Assembly: GCA_000621985.1 (NCBI GenBank)
Contig: JHWW01000009.1
Location: 62,001 to 126,000, forward strand
Direction of reading: 5' to 3'
DNA length: 64,000 bases
Source of the DNA: Lachnospiraceae bacterium V9D3004
GTDB lineage: Bacteria > Bacillota > Clostridia > Lachnospirales > Lachnospiraceae
Shown here: piece after piece, positions 1 through 64,000 of the stretch
Position numbering within the stretch: position 1 is the stretch's first letter
How the letters are laid out: each line of letters starts with the position of its first letter
Program-made: the position numbers and the translations under genes
The notes under the pieces: generated by a model
Database searches by the model: none
What the model was told of the DNA's origin: nothing
Seen by the model: the letters and a program-made list of their open reading frames with translations, nothing else

Positions 1-420
1 GTGTATCGATGGAAACAGATTATCAGCCGCATCCAGGCTATATACAAGGGAACATATCCGGTCAAAGAACCCTGTTCCCGTAATCTCAGGTCTCACAAGT
101 GTTGTGGGAAATATGAAGAATATTATCAGACAGCATAATTTTGCGAACATTTCCGCTGAAAATATATAATAACATACTTCCCTGCTTTCTCTTGCGATTA
201 TCATGTATCCCGATATCCATTGAACAAATGCAAGAAGATATATCAATATAAACGCAGGTACAAACGGAGTAGCCGTATCTAACGGTGTAGTTATATCATA
301 ATGATGCATATTACCGGTGATCAGTCTTGTTCCGTTATAAGTCAATATATTAAGTGCCAGCAATGTTGCCACAGGAAGAAAGCTGTATTCCGGTATTATC
401 TTTTGTAGTTTATGTCTCAT
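1..420 (-). CDS. PAP2-family phosphatase/phosphotransferase, 3' part outside window
   Basis: Translation of the minus strand from the ATG at 420 stays open to the window edge (140 codons). It shows several hydrophobic membrane segments and ends in DAADNLFPSIH, which matches the second conserved PAP2 motif (PSxH) of membrane phosphatases that act on lipid phosphates or pyrophosphates. The start is supported by an AGAGG ribosome binding site 8 nt upstream. The C-terminal part, with the final catalytic histidine, lies beyond the window, so activity cannot be judged. The family is seen from the motif; the substrate is unknown. Confidence 0.72.
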   Translation of the reverse strand, partial: MRHKLQKIIPEYSFLPVATLLALNILTYNGTRLITGNMHHYDITTPLDTATPFVPAFILIYLLAFVQWISGYMIIARESREVCYYIFSAEMFAKLCCLIIFFIFPTTLVRPEITGTGFFDRICSLVYSLDAADNLFPSIH

Positions 421-476
421 GTTGTACCTCTTAAATGAACTGCTGTATCATATCTGCGTAATATATACACCGATAT

Positions 477-506
477 ATTTTAAACTATAGTGCACGCCAT
501 TGTCAA
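477..506 (-). promoter_or_regulatory. sigma-A-like promoter for the PAP2-family gene
   Basis: On the minus strand a perfect TTGACA (501-506) is followed after 18 nt by TAAAAT (477-482). It lies about 60 nt upstream of the ATG at 420 and points into the gene. Inferred from consensus match only. Confidence 0.5.
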
Positions 507-650
507 GTGTGGGGGAAGTTCCTGCTTTTTCTTGCTCTTTGATCGTTACTATTCATTTGCTAAGGAGACTGTTTTGTGTTATCATTTCTATTTGCATAGG
601 GATAAAGAAGTGTATTAATACAGAATATTCAAACAAAAAGGATGAGATTG

Positions 651-2021
651 ATGAAAGATAATAATGCGAATAAACTCGGCTCTGACAGAGTCGGAAGTCT
701 GATGGTCAATTTTGCCATACCCAGTATCATTGCCATGCTGGTTTCAGCATTATATAACATTGTAGACCAGTTCTTTATCGGACAGGCGGTCGGTCCTCTC
801 GGTAATGCGGCGACCAATATCGCTTTCCCGCTGTCGATGTTATGTACGGCATTGTCACTTACATTCGGTATAGGTGGTGCTTCATGTTTCAACCTTGCAA
901 TGGGACGCGGAGACACAGACAAAGCCGGATATTATATAGGCAATTCCGTTACAATGCTTGTAAGTTGCGGCGTGGTCATAAGTGTTATAGCAGAGCTGTT
1001 CCTTCCTTTGCTCCTTGTCATGTTCGGTTCTCCGGATGATGTATTTCCTTATGCTATGACTTACGTGAGGATTACAGCGATAGGCTTCCCGTTCCTTCTT
1101 ATGACAACAGGCGGCGGCCATCTGATAAGAGCTGACGGCAGCCCCAGAATGTCAATGATGTGTAACATGTCAGGTGCGATAATCAACACGGCACTTGATG
1201 CTCTGTTCGTCCTTGTGTTCGGATGGGGAATGACCGGTGCGGCCGTTGCAACGATCACAGGCCAGTTCGTATCGGGTATAATCGCCATATTATATATGAG
1301 AAATTACAAGACAGTTAAGCTTACTAAGAATATGTTTATTCCAAGAGCAGTTCATCTTATCCAGATAACCAAACTTGGTATTGCTTCCTGCTTCAACCAG
1401 CTGTCACTTATGATAGTTCAGATATCACTTAACAATTCGCTTAAGTTCTACGGTGCCGAATCGACTTACGGAGAATCTATCCCGATAGCATGTGCCGGGA
1501 TCATCATGAAAGTCGGAATGTTGTTCTTCTCTGTGGTGATAGGAATAGCTCAGGGCTCGCAGCCTATAGTAAGTTTTAATTACGGTGCGAGACAATATGA
1601 CAGGGTCAGACGCGCTTATAAACTTGCGGTTATTTCAAGCGGAATAATATCCATAGCCGCATTTGCGACGTTCCAGCTTATACCGGAATTGATCATTTCT
1701 TTATTCGGACTTAACGGTAAAGAAGCATTGGAATTCGGTGCGAAGTTTTTCAGGATATTCATGTTCTTTACATGTATCAACTTCCTTCAGCCCATATCCG
1801 CTACTTTCTTCACTTCAATAGGTAAAGCTTACAAAGGAATGTTTCTGTCACTCACAAGACAGTTTCTTTTCCTGCTGCCGCTTATATTCATACTTCCGCC
1901 TTTCTATGGGATAGACGGTCTGCTCTTTGCGGCACCTACGGCTGACTTCATGGCATTTATCGTAACGATATTGATGGTTGTACTGGAATTCCGGGGCATG
2001 AAGAAGCTTGAGTCAGCGTAA
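651..2021 (+). CDS. MATE-family multidrug/metabolite exporter
   Basis: A polytopic membrane protein of about 456 residues with twelve hydrophobic segments in two similar halves. The N-terminus (GSLMVNFAIPSIIAMLVSAL then YNIVDQFFIG) and the run of small residues in helices are typical of MATE exporters of the DinF/NorM/MepA type, which use Na+ or H+ gradients to expel cationic compounds. Two ATGs are in frame; the second (651) is preferred because AAAAAGGA sits 9 nt before it and directly abuts the first (642). It is one of only two clear plus-strand genes and faces the HD-GYP gene convergently. The substrate cannot be read from sequence. Confidence 0.9.
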   Translation: MKDNNANKLGSDRVGSLMVNFAIPSIIAMLVSALYNIVDQFFIGQAVGPLGNAATNIAFPLSMLCTALSLTFGIGGASCFNLAMGRGDTDKAGYYIGNSVTMLVSCGVVISVIAELFLPLLLVMFGSPDDVFPYAMTYVRITAIGFPFLLMTTGGGHLIRADGSPRMSMMCNMSGAIINTALDALFVLVFGWGMTGAAVATITGQFVSGIIAILYMRNYKTVKLTKNMFIPRAVHLIQITKLGIASCFNQLSLMIVQISLNNSLKFYGAESTYGESIPIACAGIIMKVGMLFFSVVIGIAQGSQPIVSFNYGARQYDRVRRAYKLAVISSGIISIAAFATFQLIPELIISLFGLNGKEALEFGAKFFRIFMFFTCINFLQPISATFFTSIGKAYKGMFLSLTRQFLFLLPLIFILPPFYGIDGLLFAAPTADFMAFIVTILMVVLEFRGMKKLESA

Positions 2022-2034
2022 AAGATAAAAGAAC

Positions 2035-2071
2035 AAGGTGTCAATTCGCTCATTACGCGAATTGACACCTT
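2035..2071. terminator. bidirectional hairpin terminator overlapping the HD-GYP stop codon
   Basis: A perfect 14-bp inverted repeat (2035-2048 with 2058-2071) with a 9-nt loop lies between the convergent MATE and HD-GYP genes. Short A/T-rich tracts flank both sides. One arm encodes the last residues of the HD-GYP protein, and its stop codon (2053-2055) lies in the loop. Confidence 0.7.
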
Positions 2072-3153
2072 AATCTTTCCGGAAGATCACTTACTTTGAT
2101 GTGTGATTTTACTATGAACAGATCCCGTTCCTCCATAAGGTCGCAATCTCTTCGTGCATATGCACACTGATTCTTAAAATCTATTATTCGAACTATAGGT
2201 CTGCAGGAATCCACCCTGTTCTGTGTCTTGACTATTGCCGGTTCTCCGTTATTTAAAAGAACAACTACTCCATTCGGATATATAGCAAGTTTCGATACAA
2301 AAGTCTCGACCATCTTCTTGTCTAATTTGCCGTTTTCGGCATCCTCCCTGAGTATCCGGATTGCCTGCTCATTACTCATAGCTGCCTTATAACATCTCTC
2401 TGATGTGAGTGCGTCGTACACATCTGCTATCGCTGCCACTCTCGGCATTGTGGGAATATCTTCCTCCTTTAATCCAAAGGGATAACCTGATCCGTCCAAC
2501 CTCTCGTGATGAAGCAACGCGATCTCCCTTGCCGGCGGTTCAAGCCAGCCGTCCTCTTCCAGCATTCTGTATCCCCATTGGGCATGACGTTGTATATGCT
2601 TACGTTCTTCGGAATTCAGATAACCGTTCTTATACAGAATATTCGGATCCAGTGCGATCTTTCCAATGTCGTGCATCAGCATTCCTTTACCGAGCAGTTT
2701 GAGTTCTCTTTTCTTGAAATCACATAACTTTCCGAGGAATAATGCATATATTGCAGAATCAATGGAATGCTGCAATGTAATATCATTGGAAGTACAAATG
2801 TCTGTCAGTCCGAGTATCATCTCGGGATTATTCAACATCTCCTTGATCAGTGAAGATACGATAACGTCAAGGTCTTTCATATCCACTGCACCCGTTACTC
2901 TTGCATCATCGATCGTATCAGATAATATTCTGGTACAATGTTCTCTTGTGTTATCACAAACTACGGATTCATCATAAATATCATCGCTGACTTCGTCTTC
3001 TACATAAATCGATGCAATACCGTTAAGTATAAGCTTGTCTCTGTAACACATAATGTTGTCAGTACCTTTGGTAAGCAATATACTGTCTCTGCCCCATACG
3101 TCCTTTGCAAGGATCATATCGGGGGTTGCCATTACAACTGGTATTCGTCTCAA
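2053..3153 (-). CDS. HD-GYP domain cyclic-di-GMP phosphodiesterase
   Basis: 366 residues. An N-terminal region of about 130 residues precedes an HD-GYP domain with LMHDIGK (metal-binding HD) and HHERLDGSGYP (the GYP signature), followed by the usual AAIADVYDALTS helix. HD-GYP enzymes hydrolyse cyclic-di-GMP to GMP and couple to signalling partners. The reading frame starts at TTG 3153, with AGGAG 10 nt upstream; no better ATG precedes the domain. It lies 57 bp downstream of the 7TM-PAS sensor gene in the same direction, so the two probably form a signalling unit. After the GYP domain, about 70 residues form a small beta-rich tail. Domain assignment is firm; enzymatic output is inferred from intact motifs. 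Confidence 0.88.
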   Translation of the reverse strand: MRRIPVVMATPDMILAKDVWGRDSILLTKGTDNIMCYRDKLILNGIASIYVEDEVSDDIYDESVVCDNTREHCTRILSDTIDDARVTGAVDMKDLDVIVSSLIKEMLNNPEMILGLTDICTSNDITLQHSIDSAIYALFLGKLCDFKKRELKLLGKGMLMHDIGKIALDPNILYKNGYLNSEERKHIQRHAQWGYRMLEEDGWLEPPAREIALLHHERLDGSGYPFGLKEEDIPTMPRVAAIADVYDALTSERCYKAAMSNEQAIRILREDAENGKLDKKMVETFVSKLAIYPNGVVVLLNNGEPAIVKTQNRVDSCRPIVRIIDFKNQCAYARRDCDLMEERDLFIVKSHIKVSDLPERLRCQFA

Positions 3154-3210
3154 AATTAGCTATCTCCTAACATTTTTTAATTTTTCAGTTACTCATTCAA
3201 AGTACATATA

Positions 3211-4251
3211 TCATGCACTTTCTTCCTCTTCTACAATTGAGTGCTCAATAAGCTCGTCGGTATATTTTTTGTAATCGGTTCTGTCAGACAGATGCAGACA
3301 ATAACCCTGAAGAGTATTATTATTCTTAATACCCAACATGTCAGTATAATAGTAACCGTCTCCGATTGCAACAATATCTTTTGTTCTTTCATTAATTATC
3401 TGACGTAAAATGTCCGATCTCTCGTAAACCAATACGCTGTCATCATTATCGGTAACGAGTTCCGGAAACAGATTGCGCGCAGAATTGTTCATATCAAGAA
3501 GCCTCATATGTGTGTCCATTACTATAAATGCGTCCTGCATATTGTCAAGTACCATATGCTCGGCCACATTAACGAGCTCGAAGATCATATCATTTCTCAA
3601 AAATATGTACATGCACATTCCGGCTAAGCCTATTACCATGGGTGACGGATCCACTGTATCAACCATACCGGTAAGATGAATTATTACTGCGGATATGGGC
3701 AGAAATATGGTGATGGGCATAGCAATCTGAATCTTTCTTCCGCCTCTTAATCCCTGAATATAATAATATGTTATCAGTACCAGCATAAATATACTCAAAA
3801 ACATGGTGTAGTAGGCAAAAAGATTCCTGAATATTCCATTATCAAAATCCACATGCGGATAAAATCCCGATTCAACAAAAGTTACATTCTTAAAAAACAG
3901 ATCATGATACTCATTAGTCAAAACCAGCATAAGAATGGCAACATCAATTACAACCAAAGCCCTCTTAATGATTATTGACATATTCATGTTAAGATATTCC
4001 ATTACAACGAATACCATGAAAGTACTTGTAAAAACACTTCCACAATATTCCATCTTAGTCGCAATGACCGCTCCCTCGACCGAAGTACACTGAATCTCAA
4101 GCAGATACCCCGTGTTAAGCAAAAACATTGATAATAGTGAAAACTGTATATATTGAACAGGTTTCGCAATATTATTCCTAAAGAGAGTTAACGCCATTAC
4201 GAGCAACGTGATGCTGACAATATACTCAAGCCCTACCAAAAAATAATACAT
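3211..4251 (-). CDS. 7TM sensor protein with PAS domain and no kinase domain
   Basis: About 346 residues. The first 210 hold seven hydrophobic segments like the N-terminal 7TM region of Firmicute histidine kinases. A PAS-like domain follows (AFIVMDTHMRLLDMNNSARNL opening, cut here at ARN) and a short acidic tail (SIVEEEESA). No HisKA, HATPase or GGDEF domain follows, and the frame stops cleanly. The start at 4251 is chosen because TAGGAG lies 7 nt before it and translation enters a membrane helix at once; an in-frame ATG at 4329 lies inside the predicted promoter. The downstream HD-GYP gene may be the output partner. The ligand is unknown. Confidence 0.75.
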   Translation of the reverse strand: MYYFLVGLEYIVSITLLVMALTLFRNNIAKPVQYIQFSLLSMFLLNTGYLLEIQCTSVEGAVIATKMEYCGSVFTSTFMVFVVMEYLNMNMSIIIKRALVVIDVAILMLVLTNEYHDLFFKNVTFVESGFYPHVDFDNGIFRNLFAYYTMFLSIFMLVLITYYYIQGLRGGRKIQIAMPITIFLPISAVIIHLTGMVDTVDPSPMVIGLAGMCMYIFLRNDMIFELVNVAEHMVLDNMQDAFIVMDTHMRLLDMNNSARNLFPELVTDNDDSVLVYERSDILRQIINERTKDIVAIGDGYYYTDMLGIKNNNTLQGYCLHLSDRTDYKKYTDELIEHSIVEEEESA

Positions 4252-4300
4252 ATTTACGCTCCTACGTGGCAAATTAACTCCCACCCTATTAACAATTACT

Positions 4301-4329
4301 ACTATAACACATAATAGGGGCTTTGTCAC
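4301..4329 (-). promoter_or_regulatory. promoter for the sensor/HD-GYP pair, with upstream A-tracts
   Basis: Minus strand: GTGACA (4324-4329), 17-nt spacer, TATAGT (4301-4306), 50 nt upstream of the sensor ATG. Immediately upstream (4330-4400) the minus strand is a series of A-tracts, which look like an UP element. The rest of the 4252-4480 gap is AT-rich and shows no other feature. Confidence 0.55.
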
Positions 4330-4480
4330 CAGTTTTTTTCTGTTTTTTTATATATTTTTCAGTTTATTTTATAATTGTACATAATTTCTTAATTTTTTAC
4401 ACACTGCTATTAAATCAATTTTCCGGTTTCATCATATCCTTTGTATTTTGTTTCTGTTTAATATCCAGGTTATATATTTT

Positions 4481-5377
4481 TCAGTCCGGATTAACATGTA
4501 TCATAACATGTTTGATATCCGGGAACTGCTCCTCAAGACTGTCATGCACTGTCTGGGCTATATCATGCGCTTCCCTGAGTGTAAGCTCCCCATTTACCCT
4601 GATCTCCGCTTCCACATATATGCGGTTACCGAACAGCCTTGTCTTAATATCGTCTATACCATGCACACCGTCCTGGGATATTATGTGATCTTTAATGTCT
4701 TTGACCACTTCTTCACTGCATGAATGGTCAGTCAGACGTCTTATAGCATCTCTCATAATGTCGTAAGCCGCTTTAAATATAAACAGGCATATCAGTATGC
4801 TTGCGACAGAATCCATTACGGGATATCCCGTTCTTGCAAAAGCTATACCGATCAATGCTCCGACAGATGATATCGCATCGGATCTGTGATGCCATGCATC
4901 AGCCATGAATGCCGAAGATCTTATAAGCTTCGCATAGTATCTGGTGTACCAGAACATTGCCTCTTTGATCACGATCGATACTATGGCCGCAATAAGTGCC
5001 AGAAGTCCCGGCACCATAAGTTCTTCATATTCGCCCGTCACAATGTTAAGTATCCCGGCATATCCGATCCCTGCACCCGTTCCGAACAGGATCAGTGCCA
5101 GAAGCAATGCTGCTATGCATTCAAGACGCTCATGTCCGTACGGATGATCGACATCCGGTTCCTTGTTTGACATTCTGACGCCGACATACGCAATGATCGT
5201 AGCGATTATATCAGACATGGAATGAACCGCATCCGATACCATGGCTCCGGATCCTGCCACTATTCCGGCAAACAGCTTGAAAACCACAAGAAGTGCATTG
5301 AAAAATACCGATACAGCCGATACTTTTGCAACTGTTTTCTTTACCTGTTCCGGTTCCGTTATGAGACCTTTACTCAT
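4481..5377 (-). CDS. cation diffusion facilitator (CDF) metal transporter
   Basis: 298 residues with about six membrane segments, then a cytoplasmic domain of about 90 residues. The metal-site motifs HSMSDIIA in helix 2 and DAWHHRSDA in helix 5 are the paired H/DxxxD sites of CDF exporters for Zn2+, Fe2+, Mn2+ or Co2+; the HxxxD pair in helix 5 favours Zn/Fe-type substrates but does not settle it. The C-terminal ferredoxin-like domain (FGNRIYVEAEIRV, HVMIHVNP) is intact. The ATG is 1 nt after the lacZ stop codon, so it is very likely cotranscribed and translationally coupled with the beta-galactosidase. Confidence 0.92.
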   Translation of the reverse strand: MSKGLITEPEQVKKTVAKVSAVSVFFNALLVVFKLFAGIVAGSGAMVSDAVHSMSDIIATIIAYVGVRMSNKEPDVDHPYGHERLECIAALLLALILFGTGAGIGYAGILNIVTGEYEELMVPGLLALIAAIVSIVIKEAMFWYTRYYAKLIRSSAFMADAWHHRSDAISSVGALIGIAFARTGYPVMDSVASILICLFIFKAAYDIMRDAIRRLTDHSCSEEVVKDIKDHIISQDGVHGIDDIKTRLFGNRIYVEAEIRVNGELTLREAHDIAQTVHDSLEEQFPDIKHVMIHVNPD

Positions 5378-5378
5378 A

Positions 5379-8363
<2,985 letters not shown>

Positions 8364-8486
8364 TTAACTTTTCAGTTCCCTGTCATTGTGCTCCCGGCCA
8401 ATACATCGTAATGACACTTTCACTTGCCTGATTGCACATATGCCGCTTCACCCTCAATCGGCAATGTTCAGTAGACATCCGGGATG

Positions 8487-8568
8487 CTTAATGTCTTGTA
8501 CCATAAAATTATGAGAATTCCGTCAAAAAAGCAGGCTTTCCGACAAAAATTCTCATAATTACATTAAG
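8487..8568 (-). other. nested inverted repeats in the lacZ upstream region
   Basis: The 290-bp gap 8334-8624 holds no ORF. It carries a perfect 13-bp inverted repeat (8507-8519 with 8548-8560) and an outer perfect 8-bp repeat (8487-8494 with 8561-8568) that closes around it with a 12-nt bulge. Inside, GTCGG and TTGAC segments pair with G.U wobbles only if the minus strand is transcribed, so this may be a folded leader or a terminator after the glycosidase gene. No T-tract follows. Confidence 0.5.
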
Positions 8569-8624
8569 TGCCTGAACACTTACATATTATATTCTACCGA
8601 AAGTACTCATTCAATGATATATAC

Positions 8625-10625
8625 TCACCAATTAAAGCAATCTCCCGCCAGTGATTCGAGAATACATCCCGATGCCCAGGGCATCAGCGCAAACCATGTG
8701 CTTGAGACGCTGCCGTCCGGATAGTGCTCCGTAAGAAGTCCTTCACTGTGGCAGAATCTCTCGGACATCCATCCTTTGAGACCATAATCATATTCTTTAT
8801 CAAAAGTATTATATGTCTGGCAACCCCACAGGAGTACATCATCAAGTCTTGATTTAACATAGTCGTCATCCCTGTGTTTTGTATAATATAACATCTCATC
8901 AGCGACAGTACTTGACATGGGATGAATGTGTGGATTGGCTGTTGAAGTGATGCTTCCTCCGCAGCTTGACCAGCCAACCTTACTGAGTGGCGGAACTTTT
9001 ATAGGAGAGTTGTAACAGAACTTGAAAGTGAATTCATATGAAAGCGCATCTCTCATATGGTCAAGGTACACCTCGGCACCGGTCATCATATGCAGATGTT
9101 TCATAGCTCTTATATATGCAAGCACGCCTTCGGAGTCCACAGCCTTATCCGTATCAAGAGGCGCACCGTAGCATGATACTTTACTTATGTAAGCGTCATA
9201 ATAATGCTTTTCACTCTCCTGAAGACTCTCAAGATAAGTTATATCATCATTTAACACGCTGAAATATGCGATTGCGGCAAGGCACCATGCCCCGGCAAAC
9301 GAATCATATTCGATTCCCGCGCCGGTCTCTGCCGACAACATGTATGGATATTCTTTGTCAAGATTTCTGGTAAAAGCAAGTCTTCTTACAATATCTTCGG
9401 CAAAATCCATCCAGTCGTCATGGATGACGAACTTGACATTCTTCTCGTACTCGTACGCCTTACACAGATAATAGATCGCCTGTCCGACAAGATAAGAGGA
9501 ATGTCCGGGAGTACGAAGACTCTCATACCACCAGCCTCTGTTGCTCCACACACCATCATTACAGGAATCAAAAGGAAGTCCCGACTTGGGATTGATGGAA
9601 TTGTCCACCATGTTCTGCATGAATGTTAAAGCATGTTCCCTCATAGTCTCATTGCCGATCCTGTAAGATGCCAGAAGCATGGGGAGTGCAACAGCCATTC
9701 CGTTTGTCCATGATATGGACGGGATCTTATTGTATGAAAATGATCCGTCTTCTCCTTCAAACACGAAACCTGTATATGCATTATCCTCCGCGATCCATGC
9801 ATCACGATCAACGGCACCTGCTATGTCGGATACAGCCGTCAGAATATCCGAAGCACTTCTCGGAGACTCATGATACATACCGTATACATATCGTAAGACA
9901 TTATACAACTCCATCTCATCTTTAGATATATATTCAAATATCATTATATCGAACGAAAGCGTCTCTCCCGCTGCGATCGTATACGAATTATCATCATCAA
10001 TTGTTTTTCTGTCATATACATTATGGGACTGTAAAAAGAACCATGGAGCGTTCTCATAACCTATCGTATAACCGATGTAACCATCTTCCACCGAACAGGT
10101 ATAACCGCAATATTGAACAAAATCACCGTCTGTACCCGGGCTCCACGGAGTCACTTCCCCCGAACCTGTACGCACAAAATAAGGAGCTGCCGCTATACCG
10201 TACATAAGTCCGTTATCATATGCAAACACAGCCGGATGGGACAGCCTGTCACTTCGAACCATCCACCAGGGAGAAGCAGGCTTATCAAGTCCTCCCCTTC
10301 TGATCCTTGGGAATTTTGCATTAACATGAAGAGGTGCCTCACCCCTGTTACTGCCATACATGAATCCCGGCATATAAAACTGCGGATCAGCCATAACCTT
10401 CTTATTCTCCGGGGAGGCACCCTTATTTCTCCCGAACATATACTTTGTATGAATAACGCCCTGCCATGTATCACCTGTCTTATTCGCGATACTGATCCTC
10501 TTGACAAACGGCGAAGCAGGATTTCCCTCTCCTCCTATATCCTCAACTGCCACCTCAAGCCCGGCATTCAGGATATCGATATACTCATTCCCACCTTTTG
10601 CTGCTGCTTCAAACTTCAACTTCAT
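8625..10625 (-). CDS. probable alpha/alpha-barrel glycoside hydrolase, cytoplasmic, family unclear
   Basis: About 666 residues without signal peptide. The first 230 are beta-rich; residues 260 onward are a series of helices with many aromatic and acidic residues (SYLVGQAIYYLCKAYEY, YDSFAGAWCLAAIAYF, SSTWFALMPWASGCILESLAG), which resembles six-hairpin glycosidases that act on oligosaccharides. No single catalytic signature was recognised, so the substrate and GH family are not assigned. The ATG at 10625 is chosen because AAAGGAG lies 8 nt upstream; the longer frame from 10685 would overlap the TetR stop. It follows the TetR gene by 56 nt and precedes lacZ, consistent with a sugar-use locus. 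Confidence 0.55.
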   Translation of the reverse strand: MKLKFEAAAKGGNEYIDILNAGLEVAVEDIGGEGNPASPFVKRISIANKTGDTWQGVIHTKYMFGRNKGASPENKKVMADPQFYMPGFMYGSNRGEAPLHVNAKFPRIRRGGLDKPASPWWMVRSDRLSHPAVFAYDNGLMYGIAAAPYFVRTGSGEVTPWSPGTDGDFVQYCGYTCSVEDGYIGYTIGYENAPWFFLQSHNVYDRKTIDDDNSYTIAAGETLSFDIMIFEYISKDEMELYNVLRYVYGMYHESPRSASDILTAVSDIAGAVDRDAWIAEDNAYTGFVFEGEDGSFSYNKIPSISWTNGMAVALPMLLASYRIGNETMREHALTFMQNMVDNSINPKSGLPFDSCNDGVWSNRGWWYESLRTPGHSSYLVGQAIYYLCKAYEYEKNVKFVIHDDWMDFAEDIVRRLAFTRNLDKEYPYMLSAETGAGIEYDSFAGAWCLAAIAYFSVLNDDITYLESLQESEKHYYDAYISKVSCYGAPLDTDKAVDSEGVLAYIRAMKHLHMMTGAEVYLDHMRDALSYEFTFKFCYNSPIKVPPLSKVGWSSCGGSITSTANPHIHPMSSTVADEMLYYTKHRDDDYVKSRLDDVLLWGCQTYNTFDKEYDYGLKGWMSERFCHSEGLLTEHYPDGSVSSTWFALMPWASGCILESLAGDCFNW

Positions 10626-10681
10626 AGATGCTTCTCCTTTCGCGTATCCGGTGTGCCAATTCATTACCCTGTTATATGATC

Positions 10682-11383
10682 TCATTCCCTTTCACTGCTT
10701 AATCCGACTCCCAAAGCGGTTCTTCCGCGGATATACCTGTAAGGAATGTCTTTTACGTCTCTTCCGTGAAGCAGTGTGCCTTCCTCACTTGGCTTCACAC
10801 CACAATAACGGTACTGTCCGGATCTGTACAACGATACAAGCCCGGCAAACTCCTCTCCAATCATTACTTCAAGCTCTTCCTGAGTAAATGAGCACACTCT
10901 TCTTGAACACAATAATCCAATCCCATAAGAAAAAACCATCATATTCTGAAAAAGCTTCCATGCCAGTTCCTCGGAAAGCTCATAATCCCTAATTATCACA
11001 GCGACCACCTGATCGGGATTATCATAAAGTTCGCTTATCGCATCTTTGAGCGAATTGCCCGGTGTAGTCTCCTTTGTGAAAAGAAGCTGAAACAGTTTTG
11101 GTTCATCTATTGCGAATTTGATCATCTGCATTCCGAATCTCTTAAATGCAGGCGTATAATTGTTAAAATCATCAACGTATTGTCTGAATATGGTCTTTGC
11201 TGCGGCAACAACCTCTCTGTGTACCTCATCCATATTTTCAAACGCAGTGAATATAGGTCTGGAAGAAATCCCCATTCTTGCGCCCAACTCTCTTGCGGTC
11301 ACAGACTCGATTCCTTCGTTTCTTGTCATATCAAGTGCAACGTTAAGGAATTGCTCTCTTGTATATTTTACCTTTGGCGGCAT
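10682..11383 (-). CDS. TetR/AcrR-family transcriptional regulator
   Basis: About 233 residues. The N-terminal helix-turn-helix is clear: YTREQFLNVALDMTRNEG, then SVTARELGARMGISS and FTAFENMDEV, as in TetR DNA-binding domains. The remainder is a helical ligand-binding region with an aromatic-rich helix (LFQNMMVFSYGIGLLC). TetR proteins usually repress nearby genes until a small ligand binds. The start at 11383 has GGGGAG 11 nt upstream; an ATG at 11392 abuts that site and overlaps the previous stop. Neighbours are the membrane protein upstream and the probable glycosidase downstream, so either group may be its target. Confidence 0.85.
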   Translation of the reverse strand: MPPKVKYTREQFLNVALDMTRNEGIESVTARELGARMGISSRPIFTAFENMDEVHREVVAAAKTIFRQYVDDFNNYTPAFKRFGMQMIKFAIDEPKLFQLLFTKETTPGNSLKDAISELYDNPDQVVAVIIRDYELSEELAWKLFQNMMVFSYGIGLLCSRRVCSFTQEELEVMIGEEFAGLVSLYRSGQYRYCGVKPSEEGTLLHGRDVKDIPYRYIRGRTALGVGLSSERE

Positions 11384-11388
11384 TGAAG

Positions 11389-11904
11389 TCATCTCCCCTT
11401 TTTACGAAATATCTTGCCATATTTTCTCTGAAACATTACATAGGCTCTGTCATATACTATCCAGAACACCTCTCCTGCAGCTATAACTCCGGCAATGAAC
11501 AATACATCTCCGAGTCCGAAAAAATATCTGTATACCAAAAGCGCCGCCACAAAAAGAATCTGAAAGGCCAGACATTTCAATCCCCACATTAGTCCGGTTT
11601 TCATACCTTTCTTAAACCTGGCAGCCTCCAGATATTCAGCTGCAAGTATATATATACTAAAACACAAAAAAGTTAAGCAGTACAACTTGTCCGGTGCAAG
11701 CATGAATCCTGCCGCAAATGAAGCGGCCGTATGAAGTAACCCTAAAACAAACGAGCAGTTATATTCAACCACCCCTGTCAGGTATGCCCCGGCAGCAAGG
11801 AAAAATACCGTACTGCTGTCAATATAACATCCAAGCATGATAAATATTACAGATAATGCCGTCATTATCCCGGCAAATGCGATATCATTCGACTTTAGAT
11901 GCAT
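11389..11904 (-). CDS. small integral membrane protein, unknown function
   Basis: About 171 residues with five or six hydrophobic segments and a basic tail ([14 protein letters not shown]). The spacing of helices and small size recall ECF-type substrate-binding membrane proteins, but no diagnostic motif was recognised. The ATG at 11904 has GGGAGGAG about 10 nt upstream and lies inside the 3' end of the DnaJ-type gene (10-nt overlap), so its translation should be coupled to it. It is the third member of a coupled trio with DUF5685 and DnaJ-Cys genes. Confidence 0.6.
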
Positions 11905-12326
11905 GAACACAGATCTCCTCCCATACATTCGCACAACGTGTCAGCGCACCAGAGATCACAGCAACAGTCACAACATGAATAATTACCGGAACCGCTCCTT
12001 CCGTAATATTGTCCGTTCTGATCATATTGCTGTCTGTTTGTATTATTATAATCAGTATTATTACCTGTATTGTTATAAGTATTGTTATATGAATTGTTAT
12101 TATAATAACCGCCGTTTGCGTATGGATTGCCTCTTCCCTCACGCATATCCATTATCTGACGGTATGCTTCCTGTACTTCCTTGAACTTCTCTTCGGCAAG
12201 ATCAGCAAGCGGATTATTCGCATATGCATCCGGATGGTATTGTCTGCTGAGCTCCCTGTATGCCTTCTTGATCTCAGCATCACTTGCATTCGGAGATACC
12301 CCAAGTACCTTGTACGGGTCTGTCAT
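11895..12326 (-). CDS. DnaJ-domain protein with Asn/Tyr linker and cysteine-rich tail
   Basis: 143 residues. Residues 4-65 are a J domain with the HPD motif at 31-33 ([11 protein letters not shown]), which stimulates a Hsp70 partner. A low-complexity Asn/Tyr/Gly stretch follows (about 70-115). The last 26 residues hold ten cysteines ([25 protein letters not shown]), suggesting metal binding or a disulfide knot. There is no zinc-finger region as in full DnaJ and no signal peptide. The ATG overlaps the DUF5685 stop by 4 nt (ATGA). Function is unknown; a chaperone role for the DUF5685 product is an inference from coupling. Confidence 0.8.
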
Positions 12327-13162
12327 ATTTCCTGTTCCTCCTTTGACGGACTTCCTTTCATCTTATCAAACCGGTTCCATACTCCGGCATATAATATATT
12401 CCCCAATATATCCGCATACCTGACACACGGAAGCTTCTCGTAGGCAGCAGCAGCTTCTGCCATATCGTTATGCAGCATATCCTCCACGTATTCGTGGTAA
12501 TCTTCCCTGTTCATGTATGCCTTAAGCGGATTATAATTATCTTTCTTAATATCCTCTTCAATATCGTCATATGCATCCATTATATATATAAACCTACCCA
12601 AATGAAAAGCTAATTTTTCAAAATAATCCGAAAAAATATCTTTTTTATACAAAAAAAGTCCTTTCATCAGCTCTCCAAAGCAGTCTGCAAGCCTATCAAT
12701 GCCAACATTTTCCATTTTTTCAAGTTCAGATAAACGATTTAAGGAATCAACGATACATTTTTCCTGTTCTTCATACAGTCCGGATGCTTTTTTCATTCTC
12801 CGGTTATATAATCGCATACCAAAATATGCTTTTTTCGAATGTTCATCCTTATAATCATCTTCAAAATGATAATATGACAGTATGATATTCATATGAGCAG
12901 CATAATCGGTCGCATCGCTTATATTGTATAAATGTTTTTTGGCAGGATGTGTAATACATCTTCCTTTATAAGACCTCACCGGCATATCATATACCGATGT
13001 TAGCAAGATTATCAGAAAAGTCATGTCATACGTTAAGGTAAGCTGACCCGTAAAGCCGTAATTCTTCTTTAACAGACTGCATAATCCGCAATAAAAACCT
13101 CTGTATGTATCATAATCTTTGATCTTAAGTTCAGGCTTGCGAATCTGCACATAACCAAACAA
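12323..13162 (-). CDS. DUF5685-family protein, prenyl-synthase-like motifs
   Basis: 279 residues, mostly helical. I recognise the DUF5685 opening ([29 protein letters not shown]). Possible metal ligands are C25xxC28 and C69xxH72. Two acidic clusters, [11 protein letters not shown] (97-107) and [18 protein letters not shown] (195-212), resemble the paired Asp-rich motifs of squalene/phytoene-type prenyl synthases, though the sequence is not otherwise like a known one. Translation starts at TTG 13162 with GGAGG 7 nt upstream. It heads the coupled trio with the DnaJ-Cys and membrane proteins. The biochemical role is unknown. Confidence 0.75.
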
Positions 13163-13227
13163 GGATGCACCTCCGTATCTTCAAGATATTGTAACTGTTA
13201 AGCACCTCTGTTAATTGGGGCGTGGCA

Positions 13228-15411
13228 CTAACCGGTTACAAGATATTTTCTGATCATTTCTTCGAGTACTTCCGGTATGACAGGTTTGGACAGGCAATCC
13301 GCAAATCCCTGTTCTCCAAAAGCTCTCATATCTTCCTTGGAAGCATTGGCAGTGAGCATGATAACCGGCACACCCACATTCATATGATCCTGGTAATTCA
13401 TTTTCTCAAATGTCTCTACACCATCCATCTCAGGCATCATATAATCCATGAATATAAGATCGAATCTCCTATCCTTTATCAGTTCAAGACATGCCTTACC
13501 GCTGTCTGCTTCGACCACATTAACAAGTGTCTGCTTTAAGAGATTACGGAACACTATTCTGTTAAGGCGGTTATCGTCTACCAACAGAATTGTTGCATTC
13601 GGCGCTGTAAATGCCGGTTTATAATCACTCTTTATACCAAGCGATACGTTGTTTTCCTCATATACAACCGGAGTCTTGTCAACGATCTTCTGTGGAATAT
13701 TGCAGAAAAATGTCGTCCCTTTTCCATATTCACTCTCTACCTGAAGCTTACTTCCCATAAGTTCAAGAAGGTGAGATGTTATATTAAGACCGAGACCGGT
13801 TCCCTGAACGCTGTGGTTACGGGCTTCTTCAATACGTTCATACTCATTGAACAGCTTTGGTATATCGGACTTCATAATACCGATACCCGTATCTTTTACA
13901 TATATGTCAAGGGCGCCGTTATCATCGGCACCGCGCCATTCGACTTTGAGTGTAACACTGCCTTCATTGGTATATTTTACGGCATTGGACAAAAGATTCA
14001 TAAGGATCTGCTCAATCCTTACGTCGTCACCGGTAAGAATGGACGGAATATTGTCAGCCACTTCAACTATGAACTTAAGTTTCTTTTCTTCCGCTTTGAC
14101 ACGGATCATATTGCTGACATTATGAAGAAGCTTCTCAATATGATATTCCCTCTCCACTATCTCCATCTTACCTGCTTCTATTTTCGAAAAATCAAGTATC
14201 TCATTAATGATACCGATAAGAGTGTCGGTAGCGCTTTTTATCTGATTGGCATATTGCAGTATCTTTACATCTTCACACTCCCTCAATATCATCTCATTCA
14301 TTCCATACACCGAATTGACGGGTGTTCTGATCTCGTGTGATACCTTGGATAAGAATGCTGACTTGGCTTTATTGGATTCTATCTCCATATTGATCTTACG
14401 TTCATACAGTCTTACCTGATCGGTTCTGTCGGATGTGCTGAAGTAACAACCCACATAACTCTTGGTAGAATCATATAACTTCTGTCCGGACACGAGAAAA
14501 TGCCTCATCTGACCGTCCACACTGATACTTTCGTTCCACTCATTATAGTCACCGTCAAGAGTTTTGATCCTGTCAAAATATGTATCAAAATCCTGCTCTA
14601 TCATCTCAATTATCTTTCTGTCACCTTTATGCATGAACTGGCTGTCATTGCAATATATCTTCTTACCCATCTCATCGAAGAACACAAGACCCGAGCCCAG
14701 ATGCTCGATCATAAGGTTCTGTACCTTTCCGACAAGCTCCCTCGGAATATATGTCATAGTATAAAAATATATCGCGAGCAACATCGCTACATAGAATATT
14801 ATTGATATATTAAGGGGCATGTGGAACAATACGCAAAGACCGTCTGCAATTATAAGAAAACCGAACAGTATCAGAACTCCCGAATATTTTCTTTTATAGT
14901 ATCCCGAAGAATTGATAAATCCATATACCAACATTGTAGCATTGTATATTACAAGTATATAACAGATTGCCAGATGTACATAGTAGAAAACAGTGAAATT
15001 GCCGGCTTCAAGCACTTCGTATTTATCAAGAAGCATGACCGGTTCGATCGTATAAACATGTTTGAATATCAGATTAAGCAACAGAGATATGCTGTCAAAC
15101 ATTGACAGAATGATAAACAGCATTTTTATAAGAGTAGCATCAACCGAATAATAAGTATATTCTTCAATAAAGATGCATACAGATAACAACAGCCAGTCGA
15201 TCATCAAAGAAAACATTGAAAAACCGAACATGGAGATCATTTCATCGTCACTGGATACATATACGATATTGGATACGATAGTCAGAATGGCGGCAAGCAT
15301 CATTACTGTCATTTTTTTATTGAGAGTAGTCCTCTTCTTCATTATGGAAACACAGCATACCACTATAACCATAACAAGCAAAGACAGTATCAACAGATAT
15401 AAATTTACCAT
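13228..15411 (-). CDS. hybrid sensor histidine kinase (7TM-PAS-HisKA-HATPase-REC)
   Basis: About 727 residues. Seven N-terminal membrane segments, a PAS-like domain, HisKA with the H box FLSKVSHEIRTPVNSVYGM, HATPase with NLLSNAVKYT, DTGIGI and GTGLGLNI, and a C-terminal receiver with LLVDDN, phospho-acceptor FMDYMMPEMDG and the conserved Lys in CLSKP. The protein should autophosphorylate and relay internally; no Hpt domain or regulator is adjacent, so its target is unknown. The start at 15411 is picked because a helix begins at once and GGGA lies 7 nt upstream; the frame is open to a TTG at 15507. Its N-terminal half resembles the 7TM-PAS protein at 3211-4251. Confidence 0.9.
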   Translation of the reverse strand: MVNLYLLILSLLVMVIVVCCVSIMKKRTTLNKKMTVMMLAAILTIVSNIVYVSSDDEMISMFGFSMFSLMIDWLLLSVCIFIEEYTYYSVDATLIKMLFIILSMFDSISLLLNLIFKHVYTIEPVMLLDKYEVLEAGNFTVFYYVHLAICYILVIYNATMLVYGFINSSGYYKRKYSGVLILFGFLIIADGLCVLFHMPLNISIIFYVAMLLAIYFYTMTYIPRELVGKVQNLMIEHLGSGLVFFDEMGKKIYCNDSQFMHKGDRKIIEMIEQDFDTYFDRIKTLDGDYNEWNESISVDGQMRHFLVSGQKLYDSTKSYVGCYFSTSDRTDQVRLYERKINMEIESNKAKSAFLSKVSHEIRTPVNSVYGMNEMILRECEDVKILQYANQIKSATDTLIGIINEILDFSKIEAGKMEIVEREYHIEKLLHNVSNMIRVKAEEKKLKFIVEVADNIPSILTGDDVRIEQILMNLLSNAVKYTNEGSVTLKVEWRGADDNGALDIYVKDTGIGIMKSDIPKLFNEYERIEEARNHSVQGTGLGLNITSHLLELMGSKLQVESEYGKGTTFFCNIPQKIVDKTPVVYEENNVSLGIKSDYKPAFTAPNATILLVDDNRLNRIVFRNLLKQTLVNVVEADSGKACLELIKDRRFDLIFMDYMMPEMDGVETFEKMNYQDHMNVGVPVIMLTANASKEDMRAFGEQGFADCLSKPVIPEVLEEMIRKYLVTG

Positions 15412-15518
15412 GCCATCATCCCACTTCCCGCCTAATATATACATATACAAATATATAGTACCAAAAAATGCGGACGTATACAATTGTTTTTTGAACTGCA
15501 ACAGCAACCTAGTTTAAA

Positions 15519-16298
15519 TTAATTATAATTCCCAAGAAATTGTCTTGTTCTTTCCATCTTCGGATTGCCGAATACTTCATCGGGAGTTCCGTATTCGAGC
15601 ACATATCCGTCATCCATGAATATAACCTGATCCGATACATCCCTTGCAAATGACATTTCATGTGTTACAATTATCATTGTCATCTTCTGTTCGGCAAGTC
15701 CTTTTATTACTTTAAGAACTTCTCCGGTAAGCTCCGGATCAAGCGCCGAAGTCGGCTCGTCAAAACATAATATATCGGGCTTAAGCGCCAATGCCCTTGC
15801 TATGGCAACTCTCTGGCACTGTCCGCCGGACAGCTGATGAGGATAATTATTCATTCTCTCCGACAATCCCATCCTGTTAAGCAGATCCTCTGCTTCTTTT
15901 CTTATGCCTTCGTTGATCGCCGCTTTATTCTTCTTGTAATCAGGTTCCTTCTTTGCCTGGAGCTGTCTTGCCAGCATAACATTCTCAATTGCAGTGTATT
16001 GAGGGAACAGGTTAAATGACTGGAAGACCAGTCCAAAGTGAAGGCGATTCTTTCTTATAACGGATTCACTCATATTCTTCATCATGTCCGAATCATACAC
16101 TACGTTGCCAGCAACTCTTATAAGTCCGCTATCGGGACGCTCAAGGAAATTAAGGCAGCGAAGCAATGTCGTCTTGCCGCTGCCCGAAGAACCTATGATA
16201 GATAACACCTGATTCTCCTCAAGTGTAAAGCATATATCTTTAAGCACTTCGGTTTTACCGAAATATTTGCTGATATGTTCAACTTCCAATATACTCAT
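15519..16298 (-). CDS. polar amino acid ABC transporter, ATP-binding subunit
   Basis: 259 residues. Walker [17 protein letters not shown]-loop [18 protein letters not shown], signature [15 protein letters not shown], Walker [15 protein letters not shown] and the H-loop VTHEM are all intact, with the GlnQ/HisP-type spacing. It energises uptake with the permease and lipoprotein encoded just upstream. The ATG at 16298 has GGAGG 5 nt upstream; a TTG at 16310 overlaps that site. It starts 15 nt after the permease stop. Confidence 0.95.
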
Positions 16299-16313
16299 AT
16301 TATCCTCCAATAC

Positions 16314-17000
16314 CTATCTGAAATATTCCAGCTTCTTCTCAATTCCGCCAAGCAGTAACGTGAGCAGTCCGTTGCATACCAGGTAATATACTGCCGTAAA
16401 GAACAGCGGCCATATTGCACCAGATATTCCCTGTGATCCTTTCATGAATGCCTGTCCCGCCCAGATTATCTCCTGAAGAGCGATTATCCTTGCAAGCGAC
16501 GTATCCTTAACAAGTGTAAGTATCTCATTGGAGATCGGAGGAAGTATCCTTTTGATCATCTGAAGCAGTTTGACTTTGAAGAATATCTGCCTTCCGGTCA
16601 TTCCAAGTACAAGTCCCGCTTCATCCTGACCGACAGGAATGCTTATTATTCCGCCACGGAATATCTCGGAAAAATAACATGCATAATTAATTATGAAAGC
16701 AACGGAAGCAGCAGTGAACCTGCCGATCTCGCCTCCGCCCCATATGGGGTTCTTCCATACAAGTCCCGGAAAATAATATATAATCAAAAGCTGGATCATC
16801 AGCGGAGTTCCGCGGATGACCCATATGAATAACTTTAATATTATCCTTATCGGCGCGATCTTCGATCTGGTTCCGAAAGATATGATAAGTCCCAGTGGAA
16901 GTGCACCGATAAGCGTTACGAAAAACAGCTTAAGTGTCTGTAAAAAACCTACATTAAGTGAATCAACAACTATAGGCAGCTGTTCCATAAATGTTTCCAT
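16314..17000 (-). CDS. polar amino acid ABC transporter, permease subunit
   Basis: About 228 residues with five membrane segments. GFLQTLKLFFVTLIGALPLG and the EAA-type loop (DEAGLVLGMTGRQIFFKVKL) are typical of HisM/GlnP permeases that pair with one ATPase for import of polar amino acids. The ATG at 17000 has GGGAG upstream at about 10 nt. Only one permease gene is present, so it may act as a homodimer. It lies between the binding-protein and ATPase genes. Confidence 0.93.
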   Translation of the reverse strand: METFMEQLPIVVDSLNVGFLQTLKLFFVTLIGALPLGLIISFGTRSKIAPIRIILKLFIWVIRGTPLMIQLLIIYYFPGLVWKNPIWGGGEIGRFTAASVAFIINYACYFSEIFRGGIISIPVGQDEAGLVLGMTGRQIFFKVKLLQMIKRILPPISNEILTLVKDTSLARIIALQEIIWAGQAFMKGSQGISGAIWPLFFTAVYYLVCNGLLTLLLGGIEKKLEYFR

Positions 17001-17069
17001 AAATCTTCTTCTCCCGCATATTCTTCCGATCATCTGTTAGTTGGAAGAATATGTCAAACATTACTCTGT

Positions 17070-18002
17070 TTACTGTTCAATGATTGCAGCCTGTACACCG
17101 TATGTCTCGGCACATTTTGTCATTGAACCGTCTTCGTAGCTTGCTTTAAAGAACTTGTTAAGCTCTTCCTTAAGATCCGATCCCTTGCGGAAACCTACAC
17201 CGTATCTCTCATCATTTAACTTAACGGTATATGTAAGATCTTCATAACTTGTTCCTTCACCAACCATGGCAGCAGCCATAAGTGAATCGATTATTGCCGC
17301 ATCTGCAGTACCGCCGGCAACTTCCATAAGTGCATTGGCCTGATTACCTACAGGTGTGGTAGTAAGGCCGTTCTCTGTAGCAACCATCTCTCCTGCACTT
17401 CCTGCCTCTACCGCAAAGTTAAGATCCTTAACGCTGTCAAGACTCTGATAATCATCAGCTTTGTCAGCAGGAACAACTACGATCTGTGCATTATTGCAAT
17501 ATGCATTGGAACAATCCATTGCACTTGTAACCTCATCGGTAAGTGTCATACCGTTCCATACACAGTCGATATTACCCGAATCAAGCTCCATAGCCTTGTT
17601 ATCCCAGTCAATCTCAGTGAACTCAGCTTCAACTCCGAGACTCTTTGCAAAATCTTTAGCCATGTCTGCATCAAATCCGATCCAGTTGCCGTCTTTATCC
17701 TTATAATCCATAGGCTCAAAATCTGTAATACCTACAACAAGCTTACCCTTTTCCTTAACTGCTGCAATATCTCCGTCAGTTGAACCTGATTCTTTTGCCT
17801 CTTCACCTGACTCATCTTCGGAAGCTTCTTCCTTCTTCTCTTTGGCATCAGCGGCATTATCCTTATCAGCTGTATCACTGCTTTCGGTCTTTGCAGAATC
17901 GTTACTTCCCGAATTAGCATCATCCTTCTTTCCGGAACCGCATGCTGCAAGTGATATACACATTGCCGTTACCATTATCGTTGTCAATACTTTTTTGAAC
18001 AT
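17070..18002 (-). CDS. amino acid ABC transporter substrate-binding lipoprotein
   Basis: About 310 residues. A lipoprotein signal ends in ISLAAC, followed by a long Ser/Asp/Glu/Lys-rich tether (about residues 24-75). The SBP_bac_3 fold follows: GKLVVGITDFEPMDYKD, WIGFDADMAKDFAKSLG, DCVWNGMTLT. This is the extracellular receptor for the ABC importer. The ATG at 18002 has GGAGG 8 nt upstream; the longer frame to 18077 has no site and no signal peptide. It is first in its operon (binding protein, permease, ATPase). The ligand is not predictable beyond a polar amino acid. Confidence 0.94.
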   Translation of the reverse strand: MFKKVLTTIMVTAMCISLAACGSGKKDDANSGSNDSAKTESSDTADKDNAADAKEKKEEASEDESGEEAKESGSTDGDIAAVKEKGKLVVGITDFEPMDYKDKDGNWIGFDADMAKDFAKSLGVEAEFTEIDWDNKAMELDSGNIDCVWNGMTLTDEVTSAMDCSNAYCNNAQIVVVPADKADDYQSLDSVKDLNFAVEAGSAGEMVATENGLTTTPVGNQANALMEVAGGTADAAIIDSLMAAAMVGEGTSYEDLTYTVKLNDERYGVGFRKGSDLKEELNKFFKASYEDGSMTKCAETYGVQAAIIEQ

Positions 18003-18039
18003 TTTAAAAACCTCCAGAATATGTAATTTTATCATACTA

Positions 18040-18072
18040 CTGCGGTCCTTCCCGGCAACCGGAGGACCGCAG
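18040..18072. terminator. GC-rich hairpin between the symporter and ABC operon
   Basis: A perfect 10-bp inverted repeat (18040-18049 with 18063-18072) lies between the 3' end of the symporter gene and the start of the binding-protein gene. It is a probable terminator or attenuator; no strong T-tract follows on the minus strand. Confidence 0.45.
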
Positions 18073-18140
18073 AACATTTACATCATATCAATAATCAGGT
18101 TATCCGTCAACAAGTTCAACCAATTATGGAGAATCTTTTA

Positions 18141-19544
18141 TCAACCAAGCTCAGGAATGATTCCAAGCGACATGAATAACAGTATAAGAAGAAGTACCGG
18201 TGCAATGAACTTGGTCATTACGATAAAGAGACCTCTTCTGTTGAACTTCTCACCGTTCTTTGTAACTTCATTGATAACCATCTCAGGCTTAAGTACCCAG
18301 CCGACAAGTACGCAGGTTCCTATCGCAACTACCGGCATAAGTATGTTATTACTTACATAATCGAATATATCAAGTATCTGTGCCGTAGAACCGTTCGGAA
18401 GATCGAACTCAAAGTACCATACATTATATCCGAGACATACTACTATGGCAAGAACAAATGCAAATAATGTCTCAATTAGTGTAGCCTTACCTCTTTCAAG
18501 TTTGAATTTGTCGATAAGACTTGATACTATAGCTTCAAGTATAGATATGGCACTTGTTATCGCAGCAAATAATACCATTGCAAAGAACAGAGTTCCTATA
18601 ATATCGCCCGCAACTCCCATACTGGCAAATATCTTAGGCAGTGCAACAAACATAAGTGAAGGTCCCTTTGTCATTCCGTCAGCACCAAGGAATACGATAA
18701 CCGTAGGAATGATCATTATACCTGCAAGGAAAGCAACAAGCGTATCGAATATCTCTATCTGATTAATGGATTTCATAAGATTGGCGTCATCTTTTACATA
18801 TGAACCATACGCTATCATGATACCCATTGCTATACTCAGACTGTAAAACAGCTGTCCAAGCGCATCAAGCACAATATAGAAGAACTTGCTTACAGTCACT
18901 CCTTCAAAACTCGGTATCAGATATACTCTTAATCCGTCAAGTCCGTTAGTTGTTACTCCGCTTTCATCCGTATGACTTAATGTCAGTGAATATACAGCGA
19001 TTCCAAGTATAAGGACGAACAGTACCGGCATAAGGATCCTTGATGATCTCTCAATACCCGAAGTTACACCGATGAATATGATCACGGCACATACAGCCAT
19101 GAATATGGTCATCATTATCATAGGCTCATAGTCTGCGGTAATGAATCCCGTGAAATAATCATCCTGAGCGGCATCTGCACCATGACCTGTTACAAATGCT
19201 ATAAAATACTTAAGTACCCATCCACCGATCACACAGTAATAAGGCAATATGATACATGGGATAAGACATGCGATCACTCCTAAGAATCCTGATTTCTTAT
19301 GTAGTTTCTTATATGCCGTAAGCGGGCTCTGCTTAGTCTTTCTTCCTATTGCAACCTCTGATGTAAGAAGCGCAAAACCGAATGTTACCGCAAGGACAAG
19401 ATATACGACAAGGAACAGTCCTCCGCCGTCTTTTGCGGCAAGATATGGGAATCTCCATATATTACCGAGTCCTACGGCGCTTCCTGCTGCCGCCAGTACG
19501 AATCCTATCGAGCCACCGAATGATTCTCTTTTTCTTTCTTTCAT
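18141..19544 (-). CDS. sodium-dependent (NSS/SNF family) amino acid symporter
   Basis: 467 residues with about eleven membrane segments. The N-terminus has the family signature GFVLAAAGSAVGLGNIWRFP, which forms the Na+ and substrate sites in LeuT-type proteins, and later PSLMFVALP. Prokaryotic members take up amino acids such as tryptophan, tyrosine or leucine with Na+. Start ATG 19544 is preceded by GGGGGAAGG. A well-formed promoter lies about 110 nt upstream. It lies just upstream of the ABC importer genes, giving two amino-acid uptake systems side by side. Confidence 0.93.
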   Translation of the reverse strand: MKERKRESFGGSIGFVLAAAGSAVGLGNIWRFPYLAAKDGGGLFLVVYLVLAVTFGFALLTSEVAIGRKTKQSPLTAYKKLHKKSGFLGVIACLIPCIILPYYCVIGGWVLKYFIAFVTGHGADAAQDDYFTGFITADYEPMIMMTIFMAVCAVIIFIGVTSGIERSSRILMPVLFVLILGIAVYSLTLSHTDESGVTTNGLDGLRVYLIPSFEGVTVSKFFYIVLDALGQLFYSLSIAMGIMIAYGSYVKDDANLMKSINQIEIFDTLVAFLAGIMIIPTVIVFLGADGMTKGPSLMFVALPKIFASMGVAGDIIGTLFFAMVLFAAITSAISILEAIVSSLIDKFKLERGKATLIETLFAFVLAIVVCLGYNVWYFEFDLPNGSTAQILDIFDYVSNNILMPVVAIGTCVLVGWVLKPEMVINEVTKNGEKFNRRGLFIVMTKFIAPVLLLILLFMSLGIIPELG

Positions 19545-19600
19545 TGTTTACCTTCCCCCGTAAAAATATTATGATTTATGTCAGTCGCAACATAGTGTTC

Positions 19601-19618
19601 CGTTGGCGAAAACCAACG
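19601..19618. other. small hairpin in the symporter leader
   Basis: Perfect 6-bp inverted repeat cgttgg/ccaacg with a 6-nt loop, between the predicted promoter and the symporter start. It could be an operator or leader hairpin; nothing else in 19545-19809 is recognised apart from the promoter. Confidence 0.3.
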
Positions 19619-19645
19619 AACCAATGCACACAACCACACTTGTAT

Positions 19646-19674
19646 ATCATACTTAAAATTGTGTTTTTTATCAA
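19646..19674 (-). promoter_or_regulatory. promoter of the NSS symporter gene
   Basis: Minus strand TTGATA (19669-19674), 17-nt spacer, TATGAT (19646-19651), pointing to the symporter ATG about 100 nt downstream. Near-consensus with optimal spacing. Confidence 0.6.
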
Positions 19675-19809
19675 TAGTAATACATTCTTTTAAGATAAAA
19701 TAACTTTGACATTATATAATTTTTATATATTTTTTATAGTAGGTATTCAGTTCCCGATTAATGGTCGCTATGTACGGTGAACATTGATACATGTCCAAAA
19801 CATCACCTG

Positions 19810-20718
19810 CTATCTGATCGCATTATATACCATACTTCTCACAGTTGACAGGTATCCGCTTCCGAACAGATTCAGATGATTCAGCATGTGGTACAGATTA
19901 TATATATTCTTACGTCTCTTATATCCTTCTTCTGTAGGATTAACTTCCCTGTACGCACTGTAAAAACTACCCGAAAATCCCCCGAACAGTTCCGTCATCG
20001 CAATATCAGCCTCGGCATGACCAACATAGACAGCCGGATCTATAAGCCAGGCTTTCCCGTCATTTCCCGTAATGAAATTGCCCGACCACAGATCACCGTG
20101 AAGAAGCGACGGTTTCTCCGGCTCTGTAAGGATCTTATCAATATTATCCATAAGTATAATAATGTTCTTCCTAAAAGCGCTGTCAAAATATCTCTCAGCC
20201 CTCTTAAACTGCGGTTCAAGCCTGCATTCACGAAAGAAATCGACCCAGCTTTCCTTACAGGTGTTGATCTGTCTTCCCGCACCGATGTAGTTATTCTCCG
20301 CAAAACCGAACTTTCCGCTCTTAACATGATCATCCGTATCCGCAAGATGCATTGCGGCAAGCTCTCTGCCGAACACTTCCCAGTAATCCTTAATCTTCTT
20401 ACCGCCTCTTATAAGCTCCATCATAAGAAATGATGTGCCTCTTTCCCTATCGGTTCCTTTGCATATAAGTTTCGGAGTTGTTATCGTATTCGTTCCGGCG
20501 ATCGCATTAAGTCCCGATACTTCCGTATCAAAAAAGTCTTTATTTGAGATTTTATTGGACTTGATAAATACCTGCTCTCCGTTAGTAAGCATAAGACACG
20601 CCGCATCGTTGATATCACCACCGCCTATATATGACCTGCCTTCTACGGTCACGGATTCTCCGAATTCCGATCTTATAGCTTCATCAAGAGAATTGTAGTC
20701 ATTTATATGTATTTTCAT
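19810..20718 (-). CDS. fructosamine kinase-family protein
   Basis: About 302 residues. The fold follows aminoglycoside/fructosamine kinases: YIGGGDINDAACLMLTNG, then VFIKSN (ATP-binding Lys), the catalytic loop LLHGDLWSGNFI and the metal-binding IDPAVYVGHAEADIAM. The family phosphorylates ketosamines such as fructoselysine or ribuloselysine, which leads to deglycation. The ATG at 20718 has AAAGGA 9 nt upstream; an ATG at 20727 abuts that site. It stands alone between the symporter and the repeat-containing secreted protein. Confidence 0.9.
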   Translation of the reverse strand: MKIHINDYNSLDEAIRSEFGESVTVEGRSYIGGGDINDAACLMLTNGEQVFIKSNKISNKDFFDTEVSGLNAIAGTNTITTPKLICKGTDRERGTSFLMMELIRGGKKIKDYWEVFGRELAAMHLADTDDHVKSGKFGFAENNYIGAGRQINTCKESWVDFFRECRLEPQFKRAERYFDSAFRKNIIILMDNIDKILTEPEKPSLLHGDLWSGNFITGNDGKAWLIDPAVYVGHAEADIAMTELFGGFSGSFYSAYREVNPTEEGYKRRKNIYNLYHMLNHLNLFGSGYLSTVRSMVYNAIR

Positions 20719-20779
20719 GGTATGCATTCCTTTTTGAATATGATCATATGTACTGCCGTAATGTCTGCTGCACAAGAGA

Positions 20780-20830
20780 GGCTGCCACATCTCAGACGGA
20801 TGTGATCATCCATGTGAGACGCAGGCAGCC
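20780..20830. terminator. complex hairpin after the three-repeat secreted protein gene
   Basis: ggctgcc (20780-20786) pairs with ggcagcc (20824-20830); an inner ggatg/catcc hairpin sits within. It lies 34 bp past the stop of the gene at 20864, so a terminator is likely, though the T-tract on the minus strand is weak. Confidence 0.5.
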
Positions 20831-20863
20831 CCCGCATAATTAATCATTCATATGTCACTTGCA

Positions 20864-23047
20864 TTATGCCTGTGATGTACTACCTAAAGTTATGGTGATC
20901 ACTATGTCACCTGTTACCTTGGTCACTCTGTAAGTGCGTGCTTTTTGTGTGCTTTCAGGATCCTTAAGTGCCTTATAATTGCCTTCCGGTGAAACAGTCA
21001 CCTCAGCTATGGCGTAATCATCCGTAGGTACTACCTCGAAATTAATCTGTCCGTTACCATCAATTAATATCTCTCCGGTGCTACTGTCTCTTGCAGCTGC
21101 CGAAGTCACATTCTCGTGCTTAGCCGAAGTTGAATAATCAGAGGTATCGTATGTTGTTATCGTTGCCTCTCCACCCTCTATAACGAATGTAGCATTATAT
21201 TGTGTTACCGCAGGTGGATTATCAGAAGATCCTGCTTCTTTTACAGTGATCTTAACCTTAAGGTCTCCTGAGATCTTGGTTACTCTGTAATTACCTTCAG
21301 GTATCGGATCGTCTGCAGTACTGTCGGCATGTGTCTTTAAGTTCTTATAGTTATCTTTATATGCCTTGTCGATAGTAACACTTTCGATCTCGTAATTATC
21401 ATCAACAACAACCTTGAAATTAACCTGTCCGCCGTTAACTGTTGGATTACCTTCTGTATCCCATGATACGGCTTCTGTCTGGTTGGTCTGTGTTACTTCA
21501 GGATCATCATAAGCCTTGGTTCTGTATGTAGTAACGCTTGCATGTTCCGGAACATCGAATTCAACCTTGTAAGAAGTGATAACAGGTGCCTCAGGATCCT
21601 TTTCCTTGGTTGTTACCTTAACGGTAATATTACCTGTGATCTTGGTTATTCTGTAAGTATCAGCCTTCTTGGTATCGGTAGATCCCTTAAGGTTACCATA
21701 CTTTCCTTCCGGTGTTACTTCAACCTTATCAACTTCATATCCTTCTTCAAGAACTACTGTGAAGTTAACCTGTCCTGTTCCGTCTTTTGTCGCAACACCT
21801 GTATCACCATTTCTTGAAAGTGCCGCCTTTGCTTTCTCTGCAGTTCCTTCAGTCTTGGTATAATCCTGAGTCGTGTAAGTTGTTATGCTTGCATGACTGT
21901 CAGTATCGAATGTTGCGGTATAGCCTTTTTCCTCAGGCTCTGAAGACTTGAGTGCTGATGATATATCAGTAGTTGTACTGAATATCACATACTTGATATT
22001 GATCGTAGTAACACTGCCGGTATCATGAGGATTGAACACCTGGAGTCCTCTTATGCATCCGCCGGCGCATTCGCTCGTTACTTCGAACTGAAGTTGGGTA
22101 TCTGTCTCTGATGCCTTTACTTTCTGTCCCCAGTCAGGATGCTTACCTTTTTCTCCGTCACCTGTACCCGAACCGTCCGGTACGGTATCTGCATCATATA
22201 ATGCATGACCGAGATTATTACCTGTACTGTTATATATGATCGTTGCATATTTGTACTCACTGAAATAATTCTGAGCATTGTCCGGCAGATAGAAGTCAAT
22301 TGCAGACCACTGTGTATTGAACTCTACCGTCATGGTCTTGTCATCATTATATGTGATAACTGCCTGATCCTGCTCATTGTAGCAACAGCCTTCCACAAGC
22401 TCAAGCGCAACTACCGGCGGAGCTGTAGCAGCCGGCTTCTCATATTTCGGAGTAGGCTCCGGAGTAGCTGTCTTTTGCGGTCTCGGAGTCTTGGTAGGCT
22501 TTGCTTCTGCTTCCTTTGTTGCTTCAGGTGTTGCATCCGAACCTGATGTAGGAGCATTGGTCGGAGCAGCTGTCTGGTTACCCTGCGGTGCTGTAGTTAC
22601 AGATGCAGACGCAGACGGTGCTGTGGAAGCATTGGTGGCAGCATCCGTGGCAACAGTTATTTCTGAACCTGTAGCAGCATTTACAGTTAAAGTACATTTT
22701 ACGGCTTTGAATTTCTTAGAGCCCTGAGTTATCGTAGCTGATACAACAGCTTTTCCTTTATTCAATCCTTTTACGGTCACTGAAGCTTTCTTACCCTTTT
22801 TTGTCTGTGCGGTTATCTTGGCAACCTTGGTTTTTGGCTTCTTTGACTTATTGCTTACCGACCATTTAACCTTAGTCTTTGCATCTGCATTCTTGACATT
22901 GATCTTAACGGTCTTCCCCACCTCAACTTTTGCAGTCTTGGCAATTGACGGTTTCTTTGCTGCTAACACTGATGCCGGTGACACATTGATTCCGGTAATA
23001 ACGAGTGCCGCTGCAAGTACTGTTGATAATACCTTCATTTTTTTCAT
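20864..23047 (-). CDS. secreted modular protein: Ig-like domain, sandwich domain, three C-terminal repeats
   Basis: About 727 residues. A signal peptide ends near SVLAAKK; an Ig-like lysine-rich domain (about 32-123), a Thr/Pro/Ala linker (about 130-210), and a beta-sandwich-like domain (about 214-360, with WSAIDFYLPDNAQNYF and GGCIRGLQVFNP) follow. Then come three repeats of about 105 residues: 376-482, 493-604 and 617-722. Each starts with a YxATF/YKVEF strand, has ATITTY-like and GQVNFxVV motifs, and ends YRVTKxxGDxxVxIT. No catalytic motif was found, so carbohydrate or surface binding is the best guess. The ATG at 23047 has GGAGGAG. No sorting motif or anchor is visible, so how it stays at the surface is unclear. 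Confidence 0.75.
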   Translation of the reverse strand: MKKMKVLSTVLAAALVITGINVSPASVLAAKKPSIAKTAKVEVGKTVKINVKNADAKTKVKWSVSNKSKKPKTKVAKITAQTKKGKKASVTVKGLNKGKAVVSATITQGSKKFKAVKCTLTVNAATGSEITVATDAATNASTAPSASASVTTAPQGNQTAAPTNAPTSGSDATPEATKEAEAKPTKTPRPQKTATPEPTPKYEKPAATAPPVVALELVEGCCYNEQDQAVITYNDDKTMTVEFNTQWSAIDFYLPDNAQNYFSEYKYATIIYNSTGNNLGHALYDADTVPDGSGTGDGEKGKHPDWGQKVKASETDTQLQFEVTSECAGGCIRGLQVFNPHDTGSVTTINIKYVIFSTTTDISSALKSSEPEEKGYTATFDTDSHASITTYTTQDYTKTEGTAEKAKAALSRNGDTGVATKDGTGQVNFTVVLEEGYEVDKVEVTPEGKYGNLKGSTDTKKADTYRITKITGNITVKVTTKEKDPEAPVITSYKVEFDVPEHASVTTYRTKAYDDPEVTQTNQTEAVSWDTEGNPTVNGGQVNFKVVVDDNYEIESVTIDKAYKDNYKNLKTHADSTADDPIPEGNYRVTKISGDLKVKITVKEAGSSDNPPAVTQYNATFVIEGGEATITTYDTSDYSTSAKHENVTSAAARDSSTGEILIDGNGQINFEVVPTDDYAIAEVTVSPEGNYKALKDPESTQKARTYRVTKVTGDIVITITLGSTSQA
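20882..21922 (-). repeat. three protein-level tandem repeats of about 105 residues
   Basis: Coding repeats at about 21602-21922, 21236-21571 and 20882-21199 (first to last in the protein). They share positions of aromatic, Gly and Thr residues but have diverged in sequence, so duplication is not recent. Confidence 0.75.
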
Positions 23048-23254
23048 TTTGTGGTACTCCTCCTTGTATATAATTATCTGCTCAATTCCCATGAGATCAT
23101 AGGCATCCAAGACGTAAATCCCGCTTTTCGAATGTAATACCAATGATTACATGGTTTTGAACATTTACACACTGTAGGTATGAGCATATCACTCAATTGT
23201 GTCATTTTCGTTACTGTTCGCATTCTCCGATACACTTAACACGGCTGCTTAGTA

Positions 23255-24622
23255 TCACTTGAACACAACCTTCAGGAAATTATACAATCCGTTCTTCCAT
23301 ACGTCCATATTATGATCGCCCGGAATTGTGTAATAATAATGGTTGACATCATTATTTACAAGTACATTATGATACTTTTCGGGTTCGTCACGAACCATCG
23401 AATCATTTGCACCGTTCATGATCATTATGGTCGTATTATCCTTATATTCATCCGGAAGTGTGAATGTGTCTTCGGTGAAGTAACCCTTCTCATAATAACC
23501 GAAGTTCTCGTATTCAAATATTCCGAATGCCGGGCTGAACGCACCGATATAGCTTATCTTGTCAGGAATATTGAATCCTATATATAACGATTCTCTTCCG
23601 CCCATAGACAATCCTGCAATAGCGGTATTCTCTCTTCCCGTAAGAACCGGATAATTATTCTGCATATAAGGCATCAGGTCATCCTGTAATTCATACAGGA
23701 AATCGGTCCATGCCTGCATATGTGCATCTGACAGTGAATCTGACGGATTAGGTCCGTCATTGGCTCTTGCACGACAATTAACAAGTACCATGATCATCGG
23801 GACGGTTTCTTCGTTTGCAAGAAGATTGCCGTACATCAATTCAGGTTTGCCGTCGAGCCAGTCGTTCTCATCACCGTTGCCGCCGTGACACAGATACAAT
23901 ACAGGGTACTTCTCATCCGGATTATAATCCGGCGGTGTAAGTACTATCGCATGTCTGTCTGTTCCGGTCACACCCGAATGATAGGTGATCTTCTCATAAC
24001 TACCGTAAGTAACATCACTCTTCTTCATTATGAAATCAGACGGTGTTGATACATCATCAAGCACAAGCGGTGTTCTTGTCGGCGGTGCTCCAGTTGCCTT
24101 CGGCGATGGTGTCGAAGTCGGTCTTGGCATCATGTCTTTAGGCTTCGGAGTAGCTGTGGCATTATTCATTGAACCCGGCGCCGAAGTCGAACTTGCTGCC
24201 TGTGAAGCCGAATTCGCTGCTGATGCAGCAGTACCCGGAGTGGCACTTGGTTTATCAACGCTTATTAATGCATTCTTTGCCGTAACCTTCACTTTTATCA
24301 CTCCGAGACTTCTCTTTTTTTTGTTAAGTATCTCAGTTACGGTCACCTTGGTTTTACCGGTTTTTTTACCGGTGATAACTCCTTTTTTTGATACGGTTGC
24401 AATACCGGTCCTTGAAGAAGAAAAAGTATATTTTGCCTTTTTATTCTTATTCCTGATCACGATCGTAACTTTCGAACCGGCTTTAACATTAAGATTCTTC
24501 GATGCAAGCCTGGCTTTTTTCGCAGCTGTAATACCCGCAGTACCCGGACCAAAGACAGATGATATCGTCATCGTAAGTGCAAGCGCAATACATGCCGGTC
24601 TGCGGTGAATTGTTTTTCTCAT
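23255..24622 (-). CDS. secreted CE1-type esterase with N-terminal Ig-like domain
   Basis: About 455 residues. Signal peptide ending ITAAKK; Ig-like lysine-rich domain (35-117); Ser/Thr/Pro/Ala linker (120-190); then an alpha/beta-hydrolase of the esterase D/feruloyl esterase type. The nucleophile elbow is GLSMGG (Ser about 339), with likely Asp in NGANDS (about 407) and His in PGDHN (about 437); the oxyanion motif is YLCHGGNGDENDW. Such enzymes remove feruloyl or acetyl groups from xylan. Start ATG 24622 has GGGGGAG 7 nt upstream. A paralogue lies at 42906. Confidence 0.85.
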   Translation of the reverse strand: MRKTIHRRPACIALALTMTISSVFGPGTAGITAAKKARLASKNLNVKAGSKVTIVIRNKNKKAKYTFSSSRTGIATVSKKGVITGKKTGKTKVTVTEILNKKKRSLGVIKVKVTAKNALISVDKPSATPGTAASAANSASQAASSTSAPGSMNNATATPKPKDMMPRPTSTPSPKATGAPPTRTPLVLDDVSTPSDFIMKKSDVTYGSYEKITYHSGVTGTDRHAIVLTPPDYNPDEKYPVLYLCHGGNGDENDWLDGKPELMYGNLLANEETVPMIMVLVNCRARANDGPNPSDSLSDAHMQAWTDFLYELQDDLMPYMQNNYPVLTGRENTAIAGLSMGGRESLYIGFNIPDKISYIGAFSPAFGIFEYENFGYYEKGYFTEDTFTLPDEYKDNTTIMIMNGANDSMVRDEPEKYHNVLVNNDVNHYYYTIPGDHNMDVWKNGLYNFLKVVFK

Positions 24623-24703
24623 ATAGTTTCTCCCCCATAAGTTATATATACTGTTAAAATCCAAGATACAATAATAACACATTTTTCCATAAATGCAAAG
24701 AGG

Positions 24704-25243
24704 TTAAGCGTCTATTACCGACACCTGATCTTCCCATACATAATCATGCTGAGTCTTATTGTCAGTCTTGTGTCCGATGGCAAGCGCTATCTGGAATGAA
24801 TAGTCTTCCGGTATATCGAATGCTTTGTTGTAATAACTCTTCCTGTCACCGTTAAGCACATCATATACACAACCGATGATAAGATTGCCAAGGCCGAGGC
24901 TTTCCGCAGCAAGAGACATGCTCATTACGGCAATTCCCGAATCCACTTTGCTCCATTTGAAATCATCCTCAGCGCTTATGATGATAAGCACCGGTGCACC
25001 GTAATAGAAGTTCTTCGGCTGCTTTTCCTGACCTCTTGATACTCTGAGATCATTCTCAAGTTCTTCAAGGATCTCATTATCACCTTTTACAACCGAAAAA
25101 TGAAGTTCTCTCCTGTTCATCCCGGTAGGTGCCTCAAGCCCTGCGGTTATGATCTTCTTTAATTCATCATCTGTTAACGGTTCTGCAGAATATGCTCTTG
25201 CCGAGCTTCTCTTTTTGATCACTTCCAATACCTGTTCTGACAT
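24704..25243 (-). CDS. nitroreductase-family flavoprotein
   Basis: 179 residues, the usual length for small nitroreductases. KKRSSARAYSAEPLTDDELKK, then APTGMNRRELHF and the C-terminal AESLGLGNLIIGCV are the FMN-binding regions. Members reduce nitro compounds or quinones with NAD(P)H. Single-gene unit upstream of the secreted esterase; the natural substrate is unknown. Confidence 0.88.
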   Translation of the reverse strand: MSEQVLEVIKKRSSARAYSAEPLTDDELKKIITAGLEAPTGMNRRELHFSVVKGDNEILEELENDLRVSRGQEKQPKNFYYGAPVLIIISAEDDFKWSKVDSGIAVMSMSLAAESLGLGNLIIGCVYDVLNGDRKSYYNKAFDIPEDYSFQIALAIGHKTDNKTQHDYVWEDQVSVIDA

Positions 25244-25360
25244 AATCTGTCCCTCCTTGTGTATGACATTATATTATGTTACTTGTTCATTACTGCTATT
25301 CATTGCTGCTTTACGTAGGTGAATCGGAATGCCTACTATATCTGTTGAATATTTTTTGCA

Positions 25361-25684
25361 TTAATACTCAATATCTATATCACCAAGTTTCAACTTCATA
25401 TCATTTATCATTTTTCCTGCCTTTTCATCAAGCTCTGCCAATGAAGGAAGAAGCTTATTGAACATATCATTTTTGTTGGCCCAGCCAAGTATATAGCTTA
25501 ACAGCTCGTATTTTGCTTCTCCTTTTGATGCTTCATTTACAGTTTTTAGCATATTTTTCATCATTGCATTATTTTTTCCGGCTTCTTTACCTTCCGTATC
25601 ATTTTTCTCTTTAAATAATTCGTCGATCAGCTTATCAATGAACCCGTCCAGTTCAATCTCGTCAACATTAACCGTTATTTTCAT
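25361..25684 (-). CDS. small hypothetical protein
   Basis: 107 residues from the ATG at 25684, which has AAAGGAGG with good spacing (7 nt). The product is acidic/lysine-rich and helical (VDEIELDGFIDKLIDELF, LLSYILGWANKNDMFNKLLP). The frame is open upstream to 25921, giving 79 further codons starting at a TTG with a poor site; that part looks partly protein-like (LTLHIKNIELDIPYRNIDII). I chose the internal start on the ribosome binding site, but a longer protein cannot be excluded. No family recognised. Confidence 0.55.
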   Translation of the reverse strand: MKITVNVDEIELDGFIDKLIDELFKEKNDTEGKEAGKNNAMMKNMLKTVNEASKGEAKYELLSYILGWANKNDMFNKLLPSLAELDEKAGKMINDMKLKLGDIDIEY

Positions 25685-26004
25685 CGACTGTTCCTCCTTT
25701 ATGATATCAATATTGCGATATGGTATATCAAGTTCAATATTCTTTATGTGCAATGTGAGCTTATTGCGATCAAAAGTTAATATGTGTTCAATTGATCTTA
25801 CCCTTTTCTTTATCAATGGGAAATGATGCAAAAATCCTGATATTGGTGCGCTCGTTTTCCCCTTCATCAAATTTGATGCAATGTGGGGATTATCAAGTGC
25901 AATTTTCGTAAGAATCCCCAAATCTTTGGTTTCATAATGCCGAACATTAACTGTTAACTTAACAAATTCGCTAATAATATCGCCCCCTTCGGGTCACTCT
26001 GATT

Positions 26005-26074
26005 CTCATTCTGAAATTTTCTCTATGCACTTCTCATTCTGCAATTCACATTCCGCAATACTCATTCTGAAATT
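26005..26074. repeat. 14-bp minisatellite
   Basis: Five units with exact 14-bp periodicity at 26005, 26019 (degenerate), 26033, 26047 and 26061, consensus ctcattctgcaatt. Units 1 and 5 are identical. The array lies just after the stop of the gene at 26084 in the gap 25685-26083, which otherwise shows only the questionable upstream frame extension at 25685-25921. Confidence 0.75.
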
Positions 26075-26083
26075 CTCATCATC

Positions 26084-26926
26084 TCACCCTACTATCTTCT
26101 GCTCGAATTCTTCAAGTATCTCATTGATCGTAAAGAGATCGTATATCCTGTTTTCAAAACAATAAAGCAGAATGATGTCTCTCTTGGAACTTCTTGAGAA
26201 AGCATAACCTGCGCTGTTAAGGAGATCCACCGTCTCATCAAGAGACAATTCGAGCGCCAGCGCAAATGCATATACAGTAGTCTTGGTAGGCTTATATTCG
26301 GAATCATTCCTTATCTTTGAAAAATGTCTTCTGTCAATTCGTGCCTTGTTATAGACTTCAGAATCTGTAAGATTCCTTTCATCTATCAGTCTTAGAAGTC
26401 TGTCGGAAAATGTCTCTTCGGCACGTGCTATCAGACTTTCAAGCCCATGTGTATTGATGCTTTCACACAGATCTTCACACTTATCATATCCGGCAGTCGA
26501 AGCCTCCGAAGGAGGAGGTGCTGTCGGCAGACTCATACCCATACTCATACACTGCGCACTACGGAACCCCACAGGTTCGCAGTCTTCCATCACGTTCGGC
26601 ATAGGACCGGGTTTTTCCGGCATTATGGCATCCGGCTTTCCTGCCTGCATGGCGCCAAGCTTTTCCGGCAGTGTAGTGCCAAGCTTCCCGGACGGTATGG
26701 TGTCAGACTTGTCTGTATGCATGGCGTCAGGTGTTTCTGCCGGCATGGCGTCAGGTGTTTCTGCCGGCATGGTGTCAGGTGTTTCTGCCGGCATGGCGTC
26801 AGTTTTTTTCGCTGATATGAGCCTGCTCACTCTATGTGATCCGGTCTTTGAAGCCTCTTCTTTTTCCGGTACATAATTATGTTTTATGTATCTTTTGACG
26901 GATCGAATTAGTTTTCTGCTTATCAT
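26084..26926 (-). CDS. repeat-rich protein with macro-domain-associated HTH C-terminus
   Basis: About 280 residues. The first 30 are basic. Residues 40-110 are degenerate 8-residue repeats (MPAETPDA type) encoded by 24-bp units. The last 115 residues (TFSDRLLRLIDERNLTDSEV, IDRRHFSKIRND, ALALELSLDETVDLLNSAGY) match, as I recall, the helical XRE-like region found at the C-terminus of many Firmicute macro-domain proteins, here without a macro domain. The ATG at 26926 has AAAGG 10 nt upstream. It follows DUF1294 by 18 nt, so cotranscription is likely. Function unknown; DNA or protein binding is an inference from the helix-turn-helix look. Confidence 0.65.
   Translation of the reverse strand: MISRKLIRSVKRYIKHNYVPEKEEASKTGSHRVSRLISAKKTDAMPAETPDTMPAETPDAMPAETPDAMHTDKSDTIPSGKLGTTLPEKLGAMQAGKPDAIMPEKPGPMPNVMEDCEPVGFRSAQCMSMGMSLPTAPPPSEASTAGYDKCEDLCESINTHGLESLIARAEETFSDRLLRLIDERNLTDSEVYNKARIDRRHFSKIRNDSEYKPTKTTVYAFALALELSLDETVDLLNSAGYAFSRSSKRDIILLYCFENRIYDLFTINEILEEFEQKIVG
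26697..26802 (-). repeat. 24-bp coding tandem repeats
   Basis: Units at 26721, 26745 and 26769 (the third has one change), with a partial unit at 26793 and degraded ones from 26697 back to about 26600. They encode the 8-residue MPAETPDA-type repeat. Length variation between strains is expected. Confidence 0.85.
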
Positions 26927-26944
26927 ACACACATAACCTTTCTT

Positions 26945-27220
26945 CTATCTGAAAAAAGCAAAATATACCGCGATCACTACATGGATCATGAATATCAATG
27001 GCATTCCTATAACAAAATACCAGTGTTTTGTCTTATGACGAAACAGATACATGCCTGCCCATGTTCCGGCGCTTCCTCCGATAGCGCTCACAATAAATAA
27101 TGTCTTCTCCGGAATCCGCCATCTGTTCTTTTTTGCGCGATGCTTATCAAGTCCCATAATAATAATTCCAACTATGTTCATTATAAGAAGATAAACTGCC
27201 AATATCTGGTAAATATCCAT
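26945..27220 (-). CDS. DUF1294-family membrane protein
   Basis: 91 residues with about three hydrophobic segments. MGLDKHRAKKNRWRIPEKTL and AIGGSAGTWAGMYLFRHKT are the conserved DUF1294 stretches. Function is not known for the family. The ATG at 27220 has AAAGGA 8 nt upstream. It lies upstream of the repeat-rich HTH gene. Confidence 0.9.
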   Translation of the reverse strand: MDIYQILAVYLLIMNIVGIIIMGLDKHRAKKNRWRIPEKTLFIVSAIGGSAGTWAGMYLFRHKTKHWYFVIGMPLIFMIHVVIAVYFAFFR

Positions 27221-27359
27221 ATCTAAATTCCTTTCATGTTATGTTAAATTCTTCAAGCAAAAGTTCATATACATATTCATGCTTGTATTACGATATGTAT
27301 CTTGCTGTCTATATATGACAAACATGATATATATACAGTCAACGGTTTTAATGAAATAA

Positions 27360-27417
27360 CCCCGTGGCAAAGCCACGGGGCGTATATAGCTTGGGTTAAA
27401 GCCTGCCCCAAAGGGGC
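27360..27417 (-). terminator. two hairpins downstream of tRNA-Pro
   Basis: A 9-bp perfect repeat with 3-nt loop (27360-27368 with 27372-27380) and a 5-bp gcccc/ggggc hairpin (27405-27409 with 27413-27417). On the minus strand GTTATTTCATT follows the stronger one. Likely terminator of the tRNA. Confidence 0.6.
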
Positions 27418-27435
27418 GCATTTTCTACAAAATAA

Positions 27436-27510
27436 TCGGGATGACAGGATTCGAACCTGCGACCTCTCGGCCCCCAGCCGAACGCTCTAGCCAAACTGAG
27501 CCACATCCCG
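27436..27510 (-). tRNA. tRNA-Pro (anticodon GGG)
   Basis: A 75-nt cloverleaf on the minus strand: acceptor CGGGATG pairs with CATCCCG, then discriminator A. Anticodon arm TTCGG/CCGAG with loop CTGGGGG gives anticodon GGG. The T arm has GGTTCGAATCC. CCA is not encoded. A near-consensus promoter lies just upstream and hairpins follow. Confidence 0.95.
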
Positions 27511-27542
27511 ATGAAAAGGCTTTAAGCCTTTTGACAAAAAAC

Positions 27543-27571
27543 ATTATACACGTTTTCTGTAATAAAGTCTA
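27543..27571 (-). promoter_or_regulatory. promoter of tRNA-Pro
   Basis: Minus strand TAGACT (27566-27571), 17-nt spacer, perfect TATAAT (27543-27548), about 33 nt before the mature 5' end. A 9-bp hairpin (27514-27532) lies in the leader and may also end the transcript of the gene at 27589. Confidence 0.65.
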
Positions 27572-27588
27572 CAAAAATATTAAAATGT

Positions 27589-29703
27589 TTATTTCACAAT
27601 TATCTTTAACTTTTGGGTTATGCCCGAAGACTGCAGTTTTATCGTAAAACTGCCCTTCTTTTTACCTGTGATCTTAATCTTATTACTCTTGAAGACGATC
27701 TTTGCTTTCTTCTTCGTCCCCGAAGTGATCCCGGTGATCTTTACGGTTCCTGTCACATTAACAGTCTTAACCTTTAGTACAACTGTTTTTTTCTTCTTGA
27801 CTGTAACGCTTTTAACGGATCTGTTATTCTTATATATCGTTATTGAAGCTTTCTTTACAGCAGAAGCCTGAGACGATCCTGACGGATCGGCAACTGTTCC
27901 CGTTGAAGAATCGGTTGATCCTGTAACTGTATCTGGAGCTGAAGCAGACTTCTTCGCTGCCGCAGTGGGAAGCACAACATTTCCGCTTATAGGAGAAGCT
28001 GTGGGTACATCATTTCCATTCGAAGGAGTTGTTGTCGGATCGGTTTCCAGAGTTGAAGGATCAACTGTCGGCTCTGTGGTAGGAACTGAAGGCACGGTTG
28101 TTGTATCCGGGTCGTCCTCCAGCTGCGATGTTGAAACCGGAGTCCCTGTGGGCGCTGCAGTCGGTCCGTCTGTCACATCCGGTGATGCTGACGGCGAAGC
28201 GGATGCATCCGGTGTCTGCGTATTCATAGGTTCACTTGAGTAACCGGGGTCAGGCGATTCAATAACACCCAGTTTCACAAAACAACTCAATATCCTCTCA
28301 CCGATAATATTCGTACCGGTATATGCGTATCTTATCTTACCCGAACGGTCAATTATCACGGTTAACGGAATCGTTAAATCACCGTTGGCATTCTTTGCTC
28401 CTGCTGCTTCTGCCATGGAAAACATCGTCTGATTCGCCCTACCGCTTGAATCGTAACATGCGATTATCTTTGATGATATTCCCGCCAGTGAAGAAGACAC
28501 AAGCTGAGCGGGATTGGTATATACATCGACGCCGATCAGCCTTATATCACTGACATCATCTATATCCTTATCTACAATACTCTGGAACATTGTCTTTACT
28601 CCCTGGGATCTCATATCTCCCATTATGATAAGACTGTATTGTGATGAAGAACCTGTAACCGTATTCCCGCCGGGAGTCTTAAAACTGTAGTTCGGCGCAC
28701 TTACATTAAGCATCTTGTCATTGTAATACGACAGCTCATAAATCGGATATCTGCCCGTGAATTCTTCGGTAAGATATTTGTCATCACGTTTATGGTTGAT
28801 GAATGCTTCTTCCGACAGCAAAAAATAATCATATACGGGAGATGTTCCTGTCATTCTCGTTGAATCCCATGTGAAATCGATATTAAAATACTTATCTCCG
28901 ACTTTTACGATGTTCCATGCATGAGGTCCTCCGTTACCTTCTCCGGATATTATCCTGCAATCAATTCCAAGTTCATTCAGGAGTCTGTATGCAAGAAGAG
29001 AATATCCCTGACACACGGCAGAGCCCTCTATGAGTGCATGATATGCATCATATTTGCTGTAGGTCTTGTCATAGGTCACATGTGTTACAATATAATCATG
29101 AACGTATTTTATAATATCAATAGTTGTATAACCGGTGAAATCCCATAATGCCAAAAGCTCATTAACTTTCTCCGTAACCAGATCCTCCTGTTCTTTTGTT
29201 GTATGATATGAAAGAACAAAATCCGCGCTTATGGAATCATCGGTATAAGTGATGTTAAAACTATAACCCGAAAAAGAATAACTGATATAATCACCATCAT
29301 CGGGAGTAAAATCATATTCTCCGTTGTACGCTTCATTAACAGCATTTGATATAAACTGCTTTGCAGTCGTTCCCGAATAACTGCCCACATATAATATTGA
29401 TACATTCTGTATCCTTGACTGCATGCAGCTCCTCAGATATTCTACGATGGCATCATAAGAAGTAAGACGCTTAGTTCCCGATTCGGGTGCACCAAACTTC
29501 TTTGATTCGACATGTTCTTCATCAGCGGAATATGCGCTGTATATAGGATTTACATAAGATTCGCTTGCATATCTTACTATCCCGGAGTCATCATTTACAG
29601 CGGATACCACACCCGGAGCTGACATTTCTACGAATAAAACAGCCGCTATCAGTATTAATACCACAAAATGTCTTATCAGTTTCTTCTTATCATGTCCTGC
29701 CAT
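27589..29703 (-). CDS. exported transglutaminase-like protein with redoxin-like domain and C-terminal Ig-like domain
   Basis: 704 residues. N-terminal membrane/signal segment (9-36); an N-terminal region, then a transglutaminase-like core with Cys231 (GSAVCQGYS), His261 (GGPHAWNIV) and Asp276 (YFNIDFTWD). Residues 331-480 form a thioredoxin/TlpA-like domain with the cis-Pro region TIPLTVIIDRSGKIRY, but the CxxC site is replaced (DMRSQGVK, 363-370). A Thr/Pro/Ser linker (485-615) leads to a lysine-rich Ig-like domain (616-704). Start 29703 has GGAGG. It may crosslink or cleave cell-surface proteins; the redoxin part is probably structural. No gene partner is obvious. Confidence 0.8.
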   Translation of the reverse strand: MAGHDKKKLIRHFVVLILIAAVLFVEMSAPGVVSAVNDDSGIVRYASESYVNPIYSAYSADEEHVESKKFGAPESGTKRLTSYDAIVEYLRSCMQSRIQNVSILYVGSYSGTTAKQFISNAVNEAYNGEYDFTPDDGDYISYSFSGYSFNITYTDDSISADFVLSYHTTKEQEDLVTEKVNELLALWDFTGYTTIDIIKYVHDYIVTHVTYDKTYSKYDAYHALIEGSAVCQGYSLLAYRLLNELGIDCRIISGEGNGGPHAWNIVKVGDKYFNIDFTWDSTRMTGTSPVYDYFLLSEEAFINHKRDDKYLTEEFTGRYPIYELSYYNDKMLNVSAPNYSFKTPGGNTVTGSSSQYSLIIMGDMRSQGVKTMFQSIVDKDIDDVSDIRLIGVDVYTNPAQLVSSSLAGISSKIIACYDSSGRANQTMFSMAEAAGAKNANGDLTIPLTVIIDRSGKIRYAYTGTNIIGERILSCFVKLGVIESPDPGYSSEPMNTQTPDASASPSASPDVTDGPTAAPTGTPVSTSQLEDDPDTTTVPSVPTTEPTVDPSTLETDPTTTPSNGNDVPTASPISGNVVLPTAAAKKSASAPDTVTGSTDSSTGTVADPSGSSQASAVKKASITIYKNNRSVKSVTVKKKKTVVLKVKTVNVTGTVKITGITSGTKKKAKIVFKSNKIKITGKKKGSFTIKLQSSGITQKLKIIVK

Positions 29704-29840
29704 ACCAATAACCTCCGTTTTTAATCAGACACATCAAAACAGATCAATAATACACACTTTTCCTAACGTCATATCGCCAAGTCTTTGCAGATGCAATGAT
29801 CGGTTCTACTACATGGTAACACCCGAACAACCTGGGCTTT

Positions 29841-31067
29841 TTACAGTTCGACTCCGTTCTTCTTAAGAAGTTCCCTTGCGGATTCAAGCGAATCGATTCC
29901 TGTAAGATTCTTGATCGGAGCAAACTCTTTCTCTCTGTCTACCTCATATGACAGACAGTCCTTAAGAAGATGTATGAGATCAAGAACAAGCATCTCGAAT
30001 TTGTAACCGTTAGGTTCTTCAGGCTTTACCTTGTTGCCGTTCTCATCAATGTGAGGTATCTTCTTCTTTGCCGCATGAACAGGCAGTCTGTCATTCATGA
30101 TCCTGTTAAGCTCGTCTATTCTGAACAGATAATTAAGTATTACGCCAAAGTTGTATAACGGCTCACCCTTATCATTCTTTGAATACATGAGCTCGTCTGT
30201 CATTTCATAATATTCAACTATGGACGGCTTACCGTCTTCAAGACAGAGCACGCCGACCTTCTCTTCAGGATATGCCTTGCTTACGACTTTGGCACCGCCT
30301 ACGCAGCCTGATTCGATAACTGCACCGAGGAAACACGGATCTGCGATCCTTTGCAATACATTGTCCACTGCGAATACATTGAGCCATTCAACGCCAAGTC
30401 CGGTGAATGTCTCTCTGAGTCCCGCATTTACAAATGATGTGTACCATCCGCCGTTACCGTTCGGTGACATTGCGGGCTTACTCTTTTCGGCAAGATATAC
30501 CCTGCCTTCCATATCCGTTGCCGGCGCCATATCCTGAACGAAGAAGAATACATAATCTCCGTTATATCCAAAATAATCGTGTTCCTTAAAGAATGCCACT
30601 GTATCGTCATGGTTAATGTCACTTGTCATTACTGCAAGCGGCACCCATGCATCGGCCTTTTTCACAACTTCCATCAGATTATTGATAAGGCACTCAAATA
30701 TATAGAGCTCTTTTGTGATCCCGACGTTAAATGTTCCCTTGGGCTTATCATAACCAAGCCTCGTACCCTGTCCGCCGGCAAGAAGAATAGTGCCTTCTTT
30801 GCACTGCTTTATGGCTTCGATACCGGTCTTTTCATATTCGTCATGCTTTGCTTCTATCTCTGACAGCCTCACGGCATCAAGAGGTTCAAGCACTCCTCTT
30901 TTTTGCTCAAGCTCCGGATCTTTCAGTATATCGGTAAGTGAAAAATCAATCCTTGATATATTGTTAAGCAACTCTTCTTTTCCGCTTTCATCAAGCTCAT
31001 CATAATATCTCAACAGCTGTGTCTGATTCTTTTCTTTTAACAAACTTTCTATCTCATTATAATTCAT
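29841..31067 (-). CDS. UTP:sugar-1-phosphate uridylyltransferase (UDPGP type 1 family)
   Basis: 408 residues. LLAGGQGTRLGYDKPKGTFN is the nucleotide-binding signature of the eukaryotic-type UDP-glucose/UDP-GlcNAc pyrophosphorylases, and VEYYEMTDE and NGYKFEMLVLD are also conserved. It makes UDP-sugars from UTP and a sugar-1-phosphate; the sugar (Glc, Gal or GlcNAc) cannot be read from these motifs. ATG 31067 has AGGAGA. Cytoplasmic. It lies upstream of nothing obviously linked and downstream of the PHP gene. Confidence 0.88.
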   Translation of the reverse strand: MNYNEIESLLKEKNQTQLLRYYDELDESGKEELLNNISRIDFSLTDILKDPELEQKRGVLEPLDAVRLSEIEAKHDEYEKTGIEAIKQCKEGTILLAGGQGTRLGYDKPKGTFNVGITKELYIFECLINNLMEVVKKADAWVPLAVMTSDINHDDTVAFFKEHDYFGYNGDYVFFFVQDMAPATDMEGRVYLAEKSKPAMSPNGNGGWYTSFVNAGLRETFTGLGVEWLNVFAVDNVLQRIADPCFLGAVIESGCVGGAKVVSKAYPEEKVGVLCLEDGKPSIVEYYEMTDELMYSKNDKGEPLYNFGVILNYLFRIDELNRIMNDRLPVHAAKKKIPHIDENGNKVKPEEPNGYKFEMLVLDLIHLLKDCLSYEVDREKEFAPIKNLTGIDSLESARELLKKNGVEL

Positions 31068-31115
31068 GACTGTTCTCCTTTAATCCTGATTTCCGTCTGT
31101 TATCCCGGAATATTA

Positions 31116-31805
31116 TCACATTACTTCTTCAATGCCTATAACATGGCCTTCTCTGTTCATAACTCTTGTCATGTAATCCTGAATACTAGTAAGTCTTGTA
31201 TCAAATTCCATACCGCCGTTTAGTGCCGGCACACTGTGCACATCCGAACCGCTTGTCATGGGAACTCCGAGATTCTTCGCATAATCATAAGCCTGTTTGT
31301 TGTATATGGGATCAATAGCATTATTGCCTCTGTTGATAACTTCGACCGCATCCATGAATTTGGGAACAAGTCTTACTTCCTGTATATACCATGCCTCCCT
31401 GAACGGATGAGCGTGAACCACCCAGCCTCCGTCAGCTTTTACATGCTTATACTGCTCCTCCATACTCCATGACAGGATATCGCTGTTTGCCAGAAGCCAG
31501 TCTTTTCCAAGTCCGTAAATAAGAAAATCCGTCCCCTGAAAACCCGACTCAATTCCAAAGAACACGTCCATACCGAGCTTGTCGCCCTCCTTCTTGGCAT
31601 TCTCATAACCAAGACAGTACAGATTCACGCGCTCTTCCCACGGAAGATCTTCCGGCACTGTGGTATTGCCGTTAAAGAAATGATCAGTTACTATGATACC
31701 GGCATATCCTGCCTCATAATAACTTCTTACCTGTTCAGCTCCTGTTGCGATTGCACACCTGCTTCCTTCTTTCGTATGAAGGTGTGTCTCATACTTGTAA
31801 CCCAT
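31116..31805 (-). CDS. PHP-domain metal-dependent phosphoesterase
   Basis: 229 residues. The PHP metal ligands are visible: YETHLHTKEGS at the start, TDHFF, HAHPF and TSGSDVHS near the end. PHP proteins hydrolyse phosphoesters (histidinol phosphate, nucleotides, DNA); the substrate is not predicted. ATG with AGGAGAG upstream. Between UDPGP and the U32 peptidase genes, same direction. Confidence 0.85.
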   Translation of the reverse strand: MGYKYETHLHTKEGSRCAIATGAEQVRSYYEAGYAGIIVTDHFFNGNTTVPEDLPWEERVNLYCLGYENAKKEGDKLGMDVFFGIESGFQGTDFLIYGLGKDWLLANSDILSWSMEEQYKHVKADGGWVVHAHPFREAWYIQEVRLVPKFMDAVEVINRGNNAIDPIYNKQAYDYAKNLGVPMTSGSDVHSVPALNGGMEFDTRLTSIQDYMTRVMNREGHVIGIEEVM

Positions 31806-31858
31806 AATTTTTTACTCTCCTGTTTCTGTTTCATTATATCTGTTCAAATTAGTCAGCA

Positions 31859-33088
31859 TTATGTCAAAATCCTCATAATGTCATACTCTCCGAGTTCTTC
31901 ACCGACATCTATGTATATCTTCATGTTCGGATGCGGACAGCTTTCAATGTCCTCTCCTTCATCATTAACCATTCTCTTAACCTTTACTTCCGATATCTCT
32001 CCGGAAGGTTTCATTATCTCGATCACATCACCGACGTTAAACTTATTTTTCTGTATGAATCCGTATAATCCCTCATCATTTTTCCCGTGAATGATCCCAA
32101 GAAATGTATATTCCTTAACGTATGTGTTGGAATCGTATATCTGCGTCTCATGGGTAGGTTTGCCGTAAAAGAACCCGGTTGTAAACTGGCGGTACACGCC
32201 CTTTTTCACTTCAGACAGATAGTAATCTATCCTGCTGTTATACAATTCCTCACTCTCAAAATAATCGTCTATTGCCTGCCTGTAAGCCCTTGCCACCGTG
32301 GCGACATACAGTGCGGTCTTCATTCTTCCTTCAACCTTGTAACTGTTAATTCCTGATTTAACAAGATCCGGAATGTGCTCTATCATGCACAGATCCTTTG
32401 AATTGAATATATATGTTCCTCTCTCATTTTCAAAGACGGGAAGATATTCGCCGGGGCGTTTCTCCTCCATTATGTAGTACTTCCATCTGCAGGGATGCGT
32501 GCATGCTCCGAGATTGGCATCACGTCCCGTAAAATAATTACTTAACAGGCATCTGCCCGAATAAGATATACACATTGCGCCGTGTATGAATGTCTCTATC
32601 TCAAGGTCATCGGGAATATTATCCCTGATCTCCCCGATCTCTTCAATGGATAATTCCCTTGCAGTAACAACCCTCTTTGCACCAAGCTTATGCCAGAACT
32701 TAAATGTATCATAATTCACATTATTGCTCTGTGTACTTATATGTACCTCAATGTCCGGACATATCTCTCTTGCCAGCATGAACACACCGGGATCAGATAT
32801 GATAAGCGCGTCAGGCTTGATCGTATTAAGTTCCACAAAGTAATCCTTCACACCGGAAAGATCACTGTTGTGTGCGGTGATATTGGCAGTAACATATACT
32901 TTCTTTCCATATTCGTGGGCGAATTCCACTCCTTCTTTCATGTCTTCTAGCGAAAAATTCTTTGCTCCTGCCCTCAGTCCGTACATATCTCCACCGATAT
33001 ATACGGCATCTGCCCCATATAAAACGGCTATCTTCAATAATTCAAGACTTCCCGCAGGGATCAGCAATTCCGGTTTTTCATTTTTCAT
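31859..33088 (-). CDS. trhP: U32-family protein TrhP, tRNA uridine 5-hydroxylation
   Basis: 409 residues. The U32 signature is clear: AVYIGGDMYGLRAGAKNFS, MCISYSGRCLLSNY with the conserved cysteines in DANLGACTHPCRW and VEGRMKTALYVA. Family members YrrN/YrrO (TrhP) hydroxylate U34 of tRNAs using prephenate. The gene follows trmR by 13 nt, as in the Bacillus yrrM-yrrN-yrrO order; only one trhP is present here. No extracellular peptidase role is needed to explain it. Confidence 0.9.
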   Translation of the reverse strand: MKNEKPELLIPAGSLELLKIAVLYGADAVYIGGDMYGLRAGAKNFSLEDMKEGVEFAHEYGKKVYVTANITAHNSDLSGVKDYFVELNTIKPDALIISDPGVFMLAREICPDIEVHISTQSNNVNYDTFKFWHKLGAKRVVTARELSIEEIGEIRDNIPDDLEIETFIHGAMCISYSGRCLLSNYFTGRDANLGACTHPCRWKYYIMEEKRPGEYLPVFENERGTYIFNSKDLCMIEHIPDLVKSGINSYKVEGRMKTALYVATVARAYRQAIDDYFESEELYNSRIDYYLSEVKKGVYRQFTTGFFYGKPTHETQIYDSNTYVKEYTFLGIIHGKNDEGLYGFIQKNKFNVGDVIEIMKPSGEISEVKVKRMVNDEGEDIESCPHPNMKIYIDVGEELGEYDIMRILT

Positions 33089-33101
33089 ATATCGGCTCCT
33101 T

Positions 33102-33770
33102 TCATTGTCTCACACTTACCGCCATTCCGTCTCCCACCGGAAGCACTATTGTATTCCACTTATCCGAATGGGTTATATCATATAAAAATTCTCTCATCCT
33201 TGAATGTATGGTCCTGTCTCTTCTGTTAACGGCATATCGCGATTCAAGAAGCATTCCCTCCTGTAATACGTTATCGATGATAACTGTTGCGCCGGGCAGT
33301 GTAAGATCATATATCTTTTTCATATATACCGGATACTGCGCTTTCGCGGCATCCACAAACACAAGATCATAAGTCTTATGTTCATCTGTCAGCTTATCAA
33401 GCACTTCCGCAGCATCACCTTCAAGAAGAGTGATACGACCCGAAGGGTCATATTTTCCGATATTCTCCTTTGCTTCGGCAATTCTTGCGGGAACTTTTTC
33501 TATCGTATCGATTGTTACATCCGGGCTGCATAAAGCCATGTACAGAGCGGAATAACCTACCGCGGTACCGATCTCAAGAATCCTTGATATCCTGTCTTTC
33601 TTAATAATAAACCTCAAAAGCTCACCGGTCTGTCTTCGCATAACAGGAACATGCTCCGACAGAGCATGTTCAAAGAGACGTTCCATATATTCGGGCATAA
33701 CAGGCGACAATGTATCGAGATATACTTCCATGCGCTCATCTGTTACGCTGCCGTTGTATCTGTAATTCAT
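33102..33770 (-). CDS. trmR: SAM-dependent O-methyltransferase, TrmR-like
   Basis: 222 residues. Class I methyltransferase of the caffeoyl-CoA/COMT type: ILEIGTAVGYSALYMAL (SAM motif I), YDLVFVDAAKAQYP and VIIDNVLQEG. In Bacillus the homologue YrrM (TrmR) methylates 5-hydroxyuridine in tRNA to 5-methoxyuridine. The next gene is trhP, which makes the hydroxylated base, so the two act in sequence. The ATG overlaps the stop of the MltG-like gene by 4 nt (ATGA). Confidence 0.85.
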   Translation of the reverse strand: MNYRYNGSVTDERMEVYLDTLSPVMPEYMERLFEHALSEHVPVMRRQTGELLRFIIKKDRISRILEIGTAVGYSALYMALCSPDVTIDTIEKVPARIAEAKENIGKYDPSGRITLLEGDAAEVLDKLTDEHKTYDLVFVDAAKAQYPVYMKKIYDLTLPGATVIIDNVLQEGMLLESRYAVNRRDRTIHSRMREFLYDITHSDKWNTIVLPVGDGMAVSVRQ

Positions 33771-34315
33771 TTTTGTTCTCCCGAATCCTTTCCGGACTCT
33801 TTTCCGGAATCCTTTCCTGCATTATTCGTTCCTGCTGCGGAAACCCCGGGCAAAACCGTTTCCTCTTTGTCTTTATCACTTCCGGTAAGCACCGACATGA
33901 TCTCGGCATAAGTCATGCTTGTATTGAGCTCGTAGCTTCCCGGCTTTATATGCTCGCCACCTTTTCCCGAAGCGGTAAGCTGAGCTCTTATATAAAATGA
34001 GTACCGGTTGACAACAAGCTTTGCTCTCTCAAGTCTGGTTGCAACCTGCATATTCGATTCATTTTCACCGACAACAAAATCAACATCAACTCCGGGAGCT
34101 TCCTGTACTCTTACCTCTCCGAATACCTGATATGAGAAATCATATACAACATCACACAGCTTGGTAATACCAATGATTACCAAAGTATAAAATATAACGC
34201 TGAGCACGATTCCCATAAATACTTTGGCAATACCAAGCATGGTTCTGGTCGCTTTTTTCTCTTTAGCCTTGTTGTCTTTAGCTTTATTATCTTCAGCTTT
34301 TTTATCCTGTGCCAT
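33767..34315 (-). CDS. MltG-like membrane protein, N-terminal region only
   Basis: 182 residues. A Lys/Asp/Glu repeat-rich cytoplasmic start (1-24) is followed by one membrane helix (27-52) and an extracellular domain with IKPGSYELNTSMTYAEIMSVLTG, which matches the LysM-like first domain of MltG transglycosylases. The catalytic YceG domain is missing; the protein ends in a Lys/Ser/Gly/Glu-rich tail. The position in the yrrK-yrzB-yrrL-yrrM order fits mltG (yrrL), so this is likely a shortened relative with a non-catalytic role. Confidence 0.7.
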   Translation of the reverse strand: MAQDKKAEDNKAKDNKAKEKKATRTMLGIAKVFMGIVLSVIFYTLVIIGITKLCDVVYDFSYQVFGEVRVQEAPGVDVDFVVGENESNMQVATRLERAKLVVNRYSFYIRAQLTASGKGGEHIKPGSYELNTSMTYAEIMSVLTGSDKDKEETVLPGVSAAGTNNAGKDSGKESGKDSGEQK

Positions 34316-34344
34316 ATGAATCAGGCCTCCATCACATTACTTAG

Positions 34345-34686
34345 TTACCCGAGAAAATCAAGGTCCATATCTACCAGATTATATATCTTTTCTTTTATCT
34401 TCCACAACAATGTACACAGCTCATCTTCCGTCGCAAGAAAATCTCTGGCCACGTCATGTTGATATATATCACGATATTTTTCTGTCATCTCCTGGCCGTA
34501 GTTGACCCATTCGTCAGCAGACATCGACATCAGCTTCATGTTCTCGATCCTGTATTCGTTAACCCTGTTGTATAATGTCTCATGCTTCTTAAGCTCCTCA
34601 AGCTGAGATAGATATCTGTTATATACCTCGGAATCTTTGAGGGCTTCCGCCAGTTCTTCCGCTTTTGATATTATAAGCTTATCCAC
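34345..34686 (-). CDS. YlbF/YmcA-family protein
   Basis: 113 residues, all helical, with the family pattern ELAEALKDSEVYNRYLSQLEEL and MKLMSMSADEWVNYGQ. In Bacillus the YlbF, YmcA and YaaT proteins form a complex that steers mRNA processing by RNase Y. Start is GTG 34686, with GAGGTG upstream. It lies 36 nt after the RNase J gene, which suggests a link with RNA decay. Confidence 0.85.
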   Translation of the reverse strand: MDKLIISKAEELAEALKDSEVYNRYLSQLEELKKHETLYNRVNEYRIENMKLMSMSADEWVNYGQEMTEKYRDIYQHDVARDFLATEDELCTLLWKIKEKIYNLVDMDLDFLG

Positions 34687-34721
34687 CCTGCTTCACCTCG
34701 CTTCATACTCATTGGGGGGTA

Positions 34722-36392
34722 TCAACACTCCATAATAATCGGCAATATCATCGGGTTTCTCTTGGTCTTCTTGCGAATGAAGTCTCCGAGAGAATCCCTT
34801 ATCTCTATCTTAAGCTTGCCCCAGTCTGTGATGTTCTTGCTGAGGCAGCGATCGATGGCTGCACATACCACTTCTCTTGATTCTTCCATCAGATTCTCGG
34901 ATTCTCTTACATATACGAATCCTCTTGATACTATATCAGGACCGGCAAGTATCTGGTCACTGCCTTTTTCAAGTGTAAGCACGATTATTATAAGTCCGTT
35001 CTCGGACAATAACTGTCTGTCTCTCAATACGATATTGCCGACATCGCCGACTCCAAGACCGTCAACAAGTATTCCCTGGGCTACGACGTTATCCACAACT
35101 TTTCCTTCTTCATCACTGAGTTCAAGTACATTTCCGGACTGTAATATGAATATATTCTTCTTATCAACGCCCATGCTCTTGGCAATCTCCGCATGAGTCA
35201 TAAGATGCCTGTATTCACCGTGAACGGGTATGGCATACTTCGGCTTCGTAAGAGCATATATAAGCTTGATCTCTTCCTGACAGGCATGACCCGATACATG
35301 AGTATCCTGTACGATCACTTCGGCACCAAGCTGCGAGAGCTCATTGATGACCCTTGATACGGACTTCTCATTACCGGGTATCGGAGTTGAGCTGAATATT
35401 ACGATATCACCCGGTTTTATCGAAACCTTCTTATGAATGGAAGCTGCCATCCTTGACAATGCAGCCATGGCCTCTCCCTGACTTCCTGTTGTAATGATAG
35501 CAATCTGGTCATCGGTATAATTCTTCATCTGTTCGATATCAATAAACATTCCGTCGGGAACGTCAAGATATCCCAATTCATTTGCCGTCGTGATTATATT
35601 GATCATGCTCCGGCCTTCGATCACGATCTTCCTCTTGTATCTCTTCGCGGAATTGATTACCTGCTGCACTCTGTCCACATTGGATGCAAATGTAGCAACT
35701 ATTATCCTTCTGTCCGGATTGTCCGCAAATATATTGTCAAATGTTCTTCCAACCGTCCTCTCAGACATCGTAAAGCCGGGTTTCATGACGTTGGTACTGT
35801 CGCACATAAGTGCCAGAACGCCTTTTTTTCCGATCTCCGCTATCCTCTGAAGATCGATCATATCACCGAATACCGGTGTGTAATCCACTTTAAAATCTCC
35901 GGTATGAAATATAACACCGGCCGGCGTTGTTATCGCAAGAGCCGCTGCATCCGCGATACTGTGGTTAGTTCTGACGAACTCAATTCTGAAGTCCCCGAGA
36001 TTAATTGACTGTCCGTAGGATACCACCTTACGCCTTACAGTTTTCATGAGACCATGTTCCTTGAATTTATTTTCAATGATCCCCATTGTGAGCTTTGTTG
36101 CATATATGGGCGCACTGACTTCCTTAAGTACATAAGGGAGCCCTCCGATATGGTCCTCATGACCATGGGTAATAACAAAGCCCTTCAGTTTGTCCTGATT
36201 CTCCTTAAGATATGTCACGTCCGGAATTACCAGGTCGATACCGAGCATATCCTCGTCCGGAAATGACAGACCACAGTCAACCACTACAATACTGGTCTTT
36301 GTCTCAAATGCAGTAATGTTCATTCCTATCTGCTCAAGTCCACCGAGCGGAATGACCTTTACTGACTCACCATATTCTTTTTTTATTCTCAA
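34722..36392 (-). CDS. rnj: ribonuclease J
   Basis: About 556 residues. Metallo-beta-lactamase/beta-CASP core: GGLEQIGMN, the metal motif THGHEDHIGGLPYV, HTGDFK, MCDSTNV and the beta-CASP motifs STPIPGNE and HVSGHA and PVHGEYRH. RNase J has 5'-3' exonuclease and endonuclease activity in mRNA turnover. The likely start is TTG 36392, because GGAGG (36404-36408) is 11 nt upstream; the longer frame to 36410 would start inside that site. The C-terminal domain is intact (TKRNPMILP). Confidence 0.92.
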   Translation of the reverse strand: MRIKKEYGESVKVIPLGGLEQIGMNITAFETKTSIVVVDCGLSFPDEDMLGIDLVIPDVTYLKENQDKLKGFVITHGHEDHIGGLPYVLKEVSAPIYATKLTMGIIENKFKEHGLMKTVRRKVVSYGQSINLGDFRIEFVRTNHSIADAAALAITTPAGVIFHTGDFKVDYTPVFGDMIDLQRIAEIGKKGVLALMCDSTNVMKPGFTMSERTVGRTFDNIFADNPDRRIIVATFASNVDRVQQVINSAKRYKRKIVIEGRSMINIITTANELGYLDVPDGMFIDIEQMKNYTDDQIAIITTGSQGEAMAALSRMAASIHKKVSIKPGDIVIFSSTPIPGNEKSVSRVINELSQLGAEVIVQDTHVSGHACQEEIKLIYALTKPKYAIPVHGEYRHLMTHAEIAKSMGVDKKNIFILQSGNVLELSDEEGKVVDNVVAQGILVDGLGVGDVGNIVLRDRQLLSENGLIIIVLTLEKGSDQILAGPDIVSRGFVYVRESENLMEESREVVCAAIDRCLSKNITDWGKLKIEIRDSLGDFIRKKTKRNPMILPIIMEC

Positions 36393-36500
36393 AATAAAAT
36401 ACACCTCCAAAATCTACTGCATTATACGCATACCCTGCAATAGTTTGTCTTAACTAATGCAACGAACCGCATATAGTACAGAATCGTTATATGTGAATAA

Positions 36501-36761
36501 TTACAATTCGATATCATAATCCTCAAGCATTTCGCTGAATACGCCTGCAATAGCCTTTAATTCCGATTCATCTTCTATAGTCTCGTAATAAACCTCTTCT
36601 TCCCCTGTCTCTACCTGTCTGAATATCCACAGCGATCCTTCGTCTTCGGCTTCTCTTTCGCTTGCAAGAAGATAAGTATTGCCTCCAACCTGAGTCTGTT
36701 CAAGTATATAAAAATCTATCTCTTCTCCATCATCACCGAATATCTTTATCGACTCACGCAT
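36501..36761 (-). CDS. DUF1292-family protein (YrzB type)
   Basis: 86 residues, acidic. IKIFGDDGEEIDFYILEQTQ and YLLASEREAED match the DUF1292/YrzB family of unknown function, which is nearly always found after ruvX. The ATG overlaps the end of ruvX by 8 nt. Cytoplasmic, no membrane segment. Confidence 0.9.
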   Translation of the reverse strand: MRESIKIFGDDGEEIDFYILEQTQVGGNTYLLASEREAEDEGSLWIFRQVETGEEEVYYETIEDESELKAIAGVFSEMLEDYDIEL

Positions 36762-37212
36762 CCTGATCCTCCAATCCTATGTCGCGTTTCAGTCCAAGAC
36801 TGTCAATATATGACTGCAATATAAGTACCGCAGACAATTTATCGATCACTTTCTTTTGTTCTCTCCTGTCATGTATATCAGCTTCTTTTAACACACGCTT
36901 AGCCTGAAGCGAAGTAAGTCTTTCATCCCATAATACAACCTTGAGTCCGGTTCTTGACGTAAGCATACCGGCAAACTCTTCAGCTTTCTTCGCCTGTTCA
37001 CCGACGGAATTATCCATGTTCTTAGGATAACCCAAAACGATCGTATCAACCGAATACTCTTCACAGATACTCTCAATTCCGGCTAATGTCTTCCTTAATG
37101 CATTCTCTTTTGCCCGTGTAAATGTCATAAGACCCTGGGCTGTAATTCCAAGCTCATCACTGACTGCAACTCCCACAGTCTTCGAGCCGTAATCCAATCC
37201 AAGTACCCTCAT
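36754..37212 (-). CDS. ruvX: putative pre-16S rRNA nuclease / Holliday junction resolvase-like RuvX (YqgF)
   Basis: 152 residues. MRVLGLDYGSKTVGVAVSDE, then VLGYPKNMDNSVGEQ and LWDERLTSLQAKR hold the acidic residues of the RNase H-like fold. E. coli YqgF matures the 5' end of 16S rRNA; a Holliday junction role is also proposed. It lies between ireB and DUF1292 genes, the standard Firmicute order. Confidence 0.93.
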   Translation of the reverse strand: MRVLGLDYGSKTVGVAVSDELGITAQGLMTFTRAKENALRKTLAGIESICEEYSVDTIVLGYPKNMDNSVGEQAKKAEEFAGMLTSRTGLKVVLWDERLTSLQAKRVLKEADIHDRREQKKVIDKLSAVLILQSYIDSLGLKRDIGLEDQDA

Positions 37213-37282
37213 ACATACTCCCTGTCATTATATTAACAACTGTTCCGCATTCTGAACATATGTACTCCTACACAGTTGCGGT

Positions 37283-37540
37283 TTACAGATTGTTCTTGAT
37301 ATAATCCTCCAGAAGTACTTCGATTATCTCATCTCTTTCAACTCTCATGATAAGACTTCTGGCATTCTTATGACTGGTAATATATGTCGGATCTCCGGAC
37401 ATGACATATCCAACGATCTGACTTACAGGATTATAGCCCTTTTCCTTCAGTGCTGCATACACGGATTCGATCACATCCGCAACCTCATATTCAGTTTCGT
37501 TCTGAACCTTAAAGAACTGGGTATTATGGATCTCCTGCAT
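37283..37540 (-). CDS. ireB: IreB-family regulatory protein (UPF0297)
   Basis: 85 residues. EVADVIESVYAALKEKGYNP, then QIVGYVMSGDPTYITSHKNA and DEIIEVLLEDYI are the family core. In Enterococcus IreB is phosphorylated by the IreK PASTA kinase and influences antibiotic tolerance. It heads the conserved ireB-ruvX-DUF1292 string. Confidence 0.93.
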   Translation of the reverse strand: MQEIHNTQFFKVQNETEYEVADVIESVYAALKEKGYNPVSQIVGYVMSGDPTYITSHKNARSLIMRVERDEIIEVLLEDYIKNNL

Positions 37541-37610
37541 ATGTTTCCACCACTTTCTGTCTGTTATATCTTAATACTTCTCTATCGGTATTCAAGTATT
37601 ACTTATCCTT

Positions 37611-39068
37611 CTATAATAATATATTGTCATGAATTCCGCAAGGAATAATTTGAACTATCTCCCCTTCGGAAACATCTCCTTCGTTATACGGAACCGCGAT
37701 CTTTACATATCTTTCATTATGTCCGACATGGTATTTTTTGCCGTCTATCTGTACTATCTCTTCAACAAGAACATCCTGCCCTCTGCCTATGAACCGGGAT
37801 ATATACCCTTGTATCAGTTTTTCCGCAAGACTTATAAGCCTGCTGCTCCTCTCATTCATTATCACCGGATCAACCTGCGATGGCATAACCGCTGCTTTTG
37901 TTCCATCTCTCTTAGAATATTTGAATACGTGAATTGCAGCAAAGCCAACATCCCCGGCAAACTTAAGTGTAGTTTCAAACTCTTCATCCGTCTCTCCCGG
38001 GAAACCTACGATTATATCGGTGGTTATTGCGGGATCTTCATAGTATCTCCTTATAATATTGCATGCCTGCATATATTCCGAAGTGGAATATTTTCTGTTC
38101 ATTCTCTTAAGCGTTGCGTCACATCCGCTCTGAAGCGACAGATGAAAATGAGGACATACTTTCTCTATCCCCGACAGGCTCTTAATGAATCCTTCCGTAA
38201 TAATACGTGGTTCCAGAGAACTGAGTCTTATCCTTGCAAGTCCGTCTATTCCAGCCAGTCTTTCTATGAGTTCAAGAAGCGGTTTTCCTCCAAGCTCGGT
38301 AAAATTCCCCGCATCACTCTTATCCACACCGTATGAAGATACGTGAATTCCCGTCAGAACTACCTCTTTTATCCCTTTTGAAACGATCTGCACAGCTTCT
38401 TCGTATACCGAATCCGGATCCCTGCTGTTAAGCTTTCCCCTGACATACGGTATCTTGCAATAACTGCAGAACTGATTACAGCCTTCCTGTATCTTGATGT
38501 ATACTCTTGTACGCTCATTTACTGCGGCATTCTTCGTGTCGGCATCTTCTTTTTCGCTGTCTTTCGTCCCGGAGATGTCCGTTCCTACTTGATCTATTCC
38601 TACTTGTCCTGCTTCGACACGTTCTTTTCCTGCTTGTCCTGCTCCGGCTTGCCCTGAGGTATCACATGCTTTGTTATTGTAGTCATCCTCTGACACTTCA
38701 GGCGCCACACCATACACTCTCATACGTACGGCTTCGTCGATCATATCGAAAGCTTTTTCCTTATCGGCATTACATATTATAATATCGATCGTATCATCTT
38801 CTTTGAGTGTGTCTTTCGCGGCGTCAGCAAAGCATCCCATAGCAACAACTATTGCCGAAGGGTTGAGTCTCTTACCCCTGTGAAGCATCTTTCTCGACTT
38901 TCTGTCGGCAATATTGGTTACCGTACACGTATTTACGACATACACATCCGCTACACTGTCATAGGGAACAACTGTATATCCCGCCTTCTCACACACGGCT
39001 TTAAGTCTCTCGGTTTCATATTGATTGACCTTGCACCCAAGAGTCATAAAAGCTATCCTGCATTTCAT
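37611..39068 (-). CDS. mtaB: tRNA t6A37 methylthiotransferase MtaB
   Basis: 485 residues. N-terminal MTTase domain with Cys12, Cys48 and Cys79 ([4Fe-4S] ligands), radical SAM motif Cys197-x3-Cys201-x2-Cys204 (GCNQFCSYCKIPYVRG), and a C-terminal TRAM-like end. It converts t6A37 to ms2t6A37. Residues about 128-185 are an extra low-complexity segment with 5-residue repeats (GQAGA-like), not present in usual MtaB proteins, between the two Fe-S domains. ATG with AGGAG upstream. Confidence 0.9.
   Translation of the reverse strand: MKCRIAFMTLGCKVNQYETERLKAVCEKAGYTVVPYDSVADVYVVNTCTVTNIADRKSRKMLHRGKRLNPSAIVVAMGCFADAAKDTLKEDDTIDIIICNADKEKAFDMIDEAVRMRVYGVAPEVSEDDYNNKACDTSGQAGAGQAGKERVEAGQVGIDQVGTDISGTKDSEKEDADTKNAAVNERTRVYIKIQEGCNQFCSYCKIPYVRGKLNSRDPDSVYEEAVQIVSKGIKEVVLTGIHVSSYGVDKSDAGNFTELGGKPLLELIERLAGIDGLARIRLSSLEPRIITEGFIKSLSGIEKVCPHFHLSLQSGCDATLKRMNRKYSTSEYMQACNIIRRYYEDPAITTDIIVGFPGETDEEFETTLKFAGDVGFAAIHVFKYSKRDGTKAAVMPSQVDPVIMNERSSRLISLAEKLIQGYISRFIGRGQDVLVEEIVQIDGKKYHVGHNERYVKIAVPYNEGDVSEGEIVQIIPCGIHDNILL
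38571..38663 (-). repeat. 15-bp coding repeats inside mtaB
   Basis: About six 15-bp units coding five residues each (GQAGA, GQAGK, ERVEA, GQVGI, DQVGT, DISGT). They form the extra linker in MtaB. Confidence 0.65.
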
Positions 39069-39109
39069 ATGTTTCAGCTCCTGAACATTTACTAATTTTC
39101 AAATAAAGG

Positions 39110-39137
39110 TTGACATTTCAACTCCTTGTGCTAGTAT
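39110..39137 (+). promoter_or_regulatory. promoter of the HPr-like gene
   Basis: Perfect TTGACA (39110-39115), 16-nt spacer, TAGTAT (39132-39137) with an extended -10 TG at 39129-39130. The start codon follows 33 nt downstream, after AAGGAGG. Confidence 0.7.
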
Positions 39138-39169
39138 ATAAGGAACAACTAACAAGGAGGTACAGTATT

Positions 39170-39406
39170 ATGACAACAGTAAAAATATTGCTCGATTCAA
39201 TTGACAAGGTTAAATCATTCGTTAATGACGTGACCGCATTTGATTGTGATTTCGATCTTATATCAGGCAGATATGTAATCGACGCCAAGTCAATTATGGG
39301 TATATTCAGTCTTGACCTGTCAAAAAGTATTGACTTGAGCATTCATAGTGAAGACAACATCGATGAAGTACTTAAGACGCTCGATCAGTATATTGTTAAA
39401 GACTGA
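39170..39406 (+). CDS. HPr-like protein lacking the phospho-histidine (Crh-like)
   Basis: 78 residues. HPr fold pattern: FDLISGRYVIDAKSIMGIFS keeps the Ser of the HPr kinase site (Ser41 here), but the N-terminal GxHARPA motif is absent; residues 10-18 read SIDKVKSFV. Such a protein could not accept phosphate from enzyme I but could be phosphorylated at Ser and act in carbon regulation, as Crh does in Bacillus. The start is ATG 39170 with AAGGAGG 7 nt upstream. Own promoter and terminator, isolated plus-strand gene between two minus-strand ones. Confidence 0.8.
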   Translation: MTTVKILLDSIDKVKSFVNDVTAFDCDFDLISGRYVIDAKSIMGIFSLDLSKSIDLSIHSEDNIDEVLKTLDQYIVKD

Positions 39407-39438
39407 TTTAACTTTTCATATTTTTAATGATTTTAGGC

Positions 39439-39477
39439 GGTTTCCGTGATATGCGGTCTCCGCAGCTGATCGAAACC
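39439..39477 (+). other. folded 3' leader after the HPr-like gene
   Basis: ggtttc (39439-39444) pairs with gaaacc (39472-39477), with an inner tgcgg/ccgca hairpin. It sits between the hpr-like stop and the terminator, so it is part of its transcript or a separate small RNA. Confidence 0.4.
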
Positions 39478-39478
39478 A

Positions 39479-39508
39479 AGACTCGCTCTGACTTTGCGGG
39501 TCTTTTTT
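39479..39508 (+). terminator. Rho-independent terminator of the HPr-like gene
   Basis: An 8-bp stem agactcgc (39479-39486) with gcgggtct (39496-39503), one G.U pair, followed by a run of six T (39503-39508). Confidence 0.8.
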
Positions 39509-39524
39509 ATTTTCTGCCGGCACC

Positions 39525-39590
39525 CCCGGTAATTACAGCGATTTCAATCGAAAAGCTTGCTTTCCAGGTGAAATTGTTGTAATTACCGGG
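39525..39590. other. 22-bp inverted repeat between hpr-like and thiI genes
   Basis: Arms 39525-39546 and 39569-39590 pair over 22 positions; the two differences are G.U wobbles if the plus strand is transcribed. The 22-nt loop includes an aaagc/gcttt pair. It lies just past the hpr terminator and 11 bp from the thiI stop. Confidence 0.7.
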
Positions 39591-39600
39591 AGGATGCGCA

Positions 39601-40785
39601 TCACCCTATCTCGATCACCTCATCGGTCGCATATGCTGTCTCAAGAAGTCCTTCGATCACTTCTTCAAGCTTTCTCTCTGATTTTCTTATAACATTCACA
39701 TTGGGCTTTGTCACCGGATGCTTCGCAACGAATATCGTACAGCAGTCTTCATACGGCTGTATGGATATGTCAAATGTATCTATCTTCTGGGATATCTCAA
39801 CAATATCCTGCTTGTCAAATGCGATAAGCGGTCTGTACACCGGAAGCTCTTCACAGACCTCGTTGGTCGAACGGAGACTGTGCATCGTCTGGCTTGCCAC
39901 CTGCCCTATACTCTCACCTGTTATCAGACCGAGGCAGTCACTCTCAAGCGCAAGCTTTTCTGCGATCCTCATCATATATCTTCTCATTATTATGGTAAGT
40001 TCGTCATGAGGACATCTCTCATATATTGCCATCTGTATATCCGTGAAGTTGATCACATGCAGTCTGATCTTTCCGGAGTATACCGCAACCTTCTTTGCAA
40101 GATCGATAACCTTCTTCTTTGCACGTTCGCTTGTATACGGCGGCGCATGAAAATATACTGCATCGATCTTTACGCCTCTCTTTGCGATCATATATCCCGC
40201 AACGGGGCTGTCAATTCCGCCCGATAACAACAGCATTGCCTTTCCGCTTGTTCCGACAGGCATACCGCCCGGTCCCGGAATGACTCTCGAATATATATAA
40301 GCCTTTTCTCTGATCTCGATATAGATCATAACTTCCGGATCGTGTACATCAACACTCATTTCCGGGTATTTCTCAAGAAGAATGCCTCCGAGATTCATTC
40401 CGATCTCAGGAGAAGTATATATATAATTCTTGTCTGCCCTCTTGGCCATGACCTTGAATGTAAAATTCCTGTCCTCATATTGTCTCTCAACGAAATCACA
40501 TGCTTCGCAGCACAGGTTGTCCCAGCTCTTATCTTCAACGAGCACAACCGGACATATGGCTGCGATCCCGAATACCTTAGTCAGTCTCTCTATCACTTCA
40601 TCATAATCATAGTCATCGGATGTTACTTCAATATATATCCTTCCGCGTTCCTTTGACACGTTAAATGAACCGTCACAGCCTTTTAATACACTGCTTATGT
40701 TATGACACAGCGCATCCTCGAATACATATCTGTTCTTTCCTTTGATCCCTATCTCGGAATATTTGATCAAAAATGCTTTGTACAT
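39601..40785 (-). CDS. thiI: tRNA 4-thiouridine synthase ThiI
   Basis: 394 residues, the usual Gram-positive length without the rhodanese tail. N-terminal ferredoxin-like and THUMP domain (about 1-160), then the PP-loop ATP-binding domain with AMLLLSGGIDSPVAGYM. It adds sulfur to U8 of tRNA and can act in thiazole synthesis. The cysteine desulfurase gene is directly upstream; the pair works together. A conserved Cys in VFAKHPV neighbourhood (EDCCTIF) may take the persulfide. Confidence 0.95.
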   Translation of the reverse strand: MYKAFLIKYSEIGIKGKNRYVFEDALCHNISSVLKGCDGSFNVSKERGRIYIEVTSDDYDYDEVIERLTKVFGIAAICPVVLVEDKSWDNLCCEACDFVERQYEDRNFTFKVMAKRADKNYIYTSPEIGMNLGGILLEKYPEMSVDVHDPEVMIYIEIREKAYIYSRVIPGPGGMPVGTSGKAMLLLSGGIDSPVAGYMIAKRGVKIDAVYFHAPPYTSERAKKKVIDLAKKVAVYSGKIRLHVINFTDIQMAIYERCPHDELTIIMRRYMMRIAEKLALESDCLGLITGESIGQVASQTMHSLRSTNEVCEELPVYRPLIAFDKQDIVEISQKIDTFDISIQPYEDCCTIFVAKHPVTKPNVNVIRKSERKLEEVIEGLLETAYATDEVIEIG

Positions 40786-40839
40786 AGCTTAAACCTCTTT
40801 CCTACTTTATTAACCGGGATAACTATCGGTTATCCGGAC

Positions 40840-41994
40840 TTAATATCTCTTAAACTTTCGGAGCACGGGAATATGCTTTTTTAACATCTCTACGGCATAT
40901 TCGGCTTCCTCCATGGTCGTCTCGCTGCATAGTGACAGTCTTATCGTTGAATCAACCAGGCTGTCTGCCACACCTATAGCCTTAAGTGTGCCGCTAAGTC
41001 CCGGATGATTGGATGAACATGCGGAACCTGATGATACGTATACCCCGTCGGCAGCCAACGCATGAAGGAGCACTTCGCTTTTAACGCCTTCTATGGAGAC
41101 ACTGATAATGTGTGGTGCTGTATCTTCGTGTTCCACCGGATTAATAACAACATTATCAATCTTTCCGACATTTTCCGTTAGATACCCTTTTACTTCTTTC
41201 ATCCTGCTCACATTATCGGACAGATTCCTGTATGCAAGCCCGGCGGCCACTCCAAGCCCTGCAATTCCGGGTACATTCTCTGTTCCCGAACGAAGATCGC
41301 TCTCCTGTCCTCCTCCGTAGATATAAGGAATTACCCTGATGCCGTCTCTGTGATACAAGAAGCCGGTTCCTTTCGGTCCGTGGAACTTATGTCCGCTTAC
41401 ACTCATCAGGTCAATACCAAGCTTTCCGGGGTTTATTCGAAGCTTTGCATATGCCTGTATTGCGTCAACGTGAAATATTATATTCTTATTTAACTTTTTG
41501 ATAAGTGCTGATATAGCGGCAATATCCTGTATTGAACCGATCTCATTATTTACATACATTATCGATACGAGTATCGTATCTTCCCTCACGGCATCGGAAA
41601 GAGCCTTCATGTCTATTAAACCTTTGGCATCAACCGGTATGTATGTCACCTCGAATCCCCTGCTTTCAAGGAACGCTAACGGTTCATGTACCGATGCATG
41701 CTCGATCACTGTCGTGATAATGTGTTTTCCGCGTCTTTCATTTGCATAGGCGGTTCCTATGAGCGCCTGGTTATTGGCCTCTGTTCCGCCCGATGTGAAT
41801 GTGATATTCTTAGCGTTGCATTTCAGAGTACCTGCAATCACTTCCCTAGCGTCATCAATATAACTCTCTGCTTTAATCCCCTTGGTATGCTTGGATGAAG
41901 GATTGCCGTAATCCTCCTGCATCACCTTTATTATCATGTCCCGTACTTCGTCCTTAACTCTCGTTGTTGCCGCATTGTCAAGATACGCTTCCAT
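40840..41994 (-). CDS. cysteine desulfurase (NifS/IscS family)
   Basis: About 384 residues. PLP-binding SVSGHKFHGPKGTGFL (Lys), the start EAYLDNAATTRV and the active-site loop VSSGSACSSNHPG with the catalytic Cys. It takes sulfur from cysteine and passes it to a partner; with thiI next it is a probable donor for tRNA thiolation, as NifZ in Bacillus. The ATG at 41994 has GGGAG upstream at about 8 nt. Confidence 0.93.
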   Translation of the reverse strand: MEAYLDNAATTRVKDEVRDMIIKVMQEDYGNPSSKHTKGIKAESYIDDAREVIAGTLKCNAKNITFTSGGTEANNQALIGTAYANERRGKHIITTVIEHASVHEPLAFLESRGFEVTYIPVDAKGLIDMKALSDAVREDTILVSIMYVNNEIGSIQDIAAISALIKKLNKNIIFHVDAIQAYAKLRINPGKLGIDLMSVSGHKFHGPKGTGFLYHRDGIRVIPYIYGGGQESDLRSGTENVPGIAGLGVAAGLAYRNLSDNVSRMKEVKGYLTENVGKIDNVVINPVEHEDTAPHIISVSIEGVKSEVLLHALAADGVYVSSGSACSSNHPGLSGTLKAIGVADSLVDSTIRLSLCSETTMEEAEYAVEMLKKHIPVLRKFKRY

Positions 41995-42021
41995 ATCTCT
42001 TTGTCTCCCATTCATTTATTG

Positions 42022-42771
42022 TTACTTCACATTGTCCGACAGATTAAACATGATAACTGATAATACCGTCATGCCTGCTGTCTCGGTTCTTAATATCCTG
42101 TTTCCAAGAGATATCACGTTAAATCCTGATTTAACCGCCATATCTACTTCATTTTCTTCGTATCCGCCTTCCGGGCCGATAAATATTCCTGCTGACTGCA
42201 CTGAAGCAATCTGACCTATCACTTTCTTCGATGCTTCCATCCCCTCCGCGTTCTCATAGGGAAGTATGTTCATATCAAGTTCCTTCGCATAACTTATCGC
42301 TTCCTTATAAGACATAGGTTCCTTAACAGTGGGTATTATGCCTCTCCCGGACTGCTTTGCCGCAGATTCGGCAATCGCCTGCCATCTGGCTATCTTCTTA
42401 TGCTGCTTTGTTCCCCCGTCAAGTTTTGCAACGCACCTTGACATCTGAACCGGAATTATCTCATGTACTCCGAGTTCAACAGCCTTTTGTATGATAAGTT
42501 CCATCTTGTCATTTTTGGGAAGTCCCTGGAACAGATACAACTTTACAGGTAGTTCCGTCAGACATTCCTCAACACGCTCAACCGATGCCCTAACTTCATC
42601 GGAAGTCACCGTATCAATCATACAGTAATGATCATTCCCGTTCATATCATTTACAACGATTGAATCTCCGGGCTTCATACGGAGTACATTTCTTATGTGA
42701 TTAACGTCGTTTCCCGTGATCAGAGCCGTACCGTCATATATATTATCCGCATCAACGTAGAATCTGTGCAT
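42022..42771 (-). CDS. rsmE: 16S rRNA m3U1498 methyltransferase RsmE
   Basis: 249 residues. PUA-like N-terminus (MHRFYVDADNI, HIRNVLRMKPGD), SPOUT core with GIFIGPEGGYEENEVDMA and SLGNRILRTETAGM. Methylates N3 of U1498 in 16S rRNA. Upstream of the cysteine desulfurase by 27 nt, same direction. Confidence 0.94.
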   Translation of the reverse strand: MHRFYVDADNIYDGTALITGNDVNHIRNVLRMKPGDSIVVNDMNGNDHYCMIDTVTSDEVRASVERVEECLTELPVKLYLFQGLPKNDKMELIIQKAVELGVHEIIPVQMSRCVAKLDGGTKQHKKIARWQAIAESAAKQSGRGIIPTVKEPMSYKEAISYAKELDMNILPYENAEGMEASKKVIGQIASVQSAGIFIGPEGGYEENEVDMAVKSGFNVISLGNRILRTETAGMTVLSVIMFNLSDNVK

Positions 42772-42820
42772 ATTTTTACCTCATTGTATCAGCTTCGCAA
42801 TTTCCTATGCTACAAAGATA

Positions 42821-42860
42821 AGGCGCATGCAATCCGCATGATCACGGAATGCGTGCGCCT
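42821..42860 (-). terminator. terminator of the second secreted esterase gene
   Basis: 16-bp stem (42821-42836 with 42845-42860) with one G.U pair and one mismatch, followed on the minus strand by TTATCTTTGT. It lies 45 bp past the stop at 42906. Confidence 0.65.
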
Positions 42861-42905
42861 CTTATTGTACTATGTTAATACTTCAAAGTCAAATACCTGT
42901 TCTTA

Positions 42906-44282
42906 TTATCTCTTCTTGAAGATACGCTTAATGAAGTTGTAGAAGCCGAAGTTATATACGCCTCCGTCATGACCGCCGCCGCCGTTAGTACCGTCTGTTC
43001 CGCCCATTGTTTCAAGGTATACATGCGGTACATCATTATCTTCAAGTGTGTCATGATATTCTTTAGGGAACGTCTTAACAACAGTGTCGTTCTTACCCTT
43101 GAATATCATTACAAGCGTATCATCTCTATACTGATCATCAAGCTTGAAATCCTGCGGCTCGAATAATCCCTTATCGGTTACTCCGTTATCAGTGAAATCA
43201 AGTATTCCCGGTGCCGGGCAAAATGCTCCGACGTAGCGGAAAGTATCCTGAAGTGAGAATCCAAGATGAAGCGTTACACGTCCACCCATTGAGAATCCGC
43301 AGATCGCAGTATTCTCTCTGTCCGGAAGTGTTGAATAATTCTCGTCAATATAAGGCTTTAAGCACTCTTTGAAATCATTGAGGAAGTTGTTGTATCCTCT
43401 GTAATGTTCAACACTGAAGAATTCATTAGGTCCCTGACCATTATATTCATTGGCGCAGCAGCTTGGGAATACAAGAATTGCTTCTTCTGCAACTCCCTCT
43501 GCTACAGCATTCCATAATACATTCTTAATGTCACCGTCGCCTGTCATCGAATCCTGATTACCACCGATACCATGTGCAACATATATAACAGGATACTTCT
43601 TGGATTCATCATAATCCTTAGGAAGTGCCACATTGGCTTTTCTCATAACGATTTCGCCTTCTTTGATAACTGTTGAAGGATAAGTAATGCTCTCCATTGT
43701 TCCTGCATTATCTCTGTTATTCGCTTTGAAATTACTGTCCTCAATTACAAAGTTATCATCATCAATGAATTCCTGAAGCGGAAGGAACTCCGACTCAGGT
43801 GCTTTTGTAGGCTCTGTTGTAGGCGCGATCGTAGGTGTCGTTGCAGGTGCTTTAGACGGTGCCTGTGTAGGAGCGGTTGAAGGTGCGGTTGATGCAGGTG
43901 CCTGTAAAGCACCATCAGTAGCAGACGGTGCAAGTTCCACTGCATTGACCGTTACCTTTACAGTACCGATCTTCTTAGTCTTTTTCTTGAATGTCTCTTT
44001 AACCGTAATTACAGCACCTCCTGCCTTCTTTGCCGTAATAACGCCTTTTGCAGACACTGCGGCAATTGCTTTCTTATTTGATGAGAACTTGAACTTTGCC
44101 TTTGCTCTCTTGCTCTTGAACTTGATCTTAGCTGATTGTCCGACTTTCAATGTAACCGACTTTGTCTTGAGCACAGATTTTTTTGCAGCCTCAATCCTGT
44201 CTGTCTTACCAGGAGCGGCTGACATTGAAATAACCATAGCCGCTGCAAGTGTAATACTTAATGTTTTTCTTGAAATACTCAT
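42906..44282 (-). CDS. secreted CE1-type esterase with Ig-like domain (paralogue)
   Basis: About 458 residues. Signal peptide to RIEAAKK; Ig-like domain (34-115); Thr/Pro/Ala linker (118-165); alpha/beta-hydrolase domain (200-458) with the nucleophile GFSMGG (Ser about 331), Asp in KGKNDT (about 399) and His in GGGGHDGG (about 438), oxyanion VAHGIGGNQDS. Same architecture as the gene at 23255 but clearly diverged. ATG at 44282; GGGATGG upstream is distant, so the GTG at 44288 cannot be excluded. Acts outside the cell, probably on polysaccharide esters. Confidence 0.83.
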   Translation of the reverse strand: MSISRKTLSITLAAAMVISMSAAPGKTDRIEAAKKSVLKTKSVTLKVGQSAKIKFKSKRAKAKFKFSSNKKAIAAVSAKGVITAKKAGGAVITVKETFKKKTKKIGTVKVTVNAVELAPSATDGALQAPASTAPSTAPTQAPSKAPATTPTIAPTTEPTKAPESEFLPLQEFIDDDNFVIEDSNFKANNRDNAGTMESITYPSTVIKEGEIVMRKANVALPKDYDESKKYPVIYVAHGIGGNQDSMTGDGDIKNVLWNAVAEGVAEEAILVFPSCCANEYNGQGPNEFFSVEHYRGYNNFLNDFKECLKPYIDENYSTLPDRENTAICGFSMGGRVTLHLGFSLQDTFRYVGAFCPAPGILDFTDNGVTDKGLFEPQDFKLDDQYRDDTLVMIFKGKNDTVVKTFPKEYHDTLEDNDVPHVYLETMGGTDGTNGGGGHDGGVYNFGFYNFIKRIFKKR

Positions 44283-44401
44283 TGTCACTCATCCATCCCT
44301 TTATAATGTTGTAGTATTGATTATAGACACTCTCCAGCGTCTGCACACGGTTAATTATAATATTTTTAAAATGATTATACAAGACTATATTTATGATCAT
44401 T

Positions 44402-45184
44402 TCATTTCACGAAGCACTCCGGCATCTCCTTAACGCCTCTTCCCCTGCATACGGCGGGTGTCGGACCGTTATAGGGTAATGGAGCACCTTCAAGATCCGT
44501 GATCGTGCATCCGGCCTCTGTTGCTATAAGAGCCGCTGCAGCGTAATCCCACAGCTGCACTCGCATCTCAAAATAGAGATTGCATCTTCCCATTGCAACG
44601 CAGCACATATCCCATGCGGCAGTTCCGGAACGGCGAAGATCCACGCAAAGAGGCAGAAGCTTCTTCGCGATCTCGAACGTCTTTTCTCTAAGTTCAGGGT
44701 AGTACGGAGCGGTTCCGAATACAGCAAGCGAATCGGAAAGAGGTGTATCCGCCGATTCAATCGGTGATCCGTTCAGGTATGCGCCTTCACCGGCTATCGC
44801 CGATAGGAGCATGTCATCGTACGGATTGTAGACAACGCCCATATAAGGCCTTCCGTCCTTTAACAGCGCAACCGAAACAACAGAAGGACGGTACTCGAAT
44901 ATAAAGTTTGAAGTACCGTCGATAGGGTCAAGAACAAAGCAGTAACCGCTTTTCATCTTTGAAGTGAATACATCCTGACCGTCTTCTTCTCCTAGGAATG
45001 ATGCATCCGGAAGTATCTCTTTCAGTCGAGCGATCAGAAATGCCTGAATCTTTTCGTCTGTCTCCGTACAGAAGTTGGCATGGCCCGATTTCTCCATGAT
45101 CTTCGGTCTTTTTGCGGTTACCATTATATCACCGGCATAATGTGCGACCGTCTTTATTTTTTCTAACAATTCTATCTTGTTCAT
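44402..45184 (-). CDS. inositol monophosphatase-family protein
   Basis: 260 residues. FLGEEDGQD, the metal motif VLDPIDGTSNFI and the C-terminal WDYAAAALIATEAGC are the conserved sites. The family hydrolyses inositol phosphate, fructose-1,6-bisphosphate or PAP; which one is not clear. The ATG overlaps the stop of yfcE-like gene by 4 nt (ATGA), so it is cotranslated with it. Confidence 0.92.
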   Translation of the reverse strand: MNKIELLEKIKTVAHYAGDIMVTAKRPKIMEKSGHANFCTETDEKIQAFLIARLKEILPDASFLGEEDGQDVFTSKMKSGYCFVLDPIDGTSNFIFEYRPSVVSVALLKDGRPYMGVVYNPYDDMLLSAIAGEGAYLNGSPIESADTPLSDSLAVFGTAPYYPELREKTFEIAKKLLPLCVDLRRSGTAAWDMCCVAMGRCNLYFEMRVQLWDYAAAALIATEAGCTITDLEGAPLPYNGPTPAVCRGRGVKEMPECFVK

Positions 45185-45630
45185 ATATTGATATTCCTTC
45201 TTTCAAAAGAGTATTCTCCATTTTCGATAGTAAGGATCGCATAGGTCGGGCAGGGATCGAATCTCGGTCTGCCGCAGGTTCCCGGATTGAACCATGTCTG
45301 TCCGTTGATCTTTTCTTCACTGTACCTGTGGATATGTCCATGAATTATAATGTCGTATTCCGATATATCCCTGTTGATCCTTCCTTTGTCATGTATAATG
45401 AATATCTTCACGCCTTCACACTCAAAAGTATTGGTTTCCGGCAGTCCGTATGCCCAGTAGATGTCACAGTTACCTTTCACGTATGTTATCGGGGCTATTT
45501 TTTTTAACTCATCCAAGGTTATTTTATCATCAAAATCCCCTGCGTGTATGATATGGTCAACACCGCTTATGCCTGATATAAGCTCAGGCCGAGGATAACC
45601 GTGAGTATCCGATATTACAGCAATCTTCAT
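45181..45630 (-). CDS. YfcE/MJ0936-type metallophosphoesterase
   Basis: 149 residues. MKIAVISDTHG, HAGDFD, VKGNCD and IIHGHIHRYSE and NPGTCGRPR are the metal-binding motifs of small YfcE-type phosphodiesterases. It is likely cytoplasmic. It overlaps the inositol monophosphatase-family gene by 4 nt. The ATG has AAGGAG upstream. Confidence 0.93.
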   Translation of the reverse strand: MKIAVISDTHGYPRPELISGISGVDHIIHAGDFDDKITLDELKKIAPITYVKGNCDIYWAYGLPETNTFECEGVKIFIIHDKGRINRDISEYDIIIHGHIHRYSEEKINGQTWFNPGTCGRPRFDPCPTYAILTIENGEYSFERRNINI

Positions 45631-45677
45631 GTTATTTTATGCTCCTTTCTTACGTCAGTCAAACTCTCCACACAACA

Positions 45678-45720
45678 TTTTAACCTTTTTACTTGGATTG
45701 GTAAAGTAAAAAGGTTAAAA
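45678..45720. terminator. 16-bp AT-rich inverted repeat after bceB
   Basis: Perfect 16-bp arms (45678-45693 with 45705-45720) and an 11-nt loop in the gap between bceB-like and yfcE-like genes. Candidate terminator for the Bce operon; AT-rich stem makes it uncertain. Confidence 0.5.
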
Positions 45721-45731
45721 ATCTGAAGCAA

Positions 45732-47756
45732 TTATGACACTATCCTGTAATACACTCCCGATGTCACCTTATATACGATCATATAGAATATCCCACAGGA
45801 TACTGCGCATATTCCGGCAACCAAAAGGAGGAACGGCATATTGAACAATCCGAAAAGCATAAGGAGCTTATTGACGATAGGAAGAACCATCGCGAGATGA
45901 ACACAAGCCAGTATGATGGGAATAAGAAATACTGTGAGCATCTGTGAATTGATACTTTTCTTAATATCCCGTCCGGTCATGCCGACTTTCTGCATGATCT
46001 CGAATCTCGACTGATCTTCAAAACCTTCGGATATCTGTTTGTAATACATTATCACAACACAGGATATAAGGAATACAATACTGAGCATTATCCCGAGGAA
46101 GAACAGGCCACCGTAAGTGCTTACAAAGTCGTCACGGTCTTCTTCCCTGCTGTCGCAGTAAAATGTGTCATACTTTTCTCCGTATTCATCTGCCAGATAT
46201 TTCGACAGATCATTTGAGAGTGCTATCTGTTCATCCGAAGAAAGTCCGGTATCAAACCTGGAATTCCAGTTCCACATTACGACAGAATATCCATCAATTT
46301 TATACTTCGAGAACAACAGAGCTGTATCATCAACATCATTTACAACCAGATATGCCTGCACAAATATCGGAAGACTTGCAGTGGGATCGATATCCTCAAG
46401 TCTGTCATCAATCCTTTTTGTGATCTTGAATGTCACATCTTCTATAGTGATCTCATCTCCAAATGCATCCTTCTTAGTTGTTCCGAGCATCGCCTCTCCG
46501 ACAGGCAGAGTCTCATTTGATCCTGTCAGACGATTATAATCATCAATGTCAATAAAATGGATCATCGTCACATTATCATAATTGATGAATGCATTGGAAT
46601 TCACTTCATCTACATCAATAACACCTGACTCTTTATACATATATCCGGCAATGTCATATTCATAAAGAGCCTTAATATTGTCAAGGGAAGAACCTTTCTT
46701 TTCGGCATATTCTCTGACTGTCTTATCTAATTTTGCGGCGTTCTTCTTCATATTACTGTCGCATCCGTATTTTGCAACATGTGCAACGATCTCGTTGGGA
46801 TACTGAACCTTAAGACATTCTTCCGAACTGAAAAAGAGAGCTGCCGTCGACGAGAGCATAACAAGGATCATTGTAAGCAGAATGCATATTGACGCTAGAC
46901 TTGCTCCGTTCCTTTTCATTCTGTAGGTCATTGTTGAAACCGACACAAAATGATTCGATCTATAATAATAATTCTTATTTTTCTTAAGCAGTTTGCAAAG
47001 GATCACGGAACCTGCTATAAGGAGCAGATATGTACCGATTATTACAAGTATAACGGCTGCAAAAAACCACATAATGGCCGCTATCGGCTGCTGTATCATA
47101 AGAGCTATCGTATAGCCTGCGGCAAGTGCCGCTAATCCTATGAAGCCTATAATATAATGGGATTTTGGAGGTTTTTCTCCTGCTTTTCCCGCCGTTACAA
47201 GGGCGATGGGACTCGAGAATCTGACATGTCTTATCGAATTAAGGAATATCAGGAAAAATATCGCGCCGTATATCATTATCGTTCGGATAACCGAATCCCC
47301 GGATATCGAAAAAGTATATCTTACGGGAACAGCGATCATTTTTGTCAATCCAAGCTCCGCAAACTTTGAAAGAGCTATTCCACATACAAGTCCTGTGATC
47401 ACTGACACAGCCCATGTGATAATTATCTCAATAAAGATTATTCTTCCCAGATTTCGCTTGTTCATGCCAAGAATACTGTATAATCCGAATTCTTTTTTTC
47501 TTCCCTTGATGATCGACGATTGTGTATAAAATAAAAATATTACGCTGAATATTGCCATTATATAAGTTCCGAACTGCATGAATACCGTGGCTGTCCTGCC
47601 ACCTTTCATCGTATCAAGTATTCCGGAATAACCCAGAAAATGCATTATATAAAACACAGCCACCATAAGTACACATGTGATGATAAAAGGCATATAAAGC
47701 CTTCTGTTCTTACGCATTCCGTCTGTTGCGATCTTAGTATATAATCCGATCTTCAT
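45732..47756 (-). CDS. BceB-type ABC transporter permease (antimicrobial peptide resistance)
   Basis: 674 residues. Ten membrane segments in the BceB/FtsX arrangement, with a large extracellular domain of about 200 residues between the seventh and eighth helix (from SSEECLKVQYPNEIV to VSTYGG). KGRKKEFGLYSILGM and KVGMTGRDIKKS are the typical cytoplasmic turns. The permease senses or removes peptide antibiotics together with BceA. It starts 1 nt into the bceA stop (TGATG). Confidence 0.92.
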   Translation of the reverse strand: MKIGLYTKIATDGMRKNRRLYMPFIITCVLMVAVFYIMHFLGYSGILDTMKGGRTATVFMQFGTYIMAIFSVIFLFYTQSSIIKGRKKEFGLYSILGMNKRNLGRIIFIEIIITWAVSVITGLVCGIALSKFAELGLTKMIAVPVRYTFSISGDSVIRTIMIYGAIFFLIFLNSIRHVRFSSPIALVTAGKAGEKPPKSHYIIGFIGLAALAAGYTIALMIQQPIAAIMWFFAAVILVIIGTYLLLIAGSVILCKLLKKNKNYYYRSNHFVSVSTMTYRMKRNGASLASICILLTMILVMLSSTAALFFSSEECLKVQYPNEIVAHVAKYGCDSNMKKNAAKLDKTVREYAEKKGSSLDNIKALYEYDIAGYMYKESGVIDVDEVNSNAFINYDNVTMIHFIDIDDYNRLTGSNETLPVGEAMLGTTKKDAFGDEITIEDVTFKITKRIDDRLEDIDPTASLPIFVQAYLVVNDVDDTALLFSKYKIDGYSVVMWNWNSRFDTGLSSDEQIALSNDLSKYLADEYGEKYDTFYCDSREEDRDDFVSTYGGLFFLGIMLSIVFLISCVVIMYYKQISEGFEDQSRFEIMQKVGMTGRDIKKSINSQMLTVFLIPIILACVHLAMVLPIVNKLLMLFGLFNMPFLLLVAGICAVSCGIFYMIVYKVTSGVYYRIVS

Positions 47757-48520
47757 CAGTTCTCACCTCCGCCTCTTGCCATAAGCGTCAGCGTATCACT
47801 GATCTTTTCATACATCTCTCTGTCAGACGAATCGCCTTTGAATATCTGATGAAATACCACTCCGTCATTTATAAAAAGTACTCTTGACGCATAACATGCT
47901 GCCTTAACCGAATGTGTTACCATAAGAACAGTCTGTCCAAGTCCGTTAACCTTTCTGAACAGTTCAAGAAGCTCGTCGGAAGACTTGGAATCAAGTGCTC
48001 CCGTAGGCTCATCGGCAAGAATAATGCTGGGTTCGGTAATAAGAGCCCTTGCCACTGCTGCCCTCTGCTTCTGTCCGCCCGATACTTCATAAGGATATTT
48101 TTTGAGGAGATCCGCGATCCCAAGCGGTCCGACGATCGCATCAAGCCTCTCTTTCATATCTGTATGTTTCTTTCCCGCAAGTACCAGGGGAAGATATATA
48201 TTATCTTCCAGCGAAAATGTATCAAGCAGATTAAAATCCTGGAATACATATCCTATATTATCGCGTCTGAACTTAGCAATTTCCGATTCCTTTATTCTGC
48301 TTATGTTCTTTCCGTCAAGGATCACTTCTCCTTCAGTCGCCTTATCAAGTGCTGCAAGGATATTGAGCAATGTCGTCTTACCGCTTCCCGATTCACCCAT
48401 TATCGCAACAAATTCACCTTTATCAACTGAAAAATTAACATCTTTAAGAGCTTCAACCATCATACCGCCAAAACGTGACTTATATACCTTTTTAACTCCG
48501 CTTGCTTTTAATATACACAT
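47756..48520 (-). CDS. BceA-type ABC transporter ATP-binding subunit
   Basis: 254 residues. Walker [23 protein letters not shown] loop, signature VSGGQKQRAAVARAL, Walker B IILADEPTGALDSK, VTHS. Closely like MacB/BceA ATPases. A probable operator/promoter occupies the 112-bp gap upstream. Confidence 0.94.
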   Translation of the reverse strand: MCILKASGVKKVYKSRFGGMMVEALKDVNFSVDKGEFVAIMGESGSGKTTLLNILAALDKATEGEVILDGKNISRIKESEIAKFRRDNIGYVFQDFNLLDTFSLEDNIYLPLVLAGKKHTDMKERLDAIVGPLGIADLLKKYPYEVSGGQKQRAAVARALITEPSIILADEPTGALDSKSSDELLELFRKVNGLGQTVLMVTHSVKAACYASRVLFINDGVVFHQIFKGDSSDREMYEKISDTLTLMARGGGEN

Positions 48521-48558
48521 TTGTCAATACCTTCTTTCTTATTATTTTCATCACACAC

Positions 48559-48613
48559 AGTATAACAATATAAGCAGACCCATTCCATTGAATCTGCTTA
48601 CATATTTCTTACA
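48559..48613 (-). promoter_or_regulatory. bceA promoter and BceR-like operator
   Basis: On the minus strand, TGTAAG-N5-TGTAAG (48597-48613, 11-bp phasing typical of OmpR-family sites) overlaps a palindrome taagcaga/tctgctta (48571-48600). TATACT (48559-48564) serves as -10, with no good -35, as expected of an activated promoter. Confidence 0.6.
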
Positions 48614-48632
48614 CATTTGTCACATTTAATTA

Positions 48633-49595
48633 TCATTCAATGCCTATCTTATGCCTGGTAAGATCGACAGTGATCGTTGTTCCGGATCCGGGATCCGATT
48701 TTGCCGACAATGTATGCCCCAGATTATCTGCCACCCTTTTACACAGATACAGTCCGATACCGCTTGCTTCCTTATCTTTCCTGCCGTTGAACCCGGTGTA
48801 TCCTTTATCGAATATACGCGGCAGATCGGAAGCGCTTATTCCTATCCCTGTGTCCTCTATGGCGAGCACACCGGGAGTATCCATATATATTCTGATGCCG
48901 CCTTCCTGTGTATATTTTACAGCATTTGATATGACCTGTTCTATGATAAATGCAAGCCATTTTTCATCGGTAAGCACCTTATATCCCGTCGGTTCATAAT
49001 CAAGCTTTAACTTCTTTACGATAAATTCCCTTGAAAACTTCTTTACACTGTGACGAATTATATCATCCAGTTCATATTCCTTTATCACATAATCCGTGCT
49101 TTCGCTGTCAAGCCTTAGATAAGTAAGGACCATATCCACATATGCTTCTATTCTGTTAAGATCACCGCTCATTCTCCTTGCAGACTCGGTATCTTCGAAC
49201 TGCAGATTAAGCCTCATTGCCGCAATGGGCGTCTTGATCTGATGAGCCCATACGGTGTAATACTCTATCATATTATTGTAATCTTCGGCGGAACATTTCT
49301 TCAGATCTTCCATGTCTTCGTTAAGTCTGTTTATAATATTCTGATAATCCTCTTCAACCGGATCGCATGTATCGGGATATTCTTCTCTCATTATCTTATT
49401 ACGACGATCCGACATCATTATATATCCTGTAACCACCGCCACAAACATAACGATCAGACTCAGAATAAGCGGATATAACACTACTATGGGTTTCACATCA
49501 AAAAGAAAATATGCCGAAGAATATATTCCGATAAGCATCACGTATACATGAAGATATCTGCAACGTGCTCTCAGATATTTTAAGAACGATCCCAT
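48633..49595 (-). CDS. BceS-type intramembrane-sensing histidine kinase
   Basis: About 320 residues. Two membrane helices with almost no extracellular loop, a linker, and the kinase core with the HisKA motif WAHQIKTPIAAMRL, EQVISNAVKYT, IEDTGIGI and GIGLYLCKRV. This small-loop design is typical of BceS, which senses through the BceAB transporter. ATG 49595 has GGAGG 7 nt upstream and overlaps nothing; a GTG at 49598 is less likely. Confidence 0.92.
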   Translation of the reverse strand: MGSFLKYLRARCRYLHVYVMLIGIYSSAYFLFDVKPIVVLYPLILSLIVMFVAVVTGYIMMSDRRNKIMREEYPDTCDPVEEDYQNIINRLNEDMEDLKKCSAEDYNNMIEYYTVWAHQIKTPIAAMRLNLQFEDTESARRMSGDLNRIEAYVDMVLTYLRLDSESTDYVIKEYELDDIIRHSVKKFSREFIVKKLKLDYEPTGYKVLTDEKWLAFIIEQVISNAVKYTQEGGIRIYMDTPGVLAIEDTGIGISASDLPRIFDKGYTGFNGRKDKEASGIGLYLCKRVADNLGHTLSAKSDPGSGTTITVDLTRHKIGIE

Positions 49596-49597
49596 CA

Positions 49598-50272
49598 CTA
49601 AGCCTCCAATATGTAACCGACTCCGAATTTTGTTCTGATCAGATCCTTAAGTCCTGCTGCTTCAAGAGTCTTTCTGAGTCTTCCCACATTAACCGTAAGT
49701 GTATTCTCATCCACAAAACTGTCTGTCTCCCAGAGAACTTCCATGAGTTTTTCCCTACTCACAACCTTGTTCTTATTCTGCATGAGGGTTAGGAGTATCC
49801 GGTATTCATTTCTTGAAAGCTCGATCTTTACTCCGTTATACATAAGTGTATTATCATTAGTATTAAGCACCGCTCCCGCCGCCTGCAGGTTGAATGAAGA
49901 CTGATTGAATTCGTAAGTTCTTCTGAGAAGTGCCTGTACTTTTGCGATCAGAACACTCTGATCGAAAGGCTTCGGTATGAAATCATCAGCCCCCATATTC
50001 ATTGCCATTATGATATTCATATTGTCGGTTGCGGAAGATATGAAAATGATGGGCACCGAACTGGTCTTTCTGATCTCCTGACACCAGTGATAACCTCCCA
50101 TATACGGAAGCGTAATATCAAGAATAACAAGTTCAGGTTCATAATCCCTGAATTCTTCCACTACATATCTGAAGTCACTTACGGCGCGAACGTCCATTCC
50201 CCATCCCTTTAAGACGTCTGTTATTCCGTCAACAATGCCCTTATCATCCTCGACGACATATATTTTATACAT
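49598..50272 (-). CDS. BceR-type OmpR/PhoB response regulator
   Basis: 224 residues. Receiver with VVEDDKG, phospho-Asp in LVILDITLPYMGG, FIPKPF, then a winged helix with LSRNEYRILLTLMQNK and TVNVGRLRKTLEAAG. The ATG lies 8 nt inside murE, with AAGGAG just before it. It probably activates the BceAB genes via the site upstream of bceA. Confidence 0.93.
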   Translation of the reverse strand: MYKIYVVEDDKGIVDGITDVLKGWGMDVRAVSDFRYVVEEFRDYEPELVILDITLPYMGGYHWCQEIRKTSSVPIIFISSATDNMNIIMAMNMGADDFIPKPFDQSVLIAKVQALLRRTYEFNQSSFNLQAAGAVLNTNDNTLMYNGVKIELSRNEYRILLTLMQNKNKVVSREKLMEVLWETDSFVDENTLTVNVGRLRKTLEAAGLKDLIRTKFGVGYILEA

Positions 50273-51734
50273 TAAAATATCTCCTTGCGGCCTCTTTCAC
50301 CGCTTCTCTCTCATCATAATGATACTTAACGCCTTTTATCTCCTGATACTGTTCATGACCTTTGCCAAGAAGCAGGATGATATCGCCCGTGACAGCCTGT
50401 CTCATCGCATATTCGATCGCATCAACCCTGTCAGGCACTTCAACATATGCTCCGTTATGCTTTGCAAGGCCAACCTTGATATCGTTATTGATCGATTCGA
50501 TCTCTTCATTTCGCGGATTGTCACAGGTAAGAACCGAGAGATCCCCGTATTCGCCTGTCACTTCTCCCATTGCATATCTTCTAAGTTTTGAACGGTTTCC
50601 TCCTCCGCCGTATACACATATAATGTGTGCGGGATCGTATTCTTTTAACGTCTCCATGACACTCTTCGTACTTACTTCGTTATGAGCGTAATCTATGATC
50701 ACCGAGAACTTATCGGATACATTAACAAGCTCCACTCTTCCGGGAACGCGAACCGAAGGAAGGCTCTTTTTGATCGTCTCCCAGTCTATTCCAAGCACTG
50801 TGCACACGGATATTGCGGCAAGAGCATTATATGCGTTGAACACACCCGGAAGCTCCAGCCTTACATTGCCGTTAACAAGTCCTTCAATGTCAAATGATAC
50901 GCCAAGAAGCCCCTTTTCGGACCATTTTTCAACATCATGGGCATATATATCGGCCTCAGCTGTCATACCGAATGTTACAATGCGTTCACATCCGGCCTCT
51001 TTAATGAATATATCAGCTGTATCGTCATCCATATTGAATATTCCCGTATCGCACTGTGTGAAAAGCATCTGTTTGCACTGCCTGTATTCTTCAAGCGTTG
51101 CGTGCTCACCGTCGGCTATATGATCCGGCGAGAAATTAGTGAACAGTGCCACATCAAATTGAATTCCCGCAGTTCTTGACATCTTAAGCGCCTGTGAGGA
51201 AACCTCCATGACTACATATTCACATCCGTCGTCTGCCATCTTTTTGAATAATTCATGTATTATATACGATTCAGGTGTTGTAAGACCGGTAGTTACTGTC
51301 TTATCAAGCCATGCAGCCCCGACCGTGCCGATTATTCCGCAATGAGCACCTGAATGTTCGATTATATTCTTTACCATATAAGCTGTGGAAGTTTTGCCCT
51401 TGGTTCCGGTAATTCCTATTACTTTAAGCCTTTTTGCAGGATTGTTAAAATATATCGCTGACATACATGCAAGAGCTTTTCTTGTAGATTTTACCAGAAT
51501 CTGGGTAACATTTCCATCTACCTCAACCTCATGCTCCACAATAAGTGCCACAGCACCTTTATTTACTGCATCACCCGCATATGAATGTCCGTCGGTTATC
51601 ACTCCGTCAATGCAAAAAAAAGCGGTACCTTCAGTCACCTTCCTTGAATCATATATAAGGTCGGCAATCTCGGTATCCGCACTTCCGCTTATACATCTGT
51701 AATCTGTTCCTTTAAGTAGATCTCTTAATAACAT
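50265..51734 (-). CDS. murE: UDP-MurNAc-tripeptide ligase MurE (meso-DAP type)
   Basis: About 489 residues. IGITGTKGKTSTAYM (ATP loop), GLTTPES, and LTCDNPRNEE: the DNPR motif specifies meso-diaminopimelate as substrate. It adds mDAP to UDP-MurNAc-L-Ala-D-Glu in peptidoglycan synthesis. ATG 51734 has GGAGG 7 nt upstream and lies 2 nt after the dapF stop. The 3' end overlaps bceR by 8 nt. Confidence 0.96.
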   Translation of the reverse strand: MLLRDLLKGTDYRCISGSADTEIADLIYDSRKVTEGTAFFCIDGVITDGHSYAGDAVNKGAVALIVEHEVEVDGNVTQILVKSTRKALACMSAIYFNNPAKRLKVIGITGTKGKTSTAYMVKNIIEHSGAHCGIIGTVGAAWLDKTVTTGLTTPESYIIHELFKKMADDGCEYVVMEVSSQALKMSRTAGIQFDVALFTNFSPDHIADGEHATLEEYRQCKQMLFTQCDTGIFNMDDDTADIFIKEAGCERIVTFGMTAEADIYAHDVEKWSEKGLLGVSFDIEGLVNGNVRLELPGVFNAYNALAAISVCTVLGIDWETIKKSLPSVRVPGRVELVNVSDKFSVIIDYAHNEVSTKSVMETLKEYDPAHIICVYGGGGNRSKLRRYAMGEVTGEYGDLSVLTCDNPRNEEIESINNDIKVGLAKHNGAYVEVPDRVDAIEYAMRQAVTGDIILLLGKGHEQYQEIKGVKYHYDEREAVKEAARRYFNV

Positions 51735-51736
51735 TA

Positions 51737-52591
51737 TCATTCCTCCCACACCGAAGATATGTCTATCTCTGCTTCAAATACAGTATTGGACACTCCGGTC
51801 ATATACATATGGTTGTCCTCTTCTCTCCAGTCTATGTCGAGAATTCCCCCGATCTGTTCTACGGACACCTTGCGGTCACACCTTCCGGTAAGCACACCCG
51901 CAACGACCGCCGTGCAGCAGCCAGTTCCGCATCCTATAGTTTCACCGGTTCCTCTCTCCCATTCTCTTATCTTAATATATTCTCTGTTAACAAGTTCGGC
52001 AAATGTTACGTTAGTCTTATTCGGGAACAATGATGTCATATATTCAAGTTCCCTGCCGTATCCGTGAACATCAAACCCAGCCGTATCATCAATAAATGCC
52101 ACGCAGTGAGGATTCCCCCATGATACTGCTGTGATCCCAAGTGTGATATCCTTAACCTTCACCGGCTGTTCAATAAATTCGGGCATATCGGTGACAACCG
52201 GAATCTTTTTCGTGTCAAGTACCGGTTCACCGATATCCGCTCTTATGTTAACTGCTTTATCATTTTCAATAAAAAGCCAAAGATGCTTCATGCCTCCAAG
52301 CGTCTCGATCATAAGCTCGGTCTTATATGTAAGCTTGTGATCATACACATATTTTCCGACACTTCTAAGTGCATTACCGCACATCTCACCTTCGGAACCG
52401 TCGGGATTGAACATGCGCATACGGAAATCTCCCTTATCTGAAGGACATATAAGAACCATGCCATCCGAACCTATCGCAAAATGCCTGTCAGATACGTATC
52501 TGGCAAGCGCCGGCAGATTGGGAAGCTCCTGATTGATCGCATCTATATACACATAATCATTGCCGTAAGCCTGCATCTTCGTAAATCGCAC
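51737..52591 (-). CDS. dapF: diaminopimelate epimerase DapF
   Basis: 284 residues. The two catalytic cysteines are in GEMCGNALRSVGKYV and GCGTGCCTAVVAG. It converts LL- to meso-diaminopimelate, the precursor used by the next gene, murE. Start is GTG 52591, with GGAGG upstream. Cytoplasmic. Confidence 0.96.
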   Translation of the reverse strand: MRFTKMQAYGNDYVYIDAINQELPNLPALARYVSDRHFAIGSDGMVLICPSDKGDFRMRMFNPDGSEGEMCGNALRSVGKYVYDHKLTYKTELMIETLGGMKHLWLFIENDKAVNIRADIGEPVLDTKKIPVVTDMPEFIEQPVKVKDITLGITAVSWGNPHCVAFIDDTAGFDVHGYGRELEYMTSLFPNKTNVTFAELVNREYIKIREWERGTGETIGCGTGCCTAVVAGVLTGRCDRKVSVEQIGGILDIDWREEDNHMYMTGVSNTVFEAEIDISSVWEE

Positions 52592-52612
52592 GTTACAAAA
52601 CCTCCTGTAATG

Positions 52613-53791
52613 TCAATTCATTGCTCTTTCAAGATCATTTATAATATCATCGGGATCTTCGATCCCTACAGATATTCTGAGGAATTTCTTAGTGATTCCG
52701 AGTCTCTCCTTGATATCCTCCGGTGTATCCTCATGAGTCTGGGTCGTAGGATATGTGATAAGAGTCTCTGTTCCGCCAAGACTCTCGGCAAACATTATCA
52801 TATCCACATTCTTAAGGATATTATATACAGTCTCAACGCTGTCAACCGCAAACGATATCATTCCGCCAAAGCCTGTAGTCTGTTTTTTCGTAATATCATA
52901 ATCTTTATGATCTTCAAATCCGACATAATATACTTTCTCAACCTTCGGATGTTTTCTTAACCATTCCGCAACTTTCTTCGCATTCGAATTATGTCTCTCC
53001 ATACGAAGATGAAGTGTCTTGATACCTCTTAACATAAGCCACGAATCCATAGGAGCAAGGCCGTTTCCGTGTGACTTTAACTGAAGCTTGAAATGAGCGG
53101 CAAGATCATCATCATTTACAACAGCCGCACCTGCGATGATATCATTATGTCCTCCGAGATACTTGGTTGCACTGTGTATTACAACGTCAGCTCCCAGAGA
53201 AAGTGGCTTCTGGAAATATGGCGTAAGGAATGTGTTGTCTACAACCGCAATCGCGCCATTTTCATGAGCTATATCGGAAAGAGCCTGTATATCGGCAACT
53301 TTCATAAGCGGATTGGAAGGTGTCTCGATGAATATCATCTTGGTATTCGGCTTGATCGCCTTCTTTACGGCATCAAGATCCGACAGATCGACAAAGTCAT
53401 ATTCTATGCCGTATTTTCCGAATATCGTAGTTGCGATACGGAACGTTCCGCCATATATATCATCCATAAGGATCATATGATCCCCGGGATTAAGCCATGT
53501 GAACAGCGCCATATTGGCAGCCTGTCCGCTTGAGAATGCAAATCCGTGCTTACCGCCCTCAAGTATTGCCAGAGTTCTTTCAAGTTCCTGACGGGTTGGG
53601 TTAAGAAGTCTTGAATAATCGAATCCGGTCGATCTTCCGAATTCGGGGTGTCTGAATGTAGATGTCTGGTATATCGGAAAGCTTACCGCTCCCGTAAGCG
53701 GTTCGCATCCAAGTGCACCGTGTACTGCCTTTGAATCAAAGCTCAGCTCGTCCTTTGTGCTGTAATCTTTGTAGTTGCTAAAATTCTTCAC
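52613..53791 (-). CDS. PLP-dependent transsulfuration enzyme (cystathionine gamma-synthase/lyase family)
   Basis: 392 residues. PLP lysine motif VIHSATKYLGGHNDIIAG, DNTFLTPYFQKPL and FSSGQAANMALF. The family includes MetB, MetC, MetY and MGL; sequence alone does not decide which. The ATG is at 53791; a promoter and inverted repeat lie upstream. It is followed by dapF, so Asp-family amino acid metabolism is a plausible theme. Confidence 0.92.
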   Translation of the reverse strand: MKNFSNYKDYSTKDELSFDSKAVHGALGCEPLTGAVSFPIYQTSTFRHPEFGRSTGFDYSRLLNPTRQELERTLAILEGGKHGFAFSSGQAANMALFTWLNPGDHMILMDDIYGGTFRIATTIFGKYGIEYDFVDLSDLDAVKKAIKPNTKMIFIETPSNPLMKVADIQALSDIAHENGAIAVVDNTFLTPYFQKPLSLGADVVIHSATKYLGGHNDIIAGAAVVNDDDLAAHFKLQLKSHGNGLAPMDSWLMLRGIKTLHLRMERHNSNAKKVAEWLRKHPKVEKVYYVGFEDHKDYDITKKQTTGFGGMISFAVDSVETVYNILKNVDMIMFAESLGGTETLITYPTTQTHEDTPEDIKERLGITKKFLRISVGIEDPDDIINDLERAMN

Positions 53792-53873
53792 TGTATATCA
53801 CACTCCCGCATATTATGATTTTTTATCTGTAAGTGTCCGACACTCCGGTCACTTAATATTGCAAATGTTGTGT

Positions 53874-53898
53874 ATTGATGTGCCTCCTACACAATATC
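53874..53898 (-). promoter_or_regulatory. inverted repeat in the transsulfuration gene leader
   Basis: On the minus strand TTGTGTA and TACACAA (7-bp arms, 12-nt loop) lie between the promoter and the start codon. They could be an operator or leader hairpin; I see no S-box or T-box consensus. Confidence 0.35.
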
Positions 53899-53904
53899 AT
53901 GTAA

Positions 53905-53933
53905 ATAATAACATATTAGCTTCTTACATGCAA
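53905..53933 (-). promoter_or_regulatory. promoter of the transsulfuration enzyme gene
   Basis: Minus strand TTGCAT (53928-53933), 17-nt spacer, TATTAT (53905-53910), about 110 nt before the ATG at 53791. Confidence 0.55.
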
Positions 53934-53958
53934 GCATGACGTACCAGCCCCTAGACAA

Positions 53959-54786
53959 TCATTTGTTCTTCGTATAATAAAAAATATACTGCTGCATCAC
54001 ACCGGCACACCCCTTATATCTCTCATATGGGAATCCTTCGGGATAATGACCCGAAAGCGCCCTTCCTATCCATACGTCCTCCGGAAATGCATCTATTCTG
54101 TGGTAACCGAACAGCATTACGCAGTTAGCAACCTTGATGCCGACTCCGAACAACGACAGAAGCTTCTCTCTTAATGCTTCGTCATCAAGACTCTCCATCG
54201 CATATACGTCAAGTTCTCCTTCCGCGGCACTTCTCGCCACTCCCGATATGTATCTGCTGCGATATCCCATTCCGCACGAATCAAGCTCGCTTTCAGACAG
54301 GGCGGCAATATGCTCCGCATCCGGAAATGAATATCTGATCCCAGCCGGTGTATCAATCCTGTCTCCGCACAGAGCACACAATCTCTCAACGGATGTACGT
54401 ATCGCAGGGATCGATTTTCTCTGTGATATGATGAAACTTATGAGCATTTCCCACGGATCCTGTCTCAGTATTCTTATGCCGCTACCGAATCTGCATGCCT
54501 CCATAAGAAATAAATCAGCATGGTCAACCATGCTGATCATTTTTGAATAATCAGTATCCATATCGAAATACGATTTCCATATATTGTCATATTCTTCCTG
54601 ATCGCACGACAATTCAAACAGCTTCTTATCAGTCCGGCTGTCAATACCTTTATATGATATCTCCAGGTATCTTCCGGCATGTATCAGACTGTACGTACCT
54701 TCCGATACCGCATTCATTCTGAAACATTGTCCGCTGTCTGCGATCTGTAACAGATCAAGTTCATTACAACTTACTACAGTATTCAC
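53959..54786 (-). CDS. 8-oxoguanine DNA glycosylase-like protein (OGG1/HhH-GPD family)
   Basis: 275 residues. N-terminal OGG domain with DSGQCFRMN, then HhH-GPD: LISFIISQRKSIPAIRTSVE, SLFGVGIKVANCVMLFG (Lys nucleophile) and RIDAFPEDVWIGRAL with the catalytic Asp. It would remove oxidised or alkylated bases. Start GTG 54786 overlaps the CarD stop by 4 nt (GTGA), so it is coupled with that gene. Confidence 0.88.
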   Translation of the reverse strand: MNTVVSCNELDLLQIADSGQCFRMNAVSEGTYSLIHAGRYLEISYKGIDSRTDKKLFELSCDQEEYDNIWKSYFDMDTDYSKMISMVDHADLFLMEACRFGSGIRILRQDPWEMLISFIISQRKSIPAIRTSVERLCALCGDRIDTPAGIRYSFPDAEHIAALSESELDSCGMGYRSRYISGVARSAAEGELDVYAMESLDDEALREKLLSLFGVGIKVANCVMLFGYHRIDAFPEDVWIGRALSGHYPEGFPYERYKGCAGVMQQYIFYYTKNK

Positions 54787-55283
54787 GCTTCCGCCTCGAG
54801 TCTTTCCGCAATATAAGACGGCATCTCCGCTCTTGTCTTTCCGATTGCCATAGACAATTCGCTGTAGAGATTCCTCTCTGCTTCTTTCAAATATCTCTCA
54901 TCGATAACAGTACTTTTCATTCCTTTCGAAAGCCTGTCCTGAGTTCTTAGGTACATGGTCTTGATGATCCTGATCAATTCATAACAGTCACAGGAATGAA
55001 TGGCTTTCTTGTAATCCGCTTCACGCTGCTTCTCATCGGTTATCCATATCTGCTCGATATTAGGTATGTTGTCTATAAGCTCAAGTGCCTCTTTTTTGGA
55101 GATAACCTTTCTCATGATCACTTTGTCATTATCCACCGGCGTGAATATTCTTCCTTCAGCATCATCGACAGGAAGAAGGCAATAATATTCTTTCTCTGAA
55201 TTCCCGCTTCCCATAGTACATATGCTGTCTATCTTACACACACCGTTGGTTCCGTAAATAACATACTCACCGGTTTTAAACAT
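54783..55283 (-). CDS. CarD-family transcription regulator
   Basis: About 166 residues. FKTGEYVIYGTNGVCKIDSI and FTPVDNDKVIMRKVISKKEA match the CarD_CdnL_TRCF N-terminal domain that contacts RNA polymerase; the C-terminal helical part is typical. The ATG at 55283 has GGAG 8 nt upstream; the GTG at 55292 is less likely. Confidence 0.87.
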   Translation of the reverse strand: MFKTGEYVIYGTNGVCKIDSICTMGSGNSEKEYYCLLPVDDAEGRIFTPVDNDKVIMRKVISKKEALELIDNIPNIEQIWITDEKQREADYKKAIHSCDCYELIRIIKTMYLRTQDRLSKGMKSTVIDERYLKEAERNLYSELSMAIGKTRAEMPSYIAERLEAEA

Positions 55284-55359
55284 ACACATCACTCCAACAA
55301 AATAAAAACAAAAACGCGGTTAACTTACCATCACTTATCCTCTCATATATATCTTAACA

Positions 55360-56367
55360 TTATTTCTTCATTGTTGTAAGTATTTTTTTTAATTCTTCCA
55401 AAGTTTCCACACGACACAGGCTGTTTCTGAAGCCTGCTGCGTGTTTCATGCCCGATGTGTACCATCCGGAATGCATACGCATTTCCCTTATTCCCGTATA
55501 TTCTCCCTTGAACTGTGTCAGAAGCTTAGCATGACGAAGTATCATGGATATGATCTCTTCCATCTCAGGCTTTGCGGGAACAATTCCCGTCTTCAGATAT
55601 TCGATCGTCCTTGAAAACAGCCACGGATTCCCCCGTACACCTCTTGCAAACATGAATCCGTCCACTCCGGTCTGCTCATACATCCTCTTAACATCCTCAG
55701 GTTCAAACAGATCTCCGTTACCGATCACCGGGATCTTGACAGCCTTCTTAACGTCAGCTATAACCTGCCAGTCAGCCTGTCCTTTGTACATCTGCGACCT
55801 TGTCCTTCCGTGAACGGCAACTGCCGCAGCACCGTTTGCCTCAGCCATCTTAGCAAACTCAACCGCCGTGTTCTCACCTGCCCCGAAACCTTTACGGAAC
55901 TTGACGGTTACGGGCTTACCTGCCGCATCCGATACAGCCCTGATTATCTTTCCAGCAAGCGAAAGATCCTTCATAAGAGCAGAACCTTCACCGTTATTAA
56001 CAACTTTGGGAACAGGACATCCCATATTAATATCGAGGATGTCAAAATTACGCTCCTTTATCTTCGCCGCCATATCAGCCATAAGCTCCGGTTCGCTTCC
56101 AAACAGCTGAAGCGCTACAGGTCTCTCTGCCTCATCGATCTCCCAAAGCTTCTCAGTATTCTTATTGCCGTAATATATTCCTTTGGCGCTTATCATCTCG
56201 GTGTACACTAACGAAGCACCTTTTTCCTTGCATAAAATACGATATGGCAGGTCTGTCACTCCTGCCATAGGTGCCAATATTAAATTACCTTTTAACTTCA
56301 CATTGCCAATACTCAGATCTCTAAGTATATCCAAATCTCTTTCCTCATTTCCTGGTACATCTGTCAT
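55360..56367 (-). CDS. dusB: tRNA-dihydrouridine synthase, DusB-type
   Basis: About 335 residues. [48 protein letters not shown] and [12 protein letters not shown] are the FMN and tRNA-binding motifs. Makes dihydrouridine in tRNA using FMN and NAD(P)H. The start may be further in: no good ribosome binding site precedes the ATG at 56367, which overlaps the coaX 3' end by 23 nt. The first 20 residues are not conserved in the family. Confidence 0.9.
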
Positions 56368-57115
56368 GCACAAACTTGAGCCCGTACAATGTTAAATGTG
56401 GATTATATATCTCTATCTCTTTTGATTCTTCAGACAAAAGCTTGCCAAGTCCCCCTGTTGCGACCACTTTGGCATTGGTATATCCGGATTCCTCTTTCAT
56501 CTTTCTTATTATGTATTCGGTCTGTCCGAGACCGCCGTAAAAAAGTGCTGCCTGAACACTGGTCACTGTATCCTTCGCAAGGATGGTTTCCGGCTTCCTG
56601 ATCTCCACTTCAGACAGCTTGGCTGCATCTTTGAACAGCGCGTCAGCCGAAGTTCTTATACCGGGGCTTGTAACTCCCGCAAGAAATGTTGCATCCTCAG
56701 ACACAAGATCAAATGTTGTGGCTGTTCCGTAATCCACAACGATCACAGGTCCGCCGTACAACTCATATGCCGCAACCGCATCCACGATCCTGTCGGCACC
56801 AAGCTCCTTTGGATTAGTCGTAGCAATCTTAAGTCCTGTTTTAATTCCGCTCTTCACAACAACGGGCTGAATCCCAAAATACTTGATTACTCCGCTTGTG
56901 AGCGAATACATTATGTTAGGAACAACCGATGCGATAATAACATCGGTAATGTCGTCCTTACTTATGTTAACCTGACGCAGCAGATCGATTATCACAAGAC
57001 CGAATTCATCGGAAGTCCTCGGCAGTTTGGTAGTGATCCTGAAATTACCCAGGAGTTCTTCATCAAACACACCTATAGTTATATTCGTATTACCAACATC
57101 AAATGCCAGAAGCAA
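56345..57115 (-). CDS. coaX: type III pantothenate kinase
   Basis: 256 residues. [56 protein letters not shown] and TGGLGKLLS are the CoaX motifs. It phosphorylates pantothenate, the first step of CoA synthesis, and needs a monovalent cation rather than being inhibited by CoA. Start is TTG at 57115 with AAGGTG upstream. Confidence 0.94.
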
Positions 57116-57143
57116 TTCTATTCACCTTCCTGTATCGTATTCT

Positions 57144-57467
57144 CTATTCCTCTGCAAACATCATCCTGTAATAATTCTCAAGCTGCTCAAATAATTCCTG
57201 TCTGTCCATCTTCATCTGCTTGATCTTAAGCTCACTGCCTATCTCATCAAACAAAAGATCCCCTTCATCGGCTGTAACATGGATCAGAAGTCTCCCGTCA
57301 TCAGCGAATTCAAGCGTTATGATACCTCCCACATCTTCGGTATATAAGACGCACATTATATGCAATTCATCCTTAACGGCATCCGGTAGATTCCCGAATC
57401 TACCGTTAAAATAATATTTCTGCTCATATGAACTGCACACGCACAGAATATTGTTGTTATCTGCCAT
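57144..57467 (-). CDS. DUF6145-like small protein
   Basis: 107 residues. SYEQKYYFNGRF, DELHIMCVLYTEDVGGIITLEF and DLLFDEIGSELKIKQ resemble the DUF6145 family of Lachnospiraceae, as I recall it; function unknown. Cytoplasmic. It lies upstream of coaX. Confidence 0.75.
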   Translation of the reverse strand: MADNNNILCVCSSYEQKYYFNGRFGNLPDAVKDELHIMCVLYTEDVGGIITLEFADDGRLLIHVTADEGDLLFDEIGSELKIKQMKMDRQELFEQLENYYRMMFAEE

Positions 57468-57532
57468 ATTCCGTTATATCCTCCCTATGTAAGACCTCTG
57501 ATATCCAATACCTATTCGATGATATCCGGTGT

Positions 57533-58519
57533 CTATCCGAGCGTTGCATACATCACTGCCTTGATCGTATGCATTCTGTTCTCGGCTTCATCAAACACAA
57601 CCGACTGCGGAGATTCGAATACTTCATCCGTAACTTCCATCTCCGTAAGTCCGTATTTGTCACTGATCTCTCTTCCGACTTCGGTATTAAGATCATGGAA
57701 CGCCGGCAGACAGTGCATGAATACTGCCTGCTCGCCTGCATTCTTCATAACATCCATCGTAACCCTGTATGGAAGCAGATCTTTGATTCGCTCCTCCCAT
57801 ACTTCCGGTGGTTCACCCATGGATACCCACACATCGGTATATATAACGTCAGCACCCTTTGTGCCTTCTTTAACATCCTCGGTAAATGTAATACTTCCTC
57901 CGGATTCTTTGGCATATTCCTTACATTTTTCAACAAGCTCGCTGTCCGGAAAATACTTCTTTGAAGTACAAGCCGTAAAGTGCATACCCATCTTGGCACA
58001 GGCTATCATTATGGAATTACCCATATTATAGCGGGCATCTCCCATATATACGAACTTAATTCCTTTGATCCTTCCGAAATGTTCTTTGATCGTCAGCATA
58101 TCCGCAAGAAGCTGTGTCGGATGATATTCATTGGTAAGTCCGTTCCATACGGGAACTCCTGCATATTTTGCGAGCTCGTTCACGATCTCCTGACCGTATC
58201 CGCGATACTCGATACCGTCAAACATCCTTCCGAGAACCCTTGCTGTATCGGCAATACTTTCCTTTTTACCGATCTGGGAACTCTTCGGATCAAGATACGT
58301 TGCATGCATTCCGAGATCACTTGCAGCAACTTCAAACGAACATCTCGTACGAGTACTGGTCTTCTCGAATATGAGCGCAATGCTCTTTCCCCTGTATATA
58401 TCTACGGGTATTCCTTTCTTCTTCTTATCTTTAAGCTCTGCTGCCAGATTAATAAGGTATTCTATCTCTTCCGGTGTGAAATCAAGAAGAGTAAGAAAAT
58501 TACGGCCTTTAAGGTTCAT
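57533..58519 (-). CDS. argF: ornithine carbamoyltransferase
   Basis: About 328 residues. [17 protein letters not shown] (carbamoyl phosphate site), [29 protein letters not shown] and [10 protein letters not shown]. Catalyses ornithine to citrulline in arginine synthesis or the deiminase path. The ATG at 58519 has GGAGG 8 nt upstream; longer in-frame starts are weaker. No other arg gene is nearby. Confidence 0.95.
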
Positions 58520-58546
58520 AACTACTGCCTCCGTCAATTAATTAAT

Positions 58547-59548
58547 TCATGGTTTAACATTGTTATTGTTGCTCTTATTGTCGTTTCCGCCAACCTCAAC
58601 TACTGATTTGACGAGTCCTGCAATTCCCTGTATCTCAGAAGGAATTATGATCTTGGTTGCCTTACCGTCAGCCGCCTTGGCAAATGCTTCAAGACTCTTA
58701 AGGGTAATAACCTGATCACTCGGACGCGCTTCATTGAGGAATGTGATACCGTCTGCATTAGCTTTCTGTACGATCATAATAGCCTCTGCCTGACCTTCAG
58801 CCTCGCGAATGGTAGCTTCCTTCTTTGCTTCTGCACGAAGAATAGCAGCTTCTTTCTCTGCCTGTGCATCGAGGATCGCTGATTCTTTCTTACCTTCGGC
58901 AACAAGGATCGTTGATTTCTTCTCACCTTCCGCAATAAGTATGGCCTCACGCCTCTCACGCTCAGCTTTCATCTGCTTCTCCATTGCATCCTGAATAGCA
59001 GCGGGCGGAATGATATTCTTAAGCTCGACACGGTTAACCTTGATTCCCCACGGATCGGTTGCCACGTCAAGCGATACTCTCATCTTGGTATTAATTATCT
59101 CTCTCGAAGTAAGCGTCTCATCAAGCTCAAGATCACCGATAATATTACGAAGCGTTGTGGCAGTAAGATTCTCTATAGCCATAATAGGATTCTCAACACC
59201 GTATGCATACAGCTTCGGATCTGTTATCTGATAGAATACTACAGTATCGATACGCATTGTAACGTTATCCTTGGTAATAACCGGCTGCGGTGCAAAATCA
59301 ACCACCTGCTCCTTAAGAACAACTTTCTTGGCAACTCTGTCTATGATAGGAACTTTGAAATGTATTCCCACGTTCCATGTTGCCTGATATCCGCCGAGTC
59401 TCTCAAGCACGTATGCCGTAGCCTGCGGAACGATCTTGATACATGAAGTGATAAGTATGATCACGATCACCACAATAAATGCGAACCCGATAAATACACT
59501 GTCCTGTATCAATTCACTGCTTTTTGTCAATAATGCATAATTTCCCAT
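58547..59548 (-). CDS. SPFH/band-7 membrane protein (QmcA/stomatin type)
   Basis: 333 residues. One N-terminal membrane helix (about 17-40), the SPFH domain with VPQATAYVLERLGGYQATWN, then a long Glu/Ala/Lys-rich helical region (about 205-275) that forms oligomers. Such proteins organise membrane microdomains and proteases. The NfeD gene is directly upstream (17 nt), the usual partner. Confidence 0.93.
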   Translation of the reverse strand: MGNYALLTKSSELIQDSVFIGFAFIVVIVIILITSCIKIVPQATAYVLERLGGYQATWNVGIHFKVPIIDRVAKKVVLKEQVVDFAPQPVITKDNVTMRIDTVVFYQITDPKLYAYGVENPIMAIENLTATTLRNIIGDLELDETLTSREIINTKMRVSLDVATDPWGIKVNRVELKNIIPPAAIQDAMEKQMKAERERREAILIAEGEKKSTILVAEGKKESAILDAQAEKEAAILRAEAKKEATIREAEGQAEAIMIVQKANADGITFLNEARPSDQVITLKSLEAFAKAADGKATKIIIPSEIQGIAGLVKSVVEVGGNDNKSNNNNVKP

Positions 59549-59565
59549 AATAAAATACCTCCTGT

Positions 59566-59988
59566 TTATTTTTTAACCAGTACTTTTGCTCCGGATATAC
59601 TTACTATCTCCACAGTCTCGCCTGCTTCGATAATACTGTCATCTTCCGTTCTTGCCATCCATTCCTGACCTCTGACATTAACTCTTCCGGATGAATTAAT
59701 GTTGTCTATACGTTCGATGACTTTTGCATTGGCACCTACCAGACTTTCCGCGTTGGTCTTAATACGGTCTTTGTTGAAATATCTGGTGGCAAGCGGTCTG
59801 GTGAATAATAACGTAACGATCGACACCAGAAAGAAAACAACAACCTGCCATATGATATCTCCTCCGCAGACAGCCACGATAAATGCAAAGAGTGCTCCTA
59901 TGGCAAACCATATGGTAGTTAACCCCAGCGTTATGAGCTCAATCACAAGACATATCGCCATGAATATCAACCAGTAATAGTTCTCCAT
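59566..59988 (-). CDS. NfeD-family membrane protein
   Basis: 140 residues. Three membrane segments (FMAICLVIELITLGLTTIWF and others) followed by an OB-fold domain with GRVNVRGQEWMARTEDDSII. NfeD proteins pair with SPFH proteins. Start with GGAGG upstream, just before the SPFH gene. Confidence 0.93.
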   Translation of the reverse strand: MENYYWLIFMAICLVIELITLGLTTIWFAIGALFAFIVAVCGGDIIWQVVVFFLVSIVTLLFTRPLATRYFNKDRIKTNAESLVGANAKVIERIDNINSSGRVNVRGQEWMARTEDDSIIEAGETVEIVSISGAKVLVKK

Positions 59989-60089
59989 AATAACACCTCC
60001 CTCGTTATATGGTATCCTGTTGATAACGGTTCATCATTACAGTTCACTCTATTATATAATACAAAACGGACGGTGTCAAAGAAAAAGTA

Positions 60090-60935
60090 TTACAAGACGC
60101 TTTCATACATGAGAATACCTGCTGCGACCGAAGCATTTAGAGATTCCGCCTGTCCCTTCATGGGAATTCTTATGAGACTGTCGCAACATCCGAGCGCAAT
60201 ATCAGACATGCCGTTTGACTCATTACCGATTATTATTGCCAGTCTCGGCGGAAATATCACATTTCTTATATCATCGCCGTCTAATGCGGCGCCCGCAACC
60301 GTTATGCCGTTATTTTGGCAGTGACCGGTTATTGTCTCTATATCATCGGCATATGTAAATGGGACACGGAATATTGCTCCCATCGTTGAACGGACCACCT
60401 TGGGGTTATATATATCCACCGTGCCTTTTGTCATTATGATCCCGTCATATCCCGCTGCTTCCGCGGTACGAAGTATCGTCCCCAGATTGCCGGGATCCTG
60501 AAGATTCTCAAGGATAATATATCTCGCCGTCTTATCTTCATTCATCTTAAGAAGTTCTTCAAGGGTTATCTGTCTCATTCCGGCAACGGCAAGCATTCCC
60601 TGGGGTGTTACGGTATCCGATATACCTGCAAACACCTTATCCGCCACCACTTCACATTCCACCTTTACCAATTCGCTTAACGCCTCTTTTGTATCAAGTC
60701 CGGCAAGACGGTTGTTTTTATCATTATCACATGACAAAAAGGCACTGTCGCTACTGTTCAGTGCCTTCCACATCGTCTGTGCAACATATACTTTATTCAC
60801 GGCATTTTGTTCTATCGCCTCAAATACCATCTTAGGTCCTTCAACAATAAAACAGTTCTGTTTCTTTCGTTCACTCCGGTTTTTTATTAATCTTGTAAGA
60901 TTCTTCACCTGTGCATTACCGGTACTTTCAATCAT
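60090..60935 (-). CDS. SpoU/TrmH-type rRNA or tRNA 2'-O-methyltransferase
   Basis: 281 residues. N-terminal SpoU substrate-binding part (NRSERKKQNCFIVEGPKMV), then the SPOUT knot with ILENLQDPGNLGTILRTAEA, LAIIIGNESNGMS and SLNASVAAGILMYE. The RNA target is not known. Isolated gene with a good start. Confidence 0.92.
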   Translation of the reverse strand: MIESTGNAQVKNLTRLIKNRSERKKQNCFIVEGPKMVFEAIEQNAVNKVYVAQTMWKALNSSDSAFLSCDNDKNNRLAGLDTKEALSELVKVECEVVADKVFAGISDTVTPQGMLAVAGMRQITLEELLKMNEDKTARYIILENLQDPGNLGTILRTAEAAGYDGIIMTKGTVDIYNPKVVRSTMGAIFRVPFTYADDIETITGHCQNNGITVAGAALDGDDIRNVIFPPRLAIIIGNESNGMSDIALGCCDSLIRIPMKGQAESLNASVAAGILMYESVL

Positions 60936-60986
60936 TTATTACGTCTGCCTTTCATATATATACTTCATAACATCTGACGAATCCGT

Positions 60987-62024
60987 TCAGAATTTAAAAT
61001 CAATCTCTATGCCCTTCAGGTCTTCTCCGAGAAGACTGCTTCTCTTCATCAAATGTATTACCTGCTGCCTTGCCTCCTCTACGTGGGATACGCTACCGGT
61101 ACCTGACATTACCGTAGCATCAAGCTTTTGGGAATCTGCAATCCCATCAAGAAGTTCTTCTTCCTGTTCACGATCTTCCCTGGATTCTTCAACTCTCTCC
61201 TGATTCTCTTTTCTCTCTGTCCTTGCTTCTTCGATCTTATCCTGCTGTTCTTCCTTCTTTTCGCGTGCTTCCTTAGCGTCTTCGGTTATTTCTTCAAGCT
61301 CTTCCTCAATATTATCTAAACCTTCCTTAAGGAAATCCCCGATAATATCCTTATTAACAGCTTCCATTATGGCATCTGCAGCCTCTTTTGCCTTAGTCAT
61401 GGATTCCTGCTTAGGCTGGTTAATATATGCATCTGACTGCTGCTTAATTGCGATACGGTATATCTGTTCAGCCTCAAAAGCGGCATTATCAAATTCATTC
61501 TTAGCTGCATTGAGCATAAGAACTTTATCCTGATATTCGGTTCTTGGCATATGTTGCAGTTCTTTTAATCTTGATATCTCGTCCTCGCTGAAATCTCCCG
61601 AGAAGATACCTGCTTTATTATTCTGATATTTCTCAAGTAATTCAAGGTCTTTCTGTTCTTCAGACTCAGGGTCAATACCATAATCTTCCATATATTGTTT
61701 TTTCTGAGCCTCAGCCTTGTTTATCATACTGTTATAATATCTGACTTCTTCGTATTTTTCCTGCTTGAGTTTTTCAAGCTTATCCATATTCTTTGCAATG
61801 TCCTTATCCTTATCCCATGCCTTATTGATAAGCTGCATAGCCTGCTTTCTGGCTGCCTCTTTCTTAACCTGTGCATTTAAAGCTGCACTGTTATCCTGTG
61901 ACATTCCTCCTGCAAACAAAACATTGCTGTCCTTCTTTTGCTTACCTGCATTATCCGATATGCCTCCAAGACGGATCCCGATTCCATTCCCTGAATTATC
62001 AGCCATGTTGATAGTGAACGACAT
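60987..62024 (-). CDS. coiled-coil protein, unknown function
   Basis: About 345 residues. Starts FTINMADNSGNG; long charged helical segments, with a Glu/Lys/Arg-rich coiled coil around residues 240-300 (EELEEITEDAKEAREKK). No membrane segment, signal peptide or known domain. The ATG at 62024 has GGAGGGG. It follows prfA in the same direction, 69 nt apart. It may be a structural or peptidoglycan-associated protein, but no function can be assigned. Confidence 0.7.
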   Translation of the reverse strand: MSFTINMADNSGNGIGIRLGGISDNAGKQKKDSNVLFAGGMSQDNSAALNAQVKKEAARKQAMQLINKAWDKDKDIAKNMDKLEKLKQEKYEEVRYYNSMINKAEAQKKQYMEDYGIDPESEEQKDLELLEKYQNNKAGIFSGDFSEDEISRLKELQHMPRTEYQDKVLMLNAAKNEFDNAAFEAEQIYRIAIKQQSDAYINQPKQESMTKAKEAADAIMEAVNKDIIGDFLKEGLDNIEEELEEITEDAKEAREKKEEQQDKIEEARTERKENQERVEESREDREQEEELLDGIADSQKLDATVMSGTGSVSHVEEARQQVIHLMKRSSLLGEDLKGIEIDFKF

Positions 62025-62093
62025 AGTACCCCTCCTTTGATACAATATACCTCTATCTGTATATCGGCATATTCCTCTCAGACTTTATTCCGT

Positions 62094-63167
62094 TCAGCTC
62101 TCCTCCATACTGCTGAGCTTCCTTGCCTGGTCCTCGGCGATAAGAGACTGTATCACTTCCTGAAGGTCCCCGTCCATTATCTCAGACAATCTGTGACTTG
62201 TAAATTTGATCCTGTGATCGGTAACCCTGCTCTGAGGATAGTTGTAGGTCCTGATCTTCTCGGAGCGATCGCCCGTACCAACCTGGCTTCTTCTGGCTTC
62301 TGCCTCGGCATCATGAGCCTTCGCACACTCAAGCTCATATAATCTTGAGCGCAATACTTTAAGAGCTTTATCCTTATTCTTGAGCTGTGACTTTTCATCC
62401 TGACAGGATATTACGATTCCTGTCGGAATATGTGTAAGTCGTACGGCCGAATCGGTCGTATTGACACACTGTCCTCCATTTCCAGAGGCACGGAACACAT
62501 CGAACTTACAGTCATTCATATCGATCTGTACATCAACTTCTTCAGCTTCCGGCATGATAGCAACAGTTGCTGTGGATGTATGGATCCTTCCGCCGCTTTC
62601 CGTAACAGGGATTCTCTGCACTCTGTGAACACCGCTTTCGTATTTTAACATCGAATAAGCACCGTCACCGTCTATCATGAATACGACTTCCTTGAAGCCC
62701 CCGAGACCATTTTCATTGGAATTCATCATATCTATCTTCCAATTGTTGCGCTCGGCATATCTTGAATACATTCTGAACAGATCCGCCGCAAACAATGCCG
62801 CTTCATCACCTCCGGCACCGCCTCTTATCTCGACGATAACGTTCTTGCTGTCATTCGGATCTTTTGGAAGAAGAAGAATCTTAAGATCATGTTCAACCTC
62901 ATCTATACGTGATCTGCAATCATTTAATTCCTCTTTTGCAAGTTCCCTCATATCCTCATCTTTTTCATCTTCAAGTATGGCAAGACTGTCTTCTATTCCT
63001 GCTTTAAGTTCCTTATACTCCTTATACTTTTCCACAAGAGGAGTAAGGTCATTCTGTTCCTTCATAAGTTTTCTGTACATATCCTGATTATTGAGCACCT
63101 CCGGACTGCTGAGCTCATTTATCAGATCTTCGTGTCTGTGAACAACTTCTTCCAAATGTTCGTACAT
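62094..63167 (-). CDS. prfA: peptide chain release factor 1
   Basis: 357 residues. GGQ is at [17 protein letters not shown], and the decoding domain is intact, with the RF1 tripeptide expected near the [12 protein letters not shown] region (PxT motif, here PVT). It recognises UAA and UAG. prmC, its methylase, lies immediately upstream, 24 nt apart. Confidence 0.97.
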
Positions 63168-63191
63168 ATTCTACAACTCCTTTTAATTAAA

Positions 63192-63998
63192 TCATGATTT
63201 AACTGCGTACACAACCCTGTCCAGTCCGGCAAGGTCCTTTTTTATCCTGATATTCTTAAAATCATTCTGTTCCAACAGTTCGCTTACCGCCTCTGCCTGG
63301 GCGCAACCGATCTCCATCATAATGATCCCATCACATGACAGATGTTCTCCCGCCCCACTTATAAGTCTTCTGTAACAATCAAGCCCACAAGGACCTGCTC
63401 TTAATGCGGTCTCCGGCTCATATATCCGAACCTCGGGCATCAGTTCTTCCATCTCGGCATCGGTAATATACGGTGGATTCGATACGATAATGTCATATTC
63501 ACCAACTACATTTTCCCACATATCACTGTGTATAAAATGAATCTTTGCCCCGTTATCTTCAGCATTCTTTACCGCAACCTTAAGGGCAGCTTCTGATATA
63601 TCAACTGCAGTAACAGTGGAAGGCTTTGACAAAAGAGCGATACTTACGGCAATGCAGCCCGAACCGGTGCACATATCGATCACCCTTTTTTCATCTGCAT
63701 GCTCTATTGCAAGCTCTGCAAGTACTTCCGTATCCTGTCTCGGGATCAGCACCGATTCATTTACAGATATATCAATCCCCATGAATTCCTGGGAACCGGT
63801 AATGTATTGAAGCGGTTTATGTCCCGCTCTTTCATCTATCAGCTCAAAATATCTGCCTGTAAGCTCTTCGGGGACAATCTCTTCCTCACGCATATAATAC
63901 TCACTGCGCCTGATATCACCCATACAATAAGATAACAGATACCAAGCGTCTGTCCGGTAGTCTGTTATACCGGACTTCAGCAGGGTATCTGTACCCAT
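63192..63998 (-). CDS. prmC: release factor glutamine methyltransferase PrmC (5' end may be truncated)
   Basis: 268 residues visible. SAM motif VIDMCTGSGCIAVSIALL and the catalytic NPPY in IIVSNPPYITDAEMEEL, plus C-terminal GLDRVVYAVK. It methylates the Gln of the GGQ motif in release factors. The frame opens at ATG 63998, two bases from the window edge, so the true start may be further out. Confidence 0.93.
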   Translation of the reverse strand: MGTDTLLKSGITDYRTDAWYLLSYCMGDIRRSEYYMREEEIVPEELTGRYFELIDERAGHKPLQYITGSQEFMGIDISVNESVLIPRQDTEVLAELAIEHADEKRVIDMCTGSGCIAVSIALLSKPSTVTAVDISEAALKVAVKNAEDNGAKIHFIHSDMWENVVGEYDIIVSNPPYITDAEMEELMPEVRIYEPETALRAGPCGLDCYRRLISGAGEHLSCDGIIMMEIGCAQAEAVSELLEQNDFKNIRIKKDLAGLDRVVYAVKS

Positions 63999-64000
63999 AT

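Follow-up and report, generated by a model that had tools for sequence, protein, structure and literature searches.

A DUF5685 protein that models as an isoprenoid-synthase fold and its cysteine-tailed J-protein partner in Lachnospiraceae bacterium V9D3004 and related bacteria

An isoprenoid-synthase fold with Asp-rich motifs that acts on amino-acid side chains is found in ComQ, PalQ, the P domain of ChrPC, and Ord1, the last of which farnesylates free Trp. In polyprenyl synthases the sequence GGKRxRP forms the isopentenyl-diphosphate site, and in cysteine-string protein lipid is carried on the cysteines of the string. PMC13290415 describes the characterized trans-IDS-like enzymes, ComQ among them, as all modifying Trp and as sharing a Gln immediately ahead of the second Asp motif. 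Farnesylation of Hsp40 in eukaryotes is treated in PMC8262983, small Cys-rich tail-anchored proteins of eukaryotes (CYSTM) in PMC10217909, and the existence of a bacterial farnesyltransferase is given as largely unknown in PMC8669142. DUF5685, the subject of the present analysis, is like the ComQ group in its Asp-rich motifs and predicted fold, and the J-protein encoded beside it is like Ydj1/DNAJA1 and DNAJC5 in combining a J domain with C-terminal cysteines, which are sites of lipid attachment in those eukaryotic proteins. The arrangement of a J domain followed by a Cys string is that of cysteine-string proteins, but the resemblance to these and to the farnesylated Hsp40s is one of layout and not a shown relation of the tail sequences; also, unlike in the farnesylated Hsp40 system, the candidate modifier is encoded next door. 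The fold of the eukaryotic farnesyltransferase differs from that predicted for DUF5685.

The window, a 64,000-nucleotide stretch of contig JHWW01000009.1 of Lachnospiraceae bacterium V9D3004, carries the genes for DUF5685, the J-protein, and a membrane protein (M) on its minus strand in one overlapping cluster (Table 1). A sequence-only reading of this DNA had described a 4-nt overlap of the first two genes, a membrane-protein gene starting 10 nt inside the J gene, ten cysteines in a 26-residue tail, and CxxC, CxxH, and two Asp-rich motifs in DUF5685, and these particulars were borne out: the overlap is at 12323–12326, the membrane gene has an ATG at 11904, although other in-frame starts exist (GTG 11910, ATG 11928, and GTG 11934), the cysteines fall in J-protein residues 118–143, and the DUF5685 motifs are C25/C28, C69/H72, D102xxxD106, and D196xxxD200xxxD204. 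The start codon of DUF5685 is TTG, which fits the MFGY beginning of the family. The cluster goes beyond the three genes listed in that reading, continuing with a TetR-like gene and then a 686-aa open reading frame that matches nothing in Pfam or NCBIfam. Relatives of these two genes were not found in 80 close loci (see below), so that they look like a local extension and are probably outside the module.

Table 1. Positions in the window of the genes and motifs of the DUF5685 cluster
Feature	Coordinates	Strand	Basis
DUF5685 gene, 279 aa, isoprenoid-synthase-fold protein (model)	12323..13162	-	PF18937 E 8.7e-97; AF2 pLDDT 93.7; Foldseek
C25-G-x-C28 motif of DUF5685	13079..13090	-	both Cys in 153/153 sequences with a residue there (154 aligned)
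C69-x-x-H72 motif of DUF5685, beta hairpin in model	12947..12958	-	C69 153/153
First Asp-rich motif of DUF5685, D102xxxD106	12845..12859	-	154/154
Second Asp-rich motif of DUF5685, D196xxxD200xxxD204	12551..12577	-	154/154
J-domain protein with Cys tail, 143 aa	11895..12326	-	PF00226 E 4.1e-20
J domain with HPD	12147..12320	-	PF00226, residues 3-60
Cys-rich C-terminal tail, type A	11898..11975	-	ten Cys in 26 residues
GGAGG, the tail's Gly-Gly codons; candidate Shine-Dalgarno of membrane gene	11917..11921	-	
Six-helix membrane protein, ECF S-component-like	11389..11904	-	AF2 pLDDT 93.8, Foldseek; ATG 11904 taken as start
TetR-like gene	10682..11392	-	4-nt overlap with membrane gene
686-aa ORF	8625..10685	-	4-nt overlap with TetR-like gene

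The DUF5685 protein matches PF18937 with 324 bits against a cut-off of 26.7, over profile positions 1–272; in the literature covered by a full-text search the name turned up in one paper, as a bare list entry, and among 14 control genomes the profile matches one, that of Thermotoga maritima. The AF2 model (pTM 0.90) was compared with known structures using Foldseek, and the best 50 of 425 matches (E up to 10) are all of isoprenoid-synthase type, with probabilities of 0.72–1.00, TMq up to 0.58, and weak E-values (best 1e-2, none below 1e-3); Ord1 (9v4g, 9v4j) and MoeN5 are among the matches listed. Profile-profile comparison by hhalign with an alignment of 154 DUF5685 sequences gave P values of 6e-4 against isoprenyl diphosphate synthases (IPPS) and 1.3e-3 against squalene/phytoene synthases, as compared with 0.4 for an unrelated control, at hhalign probabilities of only 18–29% for the two families; with a shallower alignment of 74 closer sequences (A2), the corresponding P values were 0.08, 0.0065, and 0.29. 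The family profiles PF00348 and PF00494 do not match DUF5685 at E up to 1, a single-sequence search returned no solved relatives, and a profile search of solved structures returned four non-isoprenoid matches (E 0.019–0.84). DUF5685 models as a divergent member of the all-alpha class I isoprenoid-synthase fold, and it is likely that this fold is one that uses a prenyl diphosphate. The sequence-only reading had likened the Asp motifs to those of prenyl synthases and would have dropped the idea had the structure lacked such a fold; the AF2 model and the Foldseek matches both give a fold of prenyl-synthase type.

Residues D102, D106, Y193, D196, D200, and D204 are invariant in all 154 aligned sequences, and C25, C28, and C69 are kept in every one of the 153 sequences that have a residue there; H72 is kept in at least 90% of A2 but is lost in distant members. 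The retention of all five Asp of both motifs, in distant sequences too, argues for catalysis. DUF5685 is like the PF00494 and PF00348 families in having two Asp motifs in the same order, which hhalign aligns with theirs, but unlike them it escapes their profiles, lacks a GGKRxRP-like stretch, and has an additional CxxC together with C69 in a hairpin; it should be noted that the IPPS aligned, 22 out of 24, were picked by GGKRxRP, so its invariance among them is by construction. The protein also differs from the ComQ type, since there is no conserved Gln before the second motif, where Tyr193 is found in 154 of 154 sequences, and since the Cys triad is added. In the model, C69 and H72 are in a hairpin that precedes a helix with D102 near its far end, and the triad may therefore be distant from the Asp motifs, which speaks against catalysis at the triad. 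In the 154-sequence alignment conservation of Lys or Arg nowhere exceeds 85%, which makes a second diphosphate substrate seem unlikely, whereas in the closer sequences of A2 K13 and R254 reach at least 90%.

A scan of genome contigs yielded 595 relatives, of which the best 80 loci were kept, a set biased to close relatives, mainly Lachnospiraceae. A J-protein gene lies downstream of DUF5685 in all 80, with a gap within 60 nt in 74, and each of the 79 complete J-proteins has at least five Cys in its last 60 residues, the eightieth (L098) being cut at a contig end. About 1.4–1.5 kb is inserted between the two genes in L046, L050, and L057, and 409 nt in L059; the insert of L057 holds an open reading frame that by eye resembles a MATE-type transporter. 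Among 61 genomes (relatives and the organism's own) there are 29 DUF5685 genes in 28 genomes, 25 with a J-protein alongside; of the other four, one (L022) has a J-less tail gene upstream, one (L026) has its neighborhood cut by a contig end, and for L024 and L028 no tail protein was seen nearby. In a more even sample of 398 genomes drawn from the phylum, the organism's own included, DUF5685 is present in 45, and all 45 neighborhoods were read: 40 have a Cys-tail protein next to DUF5685, one (L146) has the tail as part of DUF5685 itself, and four (L148, L149, L150, and L152) have neither; these four are divergent, the match in L152 being partial with an internal stop; L151, L153, and L154 are likewise divergent yet have the tail. 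A profile of the TPR-like part plus tail matches 43 of the 398 genomes, and 32 of the 33 matches that reach model position 101 or beyond are in genomes with DUF5685, whereas the other 10 cover the TPR part only and 9 of these are in genomes without it; these genome-level counts are raw, with kinship not factored in. DUF5685 and the Cys-tailed protein very probably constitute a conserved functional module. The concern that homologues might mostly be found apart is answered by their joint occurrence in 80 of 80 close loci and in 41 of 45 phylum genomes, the one fusion counted. Of the three genes, the DUF5685 and J-protein pair recurs in order (80/80), but the membrane protein, which marks one version of the system only, is present in 53 of the 80 loci. 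Beyond these, and Z (24 loci; see below), the next most recurrent cluster of neighbors is in 8 of 80 loci and mostly on the opposite strand.

A J domain is present in 35 of the 40 adjacent tail proteins; the other five (L137, L147, L151, L153, and L154) have the tail and a TPR-like stretch without one. In one of the loci, L118, the J domain and the Cys tail are in two frames, the gene being split in that assembly, and the parts were counted as having both. Because of these five J-less neighbors and the fusion in one lineage, it is the tail that is the constant partner of DUF5685, with an optional J domain; that the domain can be absent is seen from the distant lineages, since none of the 80 close loci lacks it. 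The suggestion of the sequence-only reading that a J-domain protein loads a substrate fits less well with these observations, whereas its description of a metal-binding or lipid-modifying unit is plausible.

The J-protein of the window does not have the TPR-like part found in most of its relatives. HPD is present in all 80 relatives, in two of them as WHPD, and the full-length profile of canonical DnaJ, TIGR02349, is not reached (62.8 bits against 377.2); elsewhere in the same genome a 393-aa open frame also matches the J domain. The tails of 53 loci are of type A (CxCxGGD), in which L-11, D-7, C-4, E-3, G, G, D, and C+6 are all invariant, the acidic residues D-7, E-3, and D+2 stand between the tail cysteines in 53 of 53, the chain ends exactly five residues past GGD, and a Cys occupies position -2 in every case, this last feature being partly forced in the overlapping genes by the ATG of the membrane gene. 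Eighteen hand-picked distant tails also end five residues after the motif with Cys at -2, but the fixed end is not common to all distant tails (L132, L136, and L138–L145 differ). A fixed end with Cys recalls the CaaX and Rab motifs. Type B tails are hydrophobic and Cys-rich, and those inspected have few acidic residues. Within their last 26 residues, 39 of the 53 type A tails and 3 of the 26 type B tails carry a Trp; when the stretch is widened to 45 residues, the numbers are 40 and 17, respectively (L098, cut by the contig end, left out). Thus, in contrast to the acceptors of the Trp-modifying systems, 22 of the 79 tails are free of Trp over these 45 residues and 57 have one, so that Trp is no general acceptor, although its modification in some tails is possible. 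The many Cys, often alongside Asp, Glu, and His, are more than a lipid anchor requires.

The membrane protein has six helices in its AF2 model, and among the 50 Foldseek matches listed, the high probabilities (0.89–0.99; TM-score 0.57–0.65) all belong to RibU S-components, but the E-values are 0.33–1.7. M may be similar to ECF S-components in its predicted fold and, as in RibU, has six helices and about 170 residues; it is unlike them in these E-values, in its weak matches to PF12822 (two of the 48 members with E up to 1 allowed, the best 0.0022), and in that no ECF ATPase was found, judging sequences by eye, among neighbors recurring in at least 8 of the 80 loci. The type A tail and M go together in 53 of 53 loci and the other 27 show neither, L098 being counted there because its contig ends. 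In 24 of these 27, a small transmembrane protein with a zinc ribbon (Z; Zn_ribbon_4 E 2.5e-4, below its cut-off) is encoded upstream of DUF5685, and in several distant genomes Z is downstream of the J gene. The 80 loci divide into 49 with M without Z, 24 with Z without M, 4 with both, and 3 with neither; those with both are L079, L082, L089, and L095. The M profile matches 25 of the 398 genomes, 24 of which have DUF5685, even where the two are unlinked, and the 25th (G161) is a partial, weak match in a 594-aa frame.

In one bacterial family (G197 and G478, the only genomes of that family listed with DUF5685), DUF5685 bears the Cys tail, here rich in His, Cys, and Asp, at its own C terminus, and the fusion gene and a PF00348 gene (E 2.9e-49 and 3.5e-49) apparently form one operon. 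In this synthase the first Asp motif is kept and the second reads NDLNN; a polyprenyl synthase adjoining DUF5685 was seen in that one family only. A four-gene row of the fusion, a small protein without Pfam match, the polyprenyl synthase, and a type IV leader peptidase-like gene is found at L228:8553-11488 and L240:3038-6066.

Gene order, overlap, co-occurrence, the fusion, the model folds, and the invariant Asp and Cys form the observed basis for the following proposal. DUF5685 would bind a prenyl diphosphate through its two Asp motifs and would attach a lipid to the cysteines at the C terminus of the tail protein, or act on them in another way. The modified tail would hold the J or TPR part at the membrane; its docking partner there may be the ECF-S-like protein or, in other genomes, the transmembrane zinc-ribbon protein, and the J domain would then recruit DnaK to the membrane. 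That a lipid or isoprenoid action of DUF5685 on the tail fixes a co-chaperone at the membrane is put forward tentatively, and that the tail is the acceptor of an isoprenoid is, to a similar degree, a possibility that falls short of being probable. The more specific version, a bacterial cysteine prenylation in which DUF5685, with its own putative Cys metal site, prenylates the Cys-rich end of the co-chaperone, must be considered doubtful. The family gains a predicted fold, a presumed active site that is intact, a constant partner, and a candidate for the substrate. Were the tail prenylated, bacteria would have a route to prenylated protein cysteines that parallels the eukaryotic farnesylated Hsp40 with an unrelated enzyme and differs from the trans-IDS-like prenyltransferases, all characterized ones of which act on Trp according to PMC13290415. 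The Cys tail may tether a chaperone helper to the membrane in bacteria related to Lachnospiraceae.

The strongest competing explanation, ranked after lipid action, is that the tail binds metal. The Cys/Asp-rich tail and C25/C28/C69 would bind Zn or Fe-S and store or hand over the metal, with the J domain serving assembly, as in the parallel of HscB. The ten Cys in 26 residues of the window's tail, the invariant acidic residues between type A cysteines, the His/Cys/Asp-rich fused tail, the three invariant Cys of DUF5685, and the zinc-ribbon protein as alternative partner are all consistent with such a unit, which would pair an isoprenoid fold with a co-chaperone that handles metal, also an unexpected combination. 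It leaves unexplained, however, the invariant Asp motifs and the PF00348 neighbor, and the type B tails inspected are poor in acidic residues; we consider it rather unlikely. It is less likely again that DUF5685 makes a small isoprenoid in the manner of a terpene synthase, with the tail protein chaperoning or scaffolding it to a membrane protein that moves or holds the product. The DUF5685 fold and Asp motifs agree with this, as do the partner resembling ECF S-components, a fold known for small-molecule binding, and the want of Lys or Arg above 85% in the deeper alignment; K13 and R254 in A2 speak against the last point, and neither the conservation of the tail end nor the fusion of the tail to DUF5685 would be accounted for.

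The tail could also be a plain hydrophobic, or S-acylated or disulfide-bonded, membrane patch, and DUF5685 a non-catalytic binding partner that has kept its fold, which would suit the hydrophobic, Cys-rich type B tails and has a eukaryotic parallel in cysteine-string proteins; the five Asp kept in 154 of 154 sequences, distant ones included, point to catalysis and make this improbable. A separate question is whether the link between tail type and membrane gene reflects translational coupling alone, the GGD being kept as Shine-Dalgarno codons. A start codon stands exactly at -10 inside the J gene in 52 of the 53 loci with a membrane gene, and further in-frame starts at -16 (44/53) and -34 (50/53) mean that the -10 start is a choice and not proof. 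In 51 of 53 the two Gly codons of the tail motif supply the GGAGG that precedes this start, and GGA is used at the motif Gly in 51 of 53 as compared with 32% at other Gly of the same genes; of the two exceptions, L050 and L059, the latter has no -10 start. In the 18 hand-picked distant tails, however, Gly-Gly-Asp is kept in 17 whereas the first of its Gly codons is GGA in only 5; in several of these loci the next gene begins after the J-gene stop, and GGD is kept with other Gly codons where no gene overlaps (e.g. L123, L131, and L133). Coupling therefore explains the codon choice and not the amino acids: the Gly codons seem adapted to coupling, and the residues themselves retained for the protein. 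Mere translational coupling was rejected as the full explanation by the distant tails and is highly improbable.

Some observations concern the wider occurrence of these elements. A DNA pattern for CECxGGD matched this tail alone in the window's genome, and among the 61 genomes 10 have one match each, five of which read as chance matches and five as real tails, the latter all adjoining DUF5685. Eight tails, which share Cys-richness with CYSTM, had no match to the CYSTM profile at E up to 10, and one strict pattern for the CIRCE heat-shock element had no match in the 80 loci. Seven genomes of one family have the M gene far from DUF5685, and in both neighborhoods read it adjoins a gene that by eye is TagO/WecA-like; at L225:2969-3481 and L226:2932-3444 the unlinked M homologue overlaps this gene and lies beside a CheR-like gene (names by eye). 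At L130:1-3783, the J-tail gene is followed downstream by the start of an open reading frame that by eye is DnaK-like, which hints that the J-protein of this locus works with DnaK.
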